Of a stretch of 64,000 nucleotides of DNA, positions 1 through 64,000 are shown one piece after another. The position numbers and the translations under genes are program-made. Every line of letters starts with the position of its first letter. The stretch's first letter is position 1. The notes below the pieces were generated by a model. It made no database searches. It was not told the origin of the DNA and saw nothing but the letters and a program-made list of their open reading frames with translations. Origin of the DNA: an uncultured Rubrobacteraceae bacterium (GTDB lineage Bacteria > Actinomycetota > Rubrobacteria > Rubrobacterales > Rubrobacteraceae); the NCBI GenBank assembly GCA_902806095.1, contig CADCVF010000011.1, positions 30,635 through 94,634 on the forward strand, in the 5' to 3' direction.

Positions 1-1365
1 CTCGTAGTCCTCCGCATCGACCCTGTCGAGCGCGGCATCGAAGGTTACGACCTCCACGTCGAAGTTTGCCCCCAGGTTCTCTTTGTACTGGTCCTGCATG
101 TAGGTAGCCATGTCCCGCTGGAGGCTGTCATCGTTGAAGAGCATCGTCAGCTTGGGCTCCTCGCCAACCTCCTCGACACCCTTCTCCCACAGCGCCTTCG
201 CCGAATCCACGTCCTTGGGCAGGAGGTCGCCGTTGGCCTCCCTGAAGGTCTGGTCGCCGGGGCCTGGCGAGATCGCAGGCGGGACGAAGCCGTAGGCGGG
301 CAGCGAACCGTCCTGGAGTATCTGCTGCGTGAGGGCCTCCCTGTCGAAGCCGATCATGATCGCCTTGCGGATGTTGAGGTTATCCAGCCCCGGCGCCTTC
401 TGGTTGAGCCGCCCGTAAACGGTGAAGGGCAGAGGGAACCGGAAGAAGTCGGGGCTGTCCTGGTACTGCTTGACCCTGTCGCCCGTCAGGGAGGTTAGGT
501 CCAGCTCGCCGCCCTCGTACAGGTTGATCGCCGTGTCTTCCTCCTTGACGATCCGACCGTTGACCGCGTTCACGGCGACGTTTCCCTTGTCCCAGTACTT
601 GTCGTTCTTCTTGAAGACGGCCGTGCCCCCGCCGCCCTCGCTGCCCTCGGTCATGATATATGGGCCGTTGTAGAGCAGGCTGTCCTGGTCCTGGCCGTAC
701 TTGTCGCCGAGCTTCTCGACGAACTCCTGTTGCTGGGGGAAGTAGATCGCGAAGCTGGTAAGCTGCAGGAAGAATGGGGACTTCGATACGAGCGTTACGC
801 TCAGCGTCTTGTCGTCCGGCGTCTCGATCGCGACGTCCTCCGCACTGCCCTTTTTCGTGTTGTACTCGTCGGCACCCTTCACGAACGTGGAGATAATGTA
901 GGCGTAGGTGGCCGCCGTATCAGGGTTCAGCACCTTGAGCCAGGCGTACTTGAAGTCGTGGGAGGTCACCGGGTCGCCGTTGGACCACTGGATCCCATCC
1001 CTCAGCGTGAAGGTGTAAGTTAGATCTCCGTTGCTAAGCTCCACGCCTTCGGCGGCGGCCGGTATCGGCTCGTTGTCGAGATCGAGCCTGTAGAACCCTT
1101 CCATCACATTGGTCAGGACGTCGAACGAGACCGTGTCCGATGTGAGCGCGGAGTCCAGTTCTGGGATCTCGGCCGTAAGGTTGAGGTTGAGTGTGGAGGA
1201 GCCAGCACCCTCCTGGCCACTTCCTCCCTCGAAGACGCTGCCGCAGCCCGCCGTCCCTAGCAAAGCCGCACCCGCTAGCCCCGTCCCGCTGAGCTTCAGG
1301 AAGTCCCTGCGGCTGAACTGTGTCCCGACGAGCACCTTGCTCGGCCTGACTCTCCTTATGGCCAT
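1..1365 (-). CDS. Oligopeptide-type ABC transporter substrate-binding lipoprotein (partial)
   Basis: This is the N-terminal 455 residues of an extracytoplasmic solute-binding protein (SBP_bac_5 family, OppA/DppA-like); the gene runs off the left edge, so its C-terminus is not seen. ATG at 1363-1365 is preceded by AAGGAGG (1371-1377, complement). The N-terminus has a twin-arginine motif RRDFLKLSG, a hydrophobic stretch and a lipobox-like GTAGCGS, which suggests Tat export and lipid anchoring. Family-typical text follows, such as LRDGIQWSNGDPVTSHDFKY (residues about 118-137). Known for the family: it captures peptides or other small ligands for an ABC importer. The importer partners are outside the window. 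The ligand cannot be told from sequence. Confidence 0.9.
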   Translation of the reverse strand, partial: MAIRRVRPSKVLVGTQFSRRDFLKLSGTGLAGAALLGTAGCGSVFEGGSGQEGAGSSTLNLNLTAEIPELDSALTSDTVSFDVLTNVMEGFYRLDLDNEPIPAAAEGVELSNGDLTYTFTLRDGIQWSNGDPVTSHDFKYAWLKVLNPDTAATYAYIISTFVKGADEYNTKKGSAEDVAIETPDDKTLSVTLVSKSPFFLQLTSFAIYFPQQQEFVEKLGDKYGQDQDSLLYNGPYIMTEGSEGGGGTAVFKKNDKYWDKGNVAVNAVNGRIVKEEDTAINLYEGGELDLTSLTGDRVKQYQDSPDFFRFPLPFTVYGRLNQKAPGLDNLNIRKAIMIGFDREALTQQILQDGSLPAYGFVPPAISPGPGDQTFREANGDLLPKDVDSAKALWEKGVEEVGEEPKLTMLFNDDSLQRDMATYMQDQYKENLGANFDVEVVTFDAALDRVDAEDYE

Positions 1366-1645
1366 CTGATCCTCCTTTCCCTCTCCGGCGCCTGATGCGC
1401 CGGAGTCCAAACCTGACTACTACCAGTATGTTATACGGACAGACGTCGAACTCAGACGCCCCACCGACGCCTACGGGTCGCGCGACCCCCAGGTGCCCGT
1501 AAGGATACTCCTGAACAAGAGCCGACGCTTACACAAACAGTTTGCATCTTTCTATTACTAGTTTGGTTTAATCCAACTGTAACCGGGATATGTAAAGAAA
1601 GTCAAGCTGCGCCCAGGCCCTCACAGGAAACCTTAACGGAATGTA
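1366..1645 (-). promoter_or_regulatory. Leader and probable promoter of the OppA-like gene
   Basis: This gene-free stretch holds a perfect 7-bp hairpin (CCGGCGC-CTGAT-GCGCCGG, 1385-1403) just upstream of the ribosome-binding site, and a -10-like TATAAC on the minus strand at 1430-1435. No convincing -35 is visible. The rest (about 1440-1645) is comparatively AT-rich with no coding signal that I can support. Confidence 0.35.
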
Positions 1646-1800
1646 AGCATTTCAGCTTGTCAGCACGCTCAGGCCTTGCGGCCTTCGCTCGTCAGCACTT
1701 CAGCACGGCGGCTACGCCGCCTTGTCAGCATTTCAGCAAGAGAAAAGCTGACTTGCTGACTTGCGCGGGATTGGGAAGGGTTGGCCCTTCCCAATCCCGC
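1646..1800. repeat. Modular intergenic repeat, block A
   Basis: Short words TTCAGC, GTCAGCA and GCTGACTT alternate with hairpins AGGCC-TTGC-GGCCT (1671-1684) and GGCGGC-TAC-GCCGCC (about 1706-1720). The block ends in a perfect 16-bp inverted repeat, arms 1765-1780 and 1785-1800, loop TTGG, immediately before the acetyltransferase leader. The same word set recurs at seven other places in the window. Confidence 0.85.
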
Positions 1801-1840
1801 TGTAGAATGCCGATGGATGATGAGTCGTAGGGAGCGAGAC

Positions 1841-2425
1841 ATGAAGCCACCGATACTTATGGACTTCCCTGAGAGCTTCGAGACGGAGCGGCTCCTGATC
1901 CGGAGCCCACTCCCCGGCGACGGTCGGGAGATGCATGAGGCGGTCAGGGAATCCGTCGAAGAGCTCACTCCGTGGATGGCGTGGCCGAAGGAGCACAGGA
2001 CCGTCGAGGACTCGGAGGCGAGCGCGCGCCGTGCACGAGTCGCTTTCCTACAGCGTTCCGAGCTCAGGTTGCATCTCTATCTCAAGGGAACGGAGACGCT
2101 GGTGGGGAGCAGCGGGTTGCAAGGGATCGACTGGGAGGTGCCGAAGTTCGAGATCGGCTACTGGTGCCGCACCAAGTTAACGGGTCGCGGCTATATCACC
2201 GAGGCAGTGCTAGGCATCACAGAGTTCGCGTTCGACGCCCTCGGGGCCAGACGCGTAGAGATCCGATGTGACTCACGCAACCTTCCCAGCGCGAGGGTCG
2301 CCGAGCGGGCAGGCTTTTTGCTCGAAGGCGAACTCCACAACAACGAGGTCGGCACCGATAGAAGGCTAGCGAACACCCTGATCTACGCCATGACCCCGGA
2401 GCATCGTTCGAAGCCGACAAGCTGA
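1841..2425 (+). CDS. GNAT-family N-acetyltransferase (RimJ/RimL type)
   Basis: The 194-residue protein matches the RimJ/RimL-like acetyltransferase fold: an N-terminal ETERLLIRSP strand, then GYWCRTKLTGRGYITEA, which carries the acetyl-CoA-binding R/Q-x-x-G-x-G/A loop, then a C-terminal DSRNLPSARVAERAGF segment. These enzymes acetylate amino groups of protein N-termini or small molecules; the acceptor here is unknown. I chose ATG 1841 because AGGGAG lies 6-11 nt upstream. The frame stays open to 1781, but that part lies in the terminal hairpin of repeat block A. The stop codon lies in the first word of repeat block B. Confidence 0.88.
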   Translation: MKPPILMDFPESFETERLLIRSPLPGDGREMHEAVRESVEELTPWMAWPKEHRTVEDSEASARRARVAFLQRSELRLHLYLKGTETLVGSSGLQGIDWEVPKFEIGYWCRTKLTGRGYITEAVLGITEFAFDALGARRVEIRCDSRNLPSARVAERAGFLLEGELHNNEVGTDRRLANTLIYAMTPEHRSKPTS

Positions 2426-2510
2426 AATGCTGACAAGCGAGGGCCGAAGGCCCGGAGCGTGCTGACAAGGCGCCAAAGGCGCCGTGCTGACTAGCTGACT
2501 ACCCTCCGGC
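2421..2510. repeat. Modular intergenic repeat, block B (spans both neighbouring stop codons)
   Basis: The whole gap between two convergent genes is repeat: GCTGAAATGCTGACAAGCG, a hairpin GGGCC-GAA-GGCCC (2441-2453), GCGTGCTGACAAG, a second hairpin GGCGCC-AAA-GGCGCC (about 2469-2483), then GTGCTGACTAGCTGAC. The TGA of the acetyltransferase (2423-2425) and the TAG of the minus-strand membrane protein (2499-2501) are both formed by repeat words. Confidence 0.85.
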
Positions 2511-3542
2511 GCGGTCGCGGACGTAGGCCTCGTAGGATGGGTGGGAGGCGCGGGGACGGCGACGTGAGAAGAGGGCGAGGATGACGGCCCCGGTGCCGAG
2601 TAGAGAGAGGGCGTAGGGCAGCAGGTCGCCGAGCACGGGAATGAAGGTGGTCCCGGCGAGGATCATGGCCCCCACCACGGCTGCCAGGGCGTTGCCGACC
2701 CTGTAGCGTCCCGTAACCATAAGGACCCTGGTCCCGATGAAGAACGATGCGACCAGCGCCCCGAAGAACAGGAGCGCCAGGTAAGCAGGCACGAGGAGCA
2801 GCAGGAGCGGTATCCCTATTATGGTGACCGCGAGTACGACGCAGAGCACGAAGAACACCGGCAAAGAGACCAGCCCGTAGACGAAGGCTCTCCCCGGAGA
2901 CTCCTCAGCCCTGCGCGCCGCCGAGGCCAGCGGCCCTGGTGCCAGCACGGCAGCGAGCACGGCACAGGCAGCGAACGCGAGAGCCGCGAACAGCCAGCCG
3001 ACGAAGCCGAGTATGCCAGGCTCGTGGGACTCGTCGAAGTCGAGTGCCATACCCCTTGCCATCATGTGGCCCTCCACGGCACCCCTGTTGCCGGTGATCT
3101 CACAGCTCTCGCACTCTAGGTTCCCCGATATCCTCGCTTCTGGACCAAGGTCCACGTCTCCCCATCCTACGCTTACGTCCCCTTTTACGGGAGCGTTAAC
3201 GAAAACGTCACCGAACTCGGCGCGAACGTCGCCTTCGACGGGGCCTTCGATCTCCACGTCCCCGAAACCAGCGTCGATGTCGCCTCTCACCTCGCCGCCT
3301 ACGAGTACGTCGCCGAACCCGGAATGCACGTCGTTCTCTACCAGTCCGCGTACTTCGAGGTCACCGGCCCCGGTCGAAACGTTGCGCTCGACCTCTTGCG
3401 AACCTACCATGACATCGCCAACGAGCCGCTCCTCGGCCGCGTGGGCGGGGAGCGGCAGGAGGGCGACGAGACCGAGGATCACGACTGAGATGGTAAGCAG
3501 GGGCAGGGCGTCGACCCGAACAGAGGTTAAGGAGGGGTTCAT
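2499..3542 (-). CDS. Exported beta-helix-repeat protein with multi-pass membrane domain
   Basis: The protein has 347 residues. After a signal-like N-terminus (hydrophobic TISVVILGLVALLPLPAHA) comes a run of about 15-residue repeats with the motif GDV or GDVxV (residues about 35-150), resembling bactofilin/polymer-forming right-handed beta-helix repeats. The C-terminal half contains about four to five hydrophobic helices, ending in an Arg-rich tail. ATG 3540-3542 overlaps the anti-sigma stop by 4 nt (ATGA), so the two genes are translationally coupled; I rejected the longer open frame upstream because it only antiparallels the anti-sigma gene. Third gene of the sigma operon, so it may be the effector or sensor partner of the envelope-stress pair. 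Exact role unknown. Confidence 0.75.
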   Translation of the reverse strand: MNPSLTSVRVDALPLLTISVVILGLVALLPLPAHAAEERLVGDVMVGSQEVERNVSTGAGDLEVRGLVENDVHSGFGDVLVGGEVRGDIDAGFGDVEIEGPVEGDVRAEFGDVFVNAPVKGDVSVGWGDVDLGPEARISGNLECESCEITGNRGAVEGHMMARGMALDFDESHEPGILGFVGWLFAALAFAACAVLAAVLAPGPLASAARRAEESPGRAFVYGLVSLPVFFVLCVVLAVTIIGIPLLLLLVPAYLALLFFGALVASFFIGTRVLMVTGRYRVGNALAAVVGAMILAGTTFIPVLGDLLPYALSLLGTGAVILALFSRRRPRASHPSYEAYVRDRAGG

Positions 3543-4039
3543 GCCTCTATTGCGCGCCGGCGGGAGACCGCCAGGTATACTGCGGCTATAACGAGGTCCA
3601 CGAAAGCGCCGATGGCGAGGGCGACCAGGAGCGCCTGACCGATGGCGGCGAAGATGACCTGGATCACGTCGGCGAAGCCGGCCACGAACCCCCAGAAGAC
3701 GTTCATCGCGTCGATGACGAGAACTGCGAGGTTCGTACCGTACAGCATCATGGCAACCGAGGCCGTAAGCAGCAGGACAACGGCGAGCGCGGCCCAGAGG
3801 AGTCTTGCCTTTGTAGACCGGGTCGGCAGCGCCATTGCGACGCCCCGGCACACCGAGTTGGCCTCCTCGAACTCCAGGGAGCCGAGGGAAGCGTTGAGCC
3901 GCAACTCCCTCTCGTAGAGAGTTTGGCAGCCACTGCAGCCTCTCAAGTGCGCCCTGATCTCCCTCTCCCGCTCCGGTGCCAGCGAGCCGTCGGCAAGCTC
4001 GAAGACGGGCTCGGGATCGCAGGGACACTGACCCTTCAC
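3539..4039 (-). CDS. Anti-sigma factor with zinc-finger (zf-HC2) domain
   Basis: The 166-residue protein has a cytoplasmic N-terminal zinc-binding anti-sigma domain with H-x3-C-x2-C (AHLRGCSGC, residues about 30-38) plus an upstream Cys pair (CPCDP). Three hydrophobic segments follow (about 75-97, 105-130, 132-158), ending RRRAIEA. Proteins of this kind bind and silence the ECF sigma factor encoded next door until a signal releases it. Its ATG overlaps the sigma stop codon by 4 nt and its own stop overlaps the next start by 4 nt, so the three genes form one tightly coupled unit. Confidence 0.88.
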   Translation of the reverse strand: MKGQCPCDPEPVFELADGSLAPEREREIRAHLRGCSGCQTLYERELRLNASLGSLEFEEANSVCRGVAMALPTRSTKARLLWAALAVVLLLTASVAMMLYGTNLAVLVIDAMNVFWGFVAGFADVIQVIFAAIGQALLVALAIGAFVDLVIAAVYLAVSRRRAIEA

Positions 4040-4647
4040 TCCCGCTCCCCCGCCTCTTCCAGCCTTCCGGCGAGCATGTTGCGTGCGCGAAAAAGTCTGC
4101 TCTTCACTGCGGGGACCGTGATGGAGAGCACCTCGGCTATCTCCGCGTAGCTGAGGTCCTCGGTGTAGCGGAGGATCAGTGGCACGCCGTAGGTCTCGGG
4201 CAGGGTTGCGATCGCCTCCCTGACGCTCCTGGAACGGTCGGCGTCGACGGCCTCGGCTTCAGGGCTTTGCGAGACGGGGGCGTGGGCTTCGGGGTTGAAC
4301 TCGACGCTCTCCCTCCGGCGCCTTAGGGTGTCTACGCCGAGGTTGTTGGCGATCGCCAGCAGCCACGTCTTGAAGCGGTAGTCAGGGTTGAAGGTCTCGA
4401 GGCGGTCGTAGGCGCGCAAAAACGTCTCCTGCACGAGATCCTCGACCGAGATCTCACGCCGCGCATAAGGGTAGACGACGCGGCCGACCAGCCGCTCGTA
4501 ACGGCCTACCAGCTCCTCGTAGGAACGCAGGTCTCCAGAGAGCGTGCGTGCGACGAGCTCTTTGTCATCCAGCTCCGCGCGCCGGACCGACAGGCTCCCC
4601 AGCCTCTCCCGCCAGCCACCTATGGTCACCGTAGATGTGTACTCCAT
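4036..4647 (-). CDS. ECF-family RNA polymerase sigma factor
   Basis: The 203-residue protein has sigma-70 region 2 (ELVGRYERLVGRVVYPYARR and EDLVQETFLRAYDRL, residues about 45-82) and region 4 (LPETYGVPLILRYTEDLSYAEIAEVL, about 148-173, then a helix-turn-helix recognition segment VKSRLFRARN). There is no region 1.1 or region 3, as expected for group 4 sigma factors. It directs RNA polymerase to envelope- or stress-type promoters. The start ATG lies only 11 nt after a candidate ECF-type -10 element, so the transcript leader would be very short. It is cotranscribed with its anti-sigma factor and an exported repeat protein. Confidence 0.93.
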   Translation of the reverse strand: MEYTSTVTIGGWRERLGSLSVRRAELDDKELVARTLSGDLRSYEELVGRYERLVGRVVYPYARREISVEDLVQETFLRAYDRLETFNPDYRFKTWLLAIANNLGVDTLRRRRESVEFNPEAHAPVSQSPEAEAVDADRSRSVREAIATLPETYGVPLILRYTEDLSYAEIAEVLSITVPAVKSRLFRARNMLAGRLEEAGERE

Positions 4648-4658
4648 ACTAAGACGAG

Positions 4659-4713
4659 TATACGCTCCCGATCCAGGAAAGTTTCCGGGAAGACTGTGCT
4701 GTGTTCCCGGAAA
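4659..4713 (-). promoter_or_regulatory. ECF-type autoregulatory promoter with overlapping palindrome
   Basis: On the minus strand GGAAAC (4681-4686) is followed after exactly 16 nt by CGTATA (4659-4664), the spacing and base pattern of ECF sigma promoters. A perfect 10-bp inverted repeat, TTTCCGGGAA (4682-4691) and TTCCCGGAAA (4704-4713) with a 12-nt spacer, overlaps the -35 element and could bind a dimeric regulator, or hold a second, facing -35 element. Confidence 0.6.
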
Positions 4714-4768
4714 GCCAGGTGGGTTCTGACGAGAAAGTGTGTTGTGTGAAAAGGCGGCGACCGTAAGG

Positions 4769-5497
4769 CTAGATCGCGGCCTGCCCGTCGATGCTCAGGC
4801 CGGATAACCTGGAGGCGTGCTCGGCGAGGGCCTCTCCGTTGACTATGACGATCCTGCGGTTGCGGCTCTCTATTACCCCGTCGCGCTGGAGCTCGCTCAT
4901 CACCTTGGAGACGGCCTCCCTGGTAGAGGCGATCATGTTGGCAAGGTCCTGGTGGGTGAGGCGCACGTCGATCAGTGTGCCAATACCGTTGCTCTCCCCA
5001 AAGCGATCGCCGAGGTTTATGAGCAGCGTCGCCAGCCTGGTCGAGACCTCCCTGTGCAAGAGGCTCTCTATAACCTCATCGGACTGCCTGAGCCGCTCGG
5101 AGAACGAGGAGAAGAGCTTGAGGGCGAAGGCGGGATCGCTCCTTATAACCCGCTCTATGGATGCCTTCTGGATGCTCGCGACGCGTGACTCGGTAACGGC
5201 CTCGGCGAAGACGTCTTGCCAGCGCCCCTCGACGAGGTTGAGCTTGCCGAAGACACCGCCTTCCTTGAGGAGCGCGGTCGTGGCCTCCTTGTAGTCGCCG
5301 TAGATCTTATACAGCCGCACCGTGCCAGAGAGCAGAAAATAGAGCTGGTCGTCGGGATCCCCTGGCGTAAAGATCATGTCCCTCGGACCGAAGCGCCGCT
5401 CTACGGCCCTGAGACCGGCCTCTTCGAAGTCCTTGAGATCGAACCCCTCCGGTGCGGTTGTGGTAGCGAACCCTCCGGTGCTGTGGCTCGTGAGCAT
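4769..5497 (-). CDS. Crp/Fnr-family transcription regulator
   Basis: The 242-residue protein combines an N-terminal cyclic-nucleotide-binding-like beta-barrel (FGPRDMIFTPGDPDDQLYFL, LLSGTVRLYK, residues about 30-65), a long dimerisation helix (SFSERLRQSDEVIESLLHRE) and a C-terminal winged helix-turn-helix (LTHQDLANMIASTREAVSKV). No N-terminal Cys cluster for an Fnr iron-sulfur centre is seen. I chose ATG 5495-5497 because AGAGAGG lies about 9 nt upstream; an in-frame ATG at 5524 is possible. The effector and regulon are not deducible. It stands alone between the sigma operon and an unknown gene. Confidence 0.88.
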   Translation of the reverse strand: MLTSHSTGGFATTTAPEGFDLKDFEEAGLRAVERRFGPRDMIFTPGDPDDQLYFLLSGTVRLYKIYGDYKEATTALLKEGGVFGKLNLVEGRWQDVFAEAVTESRVASIQKASIERVIRSDPAFALKLFSSFSERLRQSDEVIESLLHREVSTRLATLLINLGDRFGESNGIGTLIDVRLTHQDLANMIASTREAVSKVMSELQRDGVIESRNRRIVIVNGEALAEHASRLSGLSIDGQAAI

Positions 5498-5558
5498 CTG
5501 ATGCGACCTCTCTAATGAAAACATCCTGTAAACCCGGCGAAAGCTTCCGGACACGAAT

Positions 5559-5601
5559 ATTATACCCGATGTTCCAATTTCTATTCTTGATTGGCGCAAT
5601 C
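5559..5601 (-). promoter_or_regulatory. Promoter of the Crp/Fnr gene with small palindrome
   Basis: A consensus -10 TATAAT is present on the minus strand at 5559-5564. About 25 bp upstream is GATTG-GCG-CAATC (5589-5601), a perfect 5-bp inverted repeat resembling a half-relaxed Crp/Fnr operator. Autoregulation through it is inference only. Confidence 0.4.
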
Positions 5602-5636
5602 CCCCGGCGCACTCCGGCCGGGTCGTCGAGAAACCC

Positions 5637-6257
5637 TCAGGCTGCTGTCCTGCGCCACCTGAGCTGTACGCCGGCACGTTTGGCGACGAAGAGAAGGTCG
5701 TCGCGCAGGGCGCCGATGTCTTTGTCGTAGATGGTTACGATACAGAAGTCGCAGTTACGGTAGGCCCAGGCGAACGGCGCGAGATCCCCGGCCACCTGCC
5801 TCTCCGAGTTCATGCCCCAGGCATCCGCAAGCTCCAGGCGTCCCTCTGCGAGCTCGAGGGTAATGCGCCACCCCTCGTCCGTAGGGACCTCGAAGTAGCC
5901 AGGCAACCTCCCGGCTGGGACCATGGCGTTCTGCAGATCCTTCGCGAAGGCCCTCTTGTGGGCCTCGACCCCAGCGAGGTAGTCCGTGTCGTCAACCGAC
6001 CTGGGGGGAGCGGGTATGTAGAGGCGGTTCTCCGTAACCTTCACGCCTTCAGGCGGGTAGAACCCGATGAAAGGGACCGGCGAGCGCCAAAGGTGCTGTA
6101 TCACCCCGAGCGCCACGTTGCGGCGCTCCGCCGGCTCCCCGACAGACTCGGCGAAGCGCATCGCCCTCAGGCGCATGTGCCTGGGCTCCCACGGATGTGG
6201 CTCTCCCACAGTCCGTGGCCGCCTCCGGCGCTTCGTTATACGACGAACCTCTTCCAT
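5637..6257 (-). CDS. Uncharacterised protein, 206 residues
   Basis: I do not recognise this protein. It is soluble-looking: a basic N-terminus (RRITKRRRRPRTVGEPHPW), no signal peptide and no membrane helix. A central stretch (PVPFIGFYPPEG, then LYIPAPPRSVDDTDYLAG) and a C-terminal region with two close cysteines-and-aromatics (YRNCDFCIVTIYDKD) look folded. It overlaps no other gene. A TAGAAT -10 at 6267-6272 lies only 9 nt before the ATG, so the mRNA would have almost no leader. Codon use and GC match the neighbours, so it is probably a real gene. Confidence 0.6.
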   Translation of the reverse strand: MEEVRRITKRRRRPRTVGEPHPWEPRHMRLRAMRFAESVGEPAERRNVALGVIQHLWRSPVPFIGFYPPEGVKVTENRLYIPAPPRSVDDTDYLAGVEAHKRAFAKDLQNAMVPAGRLPGYFEVPTDEGWRITLELAEGRLELADAWGMNSERQVAGDLAPFAWAYRNCDFCIVTIYDKDIGALRDDLLFVAKRAGVQLRWRRTAA

Positions 6258-6307
6258 GACGCGCGTATTCTACAACTCTCGTGCGCCCGATGCCCGGCAC
6301 GAAAGTT

Positions 6308-6335
6308 CGAGGGCGGGACCGAAGCCCCGCCCTCG
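6308..6335 (-). terminator. Hairpin after the metallopeptidase gene
   Basis: A perfect 10-bp GC-rich inverted repeat (arms 6308-6317 and 6326-6335, 8-nt loop) lies between the stop of the YugP-like gene and the promoter of the next gene. It lacks a clear U-run, so termination is likely but not certain. Confidence 0.5.
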
Positions 6336-6357
6336 AGGTCTTGACGAAAGGTCTACC

Positions 6358-7059
6358 CTACTGCCTGCTTACGAGCAGCAGGTAGAGGAAGGTCAGTACC
6401 GCCGTGAGAGCAGCGGCGATGTAGGTGAAGGCCGCCGCAGTCAAGACCCGCCTGGTCCCTGCGGCCTCCGTGCCCGACAGTATCCCGTAGCGCGTCAGGA
6501 GTCCGTAGGCGCGGGTAGAGGCGTTGATCTCCACTGGCAGCGTCACGACGTGGAACAGTAGAACCCCGAGGAACAGCACGATAGCGACGTTGATCAGGAG
6601 CGACCCCATCGGGCTCGACGCGCCCCCGACAAATAAGGCCATGATGAAAGCCATGGGCCAGATCTGGCTGCTGAAGTTAACGACAGGGAAGATTCCGGCC
6701 CTCAACTTCATCGGCAGGTAGCCGCCCGCGTCCTGGATCGCGTGCCCCACCTCGTGGGCGGCCACGCTGACACCGGCGATGGAGTTGCCCCTGAAGTTGT
6801 CCTCGGAGAGCCGTATGACCTTACTCCTCGGGTCGTAGTGGTCGGTTAGCTGTCCGGCCACGGGCTCTACCCTCACGTTAGTGAGGCCGTTGCGGTCGAG
6901 TATCATGCGCGCCGTCTGCTGGCCGGTAAGGCCGCTCGCGCTACGCTTCTTCGAGAACTTCGAGTAAGAGCTCCTCACCCACAGGGCCGCGGCCCCAGAG
7001 ATGAGCATACCGACAATCATTATCAGCAAGTAACCGCCGAATCCACCTGGTACAAACAA
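6358..7059 (-). CDS. YugP-like neutral zinc metallopeptidase (Zn_peptidase_2)
   Basis: The 233-residue membrane protein has an N-terminal transmembrane helix (YLLIMIVGMLISGAAALWV), the zinc metallopeptidase motif HEVGH (in VAAHEVGHAIQD, about residues 100-111), two or three hydrophobic helices after it, and a final membrane helix. The family is widespread in Gram-positives as an integral-membrane peptidase of unknown substrate. The start is TTG at 7057-7059, with AGGAGG 7 nt upstream. A TAGAAT -10 lies at 7091-7096 on the minus strand. Single-gene unit. Confidence 0.88.
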   Translation of the reverse strand: MFVPGGFGGYLLIMIVGMLISGAAALWVRSSYSKFSKKRSASGLTGQQTARMILDRNGLTNVRVEPVAGQLTDHYDPRSKVIRLSEDNFRGNSIAGVSVAAHEVGHAIQDAGGYLPMKLRAGIFPVVNFSSQIWPMAFIMALFVGGASSPMGSLLINVAIVLFLGVLLFHVVTLPVEINASTRAYGLLTRYGILSGTEAAGTRRVLTAAAFTYIAAALTAVLTFLYLLLVSRQ

Positions 7060-7170
7060 CGTCTATCCTCCTAGCAGATTTACTGCCCATATTCTACTAC
7101 ACAGACATACGCAGGAGCGCCTGCAAAGTTCCGCTGAAAGTGCGTTTACAGAGTATTGGGAGGGTGGTGG

Positions 7171-7254
7171 ACCTTCTTGAGATCGTCTACGACGGAGGTG
7201 TCGGCGAGGGGCCAGGGTCGCCGAGTTCATCTTCGGGCACGCATGATCTTGCCG
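7171..7254 (-). pseudogene. Decayed copy of the 3' end of acs
   Basis: About 84 nt match the end of the intact acs gene 1 kb away: CTTGAGATCGTCTACGACGG (from 7176) and GCATGATCTTGCCG (7241-7254) are shared with 8193-8212 and 8287-8300, while about 30 nt between them have been lost and the rest has drifted. Read on the minus strand it would encode GKIMR and then, in a shifted frame, LADTSVVDDLKK, matching [13 protein letters not shown] of acs. It is not functional. Its last bases now form the likely -35 of the downstream small cluster. Confidence 0.75.
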
Positions 7255-7278
7255 TTCGTTTTGGTTGGAGGCTAGAAT
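7249..7278 (+). promoter_or_regulatory. Leaderless promoter of the DUF4160 gene
   Basis: TTGCCG (7249-7254), 18 nt, then TAGAAT (7273-7278); the ATG starts six nt later at 7285, where transcription itself would begin. The -35 lies in the acs-derived remnant. Confidence 0.5.
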
Positions 7279-7284
7279 ACTTGC

Positions 7285-7554
7285 ATGCCGGAACTCAGCC
7301 GTTTCTTCGGTATCATTATTCGTATGTACTGGGAGACTGGCACACCGCATCACAGCCCTCATTTCCACGCTTACTATCAGGATGACGTAGCGATCTACGG
7401 CATCGATCCAGTCGAGACAATGGCAGGTTCGCTTCCCAGACGCCAGCGGCGACTCGTCGAAGCCTGGGCCGAATTGCACCAGCAGGAATTGACGGACGAC
7501 TGGCAACGGTTACAAGAAGGTCGAAGCCCGCTCCCGATACAGCCATTGGAGTAG
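7285..7554 (+). CDS. DUF4160 domain protein
   Basis: The 89-residue protein has the DUF4160 pattern: PELSRFFGIIIRMYWE, then HHSPHFHAYYQD with closely spaced histidines, then AIYGIDPVETMAGSLPRRQ and a helical WAELHQQELTDDW. DUF4160 genes are commonly found directly before DUF2442 genes, and such pairs are often listed as candidate toxin-antitoxin modules; this has not been shown generally. Here the DUF2442 gene starts 6 nt after the stop. The start seems leaderless. Confidence 0.85.
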   Translation: MPELSRFFGIIIRMYWETGTPHHSPHFHAYYQDDVAIYGIDPVETMAGSLPRRQRRLVEAWAELHQQELTDDWQRLQEGRSPLPIQPLE

Positions 7555-7560
7555 GAAGGG

Positions 7561-7863
7561 ATGACGCTGAGTCACAGGATTTATCGGGTCGAATCGTTTC
7601 AGATCGTTGGACCGTATACCCTGCGCGTGAGGTTCGACGATGAGATGGAGCAGACCATAGATTTCCGGCCAGTTCTGGAGGGAGAGCTGTACGGCCCACT
7701 GCGCGATAGGGAACTGTTCGAGCAAGTCCGTATAGATGCCGAGGTCCACACTCTGGTGTGGCCGAACGGCGCGGACTTCGATCCATCGACGTTGCACGAC
7801 TGGCCCGATCAACTCCCCGCGATGAAAACTCACGTTCGGCAGTGGAAGACAGTGTCAACATAG
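7561..7863 (+). CDS. DUF2442 domain protein
   Basis: The 100-residue protein fits DUF2442: a strand-rich N-terminus (IYRVESFQIVGPYTLRVRFD, residues 6-25), IDFRPVLEGELYGPLRD, and a C-terminal VHTLVWPNGADFDPSTLHDW. The ATG follows AGGAAGGG with no spacer gap beyond a few nt. It is cotranscribed with the DUF4160 gene before it and a small zinc-site gene after it. Function unknown; a role as an antitoxin-like partner is only inference from the pairing. Confidence 0.85.
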   Translation: MTLSHRIYRVESFQIVGPYTLRVRFDDEMEQTIDFRPVLEGELYGPLRDRELFEQVRIDAEVHTLVWPNGADFDPSTLHDWPDQLPAMKTHVRQWKTVST

Positions 7864-7872
7864 GTGGCAACG

Positions 7873-8091
7873 ATGCCGAAAGCGACAACATGTAAGCTCA
7901 ACGGACGGGTCATTGGCGTCGAGGAAGCGCTGCGTCTACGAGACCAAGCCAAGGGGAACAGGCGACGGTATCCAGACTTTAGTTGCCGCGAATGCGATGA
8001 ACTCGTCAGGCCGCACAAGAAGGGTACGACGGGGCAAGCAGCGCACTTCGAACATCGGGAGAGTAGCCTCGGTTGCTCCCTGGGAGCATAG
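7873..8091 (+). CDS. Small Cys/His protein, possible zinc-binding (CoiA-N-like)
   Basis: The 72-residue protein has C-x2-C (FSCRECDELVRPH) followed by AAHFEHRESSLGCSLG, giving a C-x2-C...H...H-x2-H...C arrangement that could bind zinc. It resembles the short N-terminal zinc domain of CoiA-like nucleases and a set of stand-alone small proteins; no nuclease domain is present. ATG 7873 has AGGTGG 5 nt upstream; a GTG at 7864 directly after the previous stop is an alternative. Third gene of the DUF4160-DUF2442 unit. Confidence 0.6.
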   Translation: MPKATTCKLNGRVIGVEEALRLRDQAKGNRRRYPDFSCRECDELVRPHKKGTTGQAAHFEHRESSLGCSLGA

Positions 8092-8123
8092 CAGCGCTTT
8101 TCGCTCTAGAGTAGCGCAAAGAA

Positions 8124-8158
8124 ACCGACGGGAGAAGTATTCCCGCCGGTCACGGTTT
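8124..8158 (-). terminator. Intrinsic terminator of acs
   Basis: On the minus strand ACCGGCGGGA and TCCCGTCGGT (8141-8150 and 8124-8133, one G-T wobble, 7-nt loop) are followed by TTCTTT. A further outer match (GAAACCG/CGGTTTC) makes it usable in both directions, so it may also end the small plus-strand cluster. Confidence 0.75.
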
Positions 8159-8175
8159 CTCTTTCTGGCTCGAAG

Positions 8176-10104
8176 TTACCCTTGGCTGCGGGCCTCCTTG
8201 AGATCGTCTACGACGGAGGGGTCGGCGAGGGTCGAGACATCCCCAAGGTCGTCCTCGCCCTCGGCCACTCCTCGGAGGACGCGGCGCATGATCTTGCCGC
8301 TTCTCGTCTTGGGCAAATCGGGGGTGAAGACGATCTCCTCAGGCCTCGCGTGCGGGCCTATGGCCTTCCTGACCGAATCGTTGAGCTCCTTGATGAGCTC
8401 TTCGCTCCCCTCTCTGTCACCTTCCAGAATCACGTAGGCCACGATAGCCTGGCCCTTGTCCTCGTCTTGCCTTCCGATAACGGCGGACTCGGCCACGGCC
8501 TTGTGAGAAACGAGCGCGCTCTCGACCTCCATCGTGCCGATGCGGTGCCCCGAGACGTTCATCACGTCGTCTATCCTGCCGGTGATAGTGTAGTAACCAT
8601 CCTCATCCCGCTCGGCACCGTCCTCGACGAAGTACTTGTCGCCGAGCCTCTCCCAGTAGGTCTCGCGGAAACGCTCGGGGTCCTTGTAGATCGTGCGGAG
8701 CATGCCCGGCCACGGCCTTGTGACGACCAGGTTGCCTTTGCCGGCGCCTTCGATCGGGTTGTCGTCCTCGTCGTAGATGTCGACGAAGATGCCGGGGAAG
8801 GGGCGGGTGGCGCTGCCAGGCTTGGTCGTGGTGAGGCCTGGAAGCGGCGCGATCATGATGCCGCCGGTCTCCGTCTGCCACCACGTATCCACGATCGGAC
8901 ACCGACCCTTGCCGATGTTCTCGTGATACCACTCCCACGCCCGCGGGTTGATGGGCTCGCCGACGGTACCAAGCAGCCTCAAGGATGAGAGGTCGTGCTT
9001 CTCGATAGGCTCCGTACCCTGCTTCATGAACGCCCGGATCACGGTCGGCGCCGAGTAGTAGATCGTAACGCCGTTACGTTCGATCACGTCCCAGTGCCGA
9101 TCCGGGCCCGGGTAGCTCGGCGTACCCTCGAACTGGACGGTGGTCGCCCCGTTGCTCAAGGGTCCATAGACGAGGTAGGAGTGCCCCGTGACCCATCCGA
9201 TGTCGGCCTGGCACCAGAAGACGTCGTCCTCCTTGAGATCGAAGACCCAGTTCGTCGTGGCCTTGATCTGAGTGAGGTAGCCGCCCGTGGTGTGAACGAT
9301 GCCCTTGGGCTTGCCCGTCGAGCCTGAGGAGTACAGGATGTAGAGGATATCCTCCGAGTCCATCTCCTCGGCCGGGCACTCGGCGTCTGCCTCACCCATC
9401 AGGTCGTTCCAATAGCTGTCGCGACCCTCGACCATGCTCACGTCCTCGCCGCTGCGCTGCGCGACGACGACGCTCTCGATCGATGGCGTGTCCTCGAGGG
9501 CCTCGTCGGCGTTGGCCTTCAAGGGTGTCACTTTGCCGCCTCGCGGCCCGCCGTCGGCCGTGACCAGGACCTTCGCCTCGCAGTCGTTGATGCGGTCGCG
9601 CAGAGAGTCGGCCGAGAAAGCGCCGAAGACGACCGAGTGCGGGGCGCCGATACGGGCGCAGGCCAGCATCGCTATGGGAAGCTCGGGGATCATGGGCAGG
9701 TAGATGGCAACAGGGTCGCCCTTCTCGACCCCGAGGCCCTTGAGGACGTTGGCGAACTTCTCGACCTCGGCCTTCAGCTCGGAATAGGTGAAGGTCCTGC
9801 CGTCTTCAGGCTCATCCCCTTGCCAGAGGATCGCGGTCTTGTCTCCCCGGCCCTGCTCGACCTGGTAGTCCAGGCAGTTGTACGCGACGTTGAGCTTGCC
9901 GCCGACGAACCACTGGGCCTCTGGCGGGTCCCAATCGAGGACCCGATCCCACTCCCTGAACCAATGCAGTTCCCTGGCCCGTTCGGCCCAGAAACCCTCG
10001 TAGTCTCGCTCGGCCTCCTCGTAGATCGAAGCGTCGTCCACGTTCGCCCCCCTGGCGAATTCTTCAGGAGGATCGTACGCGCTTACCTTCGTCTCTTCCG
10101 CCAT
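8176..10104 (-). CDS. acs: Acetyl-coenzyme A synthetase
   Basis: The 642-residue protein is a full-length AMP-forming acetate:CoA ligase, which makes acetyl-CoA from acetate, ATP and CoA. Seen: the ATP/AMP loop [19 protein letters not shown] (residues about 258-276), [20 protein letters not shown], the [11 protein letters not shown] acetate-pocket motif, the adenylate motif [20 protein letters not shown] and the C-terminal TRSGKIMRR, whose lysine is the known catalytic and acetylation site. ATG has AAGGGAG upstream. Transcribed alone, with a terminator just after. A decayed fragment of its 3' end lies 1 kb downstream. Confidence 0.97.
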
Positions 10105-10376
10105 CTCTACTCCCTTCCCTTACACGTCCTCTGTATCCACACCGTTCTCACAGCAGAAGATGCGCGAAACGATTGCGTCTGGCCTGTTCTGGAAACGGGT
10201 TCCCTCTCTATGCCTACCCATATATTATCCACTACTGCTTTTACCCGCTCTCGCACCGATTAATCACCGGTCCGCTTTCGAGAGACGCACCGGAGAAGGT
10301 TCCGCCTCTGGCGATGGTCCCGCGCATTCCCTAGACTGTGCCGGACCCTGCGAAGGTAAGAGAATCAGGAGGCGGA
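10105..10376. promoter_or_regulatory. Divergent promoter region of acs and fabI
   Basis: This 272-nt gap separates divergent genes. For fabI a TAGACT -10 lies at 10332-10337 and AGGAGG just before the ATG. For acs only weak -10-like AT stretches near 10220-10235 can be seen. No repeat words occur here. Confidence 0.35.
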
Positions 10377-11156
10377 ATGGGCGGATTGCTCGAAGGCAAG
10401 AAGGTACTGGTTACCGGTGTCCTGGACCGGCGCTCGATAGCCTACTCGGCGGCCCGGCTGGCCCAGGAACAGGGGGCGAAGATCGCGCTTAGTGGCTTCG
10501 GTCGCGCCAGAAGTCTCACGGAGCGAACGGCCAGACGCCTCGACCCGGAACCCCCCATCCTCGAACTCGACGTAAACAAGCCTGAGGACATCGAAGCGGT
10601 CGCGGAAGACCTCGGAGAACGCTGGGGGGAACTCGACGGGATCGTCCACGCCATAGCCTTCGCCCCCGAGGACGCCCTGGGCGGCAACTTCCTTTCCGCA
10701 GAGTGGCCCTCAGTCGCGACGGCCCTCCAGACCTCAGCCTACTCTTTGAAGGCCCTCTCCGTCGGTCTCGTCGATCTCCTGGGACCAGGAGCCTCGGTCG
10801 TCGGCCTGGACTTCGACGCCCGCATCGCCTGGCCAGCCTATGACTGGATGGGTGTGGCCAAGGCCGCCCTGGAGAGCACATCGCGCTATCTGGCTCGCGA
10901 CCTCGGGGAGCGCGGCATCAGGTTCAACCTCGTCTCGGCCGGTCCGGTCAAGACTCTGGCGGCGAAAGGCATCAGCGGCTTCGAGGAGATCGAAGGCGAG
11001 TGGACCCGCCAGGCGCCCCTCGGCTGGAACACCACAGACCCCGAGCCCGTCGGAAGGGCCGTGGTGAGCCTGCTCTCGGACTGGTGGCCGGCCACGACAG
11101 GGGAGTTGATACACGTGGACGGCGGCTACCACGCGATGGGAGCACCGATAAAATAG
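10377..11156 (+). CDS. fabI: Enoyl-[acyl-carrier-protein] reductase (NADH), InhA type
   Basis: The 259-residue SDR-family protein reduces the enoyl-ACP double bond in the last step of each fatty-acid elongation cycle. Seen: N-terminal LLEGKKVLVTGVLDRRSIAY nucleotide-binding segment, HAIAFAP in the third strand, GLDFD, and the catalytic Y-x6-K region YDWMGVAKAALES (the actinobacterial InhA-like form), then LVSAGPVKTLAAKGI and a C-terminal HVDGGYHAMG. ATG 10377 follows CAGGAGG. An upstream GTG in frame at 10338 abuts the -10 element and is not favoured. Confidence 0.95.
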   Translation: MGGLLEGKKVLVTGVLDRRSIAYSAARLAQEQGAKIALSGFGRARSLTERTARRLDPEPPILELDVNKPEDIEAVAEDLGERWGELDGIVHAIAFAPEDALGGNFLSAEWPSVATALQTSAYSLKALSVGLVDLLGPGASVVGLDFDARIAWPAYDWMGVAKAALESTSRYLARDLGERGIRFNLVSAGPVKTLAAKGISGFEEIEGEWTRQAPLGWNTTDPEPVGRAVVSLLSDWWPATTGELIHVDGGYHAMGAPIK

Positions 11157-11190
11157 CTGGTCAGCAAGTCATCACTTCAGCCGTCAGCAA
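11157..11190. repeat. Modular intergenic repeat, block C (degenerate)
   Basis: Immediately after the fabI stop, words GGTCAGCAAGTC, CACTTCAGCC and GTCAGCAAG repeat with about 10-nt spacing, matching the words of the other blocks, but without a recognisable hairpin. From 11190 to 11370 I see no gene and only scattered GC-rich text. Confidence 0.5.
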
Positions 11191-11370
11191 GGGCGAGAAG
11201 CCGGACGCGGAGTGCCAGCCGCTGACCGTGTCTTCAAAGAGGGTCAGCCTCTTCGGAAACGTCCGTAGCAAACGGGAGAACGCCTGGGCGGCCCCAGTCG
11301 TGACCGGCTCGATCCCGCGGCCAGGGCGAGCGAGGCGCCGGACCCGGCACGGGCTGAACACCCGTCGGTG

Positions 11371-11952
11371 TCAGCAGGCCGCGAGGCTGTCGCCGTGGCG
11401 CAGGTGCGCAGGCTTTGCGGGAGCACCGACCGAGATCGTCACCTTGTCCTTGTGACAAAGGGTGACCTTGCCCGGATTGCCGTCAAATCCCCTCGCTCCG
11501 GCATCGTCGGGTCTGCCAGTGGCGGGCCGGCTCTTGCCGGGCGGCTTGCCCGCGACTCGCGATTTGCCGTATTTCTTGCCGCCCTGCGCGTGCTCCGGCT
11601 TGCCGGACTTACCGGCAGGCTGGCCCGACTTTTCGATCCAGTTATCGTCCTGGATCCCGCCGTAATTTCCCGCGCCGGGATCTCCCTCGCCTCGCTCCTT
11701 TGGTTCTTCGTGCACCACGACAGTCGCCTCTACCGTCCCCTCCTCCGGCTTTTCAACGCCTTCGGGTACGGTCGTCTCGGGAACGGTAGCCTCTGGAGCA
11801 GCGCGCCCGGGTACCGTGGACTCCAAGGCCGTGGATTCCGTCTGGTCTCCGTCTTGCGAGCTGGGCGTGAACGTGTTTTCCCTGGCAGCGGTGACGCCCG
11901 CGACCGCGAACAATATACAGGTGAGGGTTGCGAGTATGACAGCGCGGCGCAT
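11371..11952 (-). CDS. Secreted low-complexity protein with conserved Cys-His C-terminal tail
   Basis: The 193-residue protein starts with a signal peptide (MRRAVILATLTCILFAVAGV-TAA). The middle is disordered and repetitive: a Thr/Glu/Pro/Val part (TVPETTVPEGVE) and a Gly/Lys/Pro part (GKSGKPEHAQGGKKYGKS). The last about 30 residues are KVTLCHKDKVTISVGAPAKP followed by AHLRHGDSLAAC, which match a C-terminal motif (V-T-x-C-H-K ... A-H-x-x-H-G-D-x-x-x-x-C) I recall in many secreted proteins of unrelated make-up; its function is unknown to me. Two Cys and three His suggest a metal or disulfide site. It follows dnaB on the same strand, with its own possible TATAGT -10. Confidence 0.7.
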   Translation of the reverse strand: MRRAVILATLTCILFAVAGVTAARENTFTPSSQDGDQTESTALESTVPGRAAPEATVPETTVPEGVEKPEEGTVEATVVVHEEPKERGEGDPGAGNYGGIQDDNWIEKSGQPAGKSGKPEHAQGGKKYGKSRVAGKPPGKSRPATGRPDDAGARGFDGNPGKVTLCHKDKVTISVGAPAKPAHLRHGDSLAAC

Positions 11953-12031
11953 GCGGGCTCCTGTCTCCGAGTAACGGCTCGGCGCCGTTATCTCTTTGTA
12001 CTATAAGGAACTTTATCAGATCCAGTCGAGG

Positions 12032-13420
12032 CTAGCGACGGGCGAGAGAGGCGAACTTGGTGTACTGCTCCATCCAGGCGAGCTGAACTTTACCCGTAGG
12101 CCCGTTCCTGTGCTTGCCCACGATGACCTCGGCGATGCCCTTGTCGTCGGACTCAGAATTATAGTATTCATCTCGATACAAAAACATCACCATATCTGCA
12201 TCCTGTTCGATCGCTCCACTATCGCGAAGGTCAGATAAGAGCGGGCGTTTGTCATGGCGGGCTTCTACAGCGCGGCTGAGCTGCGCTATGGCGAGGACTG
12301 GCACGTCGAGGTCGCGGGCGAGGACTTTGAGGCCGCGGCTGATCTCGGCGATCTCCTGCTGGCGGTTCTCCGCACGGTTTCGGGCTTCGCCACCGACCAT
12401 GAGTTGCAGGTAGTCCACGACGACGAGCGAGAGAGGCATCTCACCGGCGACGTTGAGCTGGCTGGCGAGACGCCTGACCTTGGCCCGGATCTCCATCAGC
12501 GTGACGCCCGCCGTATCATCGATCCAGATCGGGGCCCGGCTGACCTCAGCCACCCCCCTTACCAGCTTCGGCCAGTCCTCGGCCTTGACGTTGCCGCTTC
12601 TCAGGGCCTGGGTAGGGATGCGTGTAGTCTGCGAGATGAGCCTCTGTACGAGCTGCTCTTTGCTCATCTCCAGGGAGAAGATCGCAACAGGCATCTTCTT
12701 CTCACCGGCGGCATGCCAGATCGCGTTGAGAGACAAGGCGGTTTTGCCCATCGCCGGTCTCGCTGCGAGGACGATCAGGTCGCTCTTGTGAAAGCCCGTG
12801 GTGAGGCGGTCGAGGTCTTCGAATCCTGTCTCGACGCCTGTTACCTCGCCCTCCTGCTCGTAGAGGCGTTGGATCATCTCCAGGGCACCGGGCGCTAGCT
12901 CGGAGACTGGCGCAAGATGTTCCCTGAGCGTCCTGTTGGAGACGCCGTAGACGAGCTGCTCTGCCGAGTCGAGCGCCTCGCTCACGTCCTCGGGTTCCCT
13001 GAAAGCATCCTCTGTGATGCGGCTCCCGACATCTATGATCGCCCGCAAGAGCGCCTTGCCGCGCACGATGTCGGCATACCTGCCAGCGTTCGCAGCCGTC
13101 GGGACGCTCTCGACGATCTGGAAGACGTAGGGCCTGCCGCCTACTCTCTCGAACTCGTTGACGCTCCTCAGCTCGTTCGTGAGGGTGAGCTGGTCTATGG
13201 GCTCGCCGCGCGAGTACAGGCGCATCATGGCCCCGTAGATGATCCTGTGTACCTCGGAGTAGAAGTCCTCGGCGGCGAGCCGCTCCGCAACAGCGGCGAC
13301 AGCCGTCTCCGAAACCAGCATCGCGCCTATGACAGCCCGCTCCGCATCCAGGTCGTGCGGCGGTACCCGGGACGCCCCGACCCCGGTCTCTACGCTTCGC
13401 ATCCTTCCCCGGCGTTCCAT
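12032..13420 (-). CDS. dnaB: Replicative DNA helicase
   Basis: The 462-residue protein is the replication-fork helicase. The N-terminal domain begins PPHDLDAERAVIGAMLVSE (residues about 20-38); the RecA-like motor has the Walker A AARPAMGKTALSLNAIW (about 219-235), FSLEMSKEQLVQRL, Walker B LVVVDYLQLM and the DLRDSGAIEQDADMVMFLYR arginine-finger region. No intein is present, unlike some actinobacterial DnaB. It is the last gene of the rpsF-rpsR-rplI-dnaB cluster but is separated from rplI by two hairpins, so part of its transcription may be independent. The start at 13420 is uncertain (ATG with weak SD; another ATG at 13402). Confidence 0.96.
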   Translation of the reverse strand: MERRGRMRSVETGVGASRVPPHDLDAERAVIGAMLVSETAVAAVAERLAAEDFYSEVHRIIYGAMMRLYSRGEPIDQLTLTNELRSVNEFERVGGRPYVFQIVESVPTAANAGRYADIVRGKALLRAIIDVGSRITEDAFREPEDVSEALDSAEQLVYGVSNRTLREHLAPVSELAPGALEMIQRLYEQEGEVTGVETGFEDLDRLTTGFHKSDLIVLAARPAMGKTALSLNAIWHAAGEKKMPVAIFSLEMSKEQLVQRLISQTTRIPTQALRSGNVKAEDWPKLVRGVAEVSRAPIWIDDTAGVTLMEIRAKVRRLASQLNVAGEMPLSLVVVDYLQLMVGGEARNRAENRQQEIAEISRGLKVLARDLDVPVLAIAQLSRAVEARHDKRPLLSDLRDSGAIEQDADMVMFLYRDEYYNSESDDKGIAEVIVGKHRNGPTGKVQLAWMEQYTKFASLARR

Positions 13421-13437
13421 AACCTACCAGGATGCAG

Positions 13438-13551
13438 CAAAAAGGCCCCCGTTACAAGACGGGAGCCTTTACCTTCTGGTTCAGATTCTGCATAAACCTA
13501 AGGTCGAGGTGAAGGCGGACCGCAGGAGGGTGGGTGGTTCGCGAACCGCCC
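13438..13551 (-). terminator. Two hairpins between rplI and dnaB
   Basis: On the minus strand, right after the rplI stop, is GGGCGGTT-CGCG-AACCACCC (13532-13551, with a wobble pair). About 60 nt further is AAAGGCTCCCGT-CTTGTA-ACGGGGGCCTTT (13441-13470) followed by T's, a good intrinsic terminator shape. dnaB starts only 20 nt after it, so the terminator would set the ratio of dnaB to ribosomal-protein mRNA. Confidence 0.7.
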
Positions 13552-14001
13552 TTACAGTTTGGGGACCACGATGACCTTGACGCTTGCCTCGACTTCGCCG
13601 TGGACCTGGATGGGCACCTGGTGCGTGCCGAGGGCCTTTATAGGCTCTTCGAGGCGGATGCGGCGCCTGTCGAGGCGGATACCGCGCGCCCTCTCGACCG
13701 CGTCGGCGATGTTGGATGCTGTGACAGAACCGAAGAGGCGCTCGTCCTCGCCGGTTCGGGCTTCAATGGTGATCACACTCTTGTTGAGGATGTTAGAGAT
13801 CTCCTCCGCCCTCTCGGCGAGACGCCTGTCCCTCTCCTGCGACTCCTCCATCGTGCGGCGGGCTTCCTCCAGCTTGCCCGGGGTCGCAACCTCGGCGAGG
13901 CCGCGCGGGACGAGGTAGTTGCGCACGTAGCCGCGGCTTACGTCAACGATGTCGCCGCGCTGTCCGATCTTCTCGACGTCCTGGTTCAGTATTACTTGCA
14001 A
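13552..14001 (-). CDS. rplI: 50S ribosomal protein L9
   Basis: The 149-residue protein is L9 of full length. The N-terminal domain MQVILNQDVEKIGQRGDIVD continues VSRGYVRNYLVPRGLA, the family signature (GYxRNYLxPxxxA); a long charged helix (EEARRTMEESQERDRRLAER) links it to the C-terminal RNA-binding domain ending VIVVPKL. It binds 23S rRNA near the L1 stalk. It begins 5 nt after the rpsR stop in the same operon. Confidence 0.97.
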   Translation of the reverse strand: MQVILNQDVEKIGQRGDIVDVSRGYVRNYLVPRGLAEVATPGKLEEARRTMEESQERDRRLAERAEEISNILNKSVITIEARTGEDERLFGSVTASNIADAVERARGIRLDRRRIRLEEPIKALGTHQVPIQVHGEVEASVKVIVVPKL

Positions 14002-14006
14002 GGCTC

Positions 14007-14258
14007 CTACCTCCCTACCACGTAGGGCAAGAGCGCCATCTCACGGGCGCGCTTGATCGCCGAAGCGGCCTCCCGCTGGTGCTGCGGACACAGGCCAGTA
14101 ACCCTGCGGGCCCTGACCTTGCCACGGTCGGAGATGAACCGCCGCAGCATGTTGTAGTCCTTGTAGTCGACGTAGGCGACGTTGTCCTTGCAGAACACGC
14201 AAGGCTTGCTCTTCGTCGGCCGCGCCCCGCGGGGCGGCCCGTTCCTTCTCCTACCCAT
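14007..14258 (-). CDS. rpsR: 30S ribosomal protein S18
   Basis: The 83-residue protein carries the S18 core [20 protein letters not shown] followed by [14 protein letters not shown]. It retains C-x2-C (PCVFCKD) and a further Cys (GLCPQHQ), so it is the zinc-binding C+ form. It pairs with S6 on the 30S platform. It lies 18 nt after rpsF with no ssb gene between them, unlike the commonest bacterial arrangement. Confidence 0.97.
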
Positions 14259-14276
14259 TCGTTACCTCCGTAGTAG

Positions 14277-14609
14277 TCAAGCCGTAACTTCTGTGGAATC
14301 GGGCAGCGGCTCGTGCGCGTAGCTCGGCGGGAGCTTCACGACCATGTGCCTGAGCACGTCGTCGGAGACCCGCAGGATGCGCTTCAACTCAACGAGGGTG
14401 CGCTCCCCTGCGGTGAACTCCATGACCACGTAAAAACCGTCCGTCCGGTGGTCTATCTCGTAGGCCAGCTTGCGGCGACCCCAGTGGTTCGGCTCCCCGG
14501 CCTCGCCACCCGTGCGCTCGATGATCGTACGAAAACGCCCGACGGTGTTCTCGACCTGCTCCTCGTCGAGCTCGGGGATCACTATGAGCATGGCTTCGTA
14601 AGTGTCGAT
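14277..14609 (-). CDS. rpsF: 30S ribosomal protein S6 (probable AUC start)
   Basis: The protein matches S6: DTYEAMLIVIPELDEEQVEN, WGRRKLAYEIDHRTDGFYVV, and RILRVSDDVLRHMVVK. The first in-frame ATG is 14589-14591 (MLIVIPEL), but that would delete the conserved N-terminal YE of strand 1 (compare MRKYEVMYIIRP in Bacillus). Upstream in frame is ATC at 14607-14609, giving x-DTYEAM, preceded by GGAGGAGG (14615-14622) at 5-nt spacing; ATG 14591 has no SD. I therefore start at ATC, a rare initiation codon. Calling 14591 the start would give 104 residues. First gene of rpsF-rpsR-rplI-dnaB. Confidence 0.9.
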   Translation of the reverse strand: MDTYEAMLIVIPELDEEQVENTVGRFRTIIERTGGEAGEPNHWGRRKLAYEIDHRTDGFYVVMEFTAGERTLVELKRILRVSDDVLRHMVVKLPPSYAHEPLPDSTEVTA

Positions 14610-14690
14610 GTTTGCCTCCTCCGGTCTTATGTCGGCTTCCCCGGCGGGGCGGCGCCGGTGGAAAGCAGGGGCCTAATGGATTGCCACGAT
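14610..14690 (-). promoter_or_regulatory. rpsF leader, possible S6:S18-binding structure
   Basis: The leader of about 75 nt contains a strong stem (TTCC-ACCGGCG ... CGCCGG-GGAA, about 14637-14664) with CCG triplets. Known: many bacteria carry an S6:S18-binding RNA with a key CCG in the rpsF leader for feedback control. Whether this stem is that motif is not established by eye. Confidence 0.35.
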
Positions 14691-14719
14691 AGTGTAACAG
14701 TGGGATCGAACTGTTACAA
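14691..14719 (-). promoter_or_regulatory. rpsF operon promoter lying in a perfect palindrome
   Basis: Minus strand: TTGTAA (14714-14719), 17 nt, TACACT (14691-14696). The 9-bp inverted repeat TGTAACAGT (14693-14701) / ACTGTTACA (14710-14718), 8-nt spacer, spans both elements, so a dimeric repressor bound there would block the promoter. Regulator unknown. Confidence 0.6.
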
Positions 14720-14753
14720 ACGGCGTTCCGAGAGCCTCTAGCGTGGGTGGGGA

Positions 14754-14765
14754 TATACTCTGTTC
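14754..14765 (+). promoter_or_regulatory. Leaderless promoter of the ABC exporter operon
   Basis: TATACT (14754-14759) ends six nt before the GTG start at 14766, so transcription should start at or next to the initiation codon. No clear -35 or SD is seen. Confidence 0.5.
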
Positions 14766-15515
14766 GTGGAGAACGGAGCCGGTATCGCCGTCGAGACCGT
14801 GGGCCTGGAGAAGATCTATGGCGAGGGTTCGACCGCGGTGCGAGCCCTCGAGGATGTCTCCCTGGCGTTCCCAAACGGGGAGTTCGCGGCCATCATGGGC
14901 CCTTCAGGGTCAGGAAAGAGCACGCTCTTGCACATCCTCGGCGCCCTGGACAAGCCTACGTCGGGGCGCGTGGTCATCGGGGGGACCGAGCTCTCCGGGC
15001 TCTCTGACAAGAAACTAACACTCTTGAGGCGGGAGCGGATGGGCTTCGTGTTCCAGTTCTTCAACCTCATCCCCACGCTCTCGGCCGAGGAGAACGTGCT
15101 CTTGCCCGTGCTCATCGCCGGCAAGAAGCCGGACAAGTACGGCGAGAGGCTCGACGAGCTTCTGGATCTCGTGAAGCTCACTGGGCGGCGGACCCACAGG
15201 CCTGACGAACTCTCAGGCGGCGAGCAACAAAGGGTCGCCATAGCGCGGGCCCTGATCAAATTCCCGGACATCATCCTGGCCGACGAGCCGACGGGGAATC
15301 TGGACTCGAAGACCGGCGCCGAGGTGCTCGGGCTCCTCGAAGAATCGGCGGCCCGCTTCGAGCAGACCATACTCATGGTCACCCACGATCCGCGCGCCGC
15401 AGCCACGGCAGGCCGCGCCATCTTCCTCTCTGACGGACGCGTTGTCGATGAGGCCATAGACCCAGACCAGGATGAGATCCTGAAACGCATCAGGACGCTT
15501 GAGTCGGACGGATAA
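14766..15515 (+). CDS. ABC transporter ATP-binding protein (LolD/MacB type)
   Basis: The 249-residue ATPase has Walker A GPSGSGKST (residues about 44-52), the Q-loop VFQFFNLIPTLSAEENV, signature LSGGEQQRVAIARAL, Walker B ILADEPTGNLDS and the H-loop VTHDPRAA. The VFQFFNLIPTLTAxENV and GNLDS text is typical of LolD/MacB/FtsE-type ATPases that drive mechanotransmission rather than transport of small solutes. It starts with GTG without SD, just after a -10 element. The partner permease follows 66 nt later. Confidence 0.94.
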   Translation: MENGAGIAVETVGLEKIYGEGSTAVRALEDVSLAFPNGEFAAIMGPSGSGKSTLLHILGALDKPTSGRVVIGGTELSGLSDKKLTLLRRERMGFVFQFFNLIPTLSAEENVLLPVLIAGKKPDKYGERLDELLDLVKLTGRRTHRPDELSGGEQQRVAIARALIKFPDIILADEPTGNLDSKTGAEVLGLLEESAARFEQTILMVTHDPRAAATAGRAIFLSDGRVVDEAIDPDQDEILKRIRTLESDG

Positions 15516-15581
15516 CGCGATCTCCTTCTACCGGTTCCAACTCCTCGCCGAGTATCTCTTCCTGTCGATGGCCATGGAAGC

Positions 15582-18149
15582 GTGAAGCTCAGGCGCTTCT
15601 CCGGGCTGAGCTTCAGGAATCTGCGCGCCAGGTTCCAACGTACCCTGCTCACGGCCGTCGGCATCGTGCTAGGGGTGGGTATCGTGTTCGGCGTACTCAC
15701 CCTTTCGACAACCATGTCGGGCACCTTCGAGGAGCTCTTTACCCGCGCCTACGGATCGGCCGACCTCACCGTCACAGCGGCGGGCGGCAGCGGCGGGTTC
15801 GGCCGGAAGGCCGTCGAAGAGGTGCGCGGCTACGAGGGGGTTGAGTCGGCGGCGCCGCGCTATTCGCTCTCTTCGTCTCTCATCCTCGACAAAGTCCAGA
15901 AAAACGGCCTGCCGGAGGTCAGGAGCATGCGTCTCTTCGGCATCGAGCCGCAGTCTGCAGAGCTCGCGACGGGCTTCGAGCTCACCGACGGACACTTCCC
16001 GCGGAGCGGCAATGAGCTCACCCTCGACGGCGGTTCTGCCAAGAACGCGGGGCTCAAGATAGGTGACACGGTCACTGTAGGTACGCCGGAGGGACCGAAG
16101 AAGCTGAAGCTCGTGGGACTCCTGCGCATACCGGGTGGGTCTTTCGGCGGGCTCGCCTTCGGTATGGCGCCTTTGCCGTTCGCCCAGAACGCCTTCGACA
16201 AGCAGGGCCAGATCTCCGGTATCGCCGTCGAGGCTGCGGATGGCGTCTCCGTCTCGGACCTCGGGCAGAGGCTGGACAGAGAGCTCGGAGAGGGTTTGCA
16301 GGCCGAGCGGTCCGAGAAGCGCACCCAGGAGATCAGCGGCCAGCTCCAGGGGTTCAAGATCGCGCTGCTTTTCTTCGCGGGGACCTCGCTCTTCGTCGGG
16401 GCCTTCCTCGTCTTCAACGCCCTCTCGATGACGATCCTGGAGCGGACGCGCGAGCTCGGGATGCTCCGGGCCCTCGGCTCGACGCGGGCGATGATCGCAC
16501 GCTCCGTAATAGTAGAAGCGATCCTCCTAGGCGTGATCGGCTCGCTCCTCGGGGTGCTCTTCGGGTACGGGATGGCCAGGGGGCTCGTCTACCTTTTTGG
16601 CAGGGCTTTTCTGTTCGAGATCACAGACCTGGTCCTCTCTCCCTTCGCCCTCGTCTCCGCCATAGTCGTAGGCATAGTCGTGACGGTCGTTGCGGCCCTC
16701 TACCCGGCCATGAAGGCTGGGAGGGTGAGCCCCGTAGAAGCGATGCGCGCCAGGTCCGCCGGGGCCGCGGCCGAGACCGGGCACTCACGCGGCCCCTCGC
16801 TCCTGGCGCCGGTCTTGGGGCTCGCGCTCGCCGGCGCCGGGATACCCTGGATCTACTATCTAGCCAGAAACCTCTCGTCCAGCCTCGATGGCCTCATCTA
16901 CGCCTCGGGGATTGCGGCGATCATCGCGGCCTTCCTAGGCATCTCCTTGATAATCCCCGTCCTCGTCAGGCCGCTGGCAGCATTGTTCTCTCCGGTGCTC
17001 AGGCTCCTTCTCGGGCTCGAGGGGAGGATGGCTGCGGCGAACGCTACGCGTAACAGGGCAAGGACGGCGCTAACGGCCGCGGCCCTCATGGTGGGCATCT
17101 CGCTCGTCGTGGCGTTCTCGGCCCTTGGCGGCAGCCTACTCGGTTCGATCCAGGACTACCTCGACGGCTCTCTCGGCAGCGACTACGTGGTGCAGCCCAC
17201 GCAGCAGAACTCGGACGCCGGCTTCTCCGCGACGTTGCCCGAGAAGGTCAGTCGTGTGCGGGGCTTCGAGAAAGCGACCAGCATCGTCTCGACCTTCCGC
17301 CAGGACGGAAAGAAGGTAGACGCCGTCTTCGGGGTTGACCAAAACTACCCTGAGATCTTCCGCGTAGATTACGCCGCCGGAGGTTCTGATGCCTTCTCCA
17401 AACTGAAGAATGGCGACGCCCTCGTTGGTAAGCAGCTCGCTAAGGACCGCGGGCTCGGCATGGGGTCCAGGATAGAGTTACTCGGCCCCAAGGGGAAGAA
17501 GAAGTATCGCGTCGAAGGCATCCTCGAGAACGACATCGTGGGCGGCGGGATGGGTATCTACCTCTCGAAAGAGATTCTCGCCAGCGACTTCAACGAGACC
17601 CAGAGCGAGTTCCTCGCCATAAAGGCCAGGCCTGGCTCCGACCGCGAAGCCCTGGCGCGCAGGATCGAAGCCGTTCTCGAGGACTACCCGCAGTTCACGT
17701 TGTACTCGAACGCCGAGTGGAAGGCCCAGATAGAGAGCGACTTCAACCGACAGTACGTCTTCTTCTACGCCATTATGGGCGTCTCCGTTGCCGTCTCCGC
17801 CTTCGGGGTCGTCAACACACTCTCCATGAGCGTCTTCGAGCGGACCCGCGAGATCGGCATCCTGAGGGCCGTCGGGACGACGCGGCTGCAGATAGGCCGC
17901 CTCATCATCGATGAGGGGATCGTCATAAGCCTGATCGGCTGCCTCATCGGCGTCGCGCTCGGCTCGCTGCTCGGCTACCTGTTCGTCCAGGGCTCAGGCG
18001 CAGGAGGCTTCGAGATCGACTTCTACTACCCGAAGCTACCAGCCCTCGCCGCCCTGCTCTCGGGCCTCTTCATAGGGATCTTCGCAGGCCTCCTCCCAGC
18101 ACGCTCCGCCGCCCGCAAGGGCATCGTCGAGGCCGTCCAGTACGAATGA
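15582..18149 (+). CDS. FtsX/MacB-like ABC permease with two FtsX domains
   Basis: The 855-residue membrane protein has an N-terminal helix (LLTAVGIVLGVGIVFGVLTL), a large extracytoplasmic MacB-PCD-like domain, a first FtsX domain with three helices (about residues 260-390, containing ALSMTILERTRELGMLRALG), four mid helices, a second periplasmic domain and a second FtsX domain (about 720-855, with NTLSMSVFERTREIGILRAV). This duplicated layout matches Gram-positive lipoprotein/peptide or cell-envelope remodelling transporters. The substrate is unknown. GTG start; SD poor. Confidence 0.92.
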   Translation: MKLRRFSGLSFRNLRARFQRTLLTAVGIVLGVGIVFGVLTLSTTMSGTFEELFTRAYGSADLTVTAAGGSGGFGRKAVEEVRGYEGVESAAPRYSLSSSLILDKVQKNGLPEVRSMRLFGIEPQSAELATGFELTDGHFPRSGNELTLDGGSAKNAGLKIGDTVTVGTPEGPKKLKLVGLLRIPGGSFGGLAFGMAPLPFAQNAFDKQGQISGIAVEAADGVSVSDLGQRLDRELGEGLQAERSEKRTQEISGQLQGFKIALLFFAGTSLFVGAFLVFNALSMTILERTRELGMLRALGSTRAMIARSVIVEAILLGVIGSLLGVLFGYGMARGLVYLFGRAFLFEITDLVLSPFALVSAIVVGIVVTVVAALYPAMKAGRVSPVEAMRARSAGAAAETGHSRGPSLLAPVLGLALAGAGIPWIYYLARNLSSSLDGLIYASGIAAIIAAFLGISLIIPVLVRPLAALFSPVLRLLLGLEGRMAAANATRNRARTALTAAALMVGISLVVAFSALGGSLLGSIQDYLDGSLGSDYVVQPTQQNSDAGFSATLPEKVSRVRGFEKATSIVSTFRQDGKKVDAVFGVDQNYPEIFRVDYAAGGSDAFSKLKNGDALVGKQLAKDRGLGMGSRIELLGPKGKKKYRVEGILENDIVGGGMGIYLSKEILASDFNETQSEFLAIKARPGSDREALARRIEAVLEDYPQFTLYSNAEWKAQIESDFNRQYVFFYAIMGVSVAVSAFGVVNTLSMSVFERTREIGILRAVGTTRLQIGRLIIDEGIVISLIGCLIGVALGSLLGYLFVQGSGAGGFEIDFYYPKLPALAALLSGLFIGIFAGLLPARSAARKGIVEAVQYE

Positions 18150-18223
18150 AGTTCGTCCCCATCGCCGCGAGGAGCGGCAAGGTCTAGAATGGACCGGTCG
18201 AGCCAGCGGGGAGAGGTCGGTAT

Positions 18224-19717
18224 ATGGGCGAGCGGCAGCGGGAGAAGAGTAACCTCGACGACAGCGCTGTCCTGGAGTCCATAACCTCGCAATGGTGGTC
18301 TTTCTCCTCGTTGGTCCCTCTGCTGACGGGCGCGCTCTGGCTGTGGCTGGCGGCGCACGGCGGCCTGGCCGGGGTCTTGCTCGGGGCGGTGCCGGGAGCC
18401 TTGCTACTGGGCACGGGACTCTCTGGGCTTCTGTGGGCCGTCGAATCCAGGACGTTCCAGTTCATGGCGCTCGCCTCCGTCCTCGGGGCGATTCTGTCTT
18501 TGCCCGCGATCCTGCTCATCGGACCTCTTGCCGCGCTCGTGCTCGGGGTGGGTTCTGCGGCGAGCTTTCTCGCTGCGGGCTACCTGGCCCTGGGGCAGCA
18601 TCGCTGTCCTTCCAGCGTTCCAGCGCCCGATACGGGTCCCAATCTCGCAGCCCGTGCCGCGGTGAACGAGCTGATGCTGTGCGGCCTCATCCTCACGAGC
18701 TGGCCCGTCGCGGTGGGCCCTACCGCCGTGCGTGTCCAGCGCGAAGCTACGGAGGCATATTCCCTGTTCGAAGAGAAAGGTTGGTTCTCGGAGCCAGCCA
18801 CCTACCACAGGGATCCGCCGCCGCTTGAGGACCCCGAAATCGAAAAGATGAAACAAAAGGGAAGGGAGATCGAGTGCTTGACCTTCGATAGCCTCTACGA
18901 GCCGCACGAGAACGAGCCGGGACGGGAGCGCTGGCTCTCCTACAAGCGCAACCCTACCGCCCGTGCCTGGATCCTGCGCCACCCGGGCGAGCAGCGGCCG
19001 TGGCTGATCTGCGTCCACGGCATCAGGATGGGCACCTTGAACAAGAGCATGATCCGCTTCCAGCCAGAGTACCTGCACGAGGAGCTCGGGCTGAACCTGA
19101 TCATGCCCGTCCTCCCCATGCACGGCCCGCGCGATACCGGGGGCCTCATCAGCGGGGAACGGACGCTCTCCGGCGACGTTATGGACACGCTGCACACCGG
19201 CGCGCAGGCTATGTGGGACTTCAGGCGTCTCGTCTGGTGGCTGCGCGCGTGCGAGGGGGCACCAGCAATCGGAGCGCTGGGCCACTCTTTGGGCGGCTAC
19301 GCCGTCTCACTCCTCGCCTCGCTGGAAGAAGATCTCGACTGCGTCGTGGCAGGCAACCCGGCCATCGACCCCTCGCACCTGTTCTGGGCCAACGCCCTCG
19401 CCGTCGCGACCCACTCTCTGAGTGCGGAGGGCATCCGCGAAGAGACCTTCCAAGCACTGCTGCGTCCCGTCTCTCCGCTCGCGCTCGAGCCCGTTGTCCC
19501 ACACGAGCGCAGGGGCATCTTCGCCGGCGTCATCGACCGCGTAGTGCCGCCCGTCCAGGCCCACAGCCTCTGGCGCCACTGGGACGAGCCGCGCATCGGC
19601 TGGTACCAGGGAGCCCACCAGCGCTTTATACGCGCCTCCGAAGGCCGTAAGGTCCTCGAAGAGACCCTCAGCGCCGCGGGCATGCTTCAGAACGGCGAGT
19701 CATCTTCTCAGAAGTAG
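18224..19717 (+). CDS. Membrane-anchored alpha/beta hydrolase
   Basis: The 497-residue protein has about four hydrophobic helices in residues 20-165, then a soluble alpha/beta-hydrolase domain. Seen: the oxyanion-region strand PWLICVHGIRMGTLNKSMI, the nucleophile elbow GALGHSLGGY (Ser about residue 349), a candidate Asp in GVIDRVVPPVQAH and the C-terminal GAHQRF histidine. This gives a complete Ser-Asp-His triad in the expected order. Substrate unknown; an ester or lipid is likely. ATG 18224 follows GGGGAGAGG. Its last 10 nt overlap the convergent acyltransferase gene. Confidence 0.8.
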   Translation: MGERQREKSNLDDSAVLESITSQWWSFSSLVPLLTGALWLWLAAHGGLAGVLLGAVPGALLLGTGLSGLLWAVESRTFQFMALASVLGAILSLPAILLIGPLAALVLGVGSAASFLAAGYLALGQHRCPSSVPAPDTGPNLAARAAVNELMLCGLILTSWPVAVGPTAVRVQREATEAYSLFEEKGWFSEPATYHRDPPPLEDPEIEKMKQKGREIECLTFDSLYEPHENEPGRERWLSYKRNPTARAWILRHPGEQRPWLICVHGIRMGTLNKSMIRFQPEYLHEELGLNLIMPVLPMHGPRDTGGLISGERTLSGDVMDTLHTGAQAMWDFRRLVWWLRACEGAPAIGALGHSLGGYAVSLLASLEEDLDCVVAGNPAIDPSHLFWANALAVATHSLSAEGIREETFQALLRPVSPLALEPVVPHERRGIFAGVIDRVVPPVQAHSLWRHWDEPRIGWYQGAHQRFIRASEGRKVLEETLSAAGMLQNGESSSQK

Positions 19718-21069
19718 GAAGAGTTCGCGTAGTAGCCAAGAATCGTTTCAGCGCCCGGGGCGGGCCTGTATGCGCCACGCTCGGCCAGTACGAGTCGCCG
19801 CATCGCGAGCGTCCGTAGAGCGGCCTCGTAGTCGAGTAGTTCTTCGCCTTGCGCGAGGCTTCGCGCCCGCGAGATCAAAGTGTCTTCCGGCAGGGTTCTC
19901 TCTGGAGCTTCGATCAGGACGCGTGCAACGAGTGGGACTACGGCGGGTGGGATGGAGTCGTTTATGGTCTGCATGAGCTGTCTGGCCAGGACCTTGACCT
20001 CTTCGATCCGGGCTTCGCGCTCGAGCTCTCGAAACACGACCCTGCGCGACGCCGCGTACTCGCGCGCCGAGACGGGTACCCCGAAGCCCACGGCGGCAGT
20101 GCCGAGACGGAAGCTGCCGCCGCGCCACGCCAGCAGGAGGTTTCTGACCATTGAGCCGGCCGCGGAGGCGAAGAGTCCTCCGCGCCCCCGGATTCCTGAC
20201 TCCGGACCGCCTGGTTGAAGGAGGCTGTGGTCTTCGAGCACCCAATCGTAGTTGACGCCGACGGGAACGAAGAGGATGTCACCGGCCTCGGGGTCGAAAT
20301 GCCTGAGCATGTAGTCGAGTAGCCCCACCTTCGGCTCGCGCTGCTTCCCATCACGGCTCAGTCCGCCCTCGGGGAAGAAGACCTGTGTAAGGCCGCCCTC
20401 GACGGCCATCTGGACAAAGCGCTCCAGCACCCGCCGGTAGAGGTCGTCCCCCGAACCACGCCGCACGAAGAACGCGCCCATGCCACCGACCAGTCGTCCC
20501 AGGGGCCAGGCATACGCCCACTCCCCCGCCGCGTAGCTGAGGGCGGTACGATGCCCCATCAGGTGGGCCAGTAGCACGTAGTCGATGTTGCTCCTGTGGT
20601 TCATCACGAAGACGACGCTCACGTCTTCTAGAGCATTCTCGTCCAGGACAGCGAGACCCCTCTGTGAGCCGACTCTGATGTCGTAGAGAGACCTGGAGAT
20701 CCAAGCAGCCAGAGGGATGCCGACCTTGAAGTAGAGGAAGGCGTTGAACGAAGGCACGATCTCACGGCCGTAACGCTCGACCCTGGCCATCGCGACCGCC
20801 ATCGAGATATCGTTCTCACGGGCATAGATCTCTGCGGCCTCGAGAAGCTCAGGGTCGTGGGTAAGGCGGTGGATCAAAGCCCCGCGCCGGGTCAATTTGA
20901 ACGCTGGCAGTTCGATGCCCCTGCGCCTCACCTCCCCAACGACCCTGTCGGCCCTCTGCCTGAAGAACCAGCGGACGGCGGGCACGAGCCTTGCAGCAAC
21001 TAGAATCGCGCCGAACAGGAGCACGGCAATGACCATCCAGCCCCGCCTTCCACCCCTAGGTCCTGCCAT
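19708..21069 (-). CDS. Glycerol-3-phosphate acyltransferase-like protein (PlsB/PlsC superfamily)
   Basis: The 453-residue protein has one N-terminal membrane helix (GWMVIAVLLFGAILVAARLV) and the acyltransferase blocks: H-x4-D in VMNHRSNIDYVLLAHL (block I), GAFFVRR (II), FFPEGGLSRDGKQREPKVG (III) and ILFVPVGVNYD (IV). It resembles the long bacterial PlsB sn-1 acyltransferases that start phospholipid synthesis, though shorter. ATG 21067-21069 has GGGAGGG 7 nt upstream; an open extension to 21177 is intergenic text. Convergent with and overlapping the hydrolase gene by 10 nt. Confidence 0.85.
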   Translation of the reverse strand: MAGPRGGRRGWMVIAVLLFGAILVAARLVPAVRWFFRQRADRVVGEVRRRGIELPAFKLTRRGALIHRLTHDPELLEAAEIYARENDISMAVAMARVERYGREIVPSFNAFLYFKVGIPLAAWISRSLYDIRVGSQRGLAVLDENALEDVSVVFVMNHRSNIDYVLLAHLMGHRTALSYAAGEWAYAWPLGRLVGGMGAFFVRRGSGDDLYRRVLERFVQMAVEGGLTQVFFPEGGLSRDGKQREPKVGLLDYMLRHFDPEAGDILFVPVGVNYDWVLEDHSLLQPGGPESGIRGRGGLFASAAGSMVRNLLLAWRGGSFRLGTAAVGFGVPVSAREYAASRRVVFRELEREARIEEVKVLARQLMQTINDSIPPAVVPLVARVLIEAPERTLPEDTLISRARSLAQGEELLDYEAALRTLAMRRLVLAERGAYRPAPGAETILGYYANSSYF

Positions 21070-21142
21070 TAGTAACCCTCCCCGGCCTGTGTGCGGCTCA
21101 ATGGCAAATATAACGCCCGCTCCGGCTACACGAAAGTCCCAA

Positions 21143-21315
21143 GTTAGCACGCCGCCTTGCAGGCGGCTTGTCAGCATGTCAGCACTTCAGCTCTTGCGTG
21201 TGCAGGTCCTAGCTGACAAGCGAAATCCGAATGCTGAAGTGCTGACAAGCGAAGCCCGAAGGGCGCAGCGTGCTGACAAGCGAGGGCCGCAAGCCCGACG
21301 CGTGCTGAAGTGCTC
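21143..21315. repeat. Modular intergenic repeat, block D
   Basis: Hairpin GCCGCC-TTGCA-GGCGGC (21151-21167), words GTCAGCATGTCAGCACTTCAGC, then GCTGACAAGCG three times (about 21212, 21241, 21272), each followed by a changed stem (GCCC-GAA-GGGC at 21254-21264; GGGC-CGCAA-GCCC at 21283-21295) and GCGTGCTGA. It sits in the divergent gap between the acyltransferase and crtI, so it lies near two promoters rather than gene ends. Confidence 0.85.
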
Positions 21316-21341
21316 TGTAAGCCCCTTTACCTGGTCGAGCG

Positions 21342-22916
21342 GTGAACGCTGTTAGCATCTGCGACGTATACTCCAGGCAGGCTTTCGGAAAAAGGAAGGT
21401 GGGATCTCTGGCGGCGTCGTCGGCCAGGCCGAACAAGCGGGTGGCAGTTGTCGGGGCCGGGATGGGCGGCCTGGCGGCGGCGATCCGGCTGGCCGCCTCG
21501 GGCTTCGAAGTCGAGGTCTTCGAGAAGAACGCCACAGTCGGCGGACGCGTGGGAAGGCTCGAGGCCGAAGGCTTCTCTTTCGATACAGGCCCATCACTCC
21601 TCCTTATGACCGACACGTATCGCGAGCTTTTCCGCTCTGCCGGGCGCGACCTCGACGACTACGTCAGGCTCAGGCCGCTCGACTCCGACTACCGCGTGAC
21701 GTTCGGTGACAGCGACTCTCTAACCATTCGTCGCACACTCCCCGAGCTGATAAGCGAACTCGAACGCATAGAGCCTGGCGTCACCCCGCGCTTCTACCGC
21801 TTCCTCGAAGACGCCTGTAACAAGTACCGTCTCGGACGCTCGGAGTTCGTGGAGCGCGACTTCGACAGGGCTAGAGACTTCTTTGGCCTTCGCAACCTCA
21901 GGCTCCTTCTGAAGACCAGGGCGGTCAACAACTACTACCGTCAGGTCTCGAAGTTCTTCGCCTCGGAGAAGCTCAGGCAGGCGTTCTCTTTGCAGACGAT
22001 GTACCTCGGCCTCTCTCCCTTCGAGGCGCCGGCGGTCTACTCGCTCCTCCCCTACACGGAGCTCGCCGAAGACGGCCTCTGGTTCCCAGAAGGCGGGATG
22101 TATTCCCTCATCGAGGCGATGGAGAGGCTCGCGACCGAGCTCGGTGTGAGGTTTCACCTGAACAGCCCGGTCGAGCGTGTCGTCGTCACCAAGGGCCGGG
22201 CGCGCGGCGTTATGGTAGAAGGAGACGAAATCGAATCCGAAGCCGTGCTCGCCAACGCAGATCTACCTTACGCCTACCGCGAGCTCCTCGCTGGATCTGC
22301 GGACAAAGACTTCAAGCTAAGGAGACGCAAGAACCTTCGGTATACGGCCTCGGCGTTCATGCTCTATCTGGGCGTCGATGGGAAGCTCGGGAACATGGTT
22401 CACCACAACTTCTACCTCTCAGGGCGCTACAAGGAGAACTTCGAGGCCATCTTCAGGGATCACGCACTACCAGAAGACCCCTCGTTCTACGCCGTCGTCC
22501 CATCTAAGTCGGAGCCTCGCATGGCGCCCGATGGGATGGAGAGCCTGTTCGTTCTCGTCCCAGTGCCGCACCTCGGGCCGAACGTGGATTGGAACCGCGA
22601 CGGGGACGCTTTCAGGGAGAAGGTCTACGGCCTGCTGGAGCGGCGGTGCGGGCTCGACCGGAGCCGCGTCGTCTACGAGAAGGTAAGGACGCCGCTCGAC
22701 TGGCGAGACGAGTACAATCTCGAAGAGGGGGCCGCGTTCGGTATCGGGCACGGCATCTTCCAGGTTGGGTACTTCCGCCCTCCGATGGTGTCGAGGGCCG
22801 TGCAGGGGATGTATTTCGTTGGCGCGAGCACCAGGCCTGGTACAGGGGTGCCGCTCGTTACCATAGGCGCCAGGCTCGTGGCCGACCGCATAAGGCGCGA
22901 GGTAGGAGGCTCTTGA
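21342..22916 (+). CDS. crtI: Phytoene desaturase (CrtI/CrtN family)
   Basis: The 524-residue flavoprotein has the dinucleotide-binding motif RVAVVGAGMGGLAAAIRLA and VFEKNATVGGRVG near the N-terminus, FDTGPSLLLM, and the C-terminal carotenoid-desaturase signature YFVGASTRPGTGVPLVTIGA. It would introduce double bonds into phytoene. The start is unclear: GTG 21342 gives a 33-residue extension before the FAD motif, but a TATACT at 21367-21372 may be the -10, pointing to an internal start such as GTG 21399 after AAAAAGGAAG. Coupled to crtB by a TTGA overlap. Confidence 0.92.
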   Translation: MNAVSICDVYSRQAFGKRKVGSLAASSARPNKRVAVVGAGMGGLAAAIRLAASGFEVEVFEKNATVGGRVGRLEAEGFSFDTGPSLLLMTDTYRELFRSAGRDLDDYVRLRPLDSDYRVTFGDSDSLTIRRTLPELISELERIEPGVTPRFYRFLEDACNKYRLGRSEFVERDFDRARDFFGLRNLRLLLKTRAVNNYYRQVSKFFASEKLRQAFSLQTMYLGLSPFEAPAVYSLLPYTELAEDGLWFPEGGMYSLIEAMERLATELGVRFHLNSPVERVVVTKGRARGVMVEGDEIESEAVLANADLPYAYRELLAGSADKDFKLRRRKNLRYTASAFMLYLGVDGKLGNMVHHNFYLSGRYKENFEAIFRDHALPEDPSFYAVVPSKSEPRMAPDGMESLFVLVPVPHLGPNVDWNRDGDAFREKVYGLLERRCGLDRSRVVYEKVRTPLDWRDEYNLEEGAAFGIGHGIFQVGYFRPPMVSRAVQGMYFVGASTRPGTGVPLVTIGARLVADRIRREVGGS

Positions 22917-23857
22917 AGCTCGACCCCGCTGGCGGCAAGAAACTCGACGGCGGGCTCTCACTCGCCGAGAGCTACGAGCTGTGCCGCAGGGTCCAGAAAG
23001 CGCACAGCAGGACCTACTACTTCTCGACCAGGCTGTTCCCTGCCGAGGTCAGGCCGCGCGTGCACGCCCTCTACGCATTTATGCGCTACGCCGATGAGAT
23101 CGTGGACCACCCACACGACCTGCCCCTGGACGCCCAACTCTCTGTCCTGGAGGAGTTCGAGGCCGAGACGCTGGCGGCCGTCTCTGGTGAGGAAGTCCCC
23201 AACCCTGTTTTGCGCGCGTACGCGGACACGGTGCGCGCCTGCGGCATCGACCCTGGGACCATAACCGCCTTCATGGAGAGCATGAAGATGGATACCCGCG
23301 TCTTCCGCTACCAGGCATACGCCGACCTCGAGGTATACACCTACGGGAGCGCCGCAGTCGTCGGTCTGATGATGTGCAGGGTCGTTGGGGTGGCCGAAGG
23401 AAAGGCCGACGCCCACGCCGAGGCCCTGGGCGTCGCCATGCAGCTCTCTAACTTCCTGCGCGACGTAGGGGAGGACTGGCGGCGGGGACGGGTGTATCTA
23501 CCGCTTGAGGATCTGGCGCGCTTCGGGTATACGGAGCGGGACCTCGCTCTCGGTGTCGTCGACGAGCGGTTCGTCGGCCTGATGCGCTTCGAGATAGAAC
23601 GGGCGCGAAGGCTCTACGAGGTAGCCGATGAGGGGATGGGCTACATCCCGAGGGGGAGGCGTTTCCCCGTAGTCGTGGCGCGCGAGCTGTACGCGGCGAT
23701 CCTCGACCGCATCGAGGCCCACGAATACGACGTTTTCTCGCGCAGGGCGCAGGTCTCGCGCCCGGCAAAACTCCTTGTCGCGGCCAGGTGCGCGGCCAAC
23801 GACCCCGGCGAGATAGCTGACCGCATCCGCTACAGGCGTACCAGCCCAGCCAGATAG
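22913..23857 (+). CDS. crtB: Phytoene synthase
   Basis: The 314-residue protein condenses two geranylgeranyl diphosphates to phytoene. Seen: AHSRTYYFSTRLFPAEVRP, the first Asp-rich motif YAFMRYADEIVD (residues about 59-70), VYTYGSAAVVGLMM and the second Asp-rich motif LSNFLRDVGEDWRRGRVYLP. TTG 22913-22915 overlaps the crtI stop and follows TAGGAGG. The frame is open further upstream to 22589, but only inside crtI. With crtI it supplies the first steps of carotenoid synthesis; cyclase or elongase genes are not in the window. Confidence 0.95.
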   Translation: MKLDPAGGKKLDGGLSLAESYELCRRVQKAHSRTYYFSTRLFPAEVRPRVHALYAFMRYADEIVDHPHDLPLDAQLSVLEEFEAETLAAVSGEEVPNPVLRAYADTVRACGIDPGTITAFMESMKMDTRVFRYQAYADLEVYTYGSAAVVGLMMCRVVGVAEGKADAHAEALGVAMQLSNFLRDVGEDWRRGRVYLPLEDLARFGYTERDLALGVVDERFVGLMRFEIERARRLYEVADEGMGYIPRGRRFPVVVARELYAAILDRIEAHEYDVFSRRAQVSRPAKLLVAARCAANDPGEIADRIRYRRTSPAR

Positions 23858-23869
23858 TCGCGTCCCGGA

Positions 23870-23898
23870 TTGAATTCTCGGGGCTATCGTGCTGTAAT
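23870..23898 (+). promoter_or_regulatory. Promoter of the methionine operon
   Basis: TTGAAT (23870-23875), 17 nt, TGTAAT (23893-23898). The transcript would start about 23905, just at the first stem of a GTCACGG/CCGTGAC hairpin (23906-23930) that precedes the riboswitch. Confidence 0.6.
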
Positions 23899-23931
23899 TG
23901 CCGGGTCACGGCCCCAAGGGGGACCGTGACG

Positions 23932-24107
23932 CTCATCGAGAGCGGCGGAGGGACGGGCCCTGAGAAGCCGCGGCAACCGGCGAGGCGTGAACGCCTCGTG
24001 GCGGGTGCCAACTCCCGCGGAGCAGACTCCGGTAGATGAGGTGAAAGTGTAGTCACAGCCTCTCTCCTCCGCGCGAATGGGTAACGAAAACGGAGAGAGG
24101 TCTTATC
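23932..24107 (+). ncRNA. SAM-I (S-box) riboswitch with RBS-masking platform
   Basis: The aptamer (23932-24040) carries the S-box consensus in order: CTCATCGAGAG, GGAGGGA, GGCCC-TGAGAAGCC-GCGGCAACC, a P3-type stem (GGCGAGGCG / CGCCTCGTGGC), GGTGCCAACTCC, and closing AGATGAG that pairs with CTCAT as P1. Downstream, CCTCTCTCC (24059-24067) is exactly complementary to GGAGAGAGG (24092-24100), which is the ribosome-binding site of the next gene. The 3' P1 strand AGATGAGG can alternatively pair with CCTCTCT apart from one bulged U. So SAM binding should hide the RBS; without SAM the anti-RBS strand would be captured. Confidence 0.92.
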
Positions 24108-25961
24108 TTGAGTCCGAACTTGAGAGAGTTGCTCGCGAAGCGGGTCCTGATCGGGGACGGCGCCGTTGGCACGCTGCTCGGCGAGCGCGGCGTAGGCTTC
24201 GGCCATCCCTACGCCCGCGCGAACCTCTCCCACCCGAACATGGTCACCGACATCCACGTAGAGTACCTGAGGGCTGGCGCGGACGCCATAGAGACCAACA
24301 CCTTCGCCGCCAACCGTTTCAAACTCGAGACCCACGACCTCGAGGAGAGGGTGCGCGAGGTAAACGCCGAGGGCGCAAGCCTCGCCCGCAAGGCTGCCGG
24401 TGCAGTCGCTGGAACGGGTGACAGGGCGCTCGTACTCGGGGCCGTCGGTCCACTCGGACGTCCGCTTGCCCCGGTAGGTCCCGTCCGTCCGGAGCTGGCG
24501 AAGTCCGTCTTTCTGGAGCAGGCCGAAGCGCTCCTCGAAGGCGGGGCCGATGTGATCCTCCTCGAGACCTTCACCGACCTCGTCGAACTGCGGCTCGCCT
24601 ACGAGGCGGTCCGGGCTCTGGGCGCGCCGGTCCTGGCGTACAAGACCTTCGTCGAGGACGGTGAGACGCTGGCGGAAGGGCTGCCTGGGCGGGCGGCGCG
24701 TGAGATCTCCTCCTGGGGAGCCGACCTTGCGGGGGCGAACTGTACCGTCGGTCCGCAAAGGATGGTGGAGATCATCGGTCAGATGGCGGACGCGGCAGGC
24801 CCCGTCGCTGCCCTCCCCAACCCCGGCCTCCCCCAGATCGTCGGCGGCCACATCCGCTTCAGCAAGGACGTCGACCACTTCGCCGAGTATGGAGTAAAGC
24901 TCGCCGAAGCCGGGGCAAGGCTCGTAGGCGGCTGCTGCGGGACCACCCCGGCGCACGTCAAGGCGCTCTCCGAAGCGTTGCGGGATTTCAGGGTCGAAGG
25001 CACGGGAGTACGCCGCCGGGCGGCCGTGGTGGAGCGGGAAGGGCATACGGAAGTTCCCGCAGAGCCTGTCTCGGAGTTCGCGGAGCGATTGCGTACAGGC
25101 TTCGCCGTTACGGTCGAGGTCGACCTGCCGCGCGGTAACGCCATCGAGCAGATCGTCGAGGCGGCGCGCCGGTTGAAGGAGCGTGGCGTCCACGCGATAG
25201 ACATCTCCGACGGGGCGCGCGCCAGGCTAAGGATGCATCCCGTGGCCGCGGCCAGGATCGTGCAGGACGAAGCTGGCATCGAGGTCGTCGCCCACATCTC
25301 ATGCCGCGACAGGAACATCCTCGGGTTGCAGGCAGACCTGCTCGGGGCGGCGGCATTGGGGGTGAAGAACATCCTGGCCGTGACGGGAGATCCGGCCCAG
25401 ATCGGGGACTACCCGGAAGCGACCTCGGTCTTCGATACAGATTCAGTCGGACTCGTCCACATCCTCTCCAGGATGAACATGGGGGAGGACCTCGCAGGCA
25501 ACCCCATAGGCGAGCCGCCGGGATTCCTCGTGGGGGCGTCTTTCAACCCTACGGCAGAAGACCTGGACGAGGAGGTAGAGAAGCTGCGGCGCAAGGTCGA
25601 GGCCGGGGCCCACGCCTTCTGGACTCAGCCCGTCTTCGAGATCGGGGCCCTCGAGAATGCCCTCGATCGTATCGGCGACGATGGAGTCTGCATCCTGCTC
25701 GGCCTCATGCCCCTCCGCAGCGCCAGGCAGGCTGAGTTCCTCCACCACGAGGTACCAGGCATAAACATCCCGAAGCACGTCCGAGAGAGGCTCGCAGCCC
25801 TCTCTCCAGAGGACGCCCCGAGGTACGGAGTCGAGGTCGCCCAGAAGCTACTCGTCGAGGCGAGGTCCTTGATCGGCGGCGCGTACATAATGCCGCCGGC
25901 CAGCGCCCCTGACCTCGCTGGGGATGTGCTCGAGGCCATCCACGTACCGACGGGGAGATAG
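24108..25961 (+). CDS. Homocysteine S-methyltransferase / 5,10-methylenetetrahydrofolate reductase fusion
   Basis: The 617-residue protein fuses two domains. Residues 1-about 290 form a homocysteine-methyltransferase barrel with zinc ligands (GANCTVGP and the paired cysteines of [10 protein letters not shown]). Residues about 320-617 are a MetF-like TIM barrel: TVEVDLPRG, AHISCRDRNILGLQADLLGA, NILAVTGDP, GASFNP and FWTQPVFE. Bacillus YitJ has the same layout. It would reduce methylene-THF to methyl-THF and may methylate homocysteine. TTG start with GGAGAGAGG 7 nt before it, the site masked by the riboswitch. metH follows after 6 nt. Confidence 0.92.
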   Translation: MSPNLRELLAKRVLIGDGAVGTLLGERGVGFGHPYARANLSHPNMVTDIHVEYLRAGADAIETNTFAANRFKLETHDLEERVREVNAEGASLARKAAGAVAGTGDRALVLGAVGPLGRPLAPVGPVRPELAKSVFLEQAEALLEGGADVILLETFTDLVELRLAYEAVRALGAPVLAYKTFVEDGETLAEGLPGRAAREISSWGADLAGANCTVGPQRMVEIIGQMADAAGPVAALPNPGLPQIVGGHIRFSKDVDHFAEYGVKLAEAGARLVGGCCGTTPAHVKALSEALRDFRVEGTGVRRRAAVVEREGHTEVPAEPVSEFAERLRTGFAVTVEVDLPRGNAIEQIVEAARRLKERGVHAIDISDGARARLRMHPVAAARIVQDEAGIEVVAHISCRDRNILGLQADLLGAAALGVKNILAVTGDPAQIGDYPEATSVFDTDSVGLVHILSRMNMGEDLAGNPIGEPPGFLVGASFNPTAEDLDEEVEKLRRKVEAGAHAFWTQPVFEIGALENALDRIGDDGVCILLGLMPLRSARQAEFLHHEVPGINIPKHVRERLAALSPEDAPRYGVEVAQKLLVEARSLIGGAYIMPPASAPDLAGDVLEAIHVPTGR

Positions 25962-25967
25962 GAGTCG

Positions 25968-28900
25968 ATGGTTCTCCAACGCACGAAGAACGAAGAGAGG
26001 CAGGCCAGGTTATCCCGTTTTCGGGCGCTCCTTGAGCAGCGCATCGTGCTGCTCGATTGCGCGATGGGGACCATGATCCAATCCTACGGCCTCTCGGAGA
26101 AGGACTACCGCGGGGAACGCTTCGCCGATCATCCGGGGGAGCTCAAGGGCAACAACGATCTGCTCTCGATCACCAAGCCAGGGATGATCTGTGACATACA
26201 CGAGGCCGCGATGGATGCGGGCTCGGACATCATCGAGACGAACACCTTCAGCTCGACCTCCATCGCCCAGGCGGATTACCTGTTGGAAGATCTGGTCTAC
26301 GAACTGAACTACGAGGCGGCCCGCCTGGCCCGCGAGACCGCGGACGCCTACACGGAAAAGACGCCAGAGAGGCCGCGCTTTGTGGCCGGCGCCATCGGAC
26401 CGACGAACCGCACGGCCTCGCTCTCGCCGGACGTCAACAACCCTGGCTTCAGGAACATCACCTTCGACGAGCTCGCCGGGTCGTACGCAGAGGCCGCGCG
26501 GGGGCTCGTCGATGGCGGGGTGGACCTGCTCCTCGTCGAGACCGTCTTCGACACGTTGAACGCCAGGGCTGCCATCTTCGGGATCACATCTTACCTAGAG
26601 GATGAGGGTATCGACGTTCCCGTTATGATCTCGGGCACGATCACCGACGCGAGCGGACGCACGCTCTCGGGCCAGGTGACCGAGGCTTTCTGGAACTCCG
26701 TGCGCCACGCGAACCCGATAAGCGTGGGGCTGAACTGCGCGCTCGGGTCGAAGGAGCTAAGGCACTACGTCGAGGAACTCGCCAGGATCTCGGACGTTCC
26801 CGTTAGCGCCTACCCGAACGCAGGCCTGCCCAACGAGTTCGGCGAGTACGAAGAGACACCGGAGATGATGGCGGCAGAGATCCTCGAGTGGGCCGAAGCA
26901 GGCTGGCTGAACATCGTCGGCGGCTGTTGCGGGACGACGCCGGATCACATAACGGCCATAGCCGAAGCCGTCTCTGGCCACCCGCCGCGCGAGATACCCG
27001 AGATCCCGAAGAAGCTCAGACTCTCGGGGCTCGAGCCGTGCAACATCGGTCCCGACACCCTGTTCGTGAACGTCGGCGAGCGGACCAACGTCACGGGTTC
27101 TGCGCGCTTCAAGGACCTCATACTGAACGAGGACTACGAGACTGCCCTTGACGTGGCGCGCCAGCAGGTCGAGAACGGCGCCCAGATCATAGACGTCAAC
27201 ATGGACGAGGGGATGCTCGAAGGAGAGGAGGCTATGGTCCGTTTCCTCGACCTCGTCGCCTCAGAACCCGACATCTCGCGGGTGCCCGTCATGATCGACT
27301 CGTCAAGGTGGTCGATCATCGAGGCTGGCTTGAAACACGTACAGGGTAAGGCGGTGGTCAACTCCATTAGCATGAAGGAGGGCGAGGAAGAGTTCGTCAG
27401 GCAGGCGCGAATGCTGAAACGGTACGGTGCAGCGGTGGTCGTAATGGCCTTCGACGAGAGAGGCCAGGCCGACTCGAAGGACAGGAAGGTCGAGATTTGC
27501 AAACGCGCTTACCGCGTCCTCACGGAAGCGGTCGGTTTCCCGCCCGAGGACATCATCTTCGACCCCAACGTCTTCGCTATCGCAACGGGCATCGAGGAAC
27601 ACGACAACTATGGTGTTGACTTTATCGAGGCGGTCCGCGAGATCTCCTCTACCCTCCCCCACACCAAGACCTCAGGCGGCATCTCGAACGTCTCGTTCTC
27701 TTTCAGGGGCAACAACCCTGTGAGGGAGGCGATCCACGCGGTCTTCCTCTACCACGCCGTAAAGGCTGGCCTGACGATGGGCATAGTCAACGCGGGCCAG
27801 CTCGCCGTCTACGACGAGATCGACGAGGACCTGCGCGAGGTCGTAGAAGACGTTGTCCTGAACCGCCGCCCCGACTCTACCGAACGCCTGCTTGCCCTGG
27901 CGCAGAAGTATCGCGACCAGGACGATACGGTATCTGAGGTGAAGGACCGGGAATGGAGGGGCTGGCCCGTCGAGAAGCGGCTCGAGCACGCGCTGGTCAA
28001 GGGCATAGCCGAGTTCGTCGAGGAGGACACGGAGGAGGCGCGCCTCCTTGCCTGGCGTCCGCTCGACGTGATCGAGGGCCCGCTTATGGACGGGATGAAC
28101 GTCGTCGGGGACCTGTTCGGTTCAGGCAAGATGTTCCTGCCGCAGGTCGTAAAGAGCGCCCGCGTGATGAAGAAGGCCGTAGCCTACCTCATCCCGTTTA
28201 TCGAGGAGTCCCAGGGTGAGGCCCGCAAGCCCAACGGCACGGTGGTGATGGCGACCGTCAAGGGCGACGTGCACGACATAGGGAAGAACATCGTCGGGGT
28301 CGTGCTGCAGTGCAACAACTTCGAGGTCATAGACCTCGGCGTCATGGTGCCTTCGGCGAAGATCCTACAGACCGCCAGGGAGGAGGGCGCTGACGCCATA
28401 GGGCTCTCCGGCCTCATAACACCCTCTCTGGAGGAGATGGTCCACAATGCCAAAGAGATGCAGCGCGAGGGCTTCGACATACCGCTGCTCATCGGCGGGG
28501 CAACGACCTCCCAGACGCACACGGCCGTCAAGATCGCACCGGGCTACGAACAGCCCGTGATCCACGTAAAGGACGCCTCACGCGCCGTCGGCGTAGTCCA
28601 GAACCTGGTGAGCGAGGGCCGCAAAGCCGGCTACGCTGATCAGATCGCCGAGGACTACGAGCGGGTTCGGCGCAAGCACGCAGGCCGCCGCTCGAAGACC
28701 ACCCTGACGACGCTGGAGAAGGCGCGCGCCAACCGCACGAAGATCGACTGGGACGGCTACCGGCCGCCGAAGCCCAACGTTCTCGGTGTGCGGACGTTCG
28801 ACGACTACGCCCTTCAGGATATAAGGCCCTACATAGACTGGACGCCCTTCTTCCACTCCTGGCAGCTAAAGGGCAGCTATCCAGGGATCCTGGACGACCC

Positions 28901-29750
28901 CGACAAAGGCGTGGAGGCCAGAAAGCTCTTCGCCGACGCGCAAGGCTTGCTCGACCGCATCATAGCCGAGAAGTGGCTCACGGCCCGCTCCGTCTTCGGC
29001 CTCTTCCCCGCGAACGCCCTGGAAAGCGATTCCGTAGAGGTCTACACCGACGAATCGCGCGAAGAGGTGCTCGCCAGCTTCGACTTCCTGCGCCAGCAGA
29101 AGCAGAAACCGCCAGGCCGTCCGAACCGCTCCCTCGCCGACTTCGTCGCCCCGAAGAGCCCGGGTCTCGAAGACTACGTAGGGCTCTTCGCCGTGACCGC
29201 CGGGCTCGGTGTTGACGAGGCCGCGCGGCGCTTCGAGCGAGACAACGACGACTACAACGCTATTATGGTCAAGGCGCTGGCCGACAGGCTCGCCGAGGCC
29301 CTCGCCGAGCTCATGCACCGGCGGGTCCGTACGGAGTTCTGGGGCTACGCGGCGGATGAAGACCTAGACAGCGGGGCCCTGATCCGTGAGGAGTACAGGG
29401 GCATCCGCCCGGCCCCAGGATATCCTGCCTGCCCCGAGCACACAGAGAAGCGCACCCTGTGGAGGCTGCTCGACGCGGAGAACAATGCCGGCATCACGCT
29501 CACCGAGAGCTGCGCGATGTCACCGGGCGCTGCAGTCAGCGGTTACTACTTCTCCCACCCCGATTCCACTTACTTCGGCGTGGCCGAGATCGGACGCGAC
29601 CAGGCCACAGATTACGCCGAACGCAAGGGCTGGACCCTCGAAGAGGCCGAGAAGTGGCTCGCGCCGAATCTAGCTTACGATCCGGAGGCCGGGCAGAACA
29701 GCGACGGGGCTACAGAGGTCCCACAGGCGGTGAGCAAGTCCGCAGGCTAG
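25968..29750 (+). CDS. metH: Cobalamin-dependent methionine synthase
   Basis: The 1260-residue protein has all modules: homocysteine-binding barrel (about 20-340, with LNCALGS and [10 protein letters not shown] zinc cysteines), pterin-binding domain (about 355-640, [26 protein letters not shown]), B12 cap and B12 domain with [10 protein letters not shown] (about 764-773; His ligates cobalt), and a reactivation domain (about 930-1245; [19 protein letters not shown]). It transfers methyl from methyl-THF to homocysteine through cobalamin. Under the same riboswitch as the upstream fusion gene. ATG with GATAGGAG. Its stop overlaps the convergent desaturase remnant by 4 nt. Confidence 0.97.
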
Positions 29751-30305
29751 AGATTCCCTTCCCTCTCGGATCTGAGGCTAGGATCGGTGCCAGGGACGGA
29801 GCGCCGGATCAAACGCTCAGCCCGCTCGAAGAAGCGGGTGCGGTCCAGTAGCGGATTCCAGAACCCCGCGGTGATGCAGTAGTAGGTGTCGTAGGGGCTC
29901 TCGTGATGGATGTCGTGATGCTCTCTGGAGAGGATCACACCCCACGCCTGCAACCATCCTACAAAGGCCGGAGGGACGTCCATGTGCGCCCACTTGTGGA
30001 ACTGGTTGGTAAGGAAGGCAGCGAGGCACAAGAAGAGAAAGAAGGTCCCGAAGAGATACCCATAGTACGTAGTCTCGAGGGGCAGGACGACCCATACGAC
30101 AAGCATGAAGGGTAGGCTCGCCAGGCTGTTGTTGCCGTTGGCGTCAACGAAGTCGTTGCCGACGATCCCTTTAGTGATAGACATCCACGCCTATCCACAA
30201 CAAAAGCAATGTAAAGCACAAAATGCCGAGGACTTCCAGCAAGTAATGGCCTCTGCTGGTCTCGGGACGGAACCGCTCTTGCGTAGCCTGGTCTTGCTGG
30301 GTCAT
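29747..30305 (-). pseudogene. Plasmanylethanolamine desaturase-like gene (CarF/TMEM189/Kua) broken by internal deletion
   Basis: A good SD (AAGGAGG) and ATG at 30303-30305 open a 44-codon frame with one membrane helix (LEVLGILCFTLLLLW) that ends TAA at 30171. A second frame from 30184 continues with the C-terminal half of CarF/TMEM189: DFVDANGNN, TNQFHKWAHMDVPP, REHHDIHHESPYDTYYCITA. The segment between TM1 and DF-x-ETNGDN in full proteins (about 70 residues, including HWGADT and the REHHIDP region) is missing, and the two parts are in different frames. The enzyme cannot be active. If once intact it would have made plasmalogen vinyl ethers. Confidence 0.7.
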
Positions 30306-30397
30306 ATACAACCTCCTTAGCGGGGCATACGAAAAGGGATTATCCCTGGATCAGTGCTGAGGAGAACGCTTGCCGGCACGCCTCCCGGCACGTGACA

Positions 30398-30417
30398 CCA
30401 GAGGGCCTCAACCCTCT
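30398..30417 (-). terminator. Hairpin after the DUF4230 gene
   Basis: CAGAGGG-CCTCAA-CCCTCTG, a 7-bp perfect stem lying 16 nt after the stop of the minus-strand DUF4230 gene. No T-run. Confidence 0.4.
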
Positions 30418-30432
30418 GAGCTCTACCCCTTC

Positions 30433-31062
30433 TTAGCGGAACCGGACCTCCTCGAATCCTAGAGTAGTGACGAATGCTCGTACGCTATCTTCTGCGTTGT
30501 GTTCGGCGGTATCTAGAATCCTGTTCTCGCGCGCGGCGGCTCTGATCTTCTCCACCGCCTGCAGCCGGGCTACTTCGACTAGGTCATCGTCTGGGCGAAT
30601 GTTCAGGGGGCTGAAGTCGCGGTCGTAGACTCGGGTCTTCCCCTCGTCGAGGCTGGCCGAGAGGATCTCGGGTTTGGGTAGGTCTATGGTGACGGTGTCG
30701 TCGTTCACGATCACATCATCCTTGCCGACCTCGCCGAGGTCAATCCCGGCCTCGACTTCTCCTGTGGCTATCACCAGGACCTTCTCTCCGTTGAACAGGC
30801 GGTCCACAATATCGCCACCGGTCTCCCTCGTGACCGGCACGGACTCGGTCCAACGCACCGTAGCGAGCTGGTCGAGTTCCTGTATCCCTTCCACCACCAC
30901 TGGTCCCGTCGACGTGCGCGGCGGCTGCTCTCCGAGGAGCGGCCCCACCATCGGCAGCAACGAGCCATAGCGCGCGAGCCCGACGCCCAGCGCGATGCCC
31001 AAGACGACGATGACGAGCGCCAGAACGAGCGTCGCACCCAATCCGCCGCCCTTGTTACCCAT
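30433..31062 (-). CDS. DUF4230 domain protein, membrane-anchored
   Basis: The 209-residue protein has an N-terminal transmembrane helix (LGATLVLALVIVVLGIALGV) and an extracytoplasmic DUF4230 domain: VVVEGIQELDQLATVRWTES, VLVIATGEVEAGIDLGEVG, VTIDLPKPEILSASLDEGKT and a C-terminal VRAFVTTLGFEEVRFR. Family function unknown; it is usually a single-pass envelope protein. ATG 31062; a TAGAAT -10 lies at 31094-31099 and a 15-bp perfect inverted repeat covers the region where the -35 should be. Single gene. Confidence 0.82.
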   Translation of the reverse strand: MGNKGGGLGATLVLALVIVVLGIALGVGLARYGSLLPMVGPLLGEQPPRTSTGPVVVEGIQELDQLATVRWTESVPVTRETGGDIVDRLFNGEKVLVIATGEVEAGIDLGEVGKDDVIVNDDTVTIDLPKPEILSASLDEGKTRVYDRDFSPLNIRPDDDLVEVARLQAVEKIRAAARENRILDTAEHNAEDSVRAFVTTLGFEEVRFR

Positions 31063-31102
31063 GTACGCCCTTTCCGACCGTGCAGTTGCAGAAATTCTAC
31101 AC

Positions 31103-31392
31103 CGTCGTGTGTAAGGCTTGCGCCTTACACACGACGAGCACTCAGCATTTCAGCACGCGCCCTGTCGGGCGCTTGTCAGCAATTCAGCTTAGTTGAGAAG
31201 CGGCTCGCGTTCGTATTGCTCTGCGGCAGATATGGCCCCGCCTCGTTTTCCGCGGAGCCTGGGGCTGCGAGTGGGAGCATCGGTAGCCAAGGCACTGGCT
31301 GAAAAGCTGACAAGCCGCCTGGCGAAGCCTGGCGGCGTGCTGACTGGCTGAAATGCGCGAGTTGGGAGAGGCACAAGCCTCTCCCAACTCGC
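31103..31392. repeat. Modular intergenic repeat, block E (two half-blocks)
   Basis: Left part: a 15-bp perfect inverted repeat (arms 31103-31117, 31122-31136, loop TTGC), then TCAGCATTTCAGCACG, hairpin GCGCCC-TGTC-GGGCGC, CTTGTCAGCAATTCAGC (to 31189). Middle 31196-31295: no repeat words, no gene seen. Right part: GCTGAAAAGCTGACAAG, a stem GCCGCC ... GGCGGC with an inner GGC-GAA-GCC and a T-T mismatch, CGTGCTGACTGGCTGAAATGC, then a 15-bp hairpin (arms 31357-31371, 31378-31392) two nt past the stop of the YjzC-like gene. Confidence 0.85.
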
Positions 31393-31394
31393 TA

Positions 31395-31607
31395 TCACGC
31401 CTGAATATTCGTCTGGCGCCAGCGGGTGTGCACCCCGAGGCTCCCGGCCTCGGGGAACTCCTCTCCTTTGGAGAGCTGAACCCTGACCGGCGGGAGCATG
31501 GTTCCCCTGTCGCAGATGTAGGTGCCCGAGAAAGGGGCCTTCTCGCCAGGCCCGAAGGTGGGTCCATAGGGCCTGTAGCGGGCTAGTATGTCTTCCAGGC
31601 TGGCCAT
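31395..31607 (-). CDS. Small YjzC-like protein
   Basis: The 70-residue protein reads FGPGEKAPFSGTYICDRGTM, then VRVQLSKGEEFPEAGSLGVH and TRWRQT. The pattern F-x-P-G-x-K-A-P ... G-x-Y ... V-x-L-x-x-G-x-x-F-P-E ... W matches the small YjzC family of Bacillus, whose function is unknown. ATG 31605-31607 overlaps the serA stop (TGATG), so it is translationally coupled to serA; a GTG at 31610 is one codon upstream. A 15-bp hairpin follows the stop and probably ends the operon. Confidence 0.6.
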   Translation of the reverse strand: MASLEDILARYRPYGPTFGPGEKAPFSGTYICDRGTMLPPVRVQLSKGEEFPEAGSLGVHTRWRQTNIQA

Positions 31608-33175
31608 CACAGCGTCACGGAGCGGGCCTCGTCGAAACCCGGGGTCTCGAGGAGGGCGTTCAGGACTTCTTCGGTTACGGGCTCGTCCACGGTTACGGCC
31701 ATAGCCGCGCGAGAACCGGGCTCTCCACGCCCGACGGCCATGTTGCCGATGTTGATACCGTGCTCCCCGAGGATGCCGCCGAGCTTCCCGATCATGCCTG
31801 GCCTGTCCTCATTGCGGATGAAGAGCATGTGCTTTTCGGGCACAACGTCGAAGTCGAACCCCATGGCCTCTACGAGCCGCGGCTGCATCCTCGGCCCGAA
31901 GAGCGTCCCGCTGACTGTGTTCTCACCCATGCGCAGCTCCACGAGGCTCGTGTAGTCGGCGCTCTCCGAAGTGCGCGAGGTCTCGACCTTGAGCCCCCGC
32001 TCCCTCGCGAGCGCTGGCGTGTTGACGAAATTCAAGGGCTCGAAGACCATCGACGCTAGGAGTCCTTTCTGGGCCGAGACGTCGAGGAGTCGTGTGTCGA
32101 ATCCTGCGACCTCGCCACGGTACTCGACCCTGAGGGTATCACCAGTGTGGTCCGCAAGCTGGTAGAGCAGACTTCCCAGAGCCTCACACAGTCCCGAGAA
32201 CTGGGCCACGAACTCGGCACCCTCCCCCACTGGCACGGGGGCGTTTATTGCGTGCATCGGGACGGCGCCTCCAAGGGCCGTCGCCACCTGCTCGGCGGCC
32301 GTGATGCCCGCCCTGTCCTGGGCTTCGGCCGTGCTCGCCCCGAGGTGGGGCGTTACCACCACGTTGGAGAGCGTGAAGATCGGGGAGTCAGTCGTCGGCT
32401 CCTCAGCGAACACGTCGAGCGCGGCACCGGCGATGGCGCCCTCTTTGAGGGCGTTGTAGAGGGCCCTCTCATCGACGATTCCGCCTCGGGCCACGTTTAT
32501 GAGATAGGCGGTCGGCTTCATCTTGGCCAGGGCGTCCTGGTTCACTAGCCCCATCGTCTGCGGGGTGCGAGGGACGTGTAGCGAGACGAAATCAGCCCGC
32601 TCGAAGACTTCGTCCGTGGTCTCTGCCCGCCCGACGTTCATCGAGCGCATCCTGTCCTCGGAGACGTAGGGGTCGTAGGCCAGGACCCGCATCCCCATAC
32701 CCAGGGCGCCGCGCGCCACGATGGCGCCGACGTGACCGAGCCCGATCAGACCTATAATCTTCTCCGAGACCTCGACACCCTTGAGCGCGCTCCGCTTCCA
32801 TTGCCCACCCCGCAAGGAAGAGTCAGCGGCAGGGATGCGCCGCGCCGCAGCGAGCATGAGCCCCAAAGTATGCTCGGCCGCGGCGACCGTGTTGCTCTCG
32901 GGGGCGTTGGCGACGATGATGCCGCGCTTGGTGGCGGCCTCTATATCTATGTTGTCCACGCCGATTCCGGCACGGCCGATAGCTTTGAGGTTCCTGGCCC
33001 GCTCTATTACATCAGCAGTAACCTTCGTGGCGCTGCGGATGATGAGGCCGTCGTAATCCCCGATCCTCTGGAGCAACTCTTCCGGACTGAGGTCGAGGAG
33101 TACGTCCACCTCGAAATCTCGCTCTAGGAGCTCTATGCCCGGGTCGGCGAGCTTTTCGGGGATGAGGACCTTCAA
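31607..33175 (-). CDS. serA: D-3-phosphoglycerate dehydrogenase
   Basis: The 522-residue protein is the long actinobacterial type: substrate domain, NAD-binding domain with GLIGLGHVGAIVA (residues about 143-155), LHVPRTPQTMGLV, catalytic His in TPHLGASTAEAQ, then the ASB domain (about 320-450) and a C-terminal ACT domain (MLFIRNEDRPGMIGKLGGIL). It oxidises 3-phosphoglycerate to start serine synthesis; the ACT domain is the usual site of serine feedback. ATG overlaps the stop of the aminotransferase gene by 4 nt, making an operon. Confidence 0.96.
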   Translation of the reverse strand: MKVLIPEKLADPGIELLERDFEVDVLLDLSPEELLQRIGDYDGLIIRSATKVTADVIERARNLKAIGRAGIGVDNIDIEAATKRGIIVANAPESNTVAAAEHTLGLMLAAARRIPAADSSLRGGQWKRSALKGVEVSEKIIGLIGLGHVGAIVARGALGMGMRVLAYDPYVSEDRMRSMNVGRAETTDEVFERADFVSLHVPRTPQTMGLVNQDALAKMKPTAYLINVARGGIVDERALYNALKEGAIAGAALDVFAEEPTTDSPIFTLSNVVVTPHLGASTAEAQDRAGITAAEQVATALGGAVPMHAINAPVPVGEGAEFVAQFSGLCEALGSLLYQLADHTGDTLRVEYRGEVAGFDTRLLDVSAQKGLLASMVFEPLNFVNTPALARERGLKVETSRTSESADYTSLVELRMGENTVSGTLFGPRMQPRLVEAMGFDFDVVPEKHMLFIRNEDRPGMIGKLGGILGEHGINIGNMAVGRGEPGSRAAMAVTVDEPVTEEVLNALLETPGFDEARSVTL

Positions 33176-34329
33176 GCCCTCACCCCGCTCTTCGAGAAGA
33201 CCCTCTGGGTCGCGCCGACGCCCTTGCCGATCTCGAGGGGGTAGCCGAGAGACTCGAGCGCGAGCTCAGTGGCCGCTATCGTGGCGATGATATCGAAGGC
33301 GTCGAAGTAGCCGCAGTGTCCGATGCGGAAGATCCTGCCCGCCAGCGCGCCCTGGCCGCCGGCGACCTGTATCCCATGCTCGCGGAAGACCATACGCACG
33401 AGCTGCTTGCCGTCTATCCCCTCAGGCACCCACGCCGCGGTAACGGCCGAGTTGGGGTCCTCATCGGGCCCGAAGAGCTCGAGCCCCATGCCCTTGACCC
33501 CTTCCCTCGATGCCCTTCCTAGCATCACGTGACGCGCGAAGACGTTCTCGACGCCCTCATCGATAAGCTGCTGCAAAGCGACGTCGAGCTGGATGATGAG
33601 GCTCACCGCGGGGGTCCACGCCGTCTGCGCGGGGTCCCTCTCGAAGGCCTTCTTTGCCGCCGTCCAGTCGAAGTAGTAGCGCGGCATCCGCGACACTTCG
33701 TGCATCCGCATGGCCCGCTCGCTGACGCTAACGAACGCCAGTCCAGGAGGCGTCATTAGCGCTTTCTGAGAGCCTGCGACGACGACGTCGACGCCCCACT
33801 CGTCGGTCCTCAGCGTGCAGGCCCCGAGGCCCGAGACAGCATCGACGATGGTGACGACGTTCGTCGCGGCCCTGGCGAAGCCCTCTATGTCGTTGACGGT
33901 GCCCGTCGAGGTCTCCGAGAGCACGCAGATGGCGGCTTTGATCTCAGGGTCGTTAGCCAGCGCGTCGGCGACCTCGTCGTTGTCAGCCTTTACGCCCCAG
34001 TCGTACTCGAGCTCGGTGACCTCGAGGCCGAAGGCCCGGCTCATCTTGACCCACCGGCCACCGAAGTTGCCATTGTTTACGACAAGCACCTTGTCTCCCG
34101 GCGAAAACAGGTTCTGGATCGCACCCTCGAATGCCCCGGTCCCGCTCGCCGCGCAGGTAAAGATGTCGTTCTCCGTCAAGAACACCCGATTCAAATTCTC
34201 GTTCACCCTGGTGAAAACCTCGCCGAACTCCGGTGTGCGGTGGTGGATAATGGGTAGCGCCCCCGCCGCTGAGACCTCGGGCGGTATAGGAGTGGGGCCA
34301 GGAGACATAAGACGGTACTTGTTCATCAT
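33172..34329 (-). CDS. Class V PLP aminotransferase (serine/alanine-glyoxylate type)
   Basis: The 385-residue protein begins YRLMSPGPTPIPPEVSAAGA, the usual start of the family, and has the PLP lysine in VVAGSQKALMTPPG (Lys about residue 191), DAVSGLGA, and the C-terminal FRIGHCGYFDAFDI. It belongs to the serine-pyruvate/alanine-glyoxylate group, not to canonical SerC. Because it is translationally coupled to serA it probably supplies the phosphohydroxypyruvate or hydroxypyruvate transamination step of serine synthesis; this is inference. Start ATG ATG at 34324-34329, AGGAAG about 11 nt upstream. Confidence 0.9.
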   Translation of the reverse strand: MMNKYRLMSPGPTPIPPEVSAAGALPIIHHRTPEFGEVFTRVNENLNRVFLTENDIFTCAASGTGAFEGAIQNLFSPGDKVLVVNNGNFGGRWVKMSRAFGLEVTELEYDWGVKADNDEVADALANDPEIKAAICVLSETSTGTVNDIEGFARAATNVVTIVDAVSGLGACTLRTDEWGVDVVVAGSQKALMTPPGLAFVSVSERAMRMHEVSRMPRYYFDWTAAKKAFERDPAQTAWTPAVSLIIQLDVALQQLIDEGVENVFARHVMLGRASREGVKGMGLELFGPDEDPNSAVTAAWVPEGIDGKQLVRMVFREHGIQVAGGQGALAGRIFRIGHCGYFDAFDIIATIAATELALESLGYPLEIGKGVGATQRVFSKSGVRA

Positions 34330-34440
34330 GGGTGCTGAGCTTCCTCTCTCACCGCGTTCAACAGGACTTTCATTTTAGACATAATCGTTGCCGATGGCTA
34401 CATGATGGGACATCTCTTTTACAAAGTGTTGCTTGATATT
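34330..34440 (-). promoter_or_regulatory. Promoter region of the aminotransferase-serA operon
   Basis: AT-rich text on the minus strand with a -10-like TAAAAT about 45 nt before the start; -35 not clear. No coding signal. Confidence 0.3.
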
Positions 34441-34617
34441 AGCATGTCAGCATTTCAGCACGCTCAGGCTAGCGCCTTCGCTTGTCAGCATGTCAGCAAG
34501 GGCTTGGGCAAACGCAAGCTGAATTGCTGAAATGCCGACAAGCGACAGCCGTAGGCTGGAGCGTGCTGACTTGCTGACAAGCGGGTTTAGGAAGGGTTGA
34601 CCCTTCCTAAACCCGCT
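34441..34617. repeat. Modular intergenic repeat, block F
   Basis: Words AGCATGTCAGCATTTCAGCA, stem region GCTCAGGC-TA-GCGCC, CTTGTCAGCATGTCAGCAAG, GCTGAATTGCTGAAATGC, GACAAGCGACAGCC-GTA-GGCTGGAGCGTGCTGAC, then a perfect 17-bp hairpin (arms 34580-34596, 34601-34617, loop TTGA). The last arm contains the TAG stop (34607-34609) and final codons of the Gfo/Idh/MocA gene, so the hairpin is its 3' end. Confidence 0.85.
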
Positions 34618-35797
34618 GGAAAGTTTTTGTCCTGGCTGACTCGCGGGCGGCGAGGCACATGGCGGCGCTGAGGAGCCCATCTCTGAGCGAAGCGTTGGGC
34701 TTGGCGCGTCCTCTTACCAGGTCCAGGAAGCTTTCGGCGAGGATGAGATCTCCGCCGGCATGCCCGTCGTCTTCTATATCCACCCGCAACCGCTTGACCT
34801 TCTCGGAGCGGTGGTGGATGAGTCGCAACTCCGCCTGAGCCAGGTCGAACTCGAGGGTCGCCTCGTATCCTACGACCGTGGCCCCGCGTCTGTAGGCTGC
34901 GCGGCGCGAGAGGAAGTTCTGGCTGTAGCCGGCGTGGATGCCGTTCTCGTACATGATGAGCGCGGAGCCGGCGTCGTGGTTCTGTATCTCGCGGCTGAAG
35001 GCGCACCAGTGGTCTGTCCTGTCGTCGCTGTCCTGGTACATGCCGCCGTCATCCCCCCTGCGGGCTAGATTCTGGGGACTCTCAGGGCACGTCTCGGTCT
35101 CATCGCAGGCCGAACACCTGAGGTCGTGGGGTTTCTCTCCGCCGTAGACCCTGCGCGACTCCATCGCGGCGACGCCGACGGGACGGCTTCCTGCGAGCAG
35201 GTTGATGCAGTCGAAATCGTGGGTGGCTTTCTGGAGCCAGAGGCCGCCTGTCTGGTCGTGGTTCCTGTACCACTGTCCGAAGTACACCCCACCGTAGGGT
35301 ACGTTGTTTACGGCCTGGATCTGGTTGATCGTCCCAAGTACGCCAGAGTTCACGATCTCGAGCACCTTCGAGAAGAGAGGCGTATGGCGTAAGGGGAACG
35401 AGACGGCGACCTCATCCTCCCTGCCCCTGAATGCCTCCCGCAGCGCCCCTAGCTCATCCGGGCTTATGGCGACCGGTTTCTCCAGAAAGAGTGGCAGCCC
35501 AACAGAGGCGACCTTGAGGGCCATTGGAGTATGCAGGTGGCACCGCGTTCCGATTACGACGCCGTCGTAGTCAGCAGGGTCTTCAAGCATGGCGTCAGCC
35601 GAAGGATAGATCAGCGCCCCAGCATCATGAGCCCCGACCATCGCGAGCCGGCGGCGGGCGCCCTCGGTGTCAGGGTCGGCGACGGCCAGGATACTCACGC
35701 TAGGGTCGACAGCCTGCATCGAGGCGACCATCGTGGCTGCCCGGTGTCCGAGCCCGATCACGGCGAGCCTCGTCACGACGCCTGGATCAGACACCAC
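34607..35797 (-). CDS. Gfo/Idh/MocA-family oxidoreductase
   Basis: The 396-residue protein has the N-terminal Rossmann text RLAVIGLGHRAATMVASM, the family motif FLEKPVAIS (residues about 104-112, catalytic-type EKP), and a C-terminal alpha/beta domain with GGLWLQKATHDFDCINLLAG (His-Asp). A cysteine cluster (RCSACDETETCPES) in an insert is unusual and could bind metal. Such NAD(P)-dependent dehydrogenases act on sugars or amino sugars. It is the last gene after the substrate-binding protein of the GH20/ABC cluster, so an amino-sugar derivative is a reasonable substrate guess. GTG start. Confidence 0.85.
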   Translation of the reverse strand: MVSDPGVVTRLAVIGLGHRAATMVASMQAVDPSVSILAVADPDTEGARRRLAMVGAHDAGALIYPSADAMLEDPADYDGVVIGTRCHLHTPMALKVASVGLPLFLEKPVAISPDELGALREAFRGREDEVAVSFPLRHTPLFSKVLEIVNSGVLGTINQIQAVNNVPYGGVYFGQWYRNHDQTGGLWLQKATHDFDCINLLAGSRPVGVAAMESRRVYGGEKPHDLRCSACDETETCPESPQNLARRGDDGGMYQDSDDRTDHWCAFSREIQNHDAGSALIMYENGIHAGYSQNFLSRRAAYRRGATVVGYEATLEFDLAQAELRLIHHRSEKVKRLRVDIEDDGHAGGDLILAESFLDLVRGRAKPNASLRDGLLSAAMCLAARESARTKTFQRV

Positions 35798-35860
35798 CCG
35801 CTCCGGATGCCGCGTAGCCTCTCAGGCTGGGAGAGGCATACTGGGGTCGTTCCCACTGAA

Positions 35861-37657
35861 CTACTGCCCGGCGGGTTTGAGGGTGCCGTCCATGATCATC
35901 ATGACAGCGAAGCTGTCTTCGTAGGGGCTGTTCTGGTAGATGGGGTTGCTATCAGGCAACCAGCCGGTAACCCGTTCGCCATCGAGTGCGGGGTTGTTGC
36001 CGAGGCGCTCCCAGAGCGGGATGACCGGTAGGAGCTCGTTGAAGATCTTGGACAGTTTGGTGACGGTCGCCTTCTGGCCCTCCTCGTCGAGGCCCGAGGC
36101 GGTCTGGATGATCAACTCCTCCAGGTCCACCTCACCGAAGGACTCAGTATCCTGCGTCATGTCGTAAGAGATGCCTCCGCCCGATGCGGCCACGTTGTAC
36201 GTGATCAGGGGGTGCTGGAACGAGTAGACGGGATGCGGCTGTCCCTGGCCCCATGCCTGGATGCCCATCTCGAACTGGCCGTCCAGTACCCTTGGTTCCC
36301 ACTGGGTGAAGGTAACCGTCCTGACGGTCGTCTTGATGCCGAAACTCGTGAGCTGGTCGGCCAGGTTCTTGGCGGCCGCCGACCAGTCGGCGAACTCGGC
36401 CGGGGCACCAAGCTCGTACTCCATCCTCTCCCCTTCGGGCGACACCCAGACTCCGCCGTCCTTCTCGAAGCCCAGATCCTCCATCATGCTTGTGGCTTTA
36501 TCCGGGTCATGCTCGTAGGGGTTCATGCCGGCGAGGTCCTGTTCGGAGACCCAGTCTTTGATGAGGACATCCGAGACGCCCGTCATGTACTCGGATCTCC
36601 TGGCTGAGTCGGCCAGTGAGACGGTGGCGTTCTCGTACATATCTACGGCATGCGCGATGGCCTGCCTCACCTTCGGGTCGGCGACGGCTTTGATCTTCGC
36701 GTAGTTGAAATAGAGCGCCGGTCCAGAGTAAGTCGGAGGCCTGAGGATGCGGATCCCCTGATCCTTGAAAGACTTCTCGGTGGCGAGCGGGAACCCGTGC
36801 GTGGCGTAGTCAATGTCCTTGGAGAGCACTATCGGGGTAACAGCGGGGACCTCGCCGTTGTAGATGATCATCCTGTCGAAGTTGGTCCGGTCGGCGTTCC
36901 AGGCGGTGTCTACCTTGTCCATAGTCAGCTGTGACTCGGTTATGCTCTTCTTGTCTATGTTGTACGGGCCGGAGACGACCAACTGCTCGGGCCTGAACTC
37001 CTCGAACTTCGTGACCACATCCCTGTACTCCTTGGACTCAGAGTCGGCGTCACTGTCGAACAGTTGCTGGGCCTTGTCAGACCATTCTCCGTAGACCGAG
37101 TGTGCCCTGATGCGCTCCCGTAAGACCAGGCGCTCGACGACCGTGGAGGGGTCTTTCATCTTGAAAGTCAGGTTGTACTCGTCGTCGGGCTCCACGGACG
37201 CAAGATAGTTCCACGCGAGCTGCTCCTGCAGGCGGAGTATGTTGAAGGTAGCGACGATGTCCTTCGAGGTGAACTCCGAGCCGTCGCTCCACTTCGCGCC
37301 CTTGCGCAACGTTACCTTGAACACGTCGGGCGGTTCGTATCCCCACTCCGTAGCCATGTAAGGTACGTATTTCCGCTCGGCCCACCTGTACATCGCCATG
37401 GGCATCTCCAGTACGTCCTGATAGAGCGTCAGCTGGAAGAAGGCGTTGGTGACGAAAGTGTTGTAGTGTCCAATGGGCGGTAGCTGGTAGGGATAAGCTC
37501 CGTGAAACTCCGCAGCACCGCCACCCCCGCCCTCCCCATAACCCTGGCCTCCTCCACCGCATCCCGCAAGCAGTAGTCCGGCCCCCGCTGCCCCCAAACC
37601 AAGAAACTGCCGCCGGCTCAACTCTCTGGGACGGTAGATCCTCTTGCCCGTGCTCAC
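35861..37657 (-). CDS. Peptide-type ABC transporter substrate-binding lipoprotein
   Basis: The 598-residue protein has a Tat motif RRQFLGLGAAG, lipobox LLAGCGGG and then the SBP_bac_5 fold (KGAKWSDGSEFTSKDIVATF about residues 126-145; KVRQAIAHAVDM). GTG 37655-37657 has AAAGGAGG 6 nt upstream. Its place in one operon with a GH20 hexosaminidase, two permeases and two ATPases indicates an oligosaccharide ligand; peptide-family transporters with this gene content carry chitin oligosaccharides in several bacteria. Confidence 0.92.
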   Translation of the reverse strand: MSTGKRIYRPRELSRRQFLGLGAAGAGLLLAGCGGGGQGYGEGGGGGAAEFHGAYPYQLPPIGHYNTFVTNAFFQLTLYQDVLEMPMAMYRWAERKYVPYMATEWGYEPPDVFKVTLRKGAKWSDGSEFTSKDIVATFNILRLQEQLAWNYLASVEPDDEYNLTFKMKDPSTVVERLVLRERIRAHSVYGEWSDKAQQLFDSDADSESKEYRDVVTKFEEFRPEQLVVSGPYNIDKKSITESQLTMDKVDTAWNADRTNFDRMIIYNGEVPAVTPIVLSKDIDYATHGFPLATEKSFKDQGIRILRPPTYSGPALYFNYAKIKAVADPKVRQAIAHAVDMYENATVSLADSARRSEYMTGVSDVLIKDWVSEQDLAGMNPYEHDPDKATSMMEDLGFEKDGGVWVSPEGERMEYELGAPAEFADWSAAAKNLADQLTSFGIKTTVRTVTFTQWEPRVLDGQFEMGIQAWGQGQPHPVYSFQHPLITYNVAASGGGISYDMTQDTESFGEVDLEELIIQTASGLDEEGQKATVTKLSKIFNELLPVIPLWERLGNNPALDGERVTGWLPDSNPIYQNSPYEDSFAVMMIMDGTLKPAGQ

Positions 37658-37704
37658 TAGCTGCCTCCTTTTCGACCAGAGTGTGTTTCACAGTACGCAC
37701 ATAC

Positions 37705-37887
37705 CTAACGCCTGCTGTACAGAACCAGCAACGTTACAGCCACGAGAAAGACCACCCCCATCACCAGGGTAACGAGGGTAATAGCATACTCGGCGGTTCC
37801 CGGGTCCAGAAAGAACATCAGGAAGAAAGACGGTATGACTATAAGAAACCCTATCCGGAATCCGGCGCGTCCAAGTTCAGGGATCAC
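37705..37887 (-). CDS. Small two-helix membrane protein
   Basis: The 60-residue protein has two hydrophobic segments (IGFLIVIPSFFLMFFLDPG, residues 12-30; AITLVTLVMGVVFLVAVTLL, 35-54) and a short basic end YSRR. I do not recognise a family. The GTG start overlaps the stop of the upstream ATPase gene (GTGA) and the next gene is the substrate-binding protein, so it is an integral part of the importer operon. It could be an accessory subunit; nothing in the sequence shows how. Confidence 0.6.
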   Translation of the reverse strand: MIPELGRAGFRIGFLIVIPSFFLMFFLDPGTAEYAITLVTLVMGVVFLVAVTLLVLYSRR

Positions 37888-38936
37888 GCCGTCCTCCGAG
37901 CAGCCTCGGCGCCTGCCGCTCTGCTACTCTCGGGTATGCGATCCTCCTGGCCGAGCTCCCTGGCTGCGACGTAGCAGGCCGCCAGGTGTTCTTCGAGGAT
38001 GACGGCATCCTCCGCAGGACGATCCGTGTCGCAGAGGCCCTCCTCGTACATCGGGCAGCGAGGGTGGAAAGGACAACCAGCAGGCAGGTCCAGCAGGCTC
38101 GGGATGTCCGGGCTGCGCAGGCTCAGCCTCTCTTTGTTGCGCGTCAGTTCGGGGTCGGCTTCTGGCAGCGCCGAGATCAGGGCCCGCGTATAGGGATGCA
38201 CGGGCTCCCTGACGAGCTTCTGCGTGGGACCGAGTTCGACCATACGCCCGAGGTACATTACGCCTATGCGCCCTTCCCACGAGAAGTGCTTGGCGACGGC
38301 GAGGTCGTGGGTGATGAACAGGAAAGCCACCCCGAGATCCTTCTGCAACCCGAGCAACATGTTGAGCAGACCGATACGCATTGAGACGTCCACCATAGAG
38401 ACAGGCTCGTCGGCGACGATGAACTCGGGGTCGACGGTTAGCGCCCTGGCTACTGAGACGCGCTGCCGCTGCCCGCCCGAGAGCTGGTGGGGATACTTCT
38501 TCAGGAACTCCTCGGGCGGTGTCAGCCCCACCGTCTCAAGCAACTCGCGGAGCCTGTTCTGTAGCTCCGAGCGCGACTTTGTGAGCTTGTGGCGCCGCAA
38601 GGGTGCGCTCAGGATCTGCGTCACGTTGCGTATCGGGTTCAACGAGGCGTAAGGGTCCTGGTGGATGATCTGGACCGCCTGACGGAAGCGTCTTTTCTCC
38701 GCGTCGGGAAGCGCGTCGATCTCCTTCTCCCCGTAGAGCACGCGGCCCTGCGAAGGCTCGAGCAGACCCGCCGTCATTCTTCCTGTGGTGGACTTACCGC
38801 ACCCGCTCTCGCCGACCAGGCACAGGGTCTGGCCAGGCTCTATGGTGAAAGACACATCGTCGACGGCCCTCACCTGCTGGCTGCCCGAGCCGTAAGAGCG
38901 GCTCGCGTGCTCAAGCTCTATTGGCGTCCCGCTCAT
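37884..38936 (-). CDS. Oligopeptide-type ABC transporter ATP-binding protein (DppF/OppF-like)
   Basis: The 350-residue ATPase has Walker A GESGCGKST, Q-loop IHQDPYASLNP, signature LSGGQRQRVSVARAL, Walker B FIVADEPVSMVD and a C-terminal oligopeptide/dipeptide-transporter extension with the Cys cluster of CPFHPRCPMYEEGLC, which in relatives holds an iron-sulfur cluster. ATG 38934-38936 lies behind GGGAGG; the frame is open nine nt further. It overlaps the end of the preceding ATPase gene by 26 nt. Confidence 0.93.
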   Translation of the reverse strand: MSGTPIELEHASRSYGSGSQQVRAVDDVSFTIEPGQTLCLVGESGCGKSTTGRMTAGLLEPSQGRVLYGEKEIDALPDAEKRRFRQAVQIIHQDPYASLNPIRNVTQILSAPLRRHKLTKSRSELQNRLRELLETVGLTPPEEFLKKYPHQLSGGQRQRVSVARALTVDPEFIVADEPVSMVDVSMRIGLLNMLLGLQKDLGVAFLFITHDLAVAKHFSWEGRIGVMYLGRMVELGPTQKLVREPVHPYTRALISALPEADPELTRNKERLSLRSPDIPSLLDLPAGCPFHPRCPMYEEGLCDTDRPAEDAVILEEHLAACYVAARELGQEDRIPESSRAAGAEAARRTA

Positions 38937-39969
38937 GGATCTCACCTCCCCTCGCTTCCCAATCGGAACCTACCTTCTCCCAGTGCCAGCACGCGGCCGT
39001 CTGTGCCGGGGCCACCTCTATCAGAGGAGGGTCCTCCTCGCGGCATTTGTCCGTGGCGTAAGGGCATCGCGGATGAAACTTGCAACCCGTCGGGAGGTCT
39101 ATAAGGTCGGGCGGGGAACCAGGGATCGAGCTCAACTCCTGCTGTCCTCCGGCAAGGGTCGGCACCGCATCGAGAAGCCCGACCGTGTAAGGGTGACGCG
39201 GGTGGTAGAAGATCTGCTCGACCTCCCCGAGCTCGACGATGCGGCCAGCGTAAGTCGTGGCAACTCTGTCCGCAAGCTCAGCGGCCAGAGACAGGTCGTG
39301 GGAGACGAAGATCATGGCGAAGCGGTGCTCGACCTTCAGGGTCCTCAAGACCTCGATAATGGCCCGCTGCGTCAGCACGTCGAGCGCGGTGGTTGGTTCG
39401 TCGAGTATCAGGACCCGCGGGTTCAACAGGAGGCCGAGTGCGATCATGACCCGCTGCCGCATGCCGCCGGAGAGCTCGTGAGGGAAGGAACCGAGCACCC
39501 GGCCCGGATCCAGTTGCACCATCTCGAGGCACTCGGTGGCCCGCTCGGTGAGGGCGCGGCCCTTGAGGGACCCGTTCGTCTCGCTGTGGTCCTTGGCGGT
39601 ATCGGCGAAGTGGTCGCGAATGCGCATCACGGGGTTGAGCGCGTTGAGGGCCGACTGGAACACCATCGCGCACTCCTCCCACCGAAAGCGCCTGAGGTCC
39701 TCGTCATCGAGGGTCGTCAGATCCAACACCTCTTCCGAGGCTGCGCGGAAGGCGATCTCGCCTTTGGCGATCGAGGCGTTCTGCGGCAGCAGACGCACCA
39801 GGGAGAGCCCGAGGGTCGTCTTTCCCGAACCGCTCTCGCCGATGAACGCCAGACTCTCGTCATCCCCAAGGTCAAAGCTAACCCCGCGCACCGCCCTTAC
39901 CAGGCCCCGGCCCGTCTCGTAGCCTATCTCCAGCTCACGTACGCTAAGAACATCGGCGCGGCCTTCCAT
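38911..39969 (-). CDS. Oligopeptide-type ABC transporter ATP-binding protein (DppD/OppD-like)
   Basis: The 352-residue ATPase has Walker A GESGSGKTT, Q-loop VFQSALNALNPVM, signature LSGGMRQRVMIALGL, Walker B LILDEPTTALD and the C-terminal CKFHPRCPYATDKC cluster. With the next gene it forms the usual heterodimeric motor of peptide-family importers. ATG at 39969 begins 4 nt after the permease stop; SD is weak. Overlap with the downstream ATPase gene implies coupled translation. Confidence 0.93.
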   Translation of the reverse strand: MEGRADVLSVRELEIGYETGRGLVRAVRGVSFDLGDDESLAFIGESGSGKTTLGLSLVRLLPQNASIAKGEIAFRAASEEVLDLTTLDDEDLRRFRWEECAMVFQSALNALNPVMRIRDHFADTAKDHSETNGSLKGRALTERATECLEMVQLDPGRVLGSFPHELSGGMRQRVMIALGLLLNPRVLILDEPTTALDVLTQRAIIEVLRTLKVEHRFAMIFVSHDLSLAAELADRVATTYAGRIVELGEVEQIFYHPRHPYTVGLLDAVPTLAGGQQELSSIPGSPPDLIDLPTGCKFHPRCPYATDKCREEDPPLIEVAPAQTAACWHWEKVGSDWEARGGEIHERDANRA

Positions 39970-39973
39970 CCCC

Positions 39974-40882
39974 TCAAGCCCCCCGCCGCAGCCGCGGGTC
40001 GAAGATCTCCGAGAGCGAGCGGTTCATGGCCACGAGACCGAGCTGAAACAGGGCTATGGCGGCGATCGGAGACATAATGTAGAAGACGCTGTCTTTGGAG
40101 AAGATCGCCCCTCGCGTCCAGGCCAGGTTAATCATCACGCCCCAGTTCTCCTCGGAGAGCGGCACGAGCCCGAGGAGCGTCAGGCCGACGACCGCATACA
40201 TGCTGGAGGTAACGGCAAGGGTGAAATTGATAGCGATGTAGCCAGCCATGTTCGGCGCGATCTCACGAAAGACGATGTGCGGCGTTCCGAGTCCGAGCGC
40301 CCTGGCCGACTCTACGTAGTCGCGCTCCTTGAGCGAGAGCACCTGGGCCCTGATGGCGCGCATCAAAGTAGGCCAGAAGAGAAGCCCGATCAGGCCGGCG
40401 ACGGCGATCTTGCTGTTCAGCCTGAGGATGCCGGCGAGCACGGCCAACAGCGGAAGCTGGGGGATGGTAAGCACCATGTCGGCCAACCAGGTAAAGCCTG
40501 TGTCGACGCGCCCGCCCACGAAACCGCCAAGCGACCCGAGGGTCACGGCGATGGTCGTTGAGATGGCCGCTGCCAGAAATCCTATCGTCAGGATGGGCCT
40601 GCCCCCGTTGATGACCTGAAGGAGCACATCCTTGCCCTCTGAGTCGGTACCCAGAGGATGGCTCAATGAGGGCGTCTCATAGATCTCGTTTACATTCACG
40701 GGCACTTCCGAGGGCAGAAAGACAGGCCCGATGAACGTAACGAGGACTATGGTCGAGACGACCAGGAAACCCGCGAAGCCGACTCTGTTGCGGGCCATGA
40801 GCTTGAGCGTCGAGATGAACCATGCCAGGACCCTGCCGACCGCAGAGTCCCTGTACCGGCTCTCGCCCGTCGTGGCTGCCAT
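39974..40882 (-). CDS. Oligopeptide-type ABC transporter permease (DppC/OppC-like)
   Basis: The 302-residue membrane protein begins with a cytoplasmic segment and helix (VGFAGFLVVSTIVLVTFIGP), has HPLGTDSEGKDVLLQVINGG, the typical OppC entry, and the EAA coupling loop ESARALGLGTPHIVFREIAP (residues about 188-207) among five to six helices. The start overlaps the stop of the preceding permease by 1 nt. Confidence 0.93.
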   Translation of the reverse strand: MAATTGESRYRDSAVGRVLAWFISTLKLMARNRVGFAGFLVVSTIVLVTFIGPVFLPSEVPVNVNEIYETPSLSHPLGTDSEGKDVLLQVINGGRPILTIGFLAAAISTTIAVTLGSLGGFVGGRVDTGFTWLADMVLTIPQLPLLAVLAGILRLNSKIAVAGLIGLLFWPTLMRAIRAQVLSLKERDYVESARALGLGTPHIVFREIAPNMAGYIAINFTLAVTSSMYAVVGLTLLGLVPLSEENWGVMINLAWTRGAIFSKDSVFYIMSPIAAIALFQLGLVAMNRSLSEIFDPRLRRGA

Positions 40883-41907
40883 CAGTCCCTACCTGCGACC
40901 CTGATGCGCGGGTCGAGCCTGGAGTAGAGTAGGTCGGCGAGCAGATTGGCCACGATGACCATCGTCGTGATCATTAGAAAGACCCCCTGCATGACAGGGT
41001 AGTCGCGCTGCTGGATGGCGTTGTAGAGCAGGTAGCCGAGCCCTTCGTAGACGAACAGCCACTCTATGAGGAGCGATCCGCCGAAGACGAGCGCTATGGA
41101 GATACTCAACTGGGTAAACGGAGGAAGCGCCGCGTTGCGGCCCACATAAGCCGTGGCGATCCTGCGCTCCTTGAGGCCCCGCGCCTTGGCCACGGTAACG
41201 TAGTCTTCGCCAAGAGTCGACTCGGTGCTACCTCTCATGGTGAGCATCCAGAGGCCGATGGTGCCGAGCACGTAGGTGATAATGGGCAAAGAAGCGTGGT
41301 AGAACGCATCGCCGATGAACGTGAGGTTGAAGCCTGGTTGGATCCCTGGTGAGAGCGAACCCCGCATGTTCGTAATATCGATCAGCTCCCACTGTACACC
41401 CACCCATACCAGGATGAGGATACCCATCAAGTAATCGGGGACAGAGCTGACGATAGACCCCAGGTTGGTGAGTATGTGGTCGAGCTTCGTCTCCCGCTTG
41501 TAGGCCATGAGCATCCCCAGCATGATGCCCAAAGAGAAGCTGATGATGAGCGCTGTGCCGATGCTGAAGAGTGTCCATGGCAGGTAGGCCAGGACGATCT
41601 CACTCACAGGTACGCCACGCGAGATGAGAGACTCACCGAGGTCTCCTCGCGCCAGGTTGCCAAGATACTCGAGGTACTGCTGGTAGACGGGCGCGTTCAG
41701 GTCGAGCGAGAAGAGTGAGGCGGCCTGCTGCTTCGCGTTCTCGTAAGACACGTTGTACTGGGTGACCAGGTTGGCGATGTAGGCCTCAACAGGACTACCA
41801 GGCATGAGCCTTATCAGGAAGAACGTCAGGGAGGCCATGACGAAGATGGTGATCAAGGCCTTGGCTACCCGGCGAAGCAGGTAACTCGAAGCTATCTTCC
41901 TCAACAC
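40882..41907 (-). CDS. Oligopeptide-type ABC transporter permease (DppB/OppB-like)
   Basis: The 341-residue protein is OppB-like: YLLRRVAKALITIFVMASLT in the first helix, LIRLMPGSPVEAYI after it, and an EAA loop YVTVAKARGLKERRIATAYV. GTG 41905-41907 has GGAGGAGG 10 nt upstream, and gives the usual family length; an open extension to GTG 41970 adds 21 residues without family similarity. It follows the GH20 gene with about 160 nt between them, including a small hairpin. Confidence 0.92.
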   Translation of the reverse strand: MLRKIASSYLLRRVAKALITIFVMASLTFFLIRLMPGSPVEAYIANLVTQYNVSYENAKQQAASLFSLDLNAPVYQQYLEYLGNLARGDLGESLISRGVPVSEIVLAYLPWTLFSIGTALIISFSLGIMLGMLMAYKRETKLDHILTNLGSIVSSVPDYLMGILILVWVGVQWELIDITNMRGSLSPGIQPGFNLTFIGDAFYHASLPIITYVLGTIGLWMLTMRGSTESTLGEDYVTVAKARGLKERRIATAYVGRNAALPPFTQLSISIALVFGGSLLIEWLFVYEGLGYLLYNAIQQRDYPVMQGVFLMITTMVIVANLLADLLYSRLDPRIRVAGRD

Positions 41908-42027
41908 TGCTAGCACCCCTCCTCCCGGAGCCGATACAGTCGTCCGAGCCAATCTCCCCATTCCTTCCACCTGCCGGTGCGGCCCTTACACATATAACTG
42001 ATTGTGCCTCTCAGCGCAAGCATGCCG

Positions 42028-42043
42028 CCGCAGACGCCTGCGG
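42028..42043 (-). terminator. Hairpin between the GH20 gene and the importer genes
   Basis: CCGCAG-ACGC-CTGCGG, a 6-bp perfect stem 25 nt after the hexosaminidase stop. It could limit read-through or protect mRNA ends. A TTATAT on the minus strand near 41990 may mark an extra promoter for the importer. Weak evidence. Confidence 0.3.
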
Positions 42044-42067
42044 AATGTCTTGTTGCTCGGTCCCACG

Positions 42068-43939
42068 TTACGCGCCTCCTGCATACTCCTGCAGCCGCTT
42101 CTCGAAGACACTCTCGCTGTCTTGCAAGCCGCCGACACGGTTGCGGGCATTCCAAAGTCGGCGGTGCTCGCCAAGGATGGTACGCATCCCGGAGGCCAGC
42201 TCATAACGTTTTTCGGCGGAGTCGATGGTTCCTTCGAGCATCGCCGTCCCCCGCTCGCAAGCGTGCAGCATTATTCTCGCCGCGTTGGCAAACTCGTCGC
42301 TGGTTATCCCCGCGTCGTCAGTGTCCATGCGCGCACCTTCGAGCGGCTCGATGATGGAGGTGATGTGCTCGCCGGCCTCCCTGAGGCTCTCGACGGTCAC
42401 GCCATCGGGGAGCGCGTGGCCTGGGGCCTGCGTCAGCAGGTTGAAGAGTACCGTGGAGTTGTGCGGACCTGGCCCCGCTTTTTCGTGCGCGTTACCGAGG
42501 TCGTGGCACAATCTGCCCATGACGCGCGCCTCATCGTGGAAGGCGTGCAGGTCGAGGGCCGGGATAAAGTCCTCATCTCTGTTGGTCTCGTAGCACCAGG
42601 GCAACGCGGCCCCGGCGGCGAACCCAAGGTAGCTCACCGGCAGGTACTGGGTATGGCCGTTGTCGCCCCAGTCGGTATTGAGCACCCCGCTGGCCCCGTG
42701 CCTGAGGCCGTTCTCGGTCGCGTTGCGGATGTTGCCGAGGCAGTTGGAGGTGCGTCCCGCGATGGTGTTCCACGACGAGGTACCAGGACATACGAAGAAC
42801 GGTATCCCAGACCTCGCGAACTCAGCGCCATGCTCGTCAAAGGGATGGTCGGCTTCGTAGCCCCATTCGAGTACAACTGCGTCACTCGGCAGTTCGGGCA
42901 CGAGCTCGGGGTGCTGGATGATGATGTCGCCCCAGAAGTGCATCGTGCGGCGGTGACGCTTGACAAGTTCGTGGATCCCGAGCACATAGTCGAGGTAGAC
43001 GCGCCCGGCGCCCTTCTCCTCGACGGCACCGGCGCTCCTGCCGCGGCCGACGTCCCAGGTCTCGTCGCAACCGACGTTGAACTTCCCGCTCGAGAAATGC
43101 GGGAGCAGCTCGGAGAATAGCCCTCCCATAAACTCGACGCTCTGTGGGTCCGATGGGTTCAGGCTGAAGGGCGGCATCTGCCTGGTGTGCCCATGCAGGC
43201 TAAGCTCGAAGCCTTCGGGACACTCGGCCAGGTGGTTGTAGCGGGGTAACTCTAGCCAGTGGTGCATGTGTCCGAAGGAGTTCTGGTTAGGCACGAGCTC
43301 GATGAATCTCTCGCGGCAATAGGCGTCGAGCCGGAGTATGTCCTCACCGGTCATCGGGCTGGCCTGCGCCCATACCTCGCGGTGGTTCTCGTAGGCGAAG
43401 GTGTGCTCCGTGTATAGTTGGAGATGATTGATCTTCCACCCTGAGAACATGTCGACGAGATCGAAGAGCGTCTCCAGGGTGGGGACCTTGCTCCTGCTGA
43501 TGTCTAGCATCACCCCGCGCGAGGGGAAATCAGGGGAGTCCTCGATCTCACCCGCAGGGAGCGCCCCCTCGCATTGGCGCAACATCTGCACCAGGGTCAT
43601 GACGCCGTAGAATGCCCCGGCCGCATCATCGGTTACGAGGTCTATGCCTTCCTCGGCGATCCGCAACCGGTAGCCTTGCGCGGGGATGCCCTGATCCGGC
43701 GCGAGCGTGATCTTCGTCGCGCCCCGAGAATTATCGTTCTCAGGATTCCCGGCCCGCAAGACCCAGCCGATACGTTGATTCTCCCATACGGTCCGCTGCA
43801 ACCGGCGGGCTACTGGGAACAAAGATCCAGGATCCCCCTGGCAGATGATCTTCGAGCCGCCGGTGAGCCTGTACGTGCCTGACCCGGCGACGACCGAGCG
43901 CGGCTTTGGAAGCAGAATCAGGTCTTCGATAGATGCCAT
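42068..43939 (-). CDS. Beta-N-acetylhexosaminidase, GH20 family (cytoplasmic)
   Basis: The 623-residue protein has the GH20b N-terminal domain (ILLPKPRSVVAGSGTYRLTG) and the catalytic barrel: RGVMLDISRSKVPTLETLFD, HLQLYTEHTFAY, LVPNQNSFGHMHHWL, and the catalytic Asp-Glu pair in KFNVGCDETWDVGRG (residues about 285-299), then WGDIIIQHPEL. It removes terminal GlcNAc or GalNAc by substrate-assisted catalysis. There is no signal peptide, so it works inside the cell on imported oligosaccharides, in line with the ABC importer genes that follow. Confidence 0.92.
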   Translation of the reverse strand: MASIEDLILLPKPRSVVAGSGTYRLTGGSKIICQGDPGSLFPVARRLQRTVWENQRIGWVLRAGNPENDNSRGATKITLAPDQGIPAQGYRLRIAEEGIDLVTDDAAGAFYGVMTLVQMLRQCEGALPAGEIEDSPDFPSRGVMLDISRSKVPTLETLFDLVDMFSGWKINHLQLYTEHTFAYENHREVWAQASPMTGEDILRLDAYCRERFIELVPNQNSFGHMHHWLELPRYNHLAECPEGFELSLHGHTRQMPPFSLNPSDPQSVEFMGGLFSELLPHFSSGKFNVGCDETWDVGRGRSAGAVEEKGAGRVYLDYVLGIHELVKRHRRTMHFWGDIIIQHPELVPELPSDAVVLEWGYEADHPFDEHGAEFARSGIPFFVCPGTSSWNTIAGRTSNCLGNIRNATENGLRHGASGVLNTDWGDNGHTQYLPVSYLGFAAGAALPWCYETNRDEDFIPALDLHAFHDEARVMGRLCHDLGNAHEKAGPGPHNSTVLFNLLTQAPGHALPDGVTVESLREAGEHITSIIEPLEGARMDTDDAGITSDEFANAARIMLHACERGTAMLEGTIDSAEKRYELASGMRTILGEHRRLWNARNRVGGLQDSESVFEKRLQEYAGGA

Positions 43940-44157
43940 GGCTTCGGTGAGTCTCCCCTCTCTGAATATCCGTTAGCCCATCGTATAGGAAGGGCCGCGC
44001 CACTCGTCACCTTCGACCAGGCTGACATTCTCCCGCTAACGGGCCTCTCCTTTCCACCGTAAGCATGATGCCACATGGTAGAGTCCGGCGCACCTCACAC
44101 AACGCGCCTCCGGGTAAAATCGCACATGACAGCGAGGAAGTCGGCCCGAACGAGGGA
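43940..44157 (-). promoter_or_regulatory. Upstream region of the GH20/importer cluster
   Basis: This 218-nt gap contains a -10-like TATACG on the minus strand about 40-45 nt before the GH20 start, and GGAG about 13 nt before the ATG. I see no clear operator palindrome and no gene. Confidence 0.3.
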
Positions 44158-45366
44158 CTAACCGAAACCTGCGCCCTCCAGAGCGGATAGCACGGTCTGC
44201 GTGTAGCGGGCAGCGTAGCCTGTGTCGGCGCGATCAGAGAACTCGGCGGGCTCCCTGCTCTCGAAGTCCCCGGCCCTGGTGCGTATGCGGCCCTCAACGA
44301 GATCTATCCTGAGGGCGTCACCGTCCCGGAGCAGGCTGAGGACACCGCCAGCCGCAGCTTCGGGTGTGAATAGAGAGATCCAGGTTCCCACAGCGCCTTC
44401 CGGCGCGAGCCCGTCGGTCACTACAGGCAGCTCGAGTCCGGCCTCCTTCAGGGACTTCCCGAGATCGTCGAGCCGGAGCAGGCCAGGTCCGCCGCGCGGA
44501 CCGCAGCCTCCCACAATGAGCATCGCTCCATCTCCGATCTCGCCCCGGAGCACGCTTGAGACGGCCTCTTCCTCGGAGCCGAAGACGCGGCACTCTCCGG
44601 CCGTCTCCGTAACACCCTTGCTGACGCGGCAGACGGCCTCGGCGCCCGACGCCCTGGCCCTTACAAAGACGAGGCGAGTGTGCTGCCCCGGCACAGGAGG
44701 CAAGGGCGGTAGGTCCTCTTTCAGGTTGCCAGCGACGGTAGGGACGTCGCGGAGTGTGTCGCCCAGGGAAGAAAGGAGACCTGGTACGCCGTACTCCCGC
44801 AACCATTCGGGGTCTACTTCGGGGGTCTCTGCGGCGAGGACCCGCATCATCTGGCCGAATCCGGTGACACCAGCCTCACGGGCGATCGCGGCAAGGTGGA
44901 CGATAACCTCGGGCCCGCCGCCGGCCGCCACGCCGGCCCGCAGCGCGTTGGCCAGAGAGAAGTCGTCGACCAGCCCGCGGGGGCGTGGTCCCTCGCTCCT
45001 GACGAGGGAGACAGCCATGTTCGCAGGGTCCCCGATGGCAGGAGCGAGGCCGAGCGCGACGAGGGTGGCGGAGAGAGGAGTGCTGGCCGGCAGTGCGCAG
45101 ACCGTCGGGAGATTCAGGCGCAGTCCGGCTACGAGCATACCGGTGAGCTCCTCGGGATGTGCGGCGTCGAGTAACAGGCCCTCGAGGTCCATCTGGGAGC
45201 AGGAGACCTCTACCAGGTCGGCGAACCACTCGCGCGCAAGCGCGACGCCGCCTTCGGGTAATGAGGGTGGCAGGCGAAGAGGTACTGGCACTCCTCCAGC
45301 GTCGTATACGGCATCGGGGAGTCCCGAGGGTTCGAAGAAAGGGACGCCGATACGCGTGGCATTCAG
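44158..45366 (-). CDS. Divergent short IlvD/Edd-family protein (possible CUG start)
   Basis: The protein resembles the dihydroxyacid/phosphogluconate dehydratase family: NATRIGVPFFEPSGLPDAVY, AAHPEELTGMLVAGLRLNLP, GLAPAIGDPANM and a C-terminal GDGAMLIVGGCGPRGGPGLL, matching the G-P-R-G-G-P-G motif. It is about 400 residues against about 560 in IlvD, and the iron-sulfur cysteines of true dehydratases are not apparent. GTG 45289-45291 is the first standard start, but family-like coding runs 25 codons further to CTG 45364-45366, with AGGGG about 9 nt before it and a stop five codons upstream. Function uncertain; may be a non-catalytic paralogue. Confidence 0.65.
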   Translation of the reverse strand: MNATRIGVPFFEPSGLPDAVYDAGGVPVPLRLPPSLPEGGVALAREWFADLVEVSCSQMDLEGLLLDAAHPEELTGMLVAGLRLNLPTVCALPASTPLSATLVALGLAPAIGDPANMAVSLVRSEGPRPRGLVDDFSLANALRAGVAAGGGPEVIVHLAAIAREAGVTGFGQMMRVLAAETPEVDPEWLREYGVPGLLSSLGDTLRDVPTVAGNLKEDLPPLPPVPGQHTRLVFVRARASGAEAVCRVSKGVTETAGECRVFGSEEEAVSSVLRGEIGDGAMLIVGGCGPRGGPGLLRLDDLGKSLKEAGLELPVVTDGLAPEGAVGTWISLFTPEAAAGGVLSLLRDGDALRIDLVEGRIRTRAGDFESREPAEFSDRADTGYAARYTQTVLSALEGAGFG

Positions 45367-45488
45367 GGCCGCAGACCCCTACAACACTTTGCGAACTGCT
45401 CGAACCGCCAGGGCAGAATACACGCCTTTCTGGTCCCCCGCTCCGTTTGTAAAGAATTCCTGATGCCTGAAACCTGTAGCCTCGAACG

Positions 45489-46946
45489 CTAGGAGCCCAG
45501 CTTCTCCATAAGGAGCTCGCGGACCCTTCCGCCATCGGCGTTGCCGCGCGTTGCCTTCATCACCTGTCCAACGAGAAAGCCGAGTACCTTCTTATCGCCG
45601 CCTCTGACGCGCCCGGCCTCATCCGGGTTGGCGGAGATCGTCTCGTCGACGACGTCCGAGAGCTCGTCGGAGCCGACCGAGGCGAGGCCCTCGCGCTCTA
45701 CGATGGCTGATGGGGGATCGCCGGTCTCGAAGACCGTGTCGAGGGCGGTCCTCGCTGCTGAGCGGGAGACCTTGCCTGCTGCGACTAGTTCGATCAGCTC
45801 TTTCATGTGCTCGGACGTAACCCTGGAGTCGGAGATATCGGTACCAGCCTCGTTGAGGAGGGCGCGCAGGTCACCGGAGATCCAGTTAGACGCCTGTTTG
45901 GGATCCACCTCCGCCGCGACCGCTTCGTAGAATGACGCGAGTTTCCTGTCCGATGTAAGTACGCTTGCATCGTACGCGGAGAGGCCGTACTGCTCGATGA
46001 AGCGGGCGAGCATCTGGTCCGGCAGCTCCGGGAGCCGTTCCTCTATCTCTCTGACGTAGGAAGACGAGAGCTCGAGCGGCAGGAGGTCGGGCTCGGGAAA
46101 GTAACGGTAGTCGTGGGCGTACTCCTTGCTGCGGAGCTCGTGCACCTCGTCGGTCTCCGGATCGTAATGGAGCGTGGTCTGTTCGATGCGGCCGCCGTTC
46201 TCCAGAATCTCTCGCTGGCGCTCCAGCTCGCGAGTGAGGCCCCGCTCGACAAAGCGGAAGGAGTTCATGTTCTTGAGCTCGGTCTTAGTACCGAAGGTGC
46301 CGTCGGGATTGCGTATGGAGACGTTCGCGTCGCAGCGGAGTTGCCCCTTCTCCATATCCGCCTCGGAGACGCCGACCGCCCTCAGGATGTCCTTGAGCTG
46401 GTTGGCCGTAGCCCTCGCCGCCTCGGGCGATGGTATGTCGGGTTCGGTAACGATCTCCATCAACGGCGTGCCTCCACGGTTGAAGTCGACGAGGGAGCCG
46501 ACAGACCCGTGCATGCGGCCAGAGGTGCCGACGTGTACGTTCTTCGCCGCGTCCTCCTCCAGGTGAAGCCGCGTGATGCCGACCCGGATCCTGCCTTCAG
46601 GGGTGGGGACGTCGATGTGGCCTCCCGTACAGATCGGCTCGTCGAACTGGGAGATCTGGTACCCCTTCGGCAGGTCGGGGTAGAAGTAGTTCTTCCTGGC
46701 GAAGATCGCGCGGTCTGCGACGTCGCAGTTGAGCGCGAGACCGGCCATCACCCCGAGCTCGACGGCCTTCTCGTTGGTGACGGGCAGGGCCCCCGGATGG
46801 CCGAGGCAGACTGGACAGGTGTGGGTGTTCGGGGGATCTCCGTAGGTCACCCTGCAACCACAGAACATCTTGGTGGTGGTCGCCAGGTGGACGTGAAACT
46901 CGAGTCCTATTACCGCTTTGTAAGTACGTCTCTCTTGCACTTCCAA
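45489..46946 (-). CDS. gatB: Aspartyl/glutamyl-tRNA amidotransferase subunit B
   Basis: The 485-residue protein is GatB: KAVIGLEFHVHLATTTKMFC, the zinc-binding CGCRVTYGDPPNTHTCPVCL region (residues about 29-46), NFYPDLPKGYQISQ-type text (KNYFYPDLPKGYQISQFDEP), EIVTEPDIPSPEAA and the C-terminal YqeY-like helical tail (DKKVLGFLVGQVMKATRGNA). With GatA and GatC it amidates mischarged Glu-tRNA(Gln) and Asp-tRNA(Asn). TTG start. gatCA lies 3.5 kb away on the same strand, split off by two plus-strand genes. Confidence 0.96.
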   Translation of the reverse strand: MEVQERRTYKAVIGLEFHVHLATTTKMFCGCRVTYGDPPNTHTCPVCLGHPGALPVTNEKAVELGVMAGLALNCDVADRAIFARKNYFYPDLPKGYQISQFDEPICTGGHIDVPTPEGRIRVGITRLHLEEDAAKNVHVGTSGRMHGSVGSLVDFNRGGTPLMEIVTEPDIPSPEAARATANQLKDILRAVGVSEADMEKGQLRCDANVSIRNPDGTFGTKTELKNMNSFRFVERGLTRELERQREILENGGRIEQTTLHYDPETDEVHELRSKEYAHDYRYFPEPDLLPLELSSSYVREIEERLPELPDQMLARFIEQYGLSAYDASVLTSDRKLASFYEAVAAEVDPKQASNWISGDLRALLNEAGTDISDSRVTSEHMKELIELVAAGKVSRSAARTALDTVFETGDPPSAIVEREGLASVGSDELSDVVDETISANPDEAGRVRGGDKKVLGFLVGQVMKATRGNADGGRVRELLMEKLGS

Positions 46947-46987
46947 ATGCCAGCCCCCGTGCCAGACTCGCCTACCTTCGTACTCTC

Positions 46988-47038
46988 ATTCTAGCATCGT
47001 CGGGCACCCGATCTGGTCTGTAGGGCGGATGCTAGAAT
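46988..47038. promoter_or_regulatory. Mirrored divergent promoters of gatB and the FHA-GGDEF gene
   Basis: ATTCTAGCATC (46988-46998) and GATGCTAGAAT (47028-47038) are an exact 11-bp inverted repeat with a 29-nt spacer. Each outer end holds a TAGAAT -10, pointing left for gatB and right for the GGDEF gene. Both promoters are thus built on one symmetrical element. Confidence 0.6.
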
Positions 47039-47063
47039 GACTCTCTACGGAGGTTGCTTCAGC

Positions 47064-47927
47064 TTGCATACCGACTTAGAGAACGCCGGAGTGAACCGGC
47101 CACACCTCGTGGTCTTGCAAGGACCGGGGCTCGGCGACTTCTTCGAGATAACCGACGACGAGCTCGTTCTTGGCAGCGACCCGTTTCAGGCTGACATCGT
47201 GGTGCGGGACGTTGAGGTCGAACCGCGCCACGCCGAGCTGTACCGGAAACCCGGCGGCTACGCGGTGCGGGGCGTGCAGGCAGCGAAGACCATCGCGCTC
47301 AACGGTGAGGTCATGAAGGAGCCTGGGTGTGGCCAACTCTTGTCCGACGGGGACCGTATACACGTTGGCGACTCCGTACTCGAGTTCTCGCACCAGGATG
47401 AGATCAAAGCCTCCTTCTACGAACAGTTGCACCACCTCGTGAACCGCGACCACCTCACCGGCCTCTTCTCCAAGGGACGCTTCGACCGCGAGTTCGAGCA
47501 CCGCCTCGAGGCGATGGCCGACGAGGGAAGACCCTTGAGCGTGCTCATGGCCGACATAGACAGCCTCAAGAAGATAAACGATGCCAACGGACACCTGCTA
47601 GGCGAGTACGTCGTCGGTGAGATAGGGCGCATCATCGGCGCCATGCACGAAGGAGGGGGGCGCAGGGCGACCCGCTTTGGGGGCGACGAGTACCAGGGCG
47701 TCCTCCCCGACCTCTGCAAGCAGGAGGCCCTTAGGGTAGCCGAGGAGATACGTCGCCGCGTCGAAGCACAGACCTTCGAAAGGGGCGATGTCGCCGCCAA
47801 GACAACCATCTCCATAGGCATCGCCAGCTACCCCGAGGACGGGACCACCCACCAGGCACTGACCCACGCCGCAGACGCTGCGCTCTACAGGGCCAAACGG
47901 GCCGGCGGCAACACCGTCAGCGATTAG
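47064..47927 (+). CDS. FHA-GGDEF domain protein (probable diguanylate cyclase)
   Basis: The protein has an N-terminal FHA domain (residues about 15-100: LVLGSDPFQADIVVRDVEVE, PRHAEL) and a C-terminal GGDEF domain (about 125-287) with HLTGLFSKGRFD, ADIDSLKKINDANGHLLGE, the signature FGGDEY and ISIGIASYPED. The active-site loop is GGDEY, accepted as active. No I-site RxxD is seen five residues upstream. It would make cyclic di-GMP in response to phosphoprotein binding. ATG 47037 overlaps the -10 box, so I start at TTG 47064, which has GGAGG 10 nt upstream. Confidence 0.88.
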   Translation: MHTDLENAGVNRPHLVVLQGPGLGDFFEITDDELVLGSDPFQADIVVRDVEVEPRHAELYRKPGGYAVRGVQAAKTIALNGEVMKEPGCGQLLSDGDRIHVGDSVLEFSHQDEIKASFYEQLHHLVNRDHLTGLFSKGRFDREFEHRLEAMADEGRPLSVLMADIDSLKKINDANGHLLGEYVVGEIGRIIGAMHEGGGRRATRFGGDEYQGVLPDLCKQEALRVAEEIRRRVEAQTFERGDVAAKTTISIGIASYPEDGTTHQALTHAADAALYRAKRAGGNTVSD

Positions 47928-47986
47928 AGCTGTCAGCATGTCAGCACGCTGCGCCCTTCGGGCTTCGCTTGTCAGCACTTCAGCTC
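47928..47986. repeat. Modular intergenic repeat, block G
   Basis: Directly after the GGDEF stop: GCTGTCAGCATGTCAGCACG, a stem GCGCCC-TTC-GGGC (about 47950-47962), TTCGCTTGTCAGCACTTCAGC. It is one unit of the family, without a long terminal hairpin. From 47990 to 48120 there is no gene that I can support. Confidence 0.8.
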
Positions 47987-48124
47987 CTTGCTTACGTCAG
48001 ATGACTCGTGGACGGATACGCGGTTCGCGGTAAGTCAGTGACTCCGCACATTGCTCTAGCCCCGACGCTCCTTTCGAGCGACCTCAGGCACACGGCCGTA
48101 TCGCGTCATCACTGAGGCCGTGCA

Positions 48125-48130
48125 TATAAT
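48125..48130 (+). promoter_or_regulatory. Promoter of the HdeD-like gene
   Basis: Consensus TATAAT at 48125-48130; the predicted start point is about 60 nt before the ATG. No convincing -35. Confidence 0.5.
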
Positions 48131-48197
48131 GTGTCCGACAGAAGGGTATCGGCGCACCGTGGTGCCCTGGTGACGGACACGAAGAAGGAGGAAGGTA

Positions 48198-48785
48198 ATG
48201 ACCCAACCACAGGCGGCATTGCCGGCGGAGACCGGACACTGGTGGGCACTGGCCCTGCGCGGCGCCATCGCCATACTCTTCGGGTTGGCCGCGCTCCTGC
48301 GACCGGGGATCGCTCTCGAGGCATTGATCCTGCTGTTCGGGGCCTACGCCCTGGTCGACGGCGTGTTCTCGATAGTGGGCGTGTTCGGAGGCACCCGCGG
48401 TGGGACTCCCCGCTGGCTTCTGCTCATCGAAGGAGTGGCCAGCATCCTTGCCGGCCTGATCGCCTTCTTCCTGCCAGGACTGACCGCCATCCTCCTTCTG
48501 TACCTCATCGCCGCCTGGGCTGTCGTCACGGGGATCTCCGAGATAGCTATGGCCATCAGGCTCCGTAAGGAGATAACGGGCGAATGGGCCCTTATCGTGG
48601 GTGGCGCGTTCTCTGTGCTCTTCGGGGTGATCCTGGCCGTCGTAGGTCCTGTGGTCGGCTTGATCTCGCTCCTGTGGCTGATCGGGTTCTACGCCGTGGC
48701 GTTCGGGATCCTGATGCTGATCACGGCCTTCAGCGTGCGCGGCGGGGACAGCGGAGGCGCCGACAGGCCGAGCAGGGTCGTCTGA
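48198..48785 (+). CDS. HdeD family membrane protein
   Basis: The 195-residue protein consists of six hydrophobic helices in three pairs: WALALRGAIAILFGLAALL, ALILLFGAYALVDGVFSIVG, WLLLIEGVASILAGLIAFF, LLYLIAAWAVVTGISEIAMA, WALIVGGAFSVLFGVILAVV and LWLIGFYAVAFGILMLITAF. The internal R/EG-x-x-x-I-x-x-G repeats are typical of HdeD, linked in E. coli to acid resistance at high cell density; its molecular action is unknown. ATG 48198 has AGGAGG. A 12-bp hairpin follows the stop. Confidence 0.9.
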   Translation: MTQPQAALPAETGHWWALALRGAIAILFGLAALLRPGIALEALILLFGAYALVDGVFSIVGVFGGTRGGTPRWLLLIEGVASILAGLIAFFLPGLTAILLLYLIAAWAVVTGISEIAMAIRLRKEITGEWALIVGGAFSVLFGVILAVVGPVVGLISLLWLIGFYAVAFGILMLITAFSVRGGDSGGADRPSRVV

Positions 48786-48787
48786 GT

Positions 48788-48993
48788 TTGCAAAGGGGCT
48801 GAAGCCCCTTTGCAAGCATTTCAGCTTGTCACAATTTCAGCACGGCGCCTGTCGGGCGCTTGTCAGCTTCCGCAAGTCCTTGCTGACTGGCTGACAAGAC
48901 GCCTTCAAGGCGCCGTGCTGACAAGCGAAGGCGCTAGCCTGAGCGTGCTGAAATGCGTGGGTTTTGGAAGGGTTGGACCCTTCCAAAACCCGC
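48788..48993. repeat. Modular intergenic repeat, block H
   Basis: It begins with a 12-bp hairpin (arms 48788-48799, 48804-48815, loop TGAA) after the HdeD stop and ends with a 15-bp hairpin (arms 48959-48973, 48977-48991) just after the gatA stop. Between them are GCATTTCAGCTTGTC, a stem GGCGCCTGTCGGGCGC, CTTGTCAGC, GCTGACTGGCTGACAAG, a stem GGCGCC region (48912-48916), CGTGCTGACAAGCG, AAGGC-GCTA-GCCTGAGCGTGCTGAAATGC. Each end hairpin probably serves as terminator of its adjoining convergent gene. Confidence 0.88.
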
Positions 48994-48994
48994 T

Positions 48995-50446
48995 TCACGG
49001 TTTCATCTGGTAGCGGAAATCGGCTACCTGCTCGGTGGCGCGGGCGGCGCGTAGCAGCGTAGGTTCGGTGAAGTGGTCGCTCATTAGCTGGACACCTACC
49101 GGGAGTCCTTCCGAGAGGCCACCGGGGACGCTTATCGCCGGGATGCCGGCGAGGTTCGCGGGGACGGCGCAGATGTCGTTGGCGTACATGGCCAGGGGAT
49201 CGTCCACTTTCTCACCGATCTCGAACGCAACCGTAGGGGCGGTCGGCGAGAGCAGGACATCGTAGCGGGCGAAGGCCGCCTGGAAGTCCTCGATGATCCT
49301 GGTCCTCACCTTCTGAGCCTGGGCGTAGTAGGCGTCGTAGTAGCCCGAAGACAGGGCGTAGGCACCGAGCATGATCCTTCGCTTCGCCTCGGCCCCGAAG
49401 CCTTCCTCGCGGGTCTTGCGATACATTTCGTGTACCCCGTCGGCCGAAACCCTCAAACCGTATCGCACGCCGTCGAAGCGGGCGAGGTTCGAAGAGACCT
49501 CGGCAGGGGCGATGATGTAGTAGGCTGGAAGCCCGTACCCTGAATGCGGCAGGCTCGCCTCCCCTACCTCGGCCCCGGCACCTTCGAGCCCGCTGGCCAC
49601 TCTCTCGGCGACCTCGCGCACTCCCGGCTCTATCCCCTCACCCATCAGCTCGGGGACCACCCCGATCCGCAGGCCTTCCACACCGTCTTCGAGGTTCGTC
49701 AGGTAGTCGGGAACCTCGACGTTGGCGCTCGTCGAGTCGCGCGGGTCGTGGCCTGCTATGGCCTGCAGGAGGAGTGCACCGTCGCGCACATCGCGAGTCA
49801 TCGGCCCGACAACGTCGAGCGAGGAGGCGAAGGCGATCAAGCCGTGGCGGGAGACCCGCCCGTAGGTGGGCTTGAGCCCCACGATGCCGCAGAGCGCCGC
49901 AGGCTGGCGCACGGAGCCGCCCGTGTCGGTCCCGAGCGCCCACCAGCCCTCGCCCGCCGCGACAGCAGCCGCAGATCCACCCGAGGATCCGCCAGGAACG
50001 CGGCCAAGGTCCCAGGGATTACGGGTGGGCCCGTAGGCCGAGTTCTCCGTCGATGAGCCCATCGCGAACTCGTCACAGTTGGCTTTGCCCACGACAATAA
50101 GGTCATCGCCGAAGTTTCTTAGCGCCGATGCGTCGTATAGCGGCTCGAAGTTCTCAAGTATCCGCGACCCGCACGTCGTCCTTACGCCCCGTGTCGAGAG
50201 TACGTCCTTTACGACGAGCGGAACCCCCTCCCAAAGATTACGACCTCCGTTCCTGGCGTCCACCGCCTCGGCGCGTTCGAGCGCCAGCCCCGGCGTAGTC
50301 GTCACGAAGGCGTTGATCTCGTCCTCGACCTCACCTATGCGCGTGTTGGCGACCTCGGCGGCCTCGCGGGCCGAGACCTCGCCGGCTTCTATCTCCTCTG
50401 CGAGCGCGTGGGCCGTGAGGTCGAGCAAGCTATGGCTACCAGCCAT
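48995..50446 (-). CDS. gatA: Aspartyl/glutamyl-tRNA amidotransferase subunit A
   Basis: The 483-residue protein is an amidase-signature enzyme. Seen: [20 protein letters not shown] (catalytic Lys about residue 79), the Gly/Ser-rich loop [19 protein letters not shown] and [20 protein letters not shown] with the cis-Ser and nucleophilic Ser of the Ser-cisSer-Lys triad. It releases ammonia from glutamine for tRNA amidation. It begins 1 nt before the gatC stop region in a gatC-gatA pair. Confidence 0.97.
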
Positions 50447-50447
50447 C

Positions 50448-50729
50448 TCAGTCGATCCTGGGGACGGCGAAGAGGTCCTCTACACGCTCGGGGGCCTGGA
50501 AGAGGGCCTCTTCCTGCGAGAGCTCGGGGCGTGGCCCGTCGGGGCGTAGGACGTTCGAGAGGTCGAGCGGGTTCGCCGTCGGCGGCACGTCGGCGAGGTC
50601 GAGCTCCCGGATCTTCTCTATGCTGTCCAGTATCGCGTCGAGCTGCCCGCCTATCTTCTCTATCTCATCGTCCGTGAGTCCCAACCGCGCCAGATTCGCA
50701 ACGTGGCGCACCTGCTCTTCGGATATCAT
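50448..50729 (-). CDS. gatC: Aspartyl/glutamyl-tRNA amidotransferase subunit C
   Basis: The 93-residue protein begins MISEEQVRHVANLARLGLTD and ends ALFQAPERVEDLFAVPRID, matching GatC in full. ATG 50727-50729 has GGAG about 9 nt upstream. The frame is open to about 50870 but that part shows no GatC similarity and is probably leader. It stabilises GatA. Confidence 0.95.
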   Translation of the reverse strand: MISEEQVRHVANLARLGLTDDEIEKIGGQLDAILDSIEKIRELDLADVPPTANPLDLSNVLRPDGPRPELSQEEALFQAPERVEDLFAVPRID

Positions 50730-51020
50730 GTCCGGTCTCCGGTCTTTCGCTCTTAGAACTAGCCCATATCTTAGCGCAGCGCCAGCGGTCCTTCGCGCCG
50801 GCAACGCGAGGCTAACTTTGTCTCGCCTCATGGATGCGTCGAGCACGTCCTTCGGTGAGAGCTGTTGCACGCGAGGGCCAATGCGATTCTAATTCTACGG
50901 GCGCGGAGTTTGGCCTGTCAGAGACTCCGTATCTGTGAGAAGGTTGATGAGTTGGCCGGATGACCGAAGGCGACGAGAATACGGCCACAAAAACCCCGTC
51001 CCGGAGGAGGAAGCGAGGAG
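50730..51020. promoter_or_regulatory. Divergent gap between gatC and the GH15 gene
   Basis: Two tandem TAGAAT -10 boxes for gatC lie on the minus strand at 50886-50891 and 50892-50897, predicting a gatC leader of about 150 nt. On the plus side only a strong SD (GAGGAGG...GAGGAG) before 51021 is clear. No other gene was seen. Confidence 0.45.
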
Positions 51021-52904
51021 ATGGAGATCCACGAGGCAGCGAGCGCATCCGAGAAGACCGATGACAGGAGAGTAGAGGACGCGCCCGGCTACCAGCCCAT
51101 AGAGAACTACGGGATCATCGGCGACCTGCACACGACGGCCCTTGTTGGTATGGACGGTTCGATAGACTGGCTGTGCCTGCCGCACCACGACTCCCCGAGC
51201 GTCTTCGCGGCCATCCTCGACCGCGCGAAAGGGGGGCGGTTCAGGATCTCCCCAGACATGGAGGGGGCTACCTGCAAGCAACTCTACTGGCCTGATACGA
51301 ACGTCCTGGTCACGCGGTTCTTCACGCCCGACGGGGTAGGGGAGATCACGGACTATATGCTGATAGGCGCTTCCGAAAGCGGCCATGAGCGACACCGGAT
51401 CATCCGCCGCGTCGAGGTGGTGCGCGGCACCATGACGTTCCGGATGGAGTGTACTCCGGCCTTCGACTACGCCAGGGAGGAGCACGAGACCAGGATCGTC
51501 CCCGGAGGGGCGGCCTTCGATACCCCCGAGCTCAGCCTGGGACTGGCTTCGTCTTACCCCTTGCAGCAGAGGGGCAACGGGGCCATGACCGAGTTCACGC
51601 TGCAGGAGGAACAGTCCACTGTTTTCGTGCTCAGGGAGATAGAAGCCGGAGAAGGCTGCGGGGTCTGTCTTTCCAGGGAGGACGAAGAAGAGATCTTCAT
51701 GCAGACCGTCGAGTACTGGCGCAACTGGCTCTCGAAGTGCACCTACACGGGCCGCTGGCGCGAGATGGTCCGCCGATCGGCCCTGACCCTGAAGCTGCTG
51801 ACCTTCGAGCCGACGGGGGCGATAGTAGCGGCCCCTACGATGGGCCTGCCCGAGGGTGTGGGCGGCGAGCGCAACTGGGACTACCGATACACCTGGATCA
51901 GGGACGCCGCATTCACCCTCTACGGACTACTGCGCATCGGTTTCACAGAGGAGGCCGCAGGGTTCATAAAGTGGCTGGGATCGCGTTGCCAGAGATCCAA
52001 GCCCGACGGGTCACTGCAACTCATGTACGGGATAGACGGGCGCCAGGACCTGACAGAGGAGACTCTGGATCACCTCGAAGGCTATCGCGGCTCACGTCCT
52101 GTCAGGCTCGGAAACGGCGCCTACGACCAGCTGCAGCTGGATATCTACGGCGAGCTCATGGATGCCGTCTACCTCTACAACAAGCACGGCTCGCCCATCT
52201 CCTACGATCTGTGGACCCACCTGCGGGCCCTGATCAACTGGCTCTGCGACAACTGGCAGAACGAGGACGAGGGGATCTGGGAGACGAGGGGCGGCCGCAG
52301 GAACTTCGTGTACTCCAGACTCATGTGCTGGGTCGCCGTAGACAGGGGCTTGAGGCTCGCCGACAAGCGCTCCTTCCCCGCCGACCGCGAACGCTGGCTC
52401 GAGGTCCGCGATAGGATCTACGAGGAGATCATGGAAAAGGGCTGGAGCCAGGAGCGGGAGGCGTTCGTGCAGTCCTACGGCGACGACACGCTGGATGCCT
52501 CGAGCCTGATCATGCCCCTCGTCTTCTTCCTTTCGCCCAGCGATCCCAGGATGCTCAAGACACTAGACGCCATCAACCGCCCCCCCAAGGATGGAGGACT
52601 CGTCTCCAACAGCCTCGTCTACCGCTACGATGTACAGAAGTCCGCGGATGGCCTGACGGGTGAGGAAGGGACCTTCAGCCTGTGCACCTTCTGGCTCGTC
52701 GAGGCGCTAACGCGGGCTGGCCGGCTCGAGGAATCCCGCCTCATCTTCGAGCACATGCTCGGTTACGCCAACCACCTCGGGCTCTACGCCGAGGAGATCG
52801 GGCACTCCGGCGAGGCGCTCGGCAACTTCCCCCAGGCCTTTACGCACCTCACCCTCATCAGCGCGGCCTACAACCTCGATAGGGCACTCGGAAGCAGGGG
52901 TTAG
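51021..52904 (+). CDS. Glycoside hydrolase family 15 protein (trehalase/glucoamylase-like)
   Basis: The 627-residue protein has the N-terminal trehalase-associated text [27 protein letters not shown] and the GH15 (alpha/alpha)6 barrel: [20 protein letters not shown] (residues about 288-307), the general-acid region [20 protein letters not shown] and a C-terminal catalytic Glu region [20 protein letters not shown]. It is the cytosolic type; related mycobacterial enzymes are trehalases. Substrate trehalose or malto-oligosaccharide cannot be separated by eye. Single gene. Confidence 0.92.
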
Positions 52905-52916
52905 CCCCGTTAGAAA

Positions 52917-53254
52917 ACGCTTGCGGTGCGTACGAACGATGGTGAAGCCCTCGAGCTCGATGCTGATAACGTCTTTATCGACACCGGCGCCAGGCCGGCC
53001 AACCCCCCGATCGAGGGCCTGGATAGCGTACCCGCCCTGAACTCGACCTCCATCATGGAGCTAGACGAGTTACCCGAGCACCTGCTCGTGCTTGCTGCGC
53101 CGTGCTCGGAATAGAGGGAGGCGAGATCATGGCGATGATCCAGACAGCCATGATGGGCAACTTACCCTACACAGCCCTCAGCGACAGCATCTTCGCCCAT
53201 CCCACACTCGCCGAGTCGCTGAACACCCTGTTCTCGACTGTGGAGCCCCGCTGA
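52917..53254 (+). pseudogene. Remnant of a mercuric-reductase-like flavoprotein disulfide reductase
   Basis: The first fragment (about 52926-53090) encodes ALELDADNVFIDTGARPANP followed by [20 protein letters not shown] and ELPEHLLVL, the middle of the FAD domain of MerA/Lpd-type reductases. It then jumps, in a different frame, to [20 protein letters not shown] and [14 protein letters not shown] (53105-53254), the C-terminal dimerisation end of the same family. The N-terminus with the redox cysteines and about 250 central residues are gone. No promoter or SD; it cannot be functional. Confidence 0.8.
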
Positions 53255-53277
53255 GCGGTTCGTATGTAGGCGGTTCA

Positions 53278-53311
53278 CCTATAAGGGCGGATCACGAACT
53301 GCCCTTATAGG
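53278..53311 (-). terminator. Hairpin after folD
   Basis: CCTATAAGGGC (53278-53288) and GCCCTTATAGG (53301-53311) form a perfect 11-bp stem with a 12-nt loop, 9 nt past the folD stop on the minus strand. No T-run. Confidence 0.6.
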
Positions 53312-53320
53312 CAAACTGCT

Positions 53321-54172
53321 CTAGCTCTTCGGGCCAATCCGCGCCGCCGTGACCGTGTTGTGGAGCAGCATCGCACGGGTCATCGGGCCTACGCCTCCGG
53401 GGACGGGGGAGATCCAGGCCGCCCTCGGCTCTACCTCGTCGAAGCGCACGTCCCCGACGAGCCCTCCTTCTTCTTTGCGGTGGATGCCGACGTCGACGAC
53501 GACCGCGCCCTCCCCGACGTGCTCGGCACCTATCATCTCTCGCTTCCCGGCGGCGACGATGAGCACGTCAGCCCGCCTGGTGACCTCTGGGAGGTCCTGC
53601 GTACGCGAGTGGCAGACCGTGACGGTCGCGTTCTCGCGCAAGAGTAGCTGTGCGAGCGGCTTGCCCACGAGGTTAGAGCGTCCGACGACGACGGCCTCGC
53701 GGCCGGAGAGGTCTACGCCGTTGCGCTTAAGGAGTTGGATCACGCCGTGCGGGGTGCACGGGAGAAGACTGGGCAGGCCGACGACGAGTCTTCCTACGCT
53801 CTCGGGGCTGAGGCCGTCAACGTCTTTGGCGGGGTCGATGCTCGAGATCAAGGGCATGGGGTCAAGCCCTTCCGGTAGGGGGAGCTGAATGAAAAAGCCT
53901 GAGACGGCCGTATCTTCGTTCGAGCGCCCGACGAGGGCGGCGAGTTCCTCCTGGGGGACGTCAGCAGCGAAGCGGTGGACCTTCGACTCTATCCCTACCT
54001 CCTGGCTGTCGCGCTCCTTGGAGGCGACGTAGGTGACTGAAGCGGGGTCCTCGCCGACCAGGATCACGTCGAGCCGCACGAGAACGCCCCGTTCTAACAG
54101 CCCGGCGACCTCTGAGGCTACTTCGGAGCGGACCTCGGCCGCCGCCGTCTTGCCGTCGAGTATCTTCGCCAC
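53321..54172 (-). CDS. folD: Methylenetetrahydrofolate dehydrogenase / methenyltetrahydrofolate cyclohydrolase
   Basis: The 283-residue protein is FolD: VILVGEDPASVTYVASKERD (catalytic Lys), GFFIQLPLPEGLD, PCTPHGVIQLLKRNGVDLSG, VVVGRSNLVGKPLAQLLL and ISPVPGGVGPMTRAML. It interconverts one-carbon units on folate, linking with the MTHFR activity encoded at 24 kb. ATG at 54172 is 7 nt after the ppaC stop, so the two form an operon. Confidence 0.97.
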   Translation of the reverse strand: MAKILDGKTAAAEVRSEVASEVAGLLERGVLVRLDVILVGEDPASVTYVASKERDSQEVGIESKVHRFAADVPQEELAALVGRSNEDTAVSGFFIQLPLPEGLDPMPLISSIDPAKDVDGLSPESVGRLVVGLPSLLPCTPHGVIQLLKRNGVDLSGREAVVVGRSNLVGKPLAQLLLRENATVTVCHSRTQDLPEVTRRADVLIVAAGKREMIGAEHVGEGAVVVDVGIHRKEEGGLVGDVRFDEVEPRAAWISPVPGGVGPMTRAMLLHNTVTAARIGPKS

Positions 54173-54179
54173 GGGTCTC

Positions 54180-55805
54180 CTAGAGCACCGAGAGCAGAAC
54201 GGGGGCCACCTGTTTTTTGCGGCTCATCACGCCGGGCAGGTCTATAACGCCGTTCTGGGCCTGGGAGTCGAAGGCCTGGCGCACGGGGGAGCATTCCCCG
54301 ACGCACAAGAGCTGGGTGCCCCCCTCTATGATATCCGTGACCATGAGCGCCGAGAACAGGTAGCCGTTCTCCCCTTTCAGGTCCTCCAGGGCCTCGATCA
54401 ACTCGTCCTTGCGCTCGAGGAGGCCGGTACCGACGATCTCCACCTGGGAGACGCTTACCTTGTCACCCGAGCTCGTCCCGTACTCCTTCGCGTCGCGGCC
54501 GACGATCTCCTCCGCGGAGAGCGACGAGACGTCCGAAGAAGCCTCGAACATCTCCGTCCCGTACTCGTTCGCGTCCAGGCCGAGCATCTCCTCGAGGTAT
54601 TCAGCGACCGTCCGGTCGCGGTCGGTGGTGGTCGGGGAGTTCAGTATCACCGTGTCAGAGAGTAGGGCAGCGAGCAACACCCTGGCCGTCGGGTCTTCGG
54701 GCTCGAGACCGCTCGCCTTGAAGCGCTCCACGATCAGGGTGGCCGTCGAGCCGACGGGGTCGAATGTGGCAGGGATGGGAGAGGTCGTCTCGATGTCCCC
54801 GATGTGGTGGTGATCCAGTATCTCCACGACCTCGGCCCGCTCGACCCCTGCGACGCTCTGCCCGATCTCGGCGTGGTCGACGAGGAGCACGCGGCGCGGT
54901 CTGGGGTTGAGGAGATCAGTCCTCGTAACCACCCCGATGGGCACGTTCTCCTCGTCCACGGCGATCGCCGCTCTGTAGTGAACCTCCATCACCTGCTCTG
55001 TTATCTCGGTTACGAGGTCGTCGGGGTAGACGGTCAGGGGGTTCTCGCTCATGACCTCCCAGCAGGGAACGGAGAGCTGTATCAGGCGGCTCGTCACGTA
55101 GGAGTCGAGGGGAGAGAGCACGACGGCCGTGCCCTGCTCCCCGGCCATCTTCAGGACCTCGTCGTCGGGACGTACCCCATTGGAGACGACGAGCACGCCG
55201 GCACCCAGCTCCAGGGCCCTCCTCTGGCCCTTCTGGCGGTCTCCTATTACCACGATATCGCCAGGCTTCATGGACTGCCCCATCGAGTCAACGCTCATCG
55301 AGATGACCCACAACTGGCCCGATGACTCACTGTCTGCATCTCCGACCAGAAGCTCCCCCTCCAGCACCTCGACCATCGCCCCGACCGAGACAGGACTCTC
55401 TGCGAAAGTGGAAGCCCCACGCGACTCCCGCACGTACATGCGCGCCAGGTTACGCTCCGTGATGATCCCGGTGAGAGAGCCGTCGTCTTCCACTATCGGG
55501 AGCTGGCTTATGTTCCGTTGGGCCATCGTCAGGCCCACCTTGCGTAAGGGGTCGTTCTTGCGGGCGACGGCCACGTCCCCGGCCATGACGTCCTTTACTC
55601 GCAGCATGATGTGCTCGAGCAGCGCCGGCATTTCGGCCCCGCTCTTCTTCAGAGCCCACTTTGTCTGGACGTTTACCTCCCCGAGCCGTACCGCCACGTA
55701 GTGGTTGTCCGGGTCGACGAGATTCTTGTACTCGGCGTATCCGATGGCCGAGGCGATGGTATCCGTATCTGGGTTCTTGTGACCCGTTACATAGACGTGG
55801 GGCAT
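54180..55805 (-). CDS. ppaC: Manganese-dependent inorganic pyrophosphatase, family II, CBS type
   Basis: The 541-residue protein is a DHH phosphatase: VTGHKNPDTDTIASAIGYAE at the N-terminus, and VDHAEIGQSVAGVERAEVVE with ILDHHHIGD in the second part (DHH motif), then the C-terminal DHHA2 domain. A large insert (residues about 70-300) contains two CBS domains (VKDVMAGDVAVARKNDPLRK and a second near MSENPLTVYPDDLVTEITEQ) split by a DRTGG domain. CBS pyrophosphatases are regulated by adenine nucleotides. It drives biosynthesis by removing pyrophosphate. Confidence 0.94.
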   Translation of the reverse strand: MPHVYVTGHKNPDTDTIASAIGYAEYKNLVDPDNHYVAVRLGEVNVQTKWALKKSGAEMPALLEHIMLRVKDVMAGDVAVARKNDPLRKVGLTMAQRNISQLPIVEDDGSLTGIITERNLARMYVRESRGASTFAESPVSVGAMVEVLEGELLVGDADSESSGQLWVISMSVDSMGQSMKPGDIVVIGDRQKGQRRALELGAGVLVVSNGVRPDDEVLKMAGEQGTAVVLSPLDSYVTSRLIQLSVPCWEVMSENPLTVYPDDLVTEITEQVMEVHYRAAIAVDEENVPIGVVTRTDLLNPRPRRVLLVDHAEIGQSVAGVERAEVVEILDHHHIGDIETTSPIPATFDPVGSTATLIVERFKASGLEPEDPTARVLLAALLSDTVILNSPTTTDRDRTVAEYLEEMLGLDANEYGTEMFEASSDVSSLSAEEIVGRDAKEYGTSSGDKVSVSQVEIVGTGLLERKDELIEALEDLKGENGYLFSALMVTDIIEGGTQLLCVGECSPVRQAFDSQAQNGVIDLPGVMSRKKQVAPVLLSVL

Positions 55806-55839
55806 GCCGCTCTCCTCCTATACGACGCCTTCATAGGGA

Positions 55840-57984
55840 TCAGACCTTGCTCAAGGGCGCTATCTCGGGGACGAAGGTCCTCTCCTCGGTTCCGAACCTG
55901 ATGACGACCCTACCCGAGGCGGCCTCCACGACCTCCCCGACCCCGAACTTTGCGTGTCTCACTCTCTCCCCTGTCGTGTAGGCCGTTCCTCCCGAAACCG
56001 CCCTCTCGGGCCTTCCACGCCCTGGCATGGCAACACCCCATCCCCCGCGGCCCGAGGCATTCGCGAGGCCAGGCACCGTGCCCGACTTGTACTCGTCCGG
56101 GATCTCCGAGAGGAAGCGTGATGGCATCCTGTACTCGCGCTCGCCCCAGCTGGAGCGCAGCTTGGCGTGCGTTAGCGTGAGCGTCTCTCTCGCGCGAGTG
56201 ATGCCGACGTAGGCGAGCCTCCGTTCCTCCTCGAGGTTGTGCTCGTCGAGCGAGCGGGCGTGCGGGAAGGTCCCTTCTTCCATCCCGACGACGAAGACGT
56301 GCCCGAACTCGAGCCCCTTCGCGTTGTGGAGCGTCATCAACGTCACACTGCCACCCTCTGAGGTCAGAGAGTCCTGGTCGGAATACAATGCCTGCTCCTG
56401 CAAAAAGCCTTCGAGCGTCGGCTCGGGCTCGAAAATCTCGTACTCCCTGGCGGCGTTTATGAGCTCCTCGAGGTTCTCCAGACGCGACTCGGCCTCGACG
56501 GTGTCCTCCGCCTCCAGCTCCTTCCTGTAGCCAGACTCGTCGAGGACGGCCCCGATCAGCTCCGCCGGCGGCACCTCCCTTGCGGCCACCCTCAGCCCCT
56601 CGAAGAGGTCGCGCACACCCCGGCAGGCCTTCTTCGCAGCACCAGTAAGGCCGACCGCGTCGGCCTCCGCGAGCGCACCGTACAGCGAGACGCCGTTCCT
56701 GCGCGCGTACTCCTGGAGCTTCGCGACCGAAGTGTTGCCGACGCCCCTCTTGGGCACGTTGATGATCCGCCCCAGCGAGACCGAGTCGTCGGGATTGGAG
56801 ATCACCGAGAGGTAGGCCATGGCGTCTTTGACCTCCGCCCGCTCGTAGAAGCGGACCCCGCCGACGACCTGGTAAGGAACGCCCTCGCGCACGAGAACGT
56901 CCTCGAGCGCCCTGCTCTGGGCGTTCGTCCTGTAGAAGACCGAGATATCCCGCGGCGAACTCCCACCGTCGATCAGCCGCTCGACCTCAGAGACGACGAA
57001 CCTGGCCTCTGCATACTCGTCGGAGGCCGCGAAAACCCTGATGCGCTCTCCTTCGCCCCCGGCGGTCCACAGCGCCTTCGCCTTGCGCGAGGCATTATTG
57101 GCGACAACCGCGTTGGCCGCATCCAGGATGGTCTGCGTCGAACGGTAGTTCTGCTCCAGTTTCACGACCTTGGCCTCGGGGTAGTCCCGCTCGAAGTCCA
57201 GGATATTCCGTATATCAGCCCCTCGCCACGAGTACACTGACTGATCGTCATCGCCGACGACACATAAGTTACGATGTTCTGCGGCCAGGATGTTGACGAG
57301 GCGATACTGGGCGTGGTTGGTATCCTGGTACTCGTCGACGTGGATGTACTTGAAGCGGGTCTGGTAGCGTTCGCGGACTTCGGGGAAGAGTTCGAGTAGG
57401 GCGACGGTCTGCATGATCAGGTCGTCGAAGTCCATGGCGTTGTTCTCGTAGAGGCGCCTCTGGTAGAGGTCGTAGACCTCGGCGACGTTCTCGGCGATGT
57501 AGCCCTCCGTATTGCGGAGGAAGTCATCGGGGGCCATAAGGACGTTCTTGGCGGAGCTGATCTGGGCCTGGAAAGAGCGAGGGTTGAAACGTTTGGGGTC
57601 CTTGCCGAGCTCCACGATGCACCGTTTGACGAGCCTGACCTGGTCGGCGCCGTCGTAGATCGTGAACTCTCTCTTGTAGCCCAGCTTCTCGGCGTGGACC
57701 CTGAGGATCCGCGCGCAGAAGGCGTGGAACGTCGAGACCCACATCTTTTTCGAGTCGGGGCCCACGAGGAGTGCCACCCTATCCTTCATCTCGCGGGCGG
57801 CCTTGTTCGTGAACGTTATCGCCAGGACCTCTTCTGGCGCGGCCAGGCCCTGATCTATGAGGTGGGCGACACGGTGCGTGAGCACGCGCGTCTTCCCGCT
57901 CCCCGCACCGGCGAGTATGAGGAGCGGCCCTTCTGTGTACTCTACAGCGTCAAGCTGGGTCGGGTTTAACGATTCCAGAAGCAC
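55840..57984 (-). CDS. pcrA: ATP-dependent DNA helicase, UvrD/PcrA family
   Basis: The 714-residue SF1A helicase has LNPTQLDAVEY (Q motif), Walker A LAGAGSGKTRVLTHRVAHL, TFHAFCARILR (Ia), VDEYQDTNHAQY (II), VVGDDDQSVYSWRGADIRNI (III), VKLEQNYRSTQTIL (IV), LMTLHNAKGLEFGHVFVVGM (V) and YVGITRARETL (VI). The C-terminal KFGVGEVVEA segment is the PcrA tail that binds RNA polymerase. GTG start at 57982-57984, eight nt after a TATACT -10, so the mRNA is probably leaderless. Confidence 0.96.
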   Translation of the reverse strand: MLLESLNPTQLDAVEYTEGPLLILAGAGSGKTRVLTHRVAHLIDQGLAAPEEVLAITFTNKAAREMKDRVALLVGPDSKKMWVSTFHAFCARILRVHAEKLGYKREFTIYDGADQVRLVKRCIVELGKDPKRFNPRSFQAQISSAKNVLMAPDDFLRNTEGYIAENVAEVYDLYQRRLYENNAMDFDDLIMQTVALLELFPEVRERYQTRFKYIHVDEYQDTNHAQYRLVNILAAEHRNLCVVGDDDQSVYSWRGADIRNILDFERDYPEAKVVKLEQNYRSTQTILDAANAVVANNASRKAKALWTAGGEGERIRVFAASDEYAEARFVVSEVERLIDGGSSPRDISVFYRTNAQSRALEDVLVREGVPYQVVGGVRFYERAEVKDAMAYLSVISNPDDSVSLGRIINVPKRGVGNTSVAKLQEYARRNGVSLYGALAEADAVGLTGAAKKACRGVRDLFEGLRVAAREVPPAELIGAVLDESGYRKELEAEDTVEAESRLENLEELINAAREYEIFEPEPTLEGFLQEQALYSDQDSLTSEGGSVTLMTLHNAKGLEFGHVFVVGMEEGTFPHARSLDEHNLEEERRLAYVGITRARETLTLTHAKLRSSWGEREYRMPSRFLSEIPDEYKSGTVPGLANASGRGGWGVAMPGRGRPERAVSGGTAYTTGERVRHAKFGVGEVVEAASGRVVIRFGTEERTFVPEIAPLSKV

Positions 57985-57992
57985 TGATCGAG

Positions 57993-57998
57993 AGTATA
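57993..57998 (-). promoter_or_regulatory. Leaderless promoter of pcrA
   Basis: TATACT on the minus strand, with only 8 nt to the GTG start; no SD precedes it. -35 unclear. Confidence 0.5.
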
Positions 57999-58112
57999 AC
58001 AGCAGGGGTCACCCTATCCCGCCCCCAAAGCGGCGTGTTCTCCGTCGGCGCGAGGACTCGCGTCCCGATCCCCTGCCGGACGTCCGACCCGTGGACATAA
58101 CCGCAACGTCCT

Positions 58113-58712
58113 CTACCGCCGCAGCCTGTGGAGGAACACCTTTACCCTTCTCGAGTCTTGCTCGACCGTAGTCTCTACCGCCGCATCCTCGAATCCCAGG
58201 TCCTCCATGGCCTCCAGGAAGACCGGCGCTTCGTCGCGGCGGGGGTCGGCGAAGATCGCCTCCCCGCCTGGCGCGAGGAGTTTCGGTACGAGGTCAGCCA
58301 GGGCAGCAGCGTTCTTGCGTTCGTAGAGAACGTCGGCGGCGAGAACGAAGTCGAAGATCCCGATACCCCCTGTATCCGGTTCGCGCCAGTCGAGTAGGAT
58401 CGTATCCGGTTTCAGGTCCAGGTTCGTGCTGGCGTTGTGGGCGGTGAAGTCGAGGGCGGCCTCGTAGTGGTCGGTCGCCAGTACAGTTGAGCCGCGGGCG
58501 AGCGCGAGGACGGTGGGTAATCCTACGCCGCACCCAAGTTCGATGGCGCTGGTACCCGCAAGGTCGCGTTCTGATAGGTGGCGCGCCAGGGCGAGGGCGC
58601 TGGGCCAGAGTTCGGCCCAGTAAGGGAGCCGCTCGTCGCGGTCGAAGTCTTCCTCGTCGATCAGGTCGTCCGCACAGACGGGATGGGTGATGCGGTATCT
58701 CCTGTCCCCCAC
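58113..58712 (-). CDS. Class I SAM-dependent methyltransferase (N-methyltransferase-like)
   Basis: The 199-residue protein has IDEEDFDRDERLPYWAELWP, motif I SAIELGCGVGLPTVLALARG (residues about 55-74), ATDHYEAALDF and VLAADVLYERKN. The text is of the METTL/nicotinamide-N-methyltransferase-like group that modifies lysine or small molecules; the substrate is unknown. GTG 58710-58712 lacks an SD, and family-like coding continues upstream in frame to about 58770 (AHLRGLTGLAESTVEV) without ATG, GTG or TTG, so the true start may be a CTG. It follows the Rrf2 gene closely. Confidence 0.8.
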   Translation of the reverse strand: MGDRRYRITHPVCADDLIDEEDFDRDERLPYWAELWPSALALARHLSERDLAGTSAIELGCGVGLPTVLALARGSTVLATDHYEAALDFTAHNASTNLDLKPDTILLDWREPDTGGIGIFDFVLAADVLYERKNAAALADLVPKLLAPGGEAIFADPRRDEAPVFLEAMEDLGFEDAAVETTVEQDSRRVKVFLHRLRR

Positions 58713-58790
58713 CTCGACCGTGGATTCGGCCAGCCCCGTAAGACCGCGGAGATGGGCTAGGAGCCTATCCAGGGTTCGTCAGAGGATCTG

Positions 58791-59240
58791 TCAGCGGCCT
58801 GCGGGGGCGGCTTCGTGGGACATGCGTTCCTCACGCTCGGCTGCGGCGAGGGCCGCTATGCTGTAGCGCCCGAAGACGTTCTCCAGCGCTTCGCGCGCCT
58901 CGTCCCAGACCTTGCTCGTGGCGCAGAGAGGGGCATCGGCTATGTAGCAGACCCCGCCAGCCGAGCAGCGGGCTGGGCGGATCTCACCGTCCAGGATCTC
59001 GACGACGTCGAGGACGGAGATCTCCTCCGTCGGCATCGCGAAGCGGTAACCTCCGTGCGCCCCGCGGCGGCTCTCTATCACGTTCGCCCGGCGAAGCTCA
59101 CCGAAGATTTGCTCGAGGAACCTCTCTGGGATGTGTTGGCGGCGCGCCAGCTCTGCCACCCCGAGCGGACAATCACGCTCATCGAGCGCCAGCTCCATCA
59201 AAGCACGTACCGCGTATTTGCTCTTCTGAGTAAGCCTCAA
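58791..59240 (-). CDS. Rrf2-family transcription regulator
   Basis: The 149-residue protein starts LRLTQKSKYAVRALMELALD, with the winged helix RRQHIPERFLEQIFGELRRA and GGYRFAMPTEEISVLDVVEI. Three cysteines (ARCSAGGVCYIADAPLC) match the iron-sulfur-ligating triad of IscR/NsrR/RsrR-like members, so it may sense Fe-S status, redox or NO. TTG 59238-59240 fits the family N-terminus; an upstream TTG at 59261 adds seven residues. No isc or suf genes lie next to it; a methyltransferase follows. Confidence 0.88.
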   Translation of the reverse strand: MRLTQKSKYAVRALMELALDERDCPLGVAELARRQHIPERFLEQIFGELRRANVIESRRGAHGGYRFAMPTEEISVLDVVEILDGEIRPARCSAGGVCYIADAPLCATSKVWDEAREALENVFGRYSIAALAAAEREERMSHEAAPAGR

Positions 59241-59321
59241 GAGATAACCACCAGCCTGCAAGACCGCCTGCGGGTAGATTGTAGCAGAAGTATACGAGCG
59301 GCGGGCGTCTGGAAAGCGGCT

Positions 59322-60020
59322 TTAGCCGGCGTCCTGGTCAACGTTGCGGTCGAGGTACTGTTGCATGGCGTCCTCGATCCGCTGTCCGGTAACCAGGAAG
59401 ACGGCGCTCCCGCCGACGTCCACACCGTGGTCGGAGATGCGCTCCAGATAGTGGACCATCAAGGCCGCCCTCATCCGCCACTCCGGTGCGCCGCCTCCCC
59501 CCTCAGTGGGGTTGGCTATGAGGTTCATGGACTCGGAGTAGAGGAGATCGACCTTGTCGTCCTTGGCCTGGAGGTCGCGGGCTCTCTCTATGTCGCGGTT
59601 CTCGAAAACGTCGAGACCCTCGTTGAACACGTTGCGTGCGGTCCTGGCCATCTCAACGAGGGCGGTCTCCAGGTCCTCGTCACGTTCGCACCCTTCTGTG
59701 TCCACGATCGCGTGGCAGATATGTTCGCAGAGGGTGCCTGACCGGACGAGGTGGTTCGTCACTGACTGCACGGTGTAGAGGAGCCTGAGGTCGCGTGCCA
59801 CGGGTGCCTGGCGGGCCTGCAGGATCATGCACTCCCTCTCGATATCCATCCCCCACGTCTTGTAGCGGATGTCCACCCCGAGCTCCTGGCGCGCCGCGCC
59901 AGCGTCACGGCCCTCCATCGCCCTTACCATGTTCTCCAGAGAGTCCTTGACCTCCTCCCCGAAGTCGAGCACGTCCGAGACCAGGCCGTCGAGCTCCTGC
60001 TGGAAAGTCTCCCGCGGCAT
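59322..60020 (-). CDS. phoU: Phosphate-specific transport system accessory protein PhoU
   Basis: The 232-residue all-helical protein has two PhoU repeats: FQQELDGLVSDVLDFGEEVK ... ERECMILQARQAPVARDLRL and a second ending VHYLERISDHGVDVGGSAVF. It couples Pst transport to the Pho two-component system and lowers phosphate uptake. ATG lies 4 nt after the pstB stop, last gene of pstSCAB-phoU. No phoR/phoB in the window. Confidence 0.95.
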   Translation of the reverse strand: MPRETFQQELDGLVSDVLDFGEEVKDSLENMVRAMEGRDAGAARQELGVDIRYKTWGMDIERECMILQARQAPVARDLRLLYTVQSVTNHLVRSGTLCEHICHAIVDTEGCERDEDLETALVEMARTARNVFNEGLDVFENRDIERARDLQAKDDKVDLLYSESMNLIANPTEGGGGAPEWRMRAALMVHYLERISDHGVDVGGSAVFLVTGQRIEDAMQQYLDRNVDQDAG

Positions 60021-60023
60021 CTC

Positions 60024-60893
60024 TTAACCGAACCGTCCCGTCACGTAGTCCTCCGTCTCCTTACGTTCGGGGTTCGAGAACATCTTCTCCGTCTCGTCGA
60101 ACTCCCAGAGCTGCCCTGGGTCGCCCATGTTCTCGATGTAGAAAAAGCCCGTGTAGTCAGAGATGCGGGCCGCCTGCTGCATGTTGTGCGTCACGATCAC
60201 CACCGTGTAGTCCTGCTTGAGCTGGTCCATGGTGTCCTCGATCTTCTGGGTCGAGACAGGGTCGAGCGCGCTCGCTGGCTCGTCCATCAGGATCACCTCG
60301 GGCTCGACGGCCAGGGTGCGCGCGATGCAAAGACGCTGCTGCTGGCCGCCTGAGAGCCCGTGCCCGCTCTCCTTGAGGCGGTCTTTGACCTCCTCCCAGA
60401 GGGCGGCATGCTTTAAGGAGCGTTCGACCAGCTCGTCCATGTCGCCGCGGTAGCCGTTGATCCTGGCCCCCCACGCCACGTTCTCGTAGATGGACTTGGA
60501 GAACGGGTTGGGCTTCTGGAAGACCATCCCCACGCGGCGCCGGATGACAACAGGGTCCGAGGTCTTGGCGTAGATATCCTGCTCGCCGAGCATCACGTGC
60601 CCTTCTGCGCGCGCGCCAGGGATCACCTCGTGCATCCGGTTCAAACAACGTATGAAGGTGCTCTTACCACAACCAGACGGCCCAATGAGCGCTGTCACCT
60701 TGTTGGCCTGGATATCTATGCTCACATCCGTGACGGCCTTGAAAGAGCCGTAGAACGCCGAGAGGTCCTGGATCTTCATGCCCAGGGTGAGACCGTCGCC
60801 AGGCGCTGCGCCATCGCCCTTCTTCCTCGCGTCGCGCTGGTCCCTCGACACCTCGGACACCTTCCGCTCCCTCCCGGTCTTCTCAGTCTCCAC
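60024..60893 (-). CDS. pstB: Phosphate ABC transporter ATP-binding protein
   Basis: The 289-residue ATPase is PstB: Walker [39 protein letters not shown], signature [59 protein letters not shown] 60893 gives a 35-residue charged N-terminal extension not found in most PstB; GTG 60860 with GGAG six nt upstream is a likelier start. Confidence 0.96.
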
Positions 60894-60926
60894 TAGGCTA
60901 ACACCTTTCTTTCGGGTAAACCGCCA

Positions 60927-61850
60927 CTACGAACGCTGCTGGTACCTGTTTCGCAGCCAGATCGCGAACGAGTTCGCCAAGAGCAGCACAGCCATGGCCA
61001 CCACTATGCCTGCCGCGGCGGAGTCCTGGAAGATCTGCTGCGGGCGGCTGATCCAGTCGTAGATCTGGGTGGGCAGCGCCATGTAGCCGTCGAACGGTCC
61101 CGCGGTGGCGTACGTCTGGTACAGCGAGACCCCGACGACCAGGATAGGGGCCGCCTCGCCGATAGCCCGCGAGAGCGCCAGGATGATGCCCGTAAGAGCG
61201 CCAGGCAGCGCCATCGGGAGCAGGTGGCTCCAGATCACCTCCCACTTCGTCGCCCCGAGCGCATAGCCACCCTCTCTGATAGCACCGGGGATGGCCCGCA
61301 ACGCCTCCCTTGTGGCGACGATAATGACCGGCAAGATGAGCAAACTCAGCGTGAGCGCGCCGGTGAGCACGCTACCGCCGCCCGTTACCGGCGCCAGGAG
61401 CTGTACGAAGATGCCGAGACCGAGCAGACCGTAGATCACCGAAGGGACCCCTGCGAGGTTGGAGATGTTGATCTCGATTATCCGGTTGATGCGCTTGTCC
61501 TCGGCGTACTCCTCGAGATACACCGCGGCCCCAAGCCCCAAAGGCACGCTTATCAGGGCCGTCAACCCGAGCAGCCACACCGACCCGATCAGCGCGGGGT
61601 AGATGCCCCCGTTCTCGGGGAAGATCTGCGACGGAAAGCTCGCCAGGAACTCCAGGCTCAGCATCGTGGAGCCGTCCCTGATCACGTCCACCAGCAACAC
61701 CGCAAGGACGGCGATGCCCACTAGCGAAGCCACCGTAACGAGCACGGTAAAGGCCCTGTCCAGACCGTACCGGGTGGCCATGGACGCCTTGAAATCTGGT
61801 CCTCCTGCGCCGCCCGTTTGCCGCTCGACTTTCGTGCTGCCCTGCGCCAT
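60927..61850 (-). CDS. pstA: Phosphate ABC transporter permease PstA
   Basis: The 307-residue protein has six hydrophobic helices, the PstA text LGLGAAVYLEEYAEDKRINR and the coupling loop ATREALRAIPGAIREGGYAL with GATKWEVIWSHLLPMALPG. ATG overlaps the pstC stop (TAATG). Confidence 0.96.
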   Translation of the reverse strand: MAQGSTKVERQTGGAGGPDFKASMATRYGLDRAFTVLVTVASLVGIAVLAVLLVDVIRDGSTMLSLEFLASFPSQIFPENGGIYPALIGSVWLLGLTALISVPLGLGAAVYLEEYAEDKRINRIIEINISNLAGVPSVIYGLLGLGIFVQLLAPVTGGGSVLTGALTLSLLILPVIIVATREALRAIPGAIREGGYALGATKWEVIWSHLLPMALPGALTGIILALSRAIGEAAPILVVGVSLYQTYATAGPFDGYMALPTQIYDWISRPQQIFQDSAAAGIVVAMAVLLLANSFAIWLRNRYQQRS

Positions 61851-62782
61851 TAGTAGGTCTCCCTGTATCGCCGGACAAACCAGTAACTCACGAGGTTGAG
61901 AACCAGGGTCATCAGGAACAGCGCCGACCCTACTGCGAATATCGATTTGTAGGTTACCGACTCGCGTGGGGTCTCCCCGCCGACAACCTGGACGATGTAA
62001 GCCGTCATCGCCTGCATACCTTCGAGAGGACTCCCGAACCAGTTCGCCTGCGCCCCCATCGCGATGGTCACTATCATCGTCTCTCCGATGGCGCGCGAGA
62101 TACCCAGGATCACGGCCGCCACGATCCCCGAGAGCGCCGCAGGCAGCACGACCTTCGTCGCCGTCTCGCGCTTGGTCGCGCCGAGGGCGTAGGCGCCTTC
62201 CCGTAGGGACCGCGGCACCGCGAAGATGGCGTCCTCGCTTACCGAGGCCACCGTCGGGATGATCATCACGCCCATGATGAGGCCGGCGGAGATCGCGTTG
62301 AAGGACTCTATGCCGGGGAAGACGCTGTCCCTAAAAAGCGGGGTGATGAACGTCAGGGCGAAGTACCCGTAGACCACCGTCGGCACGCCGGCCAGGATCT
62401 CAAGGGCCGGCTTGAGCCACTGCCGCAAGCCACTCGGGGCGTACTCGCTGAGGTAGATGGCCGTGAGCAGCCCTATCGGGAGCGCTACGGCTATGGCGAT
62501 GATGGTCGCCACCAGCGTGCCGTAGACGAGCGGCAGGACACCGAAATCGCCCTGCGTCGGCGCCCACCGCGTCGAGGTCAGAAACTCCACCACTGAGACC
62601 TCAAGGAAGAACCGCAGAGTCTCCTCGAAGAGCACGATTACGATCCCGAACGTAGTAAAGATCGACAGGTACGCGCAGGCCGTGAGAAAGACCTTTATGA
62701 CGCGCTCCCTTGCCTCCCTGGCGCGGCTATTGCGCTTCCAGGCGTCCGTCCCTGACCTCGTACCTTCCGCCCTAATCGCCAA
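61850..62782 (-). CDS. pstC: Phosphate ABC transporter permease PstC
   Basis: The 310-residue protein has six helices with [40 protein letters not shown] and the coupling loop [23 protein letters not shown] start at 62782 with GGAGGG upstream. It follows pstS after a hairpin. Confidence 0.96.
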
Positions 62783-62816
62783 CCAAAACCCTCCGAAACC
62801 TCGTGATCAGAAAGAT

Positions 62817-62842
62817 GGGGACCGGCATAGGAGCCGGCCCCC
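62817..62842 (-). terminator. Attenuating hairpin between pstS and pstC
   Basis: On the minus strand GGGGGCCGGC and GCCGGTCCCC (62833-62842, 62817-62826, one bulged/mismatched base, 6-nt loop), followed by ATCTTTC. Placed just after the binding-protein gene it would raise pstS mRNA over the permease genes, as in many importers. Confidence 0.55.
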
Positions 62843-62876
62843 TATGTTACAAGCAGACCCGTCCCGGTACAAACGG

Positions 62877-63914
62877 TTACTTCGACTGCTTGAGAGCCGT
62901 CTCCAGGTCCCCGCCCTTGGGCTCTCCTGCCTCGGTAAACACGGTGCCTGTGGTGCGGTCCTCGTACTGGGCGCGCGATTCCTGTGACAGGCTGCTTGGC
63001 AGCGTCACGTACTTCGCGGCCTGCACGAGCCGGTCGAGGTTCTGCTCAGAGAGGTAGAAGTCCACAAAGGGCTTGACGGCCTTGTTGTTCTTGAGCGCGT
63101 CGGTGCTCACGTAGATGAACAACGGGCGGGAGAGCAGATACTCACCGGAGCGGATGGTCTCCTCGGTGGGCTTGACGCCGTCAAGAGAGAGCAGCTTGAG
63201 CGTGTCGCGGTTGCTCACGTAGTAGGAGTAGCCGAAATAGCCGAGCGCATTCTCGTCTCCGGAGACCCCCTGCACGAGCACGTTGTCGTCCTCGCTGGCC
63301 TCGTAGTCGGACCGGTTGACTTCCTCCTCATTCCCCACGATAAACTCGTTGAAGAACTCGTAAGTACCCGACTCGGTGCCTGGACCATAGAGGCTGAGCT
63401 CCCTGTCGGGCCAGTCGGAGCGCACCTGACTCCAACTCGTGATCTTACCCTCCGCGGCCGGCTCCCACATCGTCTTGAGCTCCTCACTCGTGACGTCGGT
63501 AGCCCAGTCGTTCTGCTTGTTGACGACGATCGAGATACCGTCGTAAGCGACCGGGATCTCGATGAACTCGACCCCGTTCTCCTCGCACACAGGCACCTCC
63601 TCGGCCACGTCTATGGGCCTGGAAGCGTCCGAGATCTGGGTGTCGCCCTGGCAGAAGGCCTCGAAGCCGTCACTGGTCCCCGCGCCGCCGACCTCGATGC
63701 GCGCCTCCGGATTCTCCTCCCGGAACAACTCAGCCGCAGCCTGCGTAATCGGCTGCACGGTGCTTGAGCCCTCGATGTTGATAGTACCTGAGATCTGCCC
63801 ACCGCCCCCGCCGCCTTCGCCGCCGCCAGCACTTCCGCCGCAGGCGGCCAAAACCAACGACAGCGCCAGAACTGACATCGCAGTCAACAGCCTCGAACGC
63901 GCGATCCTACTCAA
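62877..63914 (-). CDS. pstS: Phosphate-binding protein PstS
   Basis: The 345-residue lipoprotein has a signal peptide (LLTAMSVLALSLVLAACGG, lipobox LAAC), a Gly-rich linker, and the phosphate-binding text INIEGSSTVQPITQAAAELF, AGTSDGFEAFCQGDTQISDA, YDGISIVVNKQNDW and LYGPGTESGTYEFFNEFIVG. TTG 63912-63914 has GGGAG 8 nt upstream; the open frame to 63953 has no SD and spoils the signal peptide. No clear Pho box upstream in the 86 nt left. Confidence 0.95.
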   Translation of the reverse strand: MSRIARSRLLTAMSVLALSLVLAACGGSAGGGEGGGGGGQISGTINIEGSSTVQPITQAAAELFREENPEARIEVGGAGTSDGFEAFCQGDTQISDASRPIDVAEEVPVCEENGVEFIEIPVAYDGISIVVNKQNDWATDVTSEELKTMWEPAAEGKITSWSQVRSDWPDRELSLYGPGTESGTYEFFNEFIVGNEEEVNRSDYEASEDDNVLVQGVSGDENALGYFGYSYYVSNRDTLKLLSLDGVKPTEETIRSGEYLLSRPLFIYVSTDALKNNKAVKPFVDFYLSEQNLDRLVQAAKYVTLPSSLSQESRAQYEDRTTGTVFTEAGEPKGGDLETALKQSK

Positions 63915-64000
63915 TACGTACACTCCCTTCTCTCCATCACGGTTCCACGCCACGAGCGCAAGATCCTCGACCGAAACATCCAGGACCGTCTCACTCGACT

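Follow-up and report, generated by a model that had tools for sequence, protein, structure and literature searches.

A SAM-I riboswitch predicted to mask the Shine-Dalgarno sequence of a yitJ-type gene in a Rubrobacteraceae bacterium

The yitJ leader of Firmicutes ends in an intrinsic terminator. Functionally characterized SAM-I (S-box) riboswitches have used Rho-independent terminators (PMC7270179). Translation attenuation is the commonest mechanism predicted outside Firmicutes (PMC2258182), and experiments on a SAM-I riboswitch of Xanthomonas showed that it works chiefly at the level of translation (PMC7270179). Barrick and Breaker call for a U-tail weight of 4.0 in a terminator and define a dual class of leaders in which the Shine-Dalgarno sequence (SD) lies inside the terminator hairpin with the start codon within 10 nt (PMC2258182). 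For Actinobacteria, that survey stresses SDs located inside the aptamer itself (direct attenuation); Rubrobacter is not named in its text, and among the papers searched, none joined Rubrobacter with the phrase "SAM riboswitch."

Here we describe a SAM-I leader in a 64-kb stretch of DNA (the window). The genome is assigned by sequence to the Rubrobacteraceae because the closest homologue, 94% identical, comes from a Rubrobacteraceae MAG. When SAM is plentiful, this riboswitch probably represses a yitJ-type gene by masking its SD from ribosomes, and probably represses the following metH as well. The locus shares its aptamer class, its type of regulated gene (a fusion of homocysteine S-methyltransferase and methylenetetrahydrofolate reductase), its OFF logic, and the use of the P1 3' strand in an alternative helix with the S-box leader of Bacillus subtilis yitJ, but the window stem holds the SD and is not followed by a canonical U-tract. 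An anti-SD:SD stem acting on translation is also found in the met SAM-I leader of Xanthomonas campestris, where the evidence is experimental rather than predicted as it is here; that leader controls a homoserine acyltransferase operon through an unrelated expression platform (PMC7270179). Unlike the actinobacterial examples of direct attenuation, the window SD is outside the aptamer, and sister species fit the dual class (PMC2258182). The sequence-only reading of this DNA had remarked that most described S-box controls, in Firmicutes, terminate transcription. That is correct, yet the window is not exceptional (PMC2258182, PMC7270179): its arrangement belongs to a known and expected mode of control and is conserved across the Rubrobacteraceae.

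A SAM-I aptamer upstream of methionine genes

The aptamer and the genes behind it comprise the following features.

23930 to 24042, plus strand: SAM-I (S-box) riboswitch aptamer, matching Rfam RF00162 over model positions 1 to 108 with 75.1 bits (cutoff, 44.4)
23932 to 23937, plus strand: 5' strand of P1, CUCAUC, which pairs with GAUGAG at 24035 to 24040 in the SAM-bound form
23954 to 23957, plus strand: P2-loop strand of the aptamer pseudoknot, CGGG, with its partner CCCG at 24014 to 24017 and compensatory variants in relatives
24035 to 24040, plus strand: 3' strand of P1, GAUGAG, common to P1 and the anti-sequestering helix
24108 to 25961, plus strand: regulated gene, a YitJ-type homocysteine S-methyltransferase/methylenetetrahydrofolate reductase fusion of 617 aa with a TTG start at 24108 to 24110, matching NCBIfam PRK08645 with 662 bits (cutoff, 453) and Pfam S-methyl_trans and MTHFR
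25968 to 29750, plus strand: metH, B12-dependent methionine synthase, matching NCBIfam PRK09490 with 2,164 bits

The full-length Rfam match bears out the original identification of a SAM-I riboswitch, and the NCBIfam and Pfam matches do the same for the MetF-type fusion gene placed downstream of it. SAM-I was the sole RNA family reported by Rfam in the window. The P2-loop/J3-4 pseudoknot of the SAM-I class (RF00162) is present and, judging from the variants in relatives, is under compensatory selection. In the window, as in relatives, the aptamer lies upstream of methionine and SAM metabolism genes, as in the SAM-I class generally, and the predicted aptamer would be expected to bind SAM. Because metH begins 6 nt past the fusion gene, the two genes are probably in one operon. 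Upstream of the leader are two carotenoid genes, crtI- and crtB-like.

SAM-I was found in all 40 genomes surveyed from the class. The 83 copies comprised 35 yitJ-type short leaders, 36 leaders of metX (homoserine O-acetyltransferase-like, assigned by sequence), 3 metH leaders behind a decayed yitJ, and 9 located elsewhere. In the fetched aptamers, the pseudoknot pair varies by class, being CGGG/CCCG in yitJ leaders, CUGG/CCAG in metX leaders, and CAGG/CCUG in L031. In three genomes, at L086, L091, and L106, extra yitJ-type SAM-I leaders are followed by metH, with only a yitJ remnant or mini-ORF in between; because the leader was kept though yitJ decayed, this suggests that it serves metH.

The metX leader of the window's own genome (L001, 1501 to 1760; C69:4093-4217 and downstream) also has a SAM-I aptamer followed by an SD-masking stem, in this case formed by AGCCUCUUCU/AGAAGGAGGCU. 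It differs from the window leader in its larger platform, in a near-invariant GAGCGGGUUGCGCG...AACCCG insert, and in having no U-rich tail. The same masking stem and loop module occur in the metX leaders L003, L008, L009, and about 30 more, and some 17 nt separate the SD of metX leaders from the nearest ATG. A third, more divergent SAM-I class scored 47 to 71 bits (L107, L117, L119, L120, L121, L122, L123, L124, and L125). Several divergent copies adjoin mobile-element genes (a phage integrase domain at L121, Prim-Pol at L119, and a serine-recombinase-like gene at L123), several of the leaders have short CCCCTC..GAGGGG hairpins with T-rich tails behind them, and some copies are upstream of small ORFs starting MGLYERLL.

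Mutually exclusive helices at the Shine-Dalgarno sequence

Four elements define two competing helices.

24031 to 24042, plus strand: 5' arm of the ON (anti-sequestering) hairpin, GG[U]AGA[U]GAGGU, seen when the partial transcript and the ON element were folded
24058 to 24067, plus strand: 3' arm of the ON hairpin, GCCUCUCUCC, which includes the entire anti-SD, from the same folds
24059 to 24067, plus strand: anti-SD, CCUCUCUCC (CCTCTCTCC in DNA), the exact complement of 24092 to 24100, with compensatory changes in relatives
24092 to 24100, plus strand: SD, GGAGAGAGG, with a 7-nt spacer to the TTG start

Every sequence quoted in the sequence-only reading was found at the coordinates it gave, including AGATGAGG, which occupies 24034 to 24041 as the P1 3' strand. 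The exact complementarity it described between CCTCTCTCC and the SD was confirmed to the base over all 9 bp (the OFF helix). The SD is held in one helix, and a competing helix that draws on P1 cannot form alongside it, which is the arrangement of a sequestor and antisequestor.

A C/U-rich linker could complement a purine-rich SD by chance, as purine-rich P1 and SD strands and pyrimidine-rich linkers pair readily. In the window leader alone, a linker:SD duplex of equal stability arose in about 1% of shuffled linkers (P = 0.01), and single-leader shuffles gave a P value of only about 0.27 for the P1:linker helix. Comparison of relatives argues strongly against chance. Among the 33 alignable leaders of the 35 orthologous Rubrobacteraceae yitJ leaders, OFF-helix positions −1 to 5 formed canonical pairs in 28 to 32, and positions 6 and 7 did so in 25 and 24, respectively. 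At position 2, 5 leaders have C-G in place of U-A, a change of both strands, and position −1 varied as G-C, G-U, or A-U. Cognate linker:SD duplexes were also more stable than swapped ones, with 0 of 20,000 permutations reaching the observed value for all 35 leaders and P = 0.002 for 21 nonredundant leaders; related leaders are not independent, and the nonredundant values are the ones to use. Because the helix is kept in nearly all 35 orthologous leaders with compensatory changes, the anti-SD:SD complementarity, as read from these alignments, is not accidental. The compensatory changes and the cognate-versus-swapped comparison refute a chance origin for the SD helix, and chance pairing as an account of the whole leader is scarcely credible.

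The ON helix comprises 10 bp with two bulged U residues, engages all nine anti-SD bases, and excludes both the OFF helix and P1. The fold agrees with the pairing of the P1 3' strand and CCTCTCT proposed in the sequence-only reading, but it runs slightly longer than that pairing, which has 7 bp and a single bulged U. In nearly every one of the 35 yitJ leaders, both structures can be traced. The covariation of anti-SD and P1 strands anticipated by the sequence-only reading was found in relatives, clearly for the OFF helix and more weakly for the ON hairpin, where cognate combinations outperformed swapped ones with P = 1e-4 across 33 leaders and P = 0.05 across 15 nonredundant leaders. Once redundancy is removed, ON-helix covariation in these sequences is weak, and weaker than that of the OFF helix. 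Folding of the hairpin was needed to detect it: a duplex-only comparison of the P1:linker helix, restricted to the 8 nt after P1, gave no signal (P = 0.45).

A third pairing, of the P1 3' strand with the spacer UCUUAUCU (24101 to 24108), appeared in the minimum free energy (MFE) fold and was rejected because its conservation was unconvincing (P = 0.10 and 0.04). Within the loop of the SD hairpin lies a conserved CUCCGCGCGA-like stretch (24068 to 24085), which in many relatives makes a small hairpin of its own (GCGC-CGAC-GCGC in L007), weak in the window.

Predicted order of folding

Partition functions were calculated for the growing transcript; the values are nearest-neighbor equilibrium predictions that omit tertiary contacts, ligand, kinetics, and ribosomes. 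P1 was favored until the anti-SD emerged, with a probability of 0.9 when the transcript ended at 24060. With the end at 24068, pairing of the P1 3' strand with the anti-SD was ahead by about 4 kcal/mol, and the probability of P1 was 0.001. Predicted SD accessibility reached 0.92 at 24096, just after the SD began to emerge, and the OFF helix was dominant from 24100. Forcing P1 left the SD fully paired. Part of a deep fall in P1 probability at 24075 was due to the aptamer P2 strand pairing nonnatively with the linker, and this fall was set aside as evidence; the plain MFE fold of the whole leader, which lacks P1, is uninformative about the switch.

These predictions are consistent with the following mechanism. 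Plentiful SAM would stabilize P1 (23932 to 23937 with 24035 to 24040), and as long as P1 held, the anti-SD would be free to capture the SD, preventing ribosomes from starting at the TTG. Without SAM, the P1 3' strand would quit the aptamer and take the anti-SD as soon as it was transcribed, ahead of the SD, which would then emerge free. The choice would be settled while the RNA is being transcribed, and the ON form would be held in a kinetic trap, leaving ribosomes a limited time to use it.

In the full-length window leader, predicted SD accessibility was about 0% with or without P1, so a translational switch governed by thermodynamics alone would never turn on. This is what a constitutive SD-masking hairpin would look like, in which the SAM-I aptamer had little effect and the gene was simply poorly translated. 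Such a mask would need neither the SAM-I aptamer kept in 40 of 40 genomes of the class nor the compensatory selection on the pseudoknot and the conserved competing P1 pairing, and we regard it as very improbable. SAM-responsive masking remains the preferred reading, and since the masked form is predicted to win even without SAM once the SD has been transcribed, the ON state would need to be held kinetically. As the masked form is the predicted stable end state either way, we infer that the choice between the two falls during transcription; in the same equilibrium model, ligand-free SD accessibility was at least 0.3 in only 14 of 35 relatives.

U-rich tails and the possibility of termination

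One further feature lies behind the SD helix.

24101 to 24110, plus strand: U-rich stretch that extends into the TTG start codon, UCUUAUCUUG, a weak U-tract in the window and a strong one in sister species

This tail is not explained by SD masking alone. At least 6 T residues occurred in the 10 nt after the SD in 26 of 35 yitJ leaders, compared to 1 of about 116 other SD-led starts. The background, drawn from the window and the fetched loci, initially held 121 SD-led starts, 6 of them U-rich, and 5 of those 6 were yitJ starts that had slipped in. The lone non-yitJ start with a U-rich spacer is on the minus strand of the window near 62782, with GGAGGGTTTTGG before its TTG.

These tails raise the alternative of dual attenuation, in which this hairpin doubles as an intrinsic terminator, with the SD as its 3' arm and the spacer plus TTG as its U-tract, and SAM would both stop transcription and mask the SD of read-through RNA. 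The TTG start and the U-rich spacer are kept together in yitJ leaders, and a masked form that wins at equilibrium is usual for terminators. A consensus scan, limited to loops of 3 to 8 nt, found no classical terminator in the window leader, and the SD hairpin was scored separately with our own implementation, using the terminator formula of d'Aubenton Carafa. Scores were positive in four members of the window's genus (L007, +33; L012, +27; L085, +19; L029, +16) and in L006 of another genus (+4). The hairpins of the window and its nearest relative, L100, scored −38 with a U-tail weight of 2.3, below the 4.0 of Barrick and Breaker (PMC2258182), although our weights come from an implementation that differs from their program. 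With these values the window hairpin, whose loop is about 24 nt, does not qualify as a terminator with the SD in its 3' arm and a start within 10 nt. U-tail weights exceeded 4 in 8 of 35 relatives, and L004, L074, L087, and L010 have no U-tract, the stem being extended over the spacer instead. Short-loop, terminator-like hairpins in other SAM-I leaders of Rubrobacteraceae scored −40 to +5.

In the U-rich relatives, dual attenuation is likely. As the explanation for the window we consider it unlikely, and termination there is possible as a secondary effect beside SD masking. Under the PMC2258182 scheme, the window belongs to "translation attenuation" and the strong relatives belong to "dual transcription and translation attenuation." The sequence-only reading had described a complete translational switch; the aptamer, both exclusive helices, and their conservation stand, but the masked state is predicted to dominate at equilibrium even without SAM, and the U-rich tail leaves room for a part-time terminator role.

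Taken alone, the window yields a routine annotation, a methionine operon of the Rubrobacteraceae that SAM probably represses. The SAM-I switches studied by experiment are mostly from Firmicutes and act by termination, and the 35 leaders, which share their type of regulated gene with the model yitJ riboswitch but have an SD-masking platform and graded U-tracts, would offer a direct test of platform conversion. Tentatively, the orthologous yitJ leaders of a single genus may run all the way from the window, where the U-tract behind the SD-masking stem is broken, to L007, where it is an uninterrupted U8, with the SD serving as terminator arm and the spacer plus TTG serving as U-tract. If true, the graded leaders would form a natural gradation linking translational to transcriptional control by riboswitches, which would account for the conserved TTG start.
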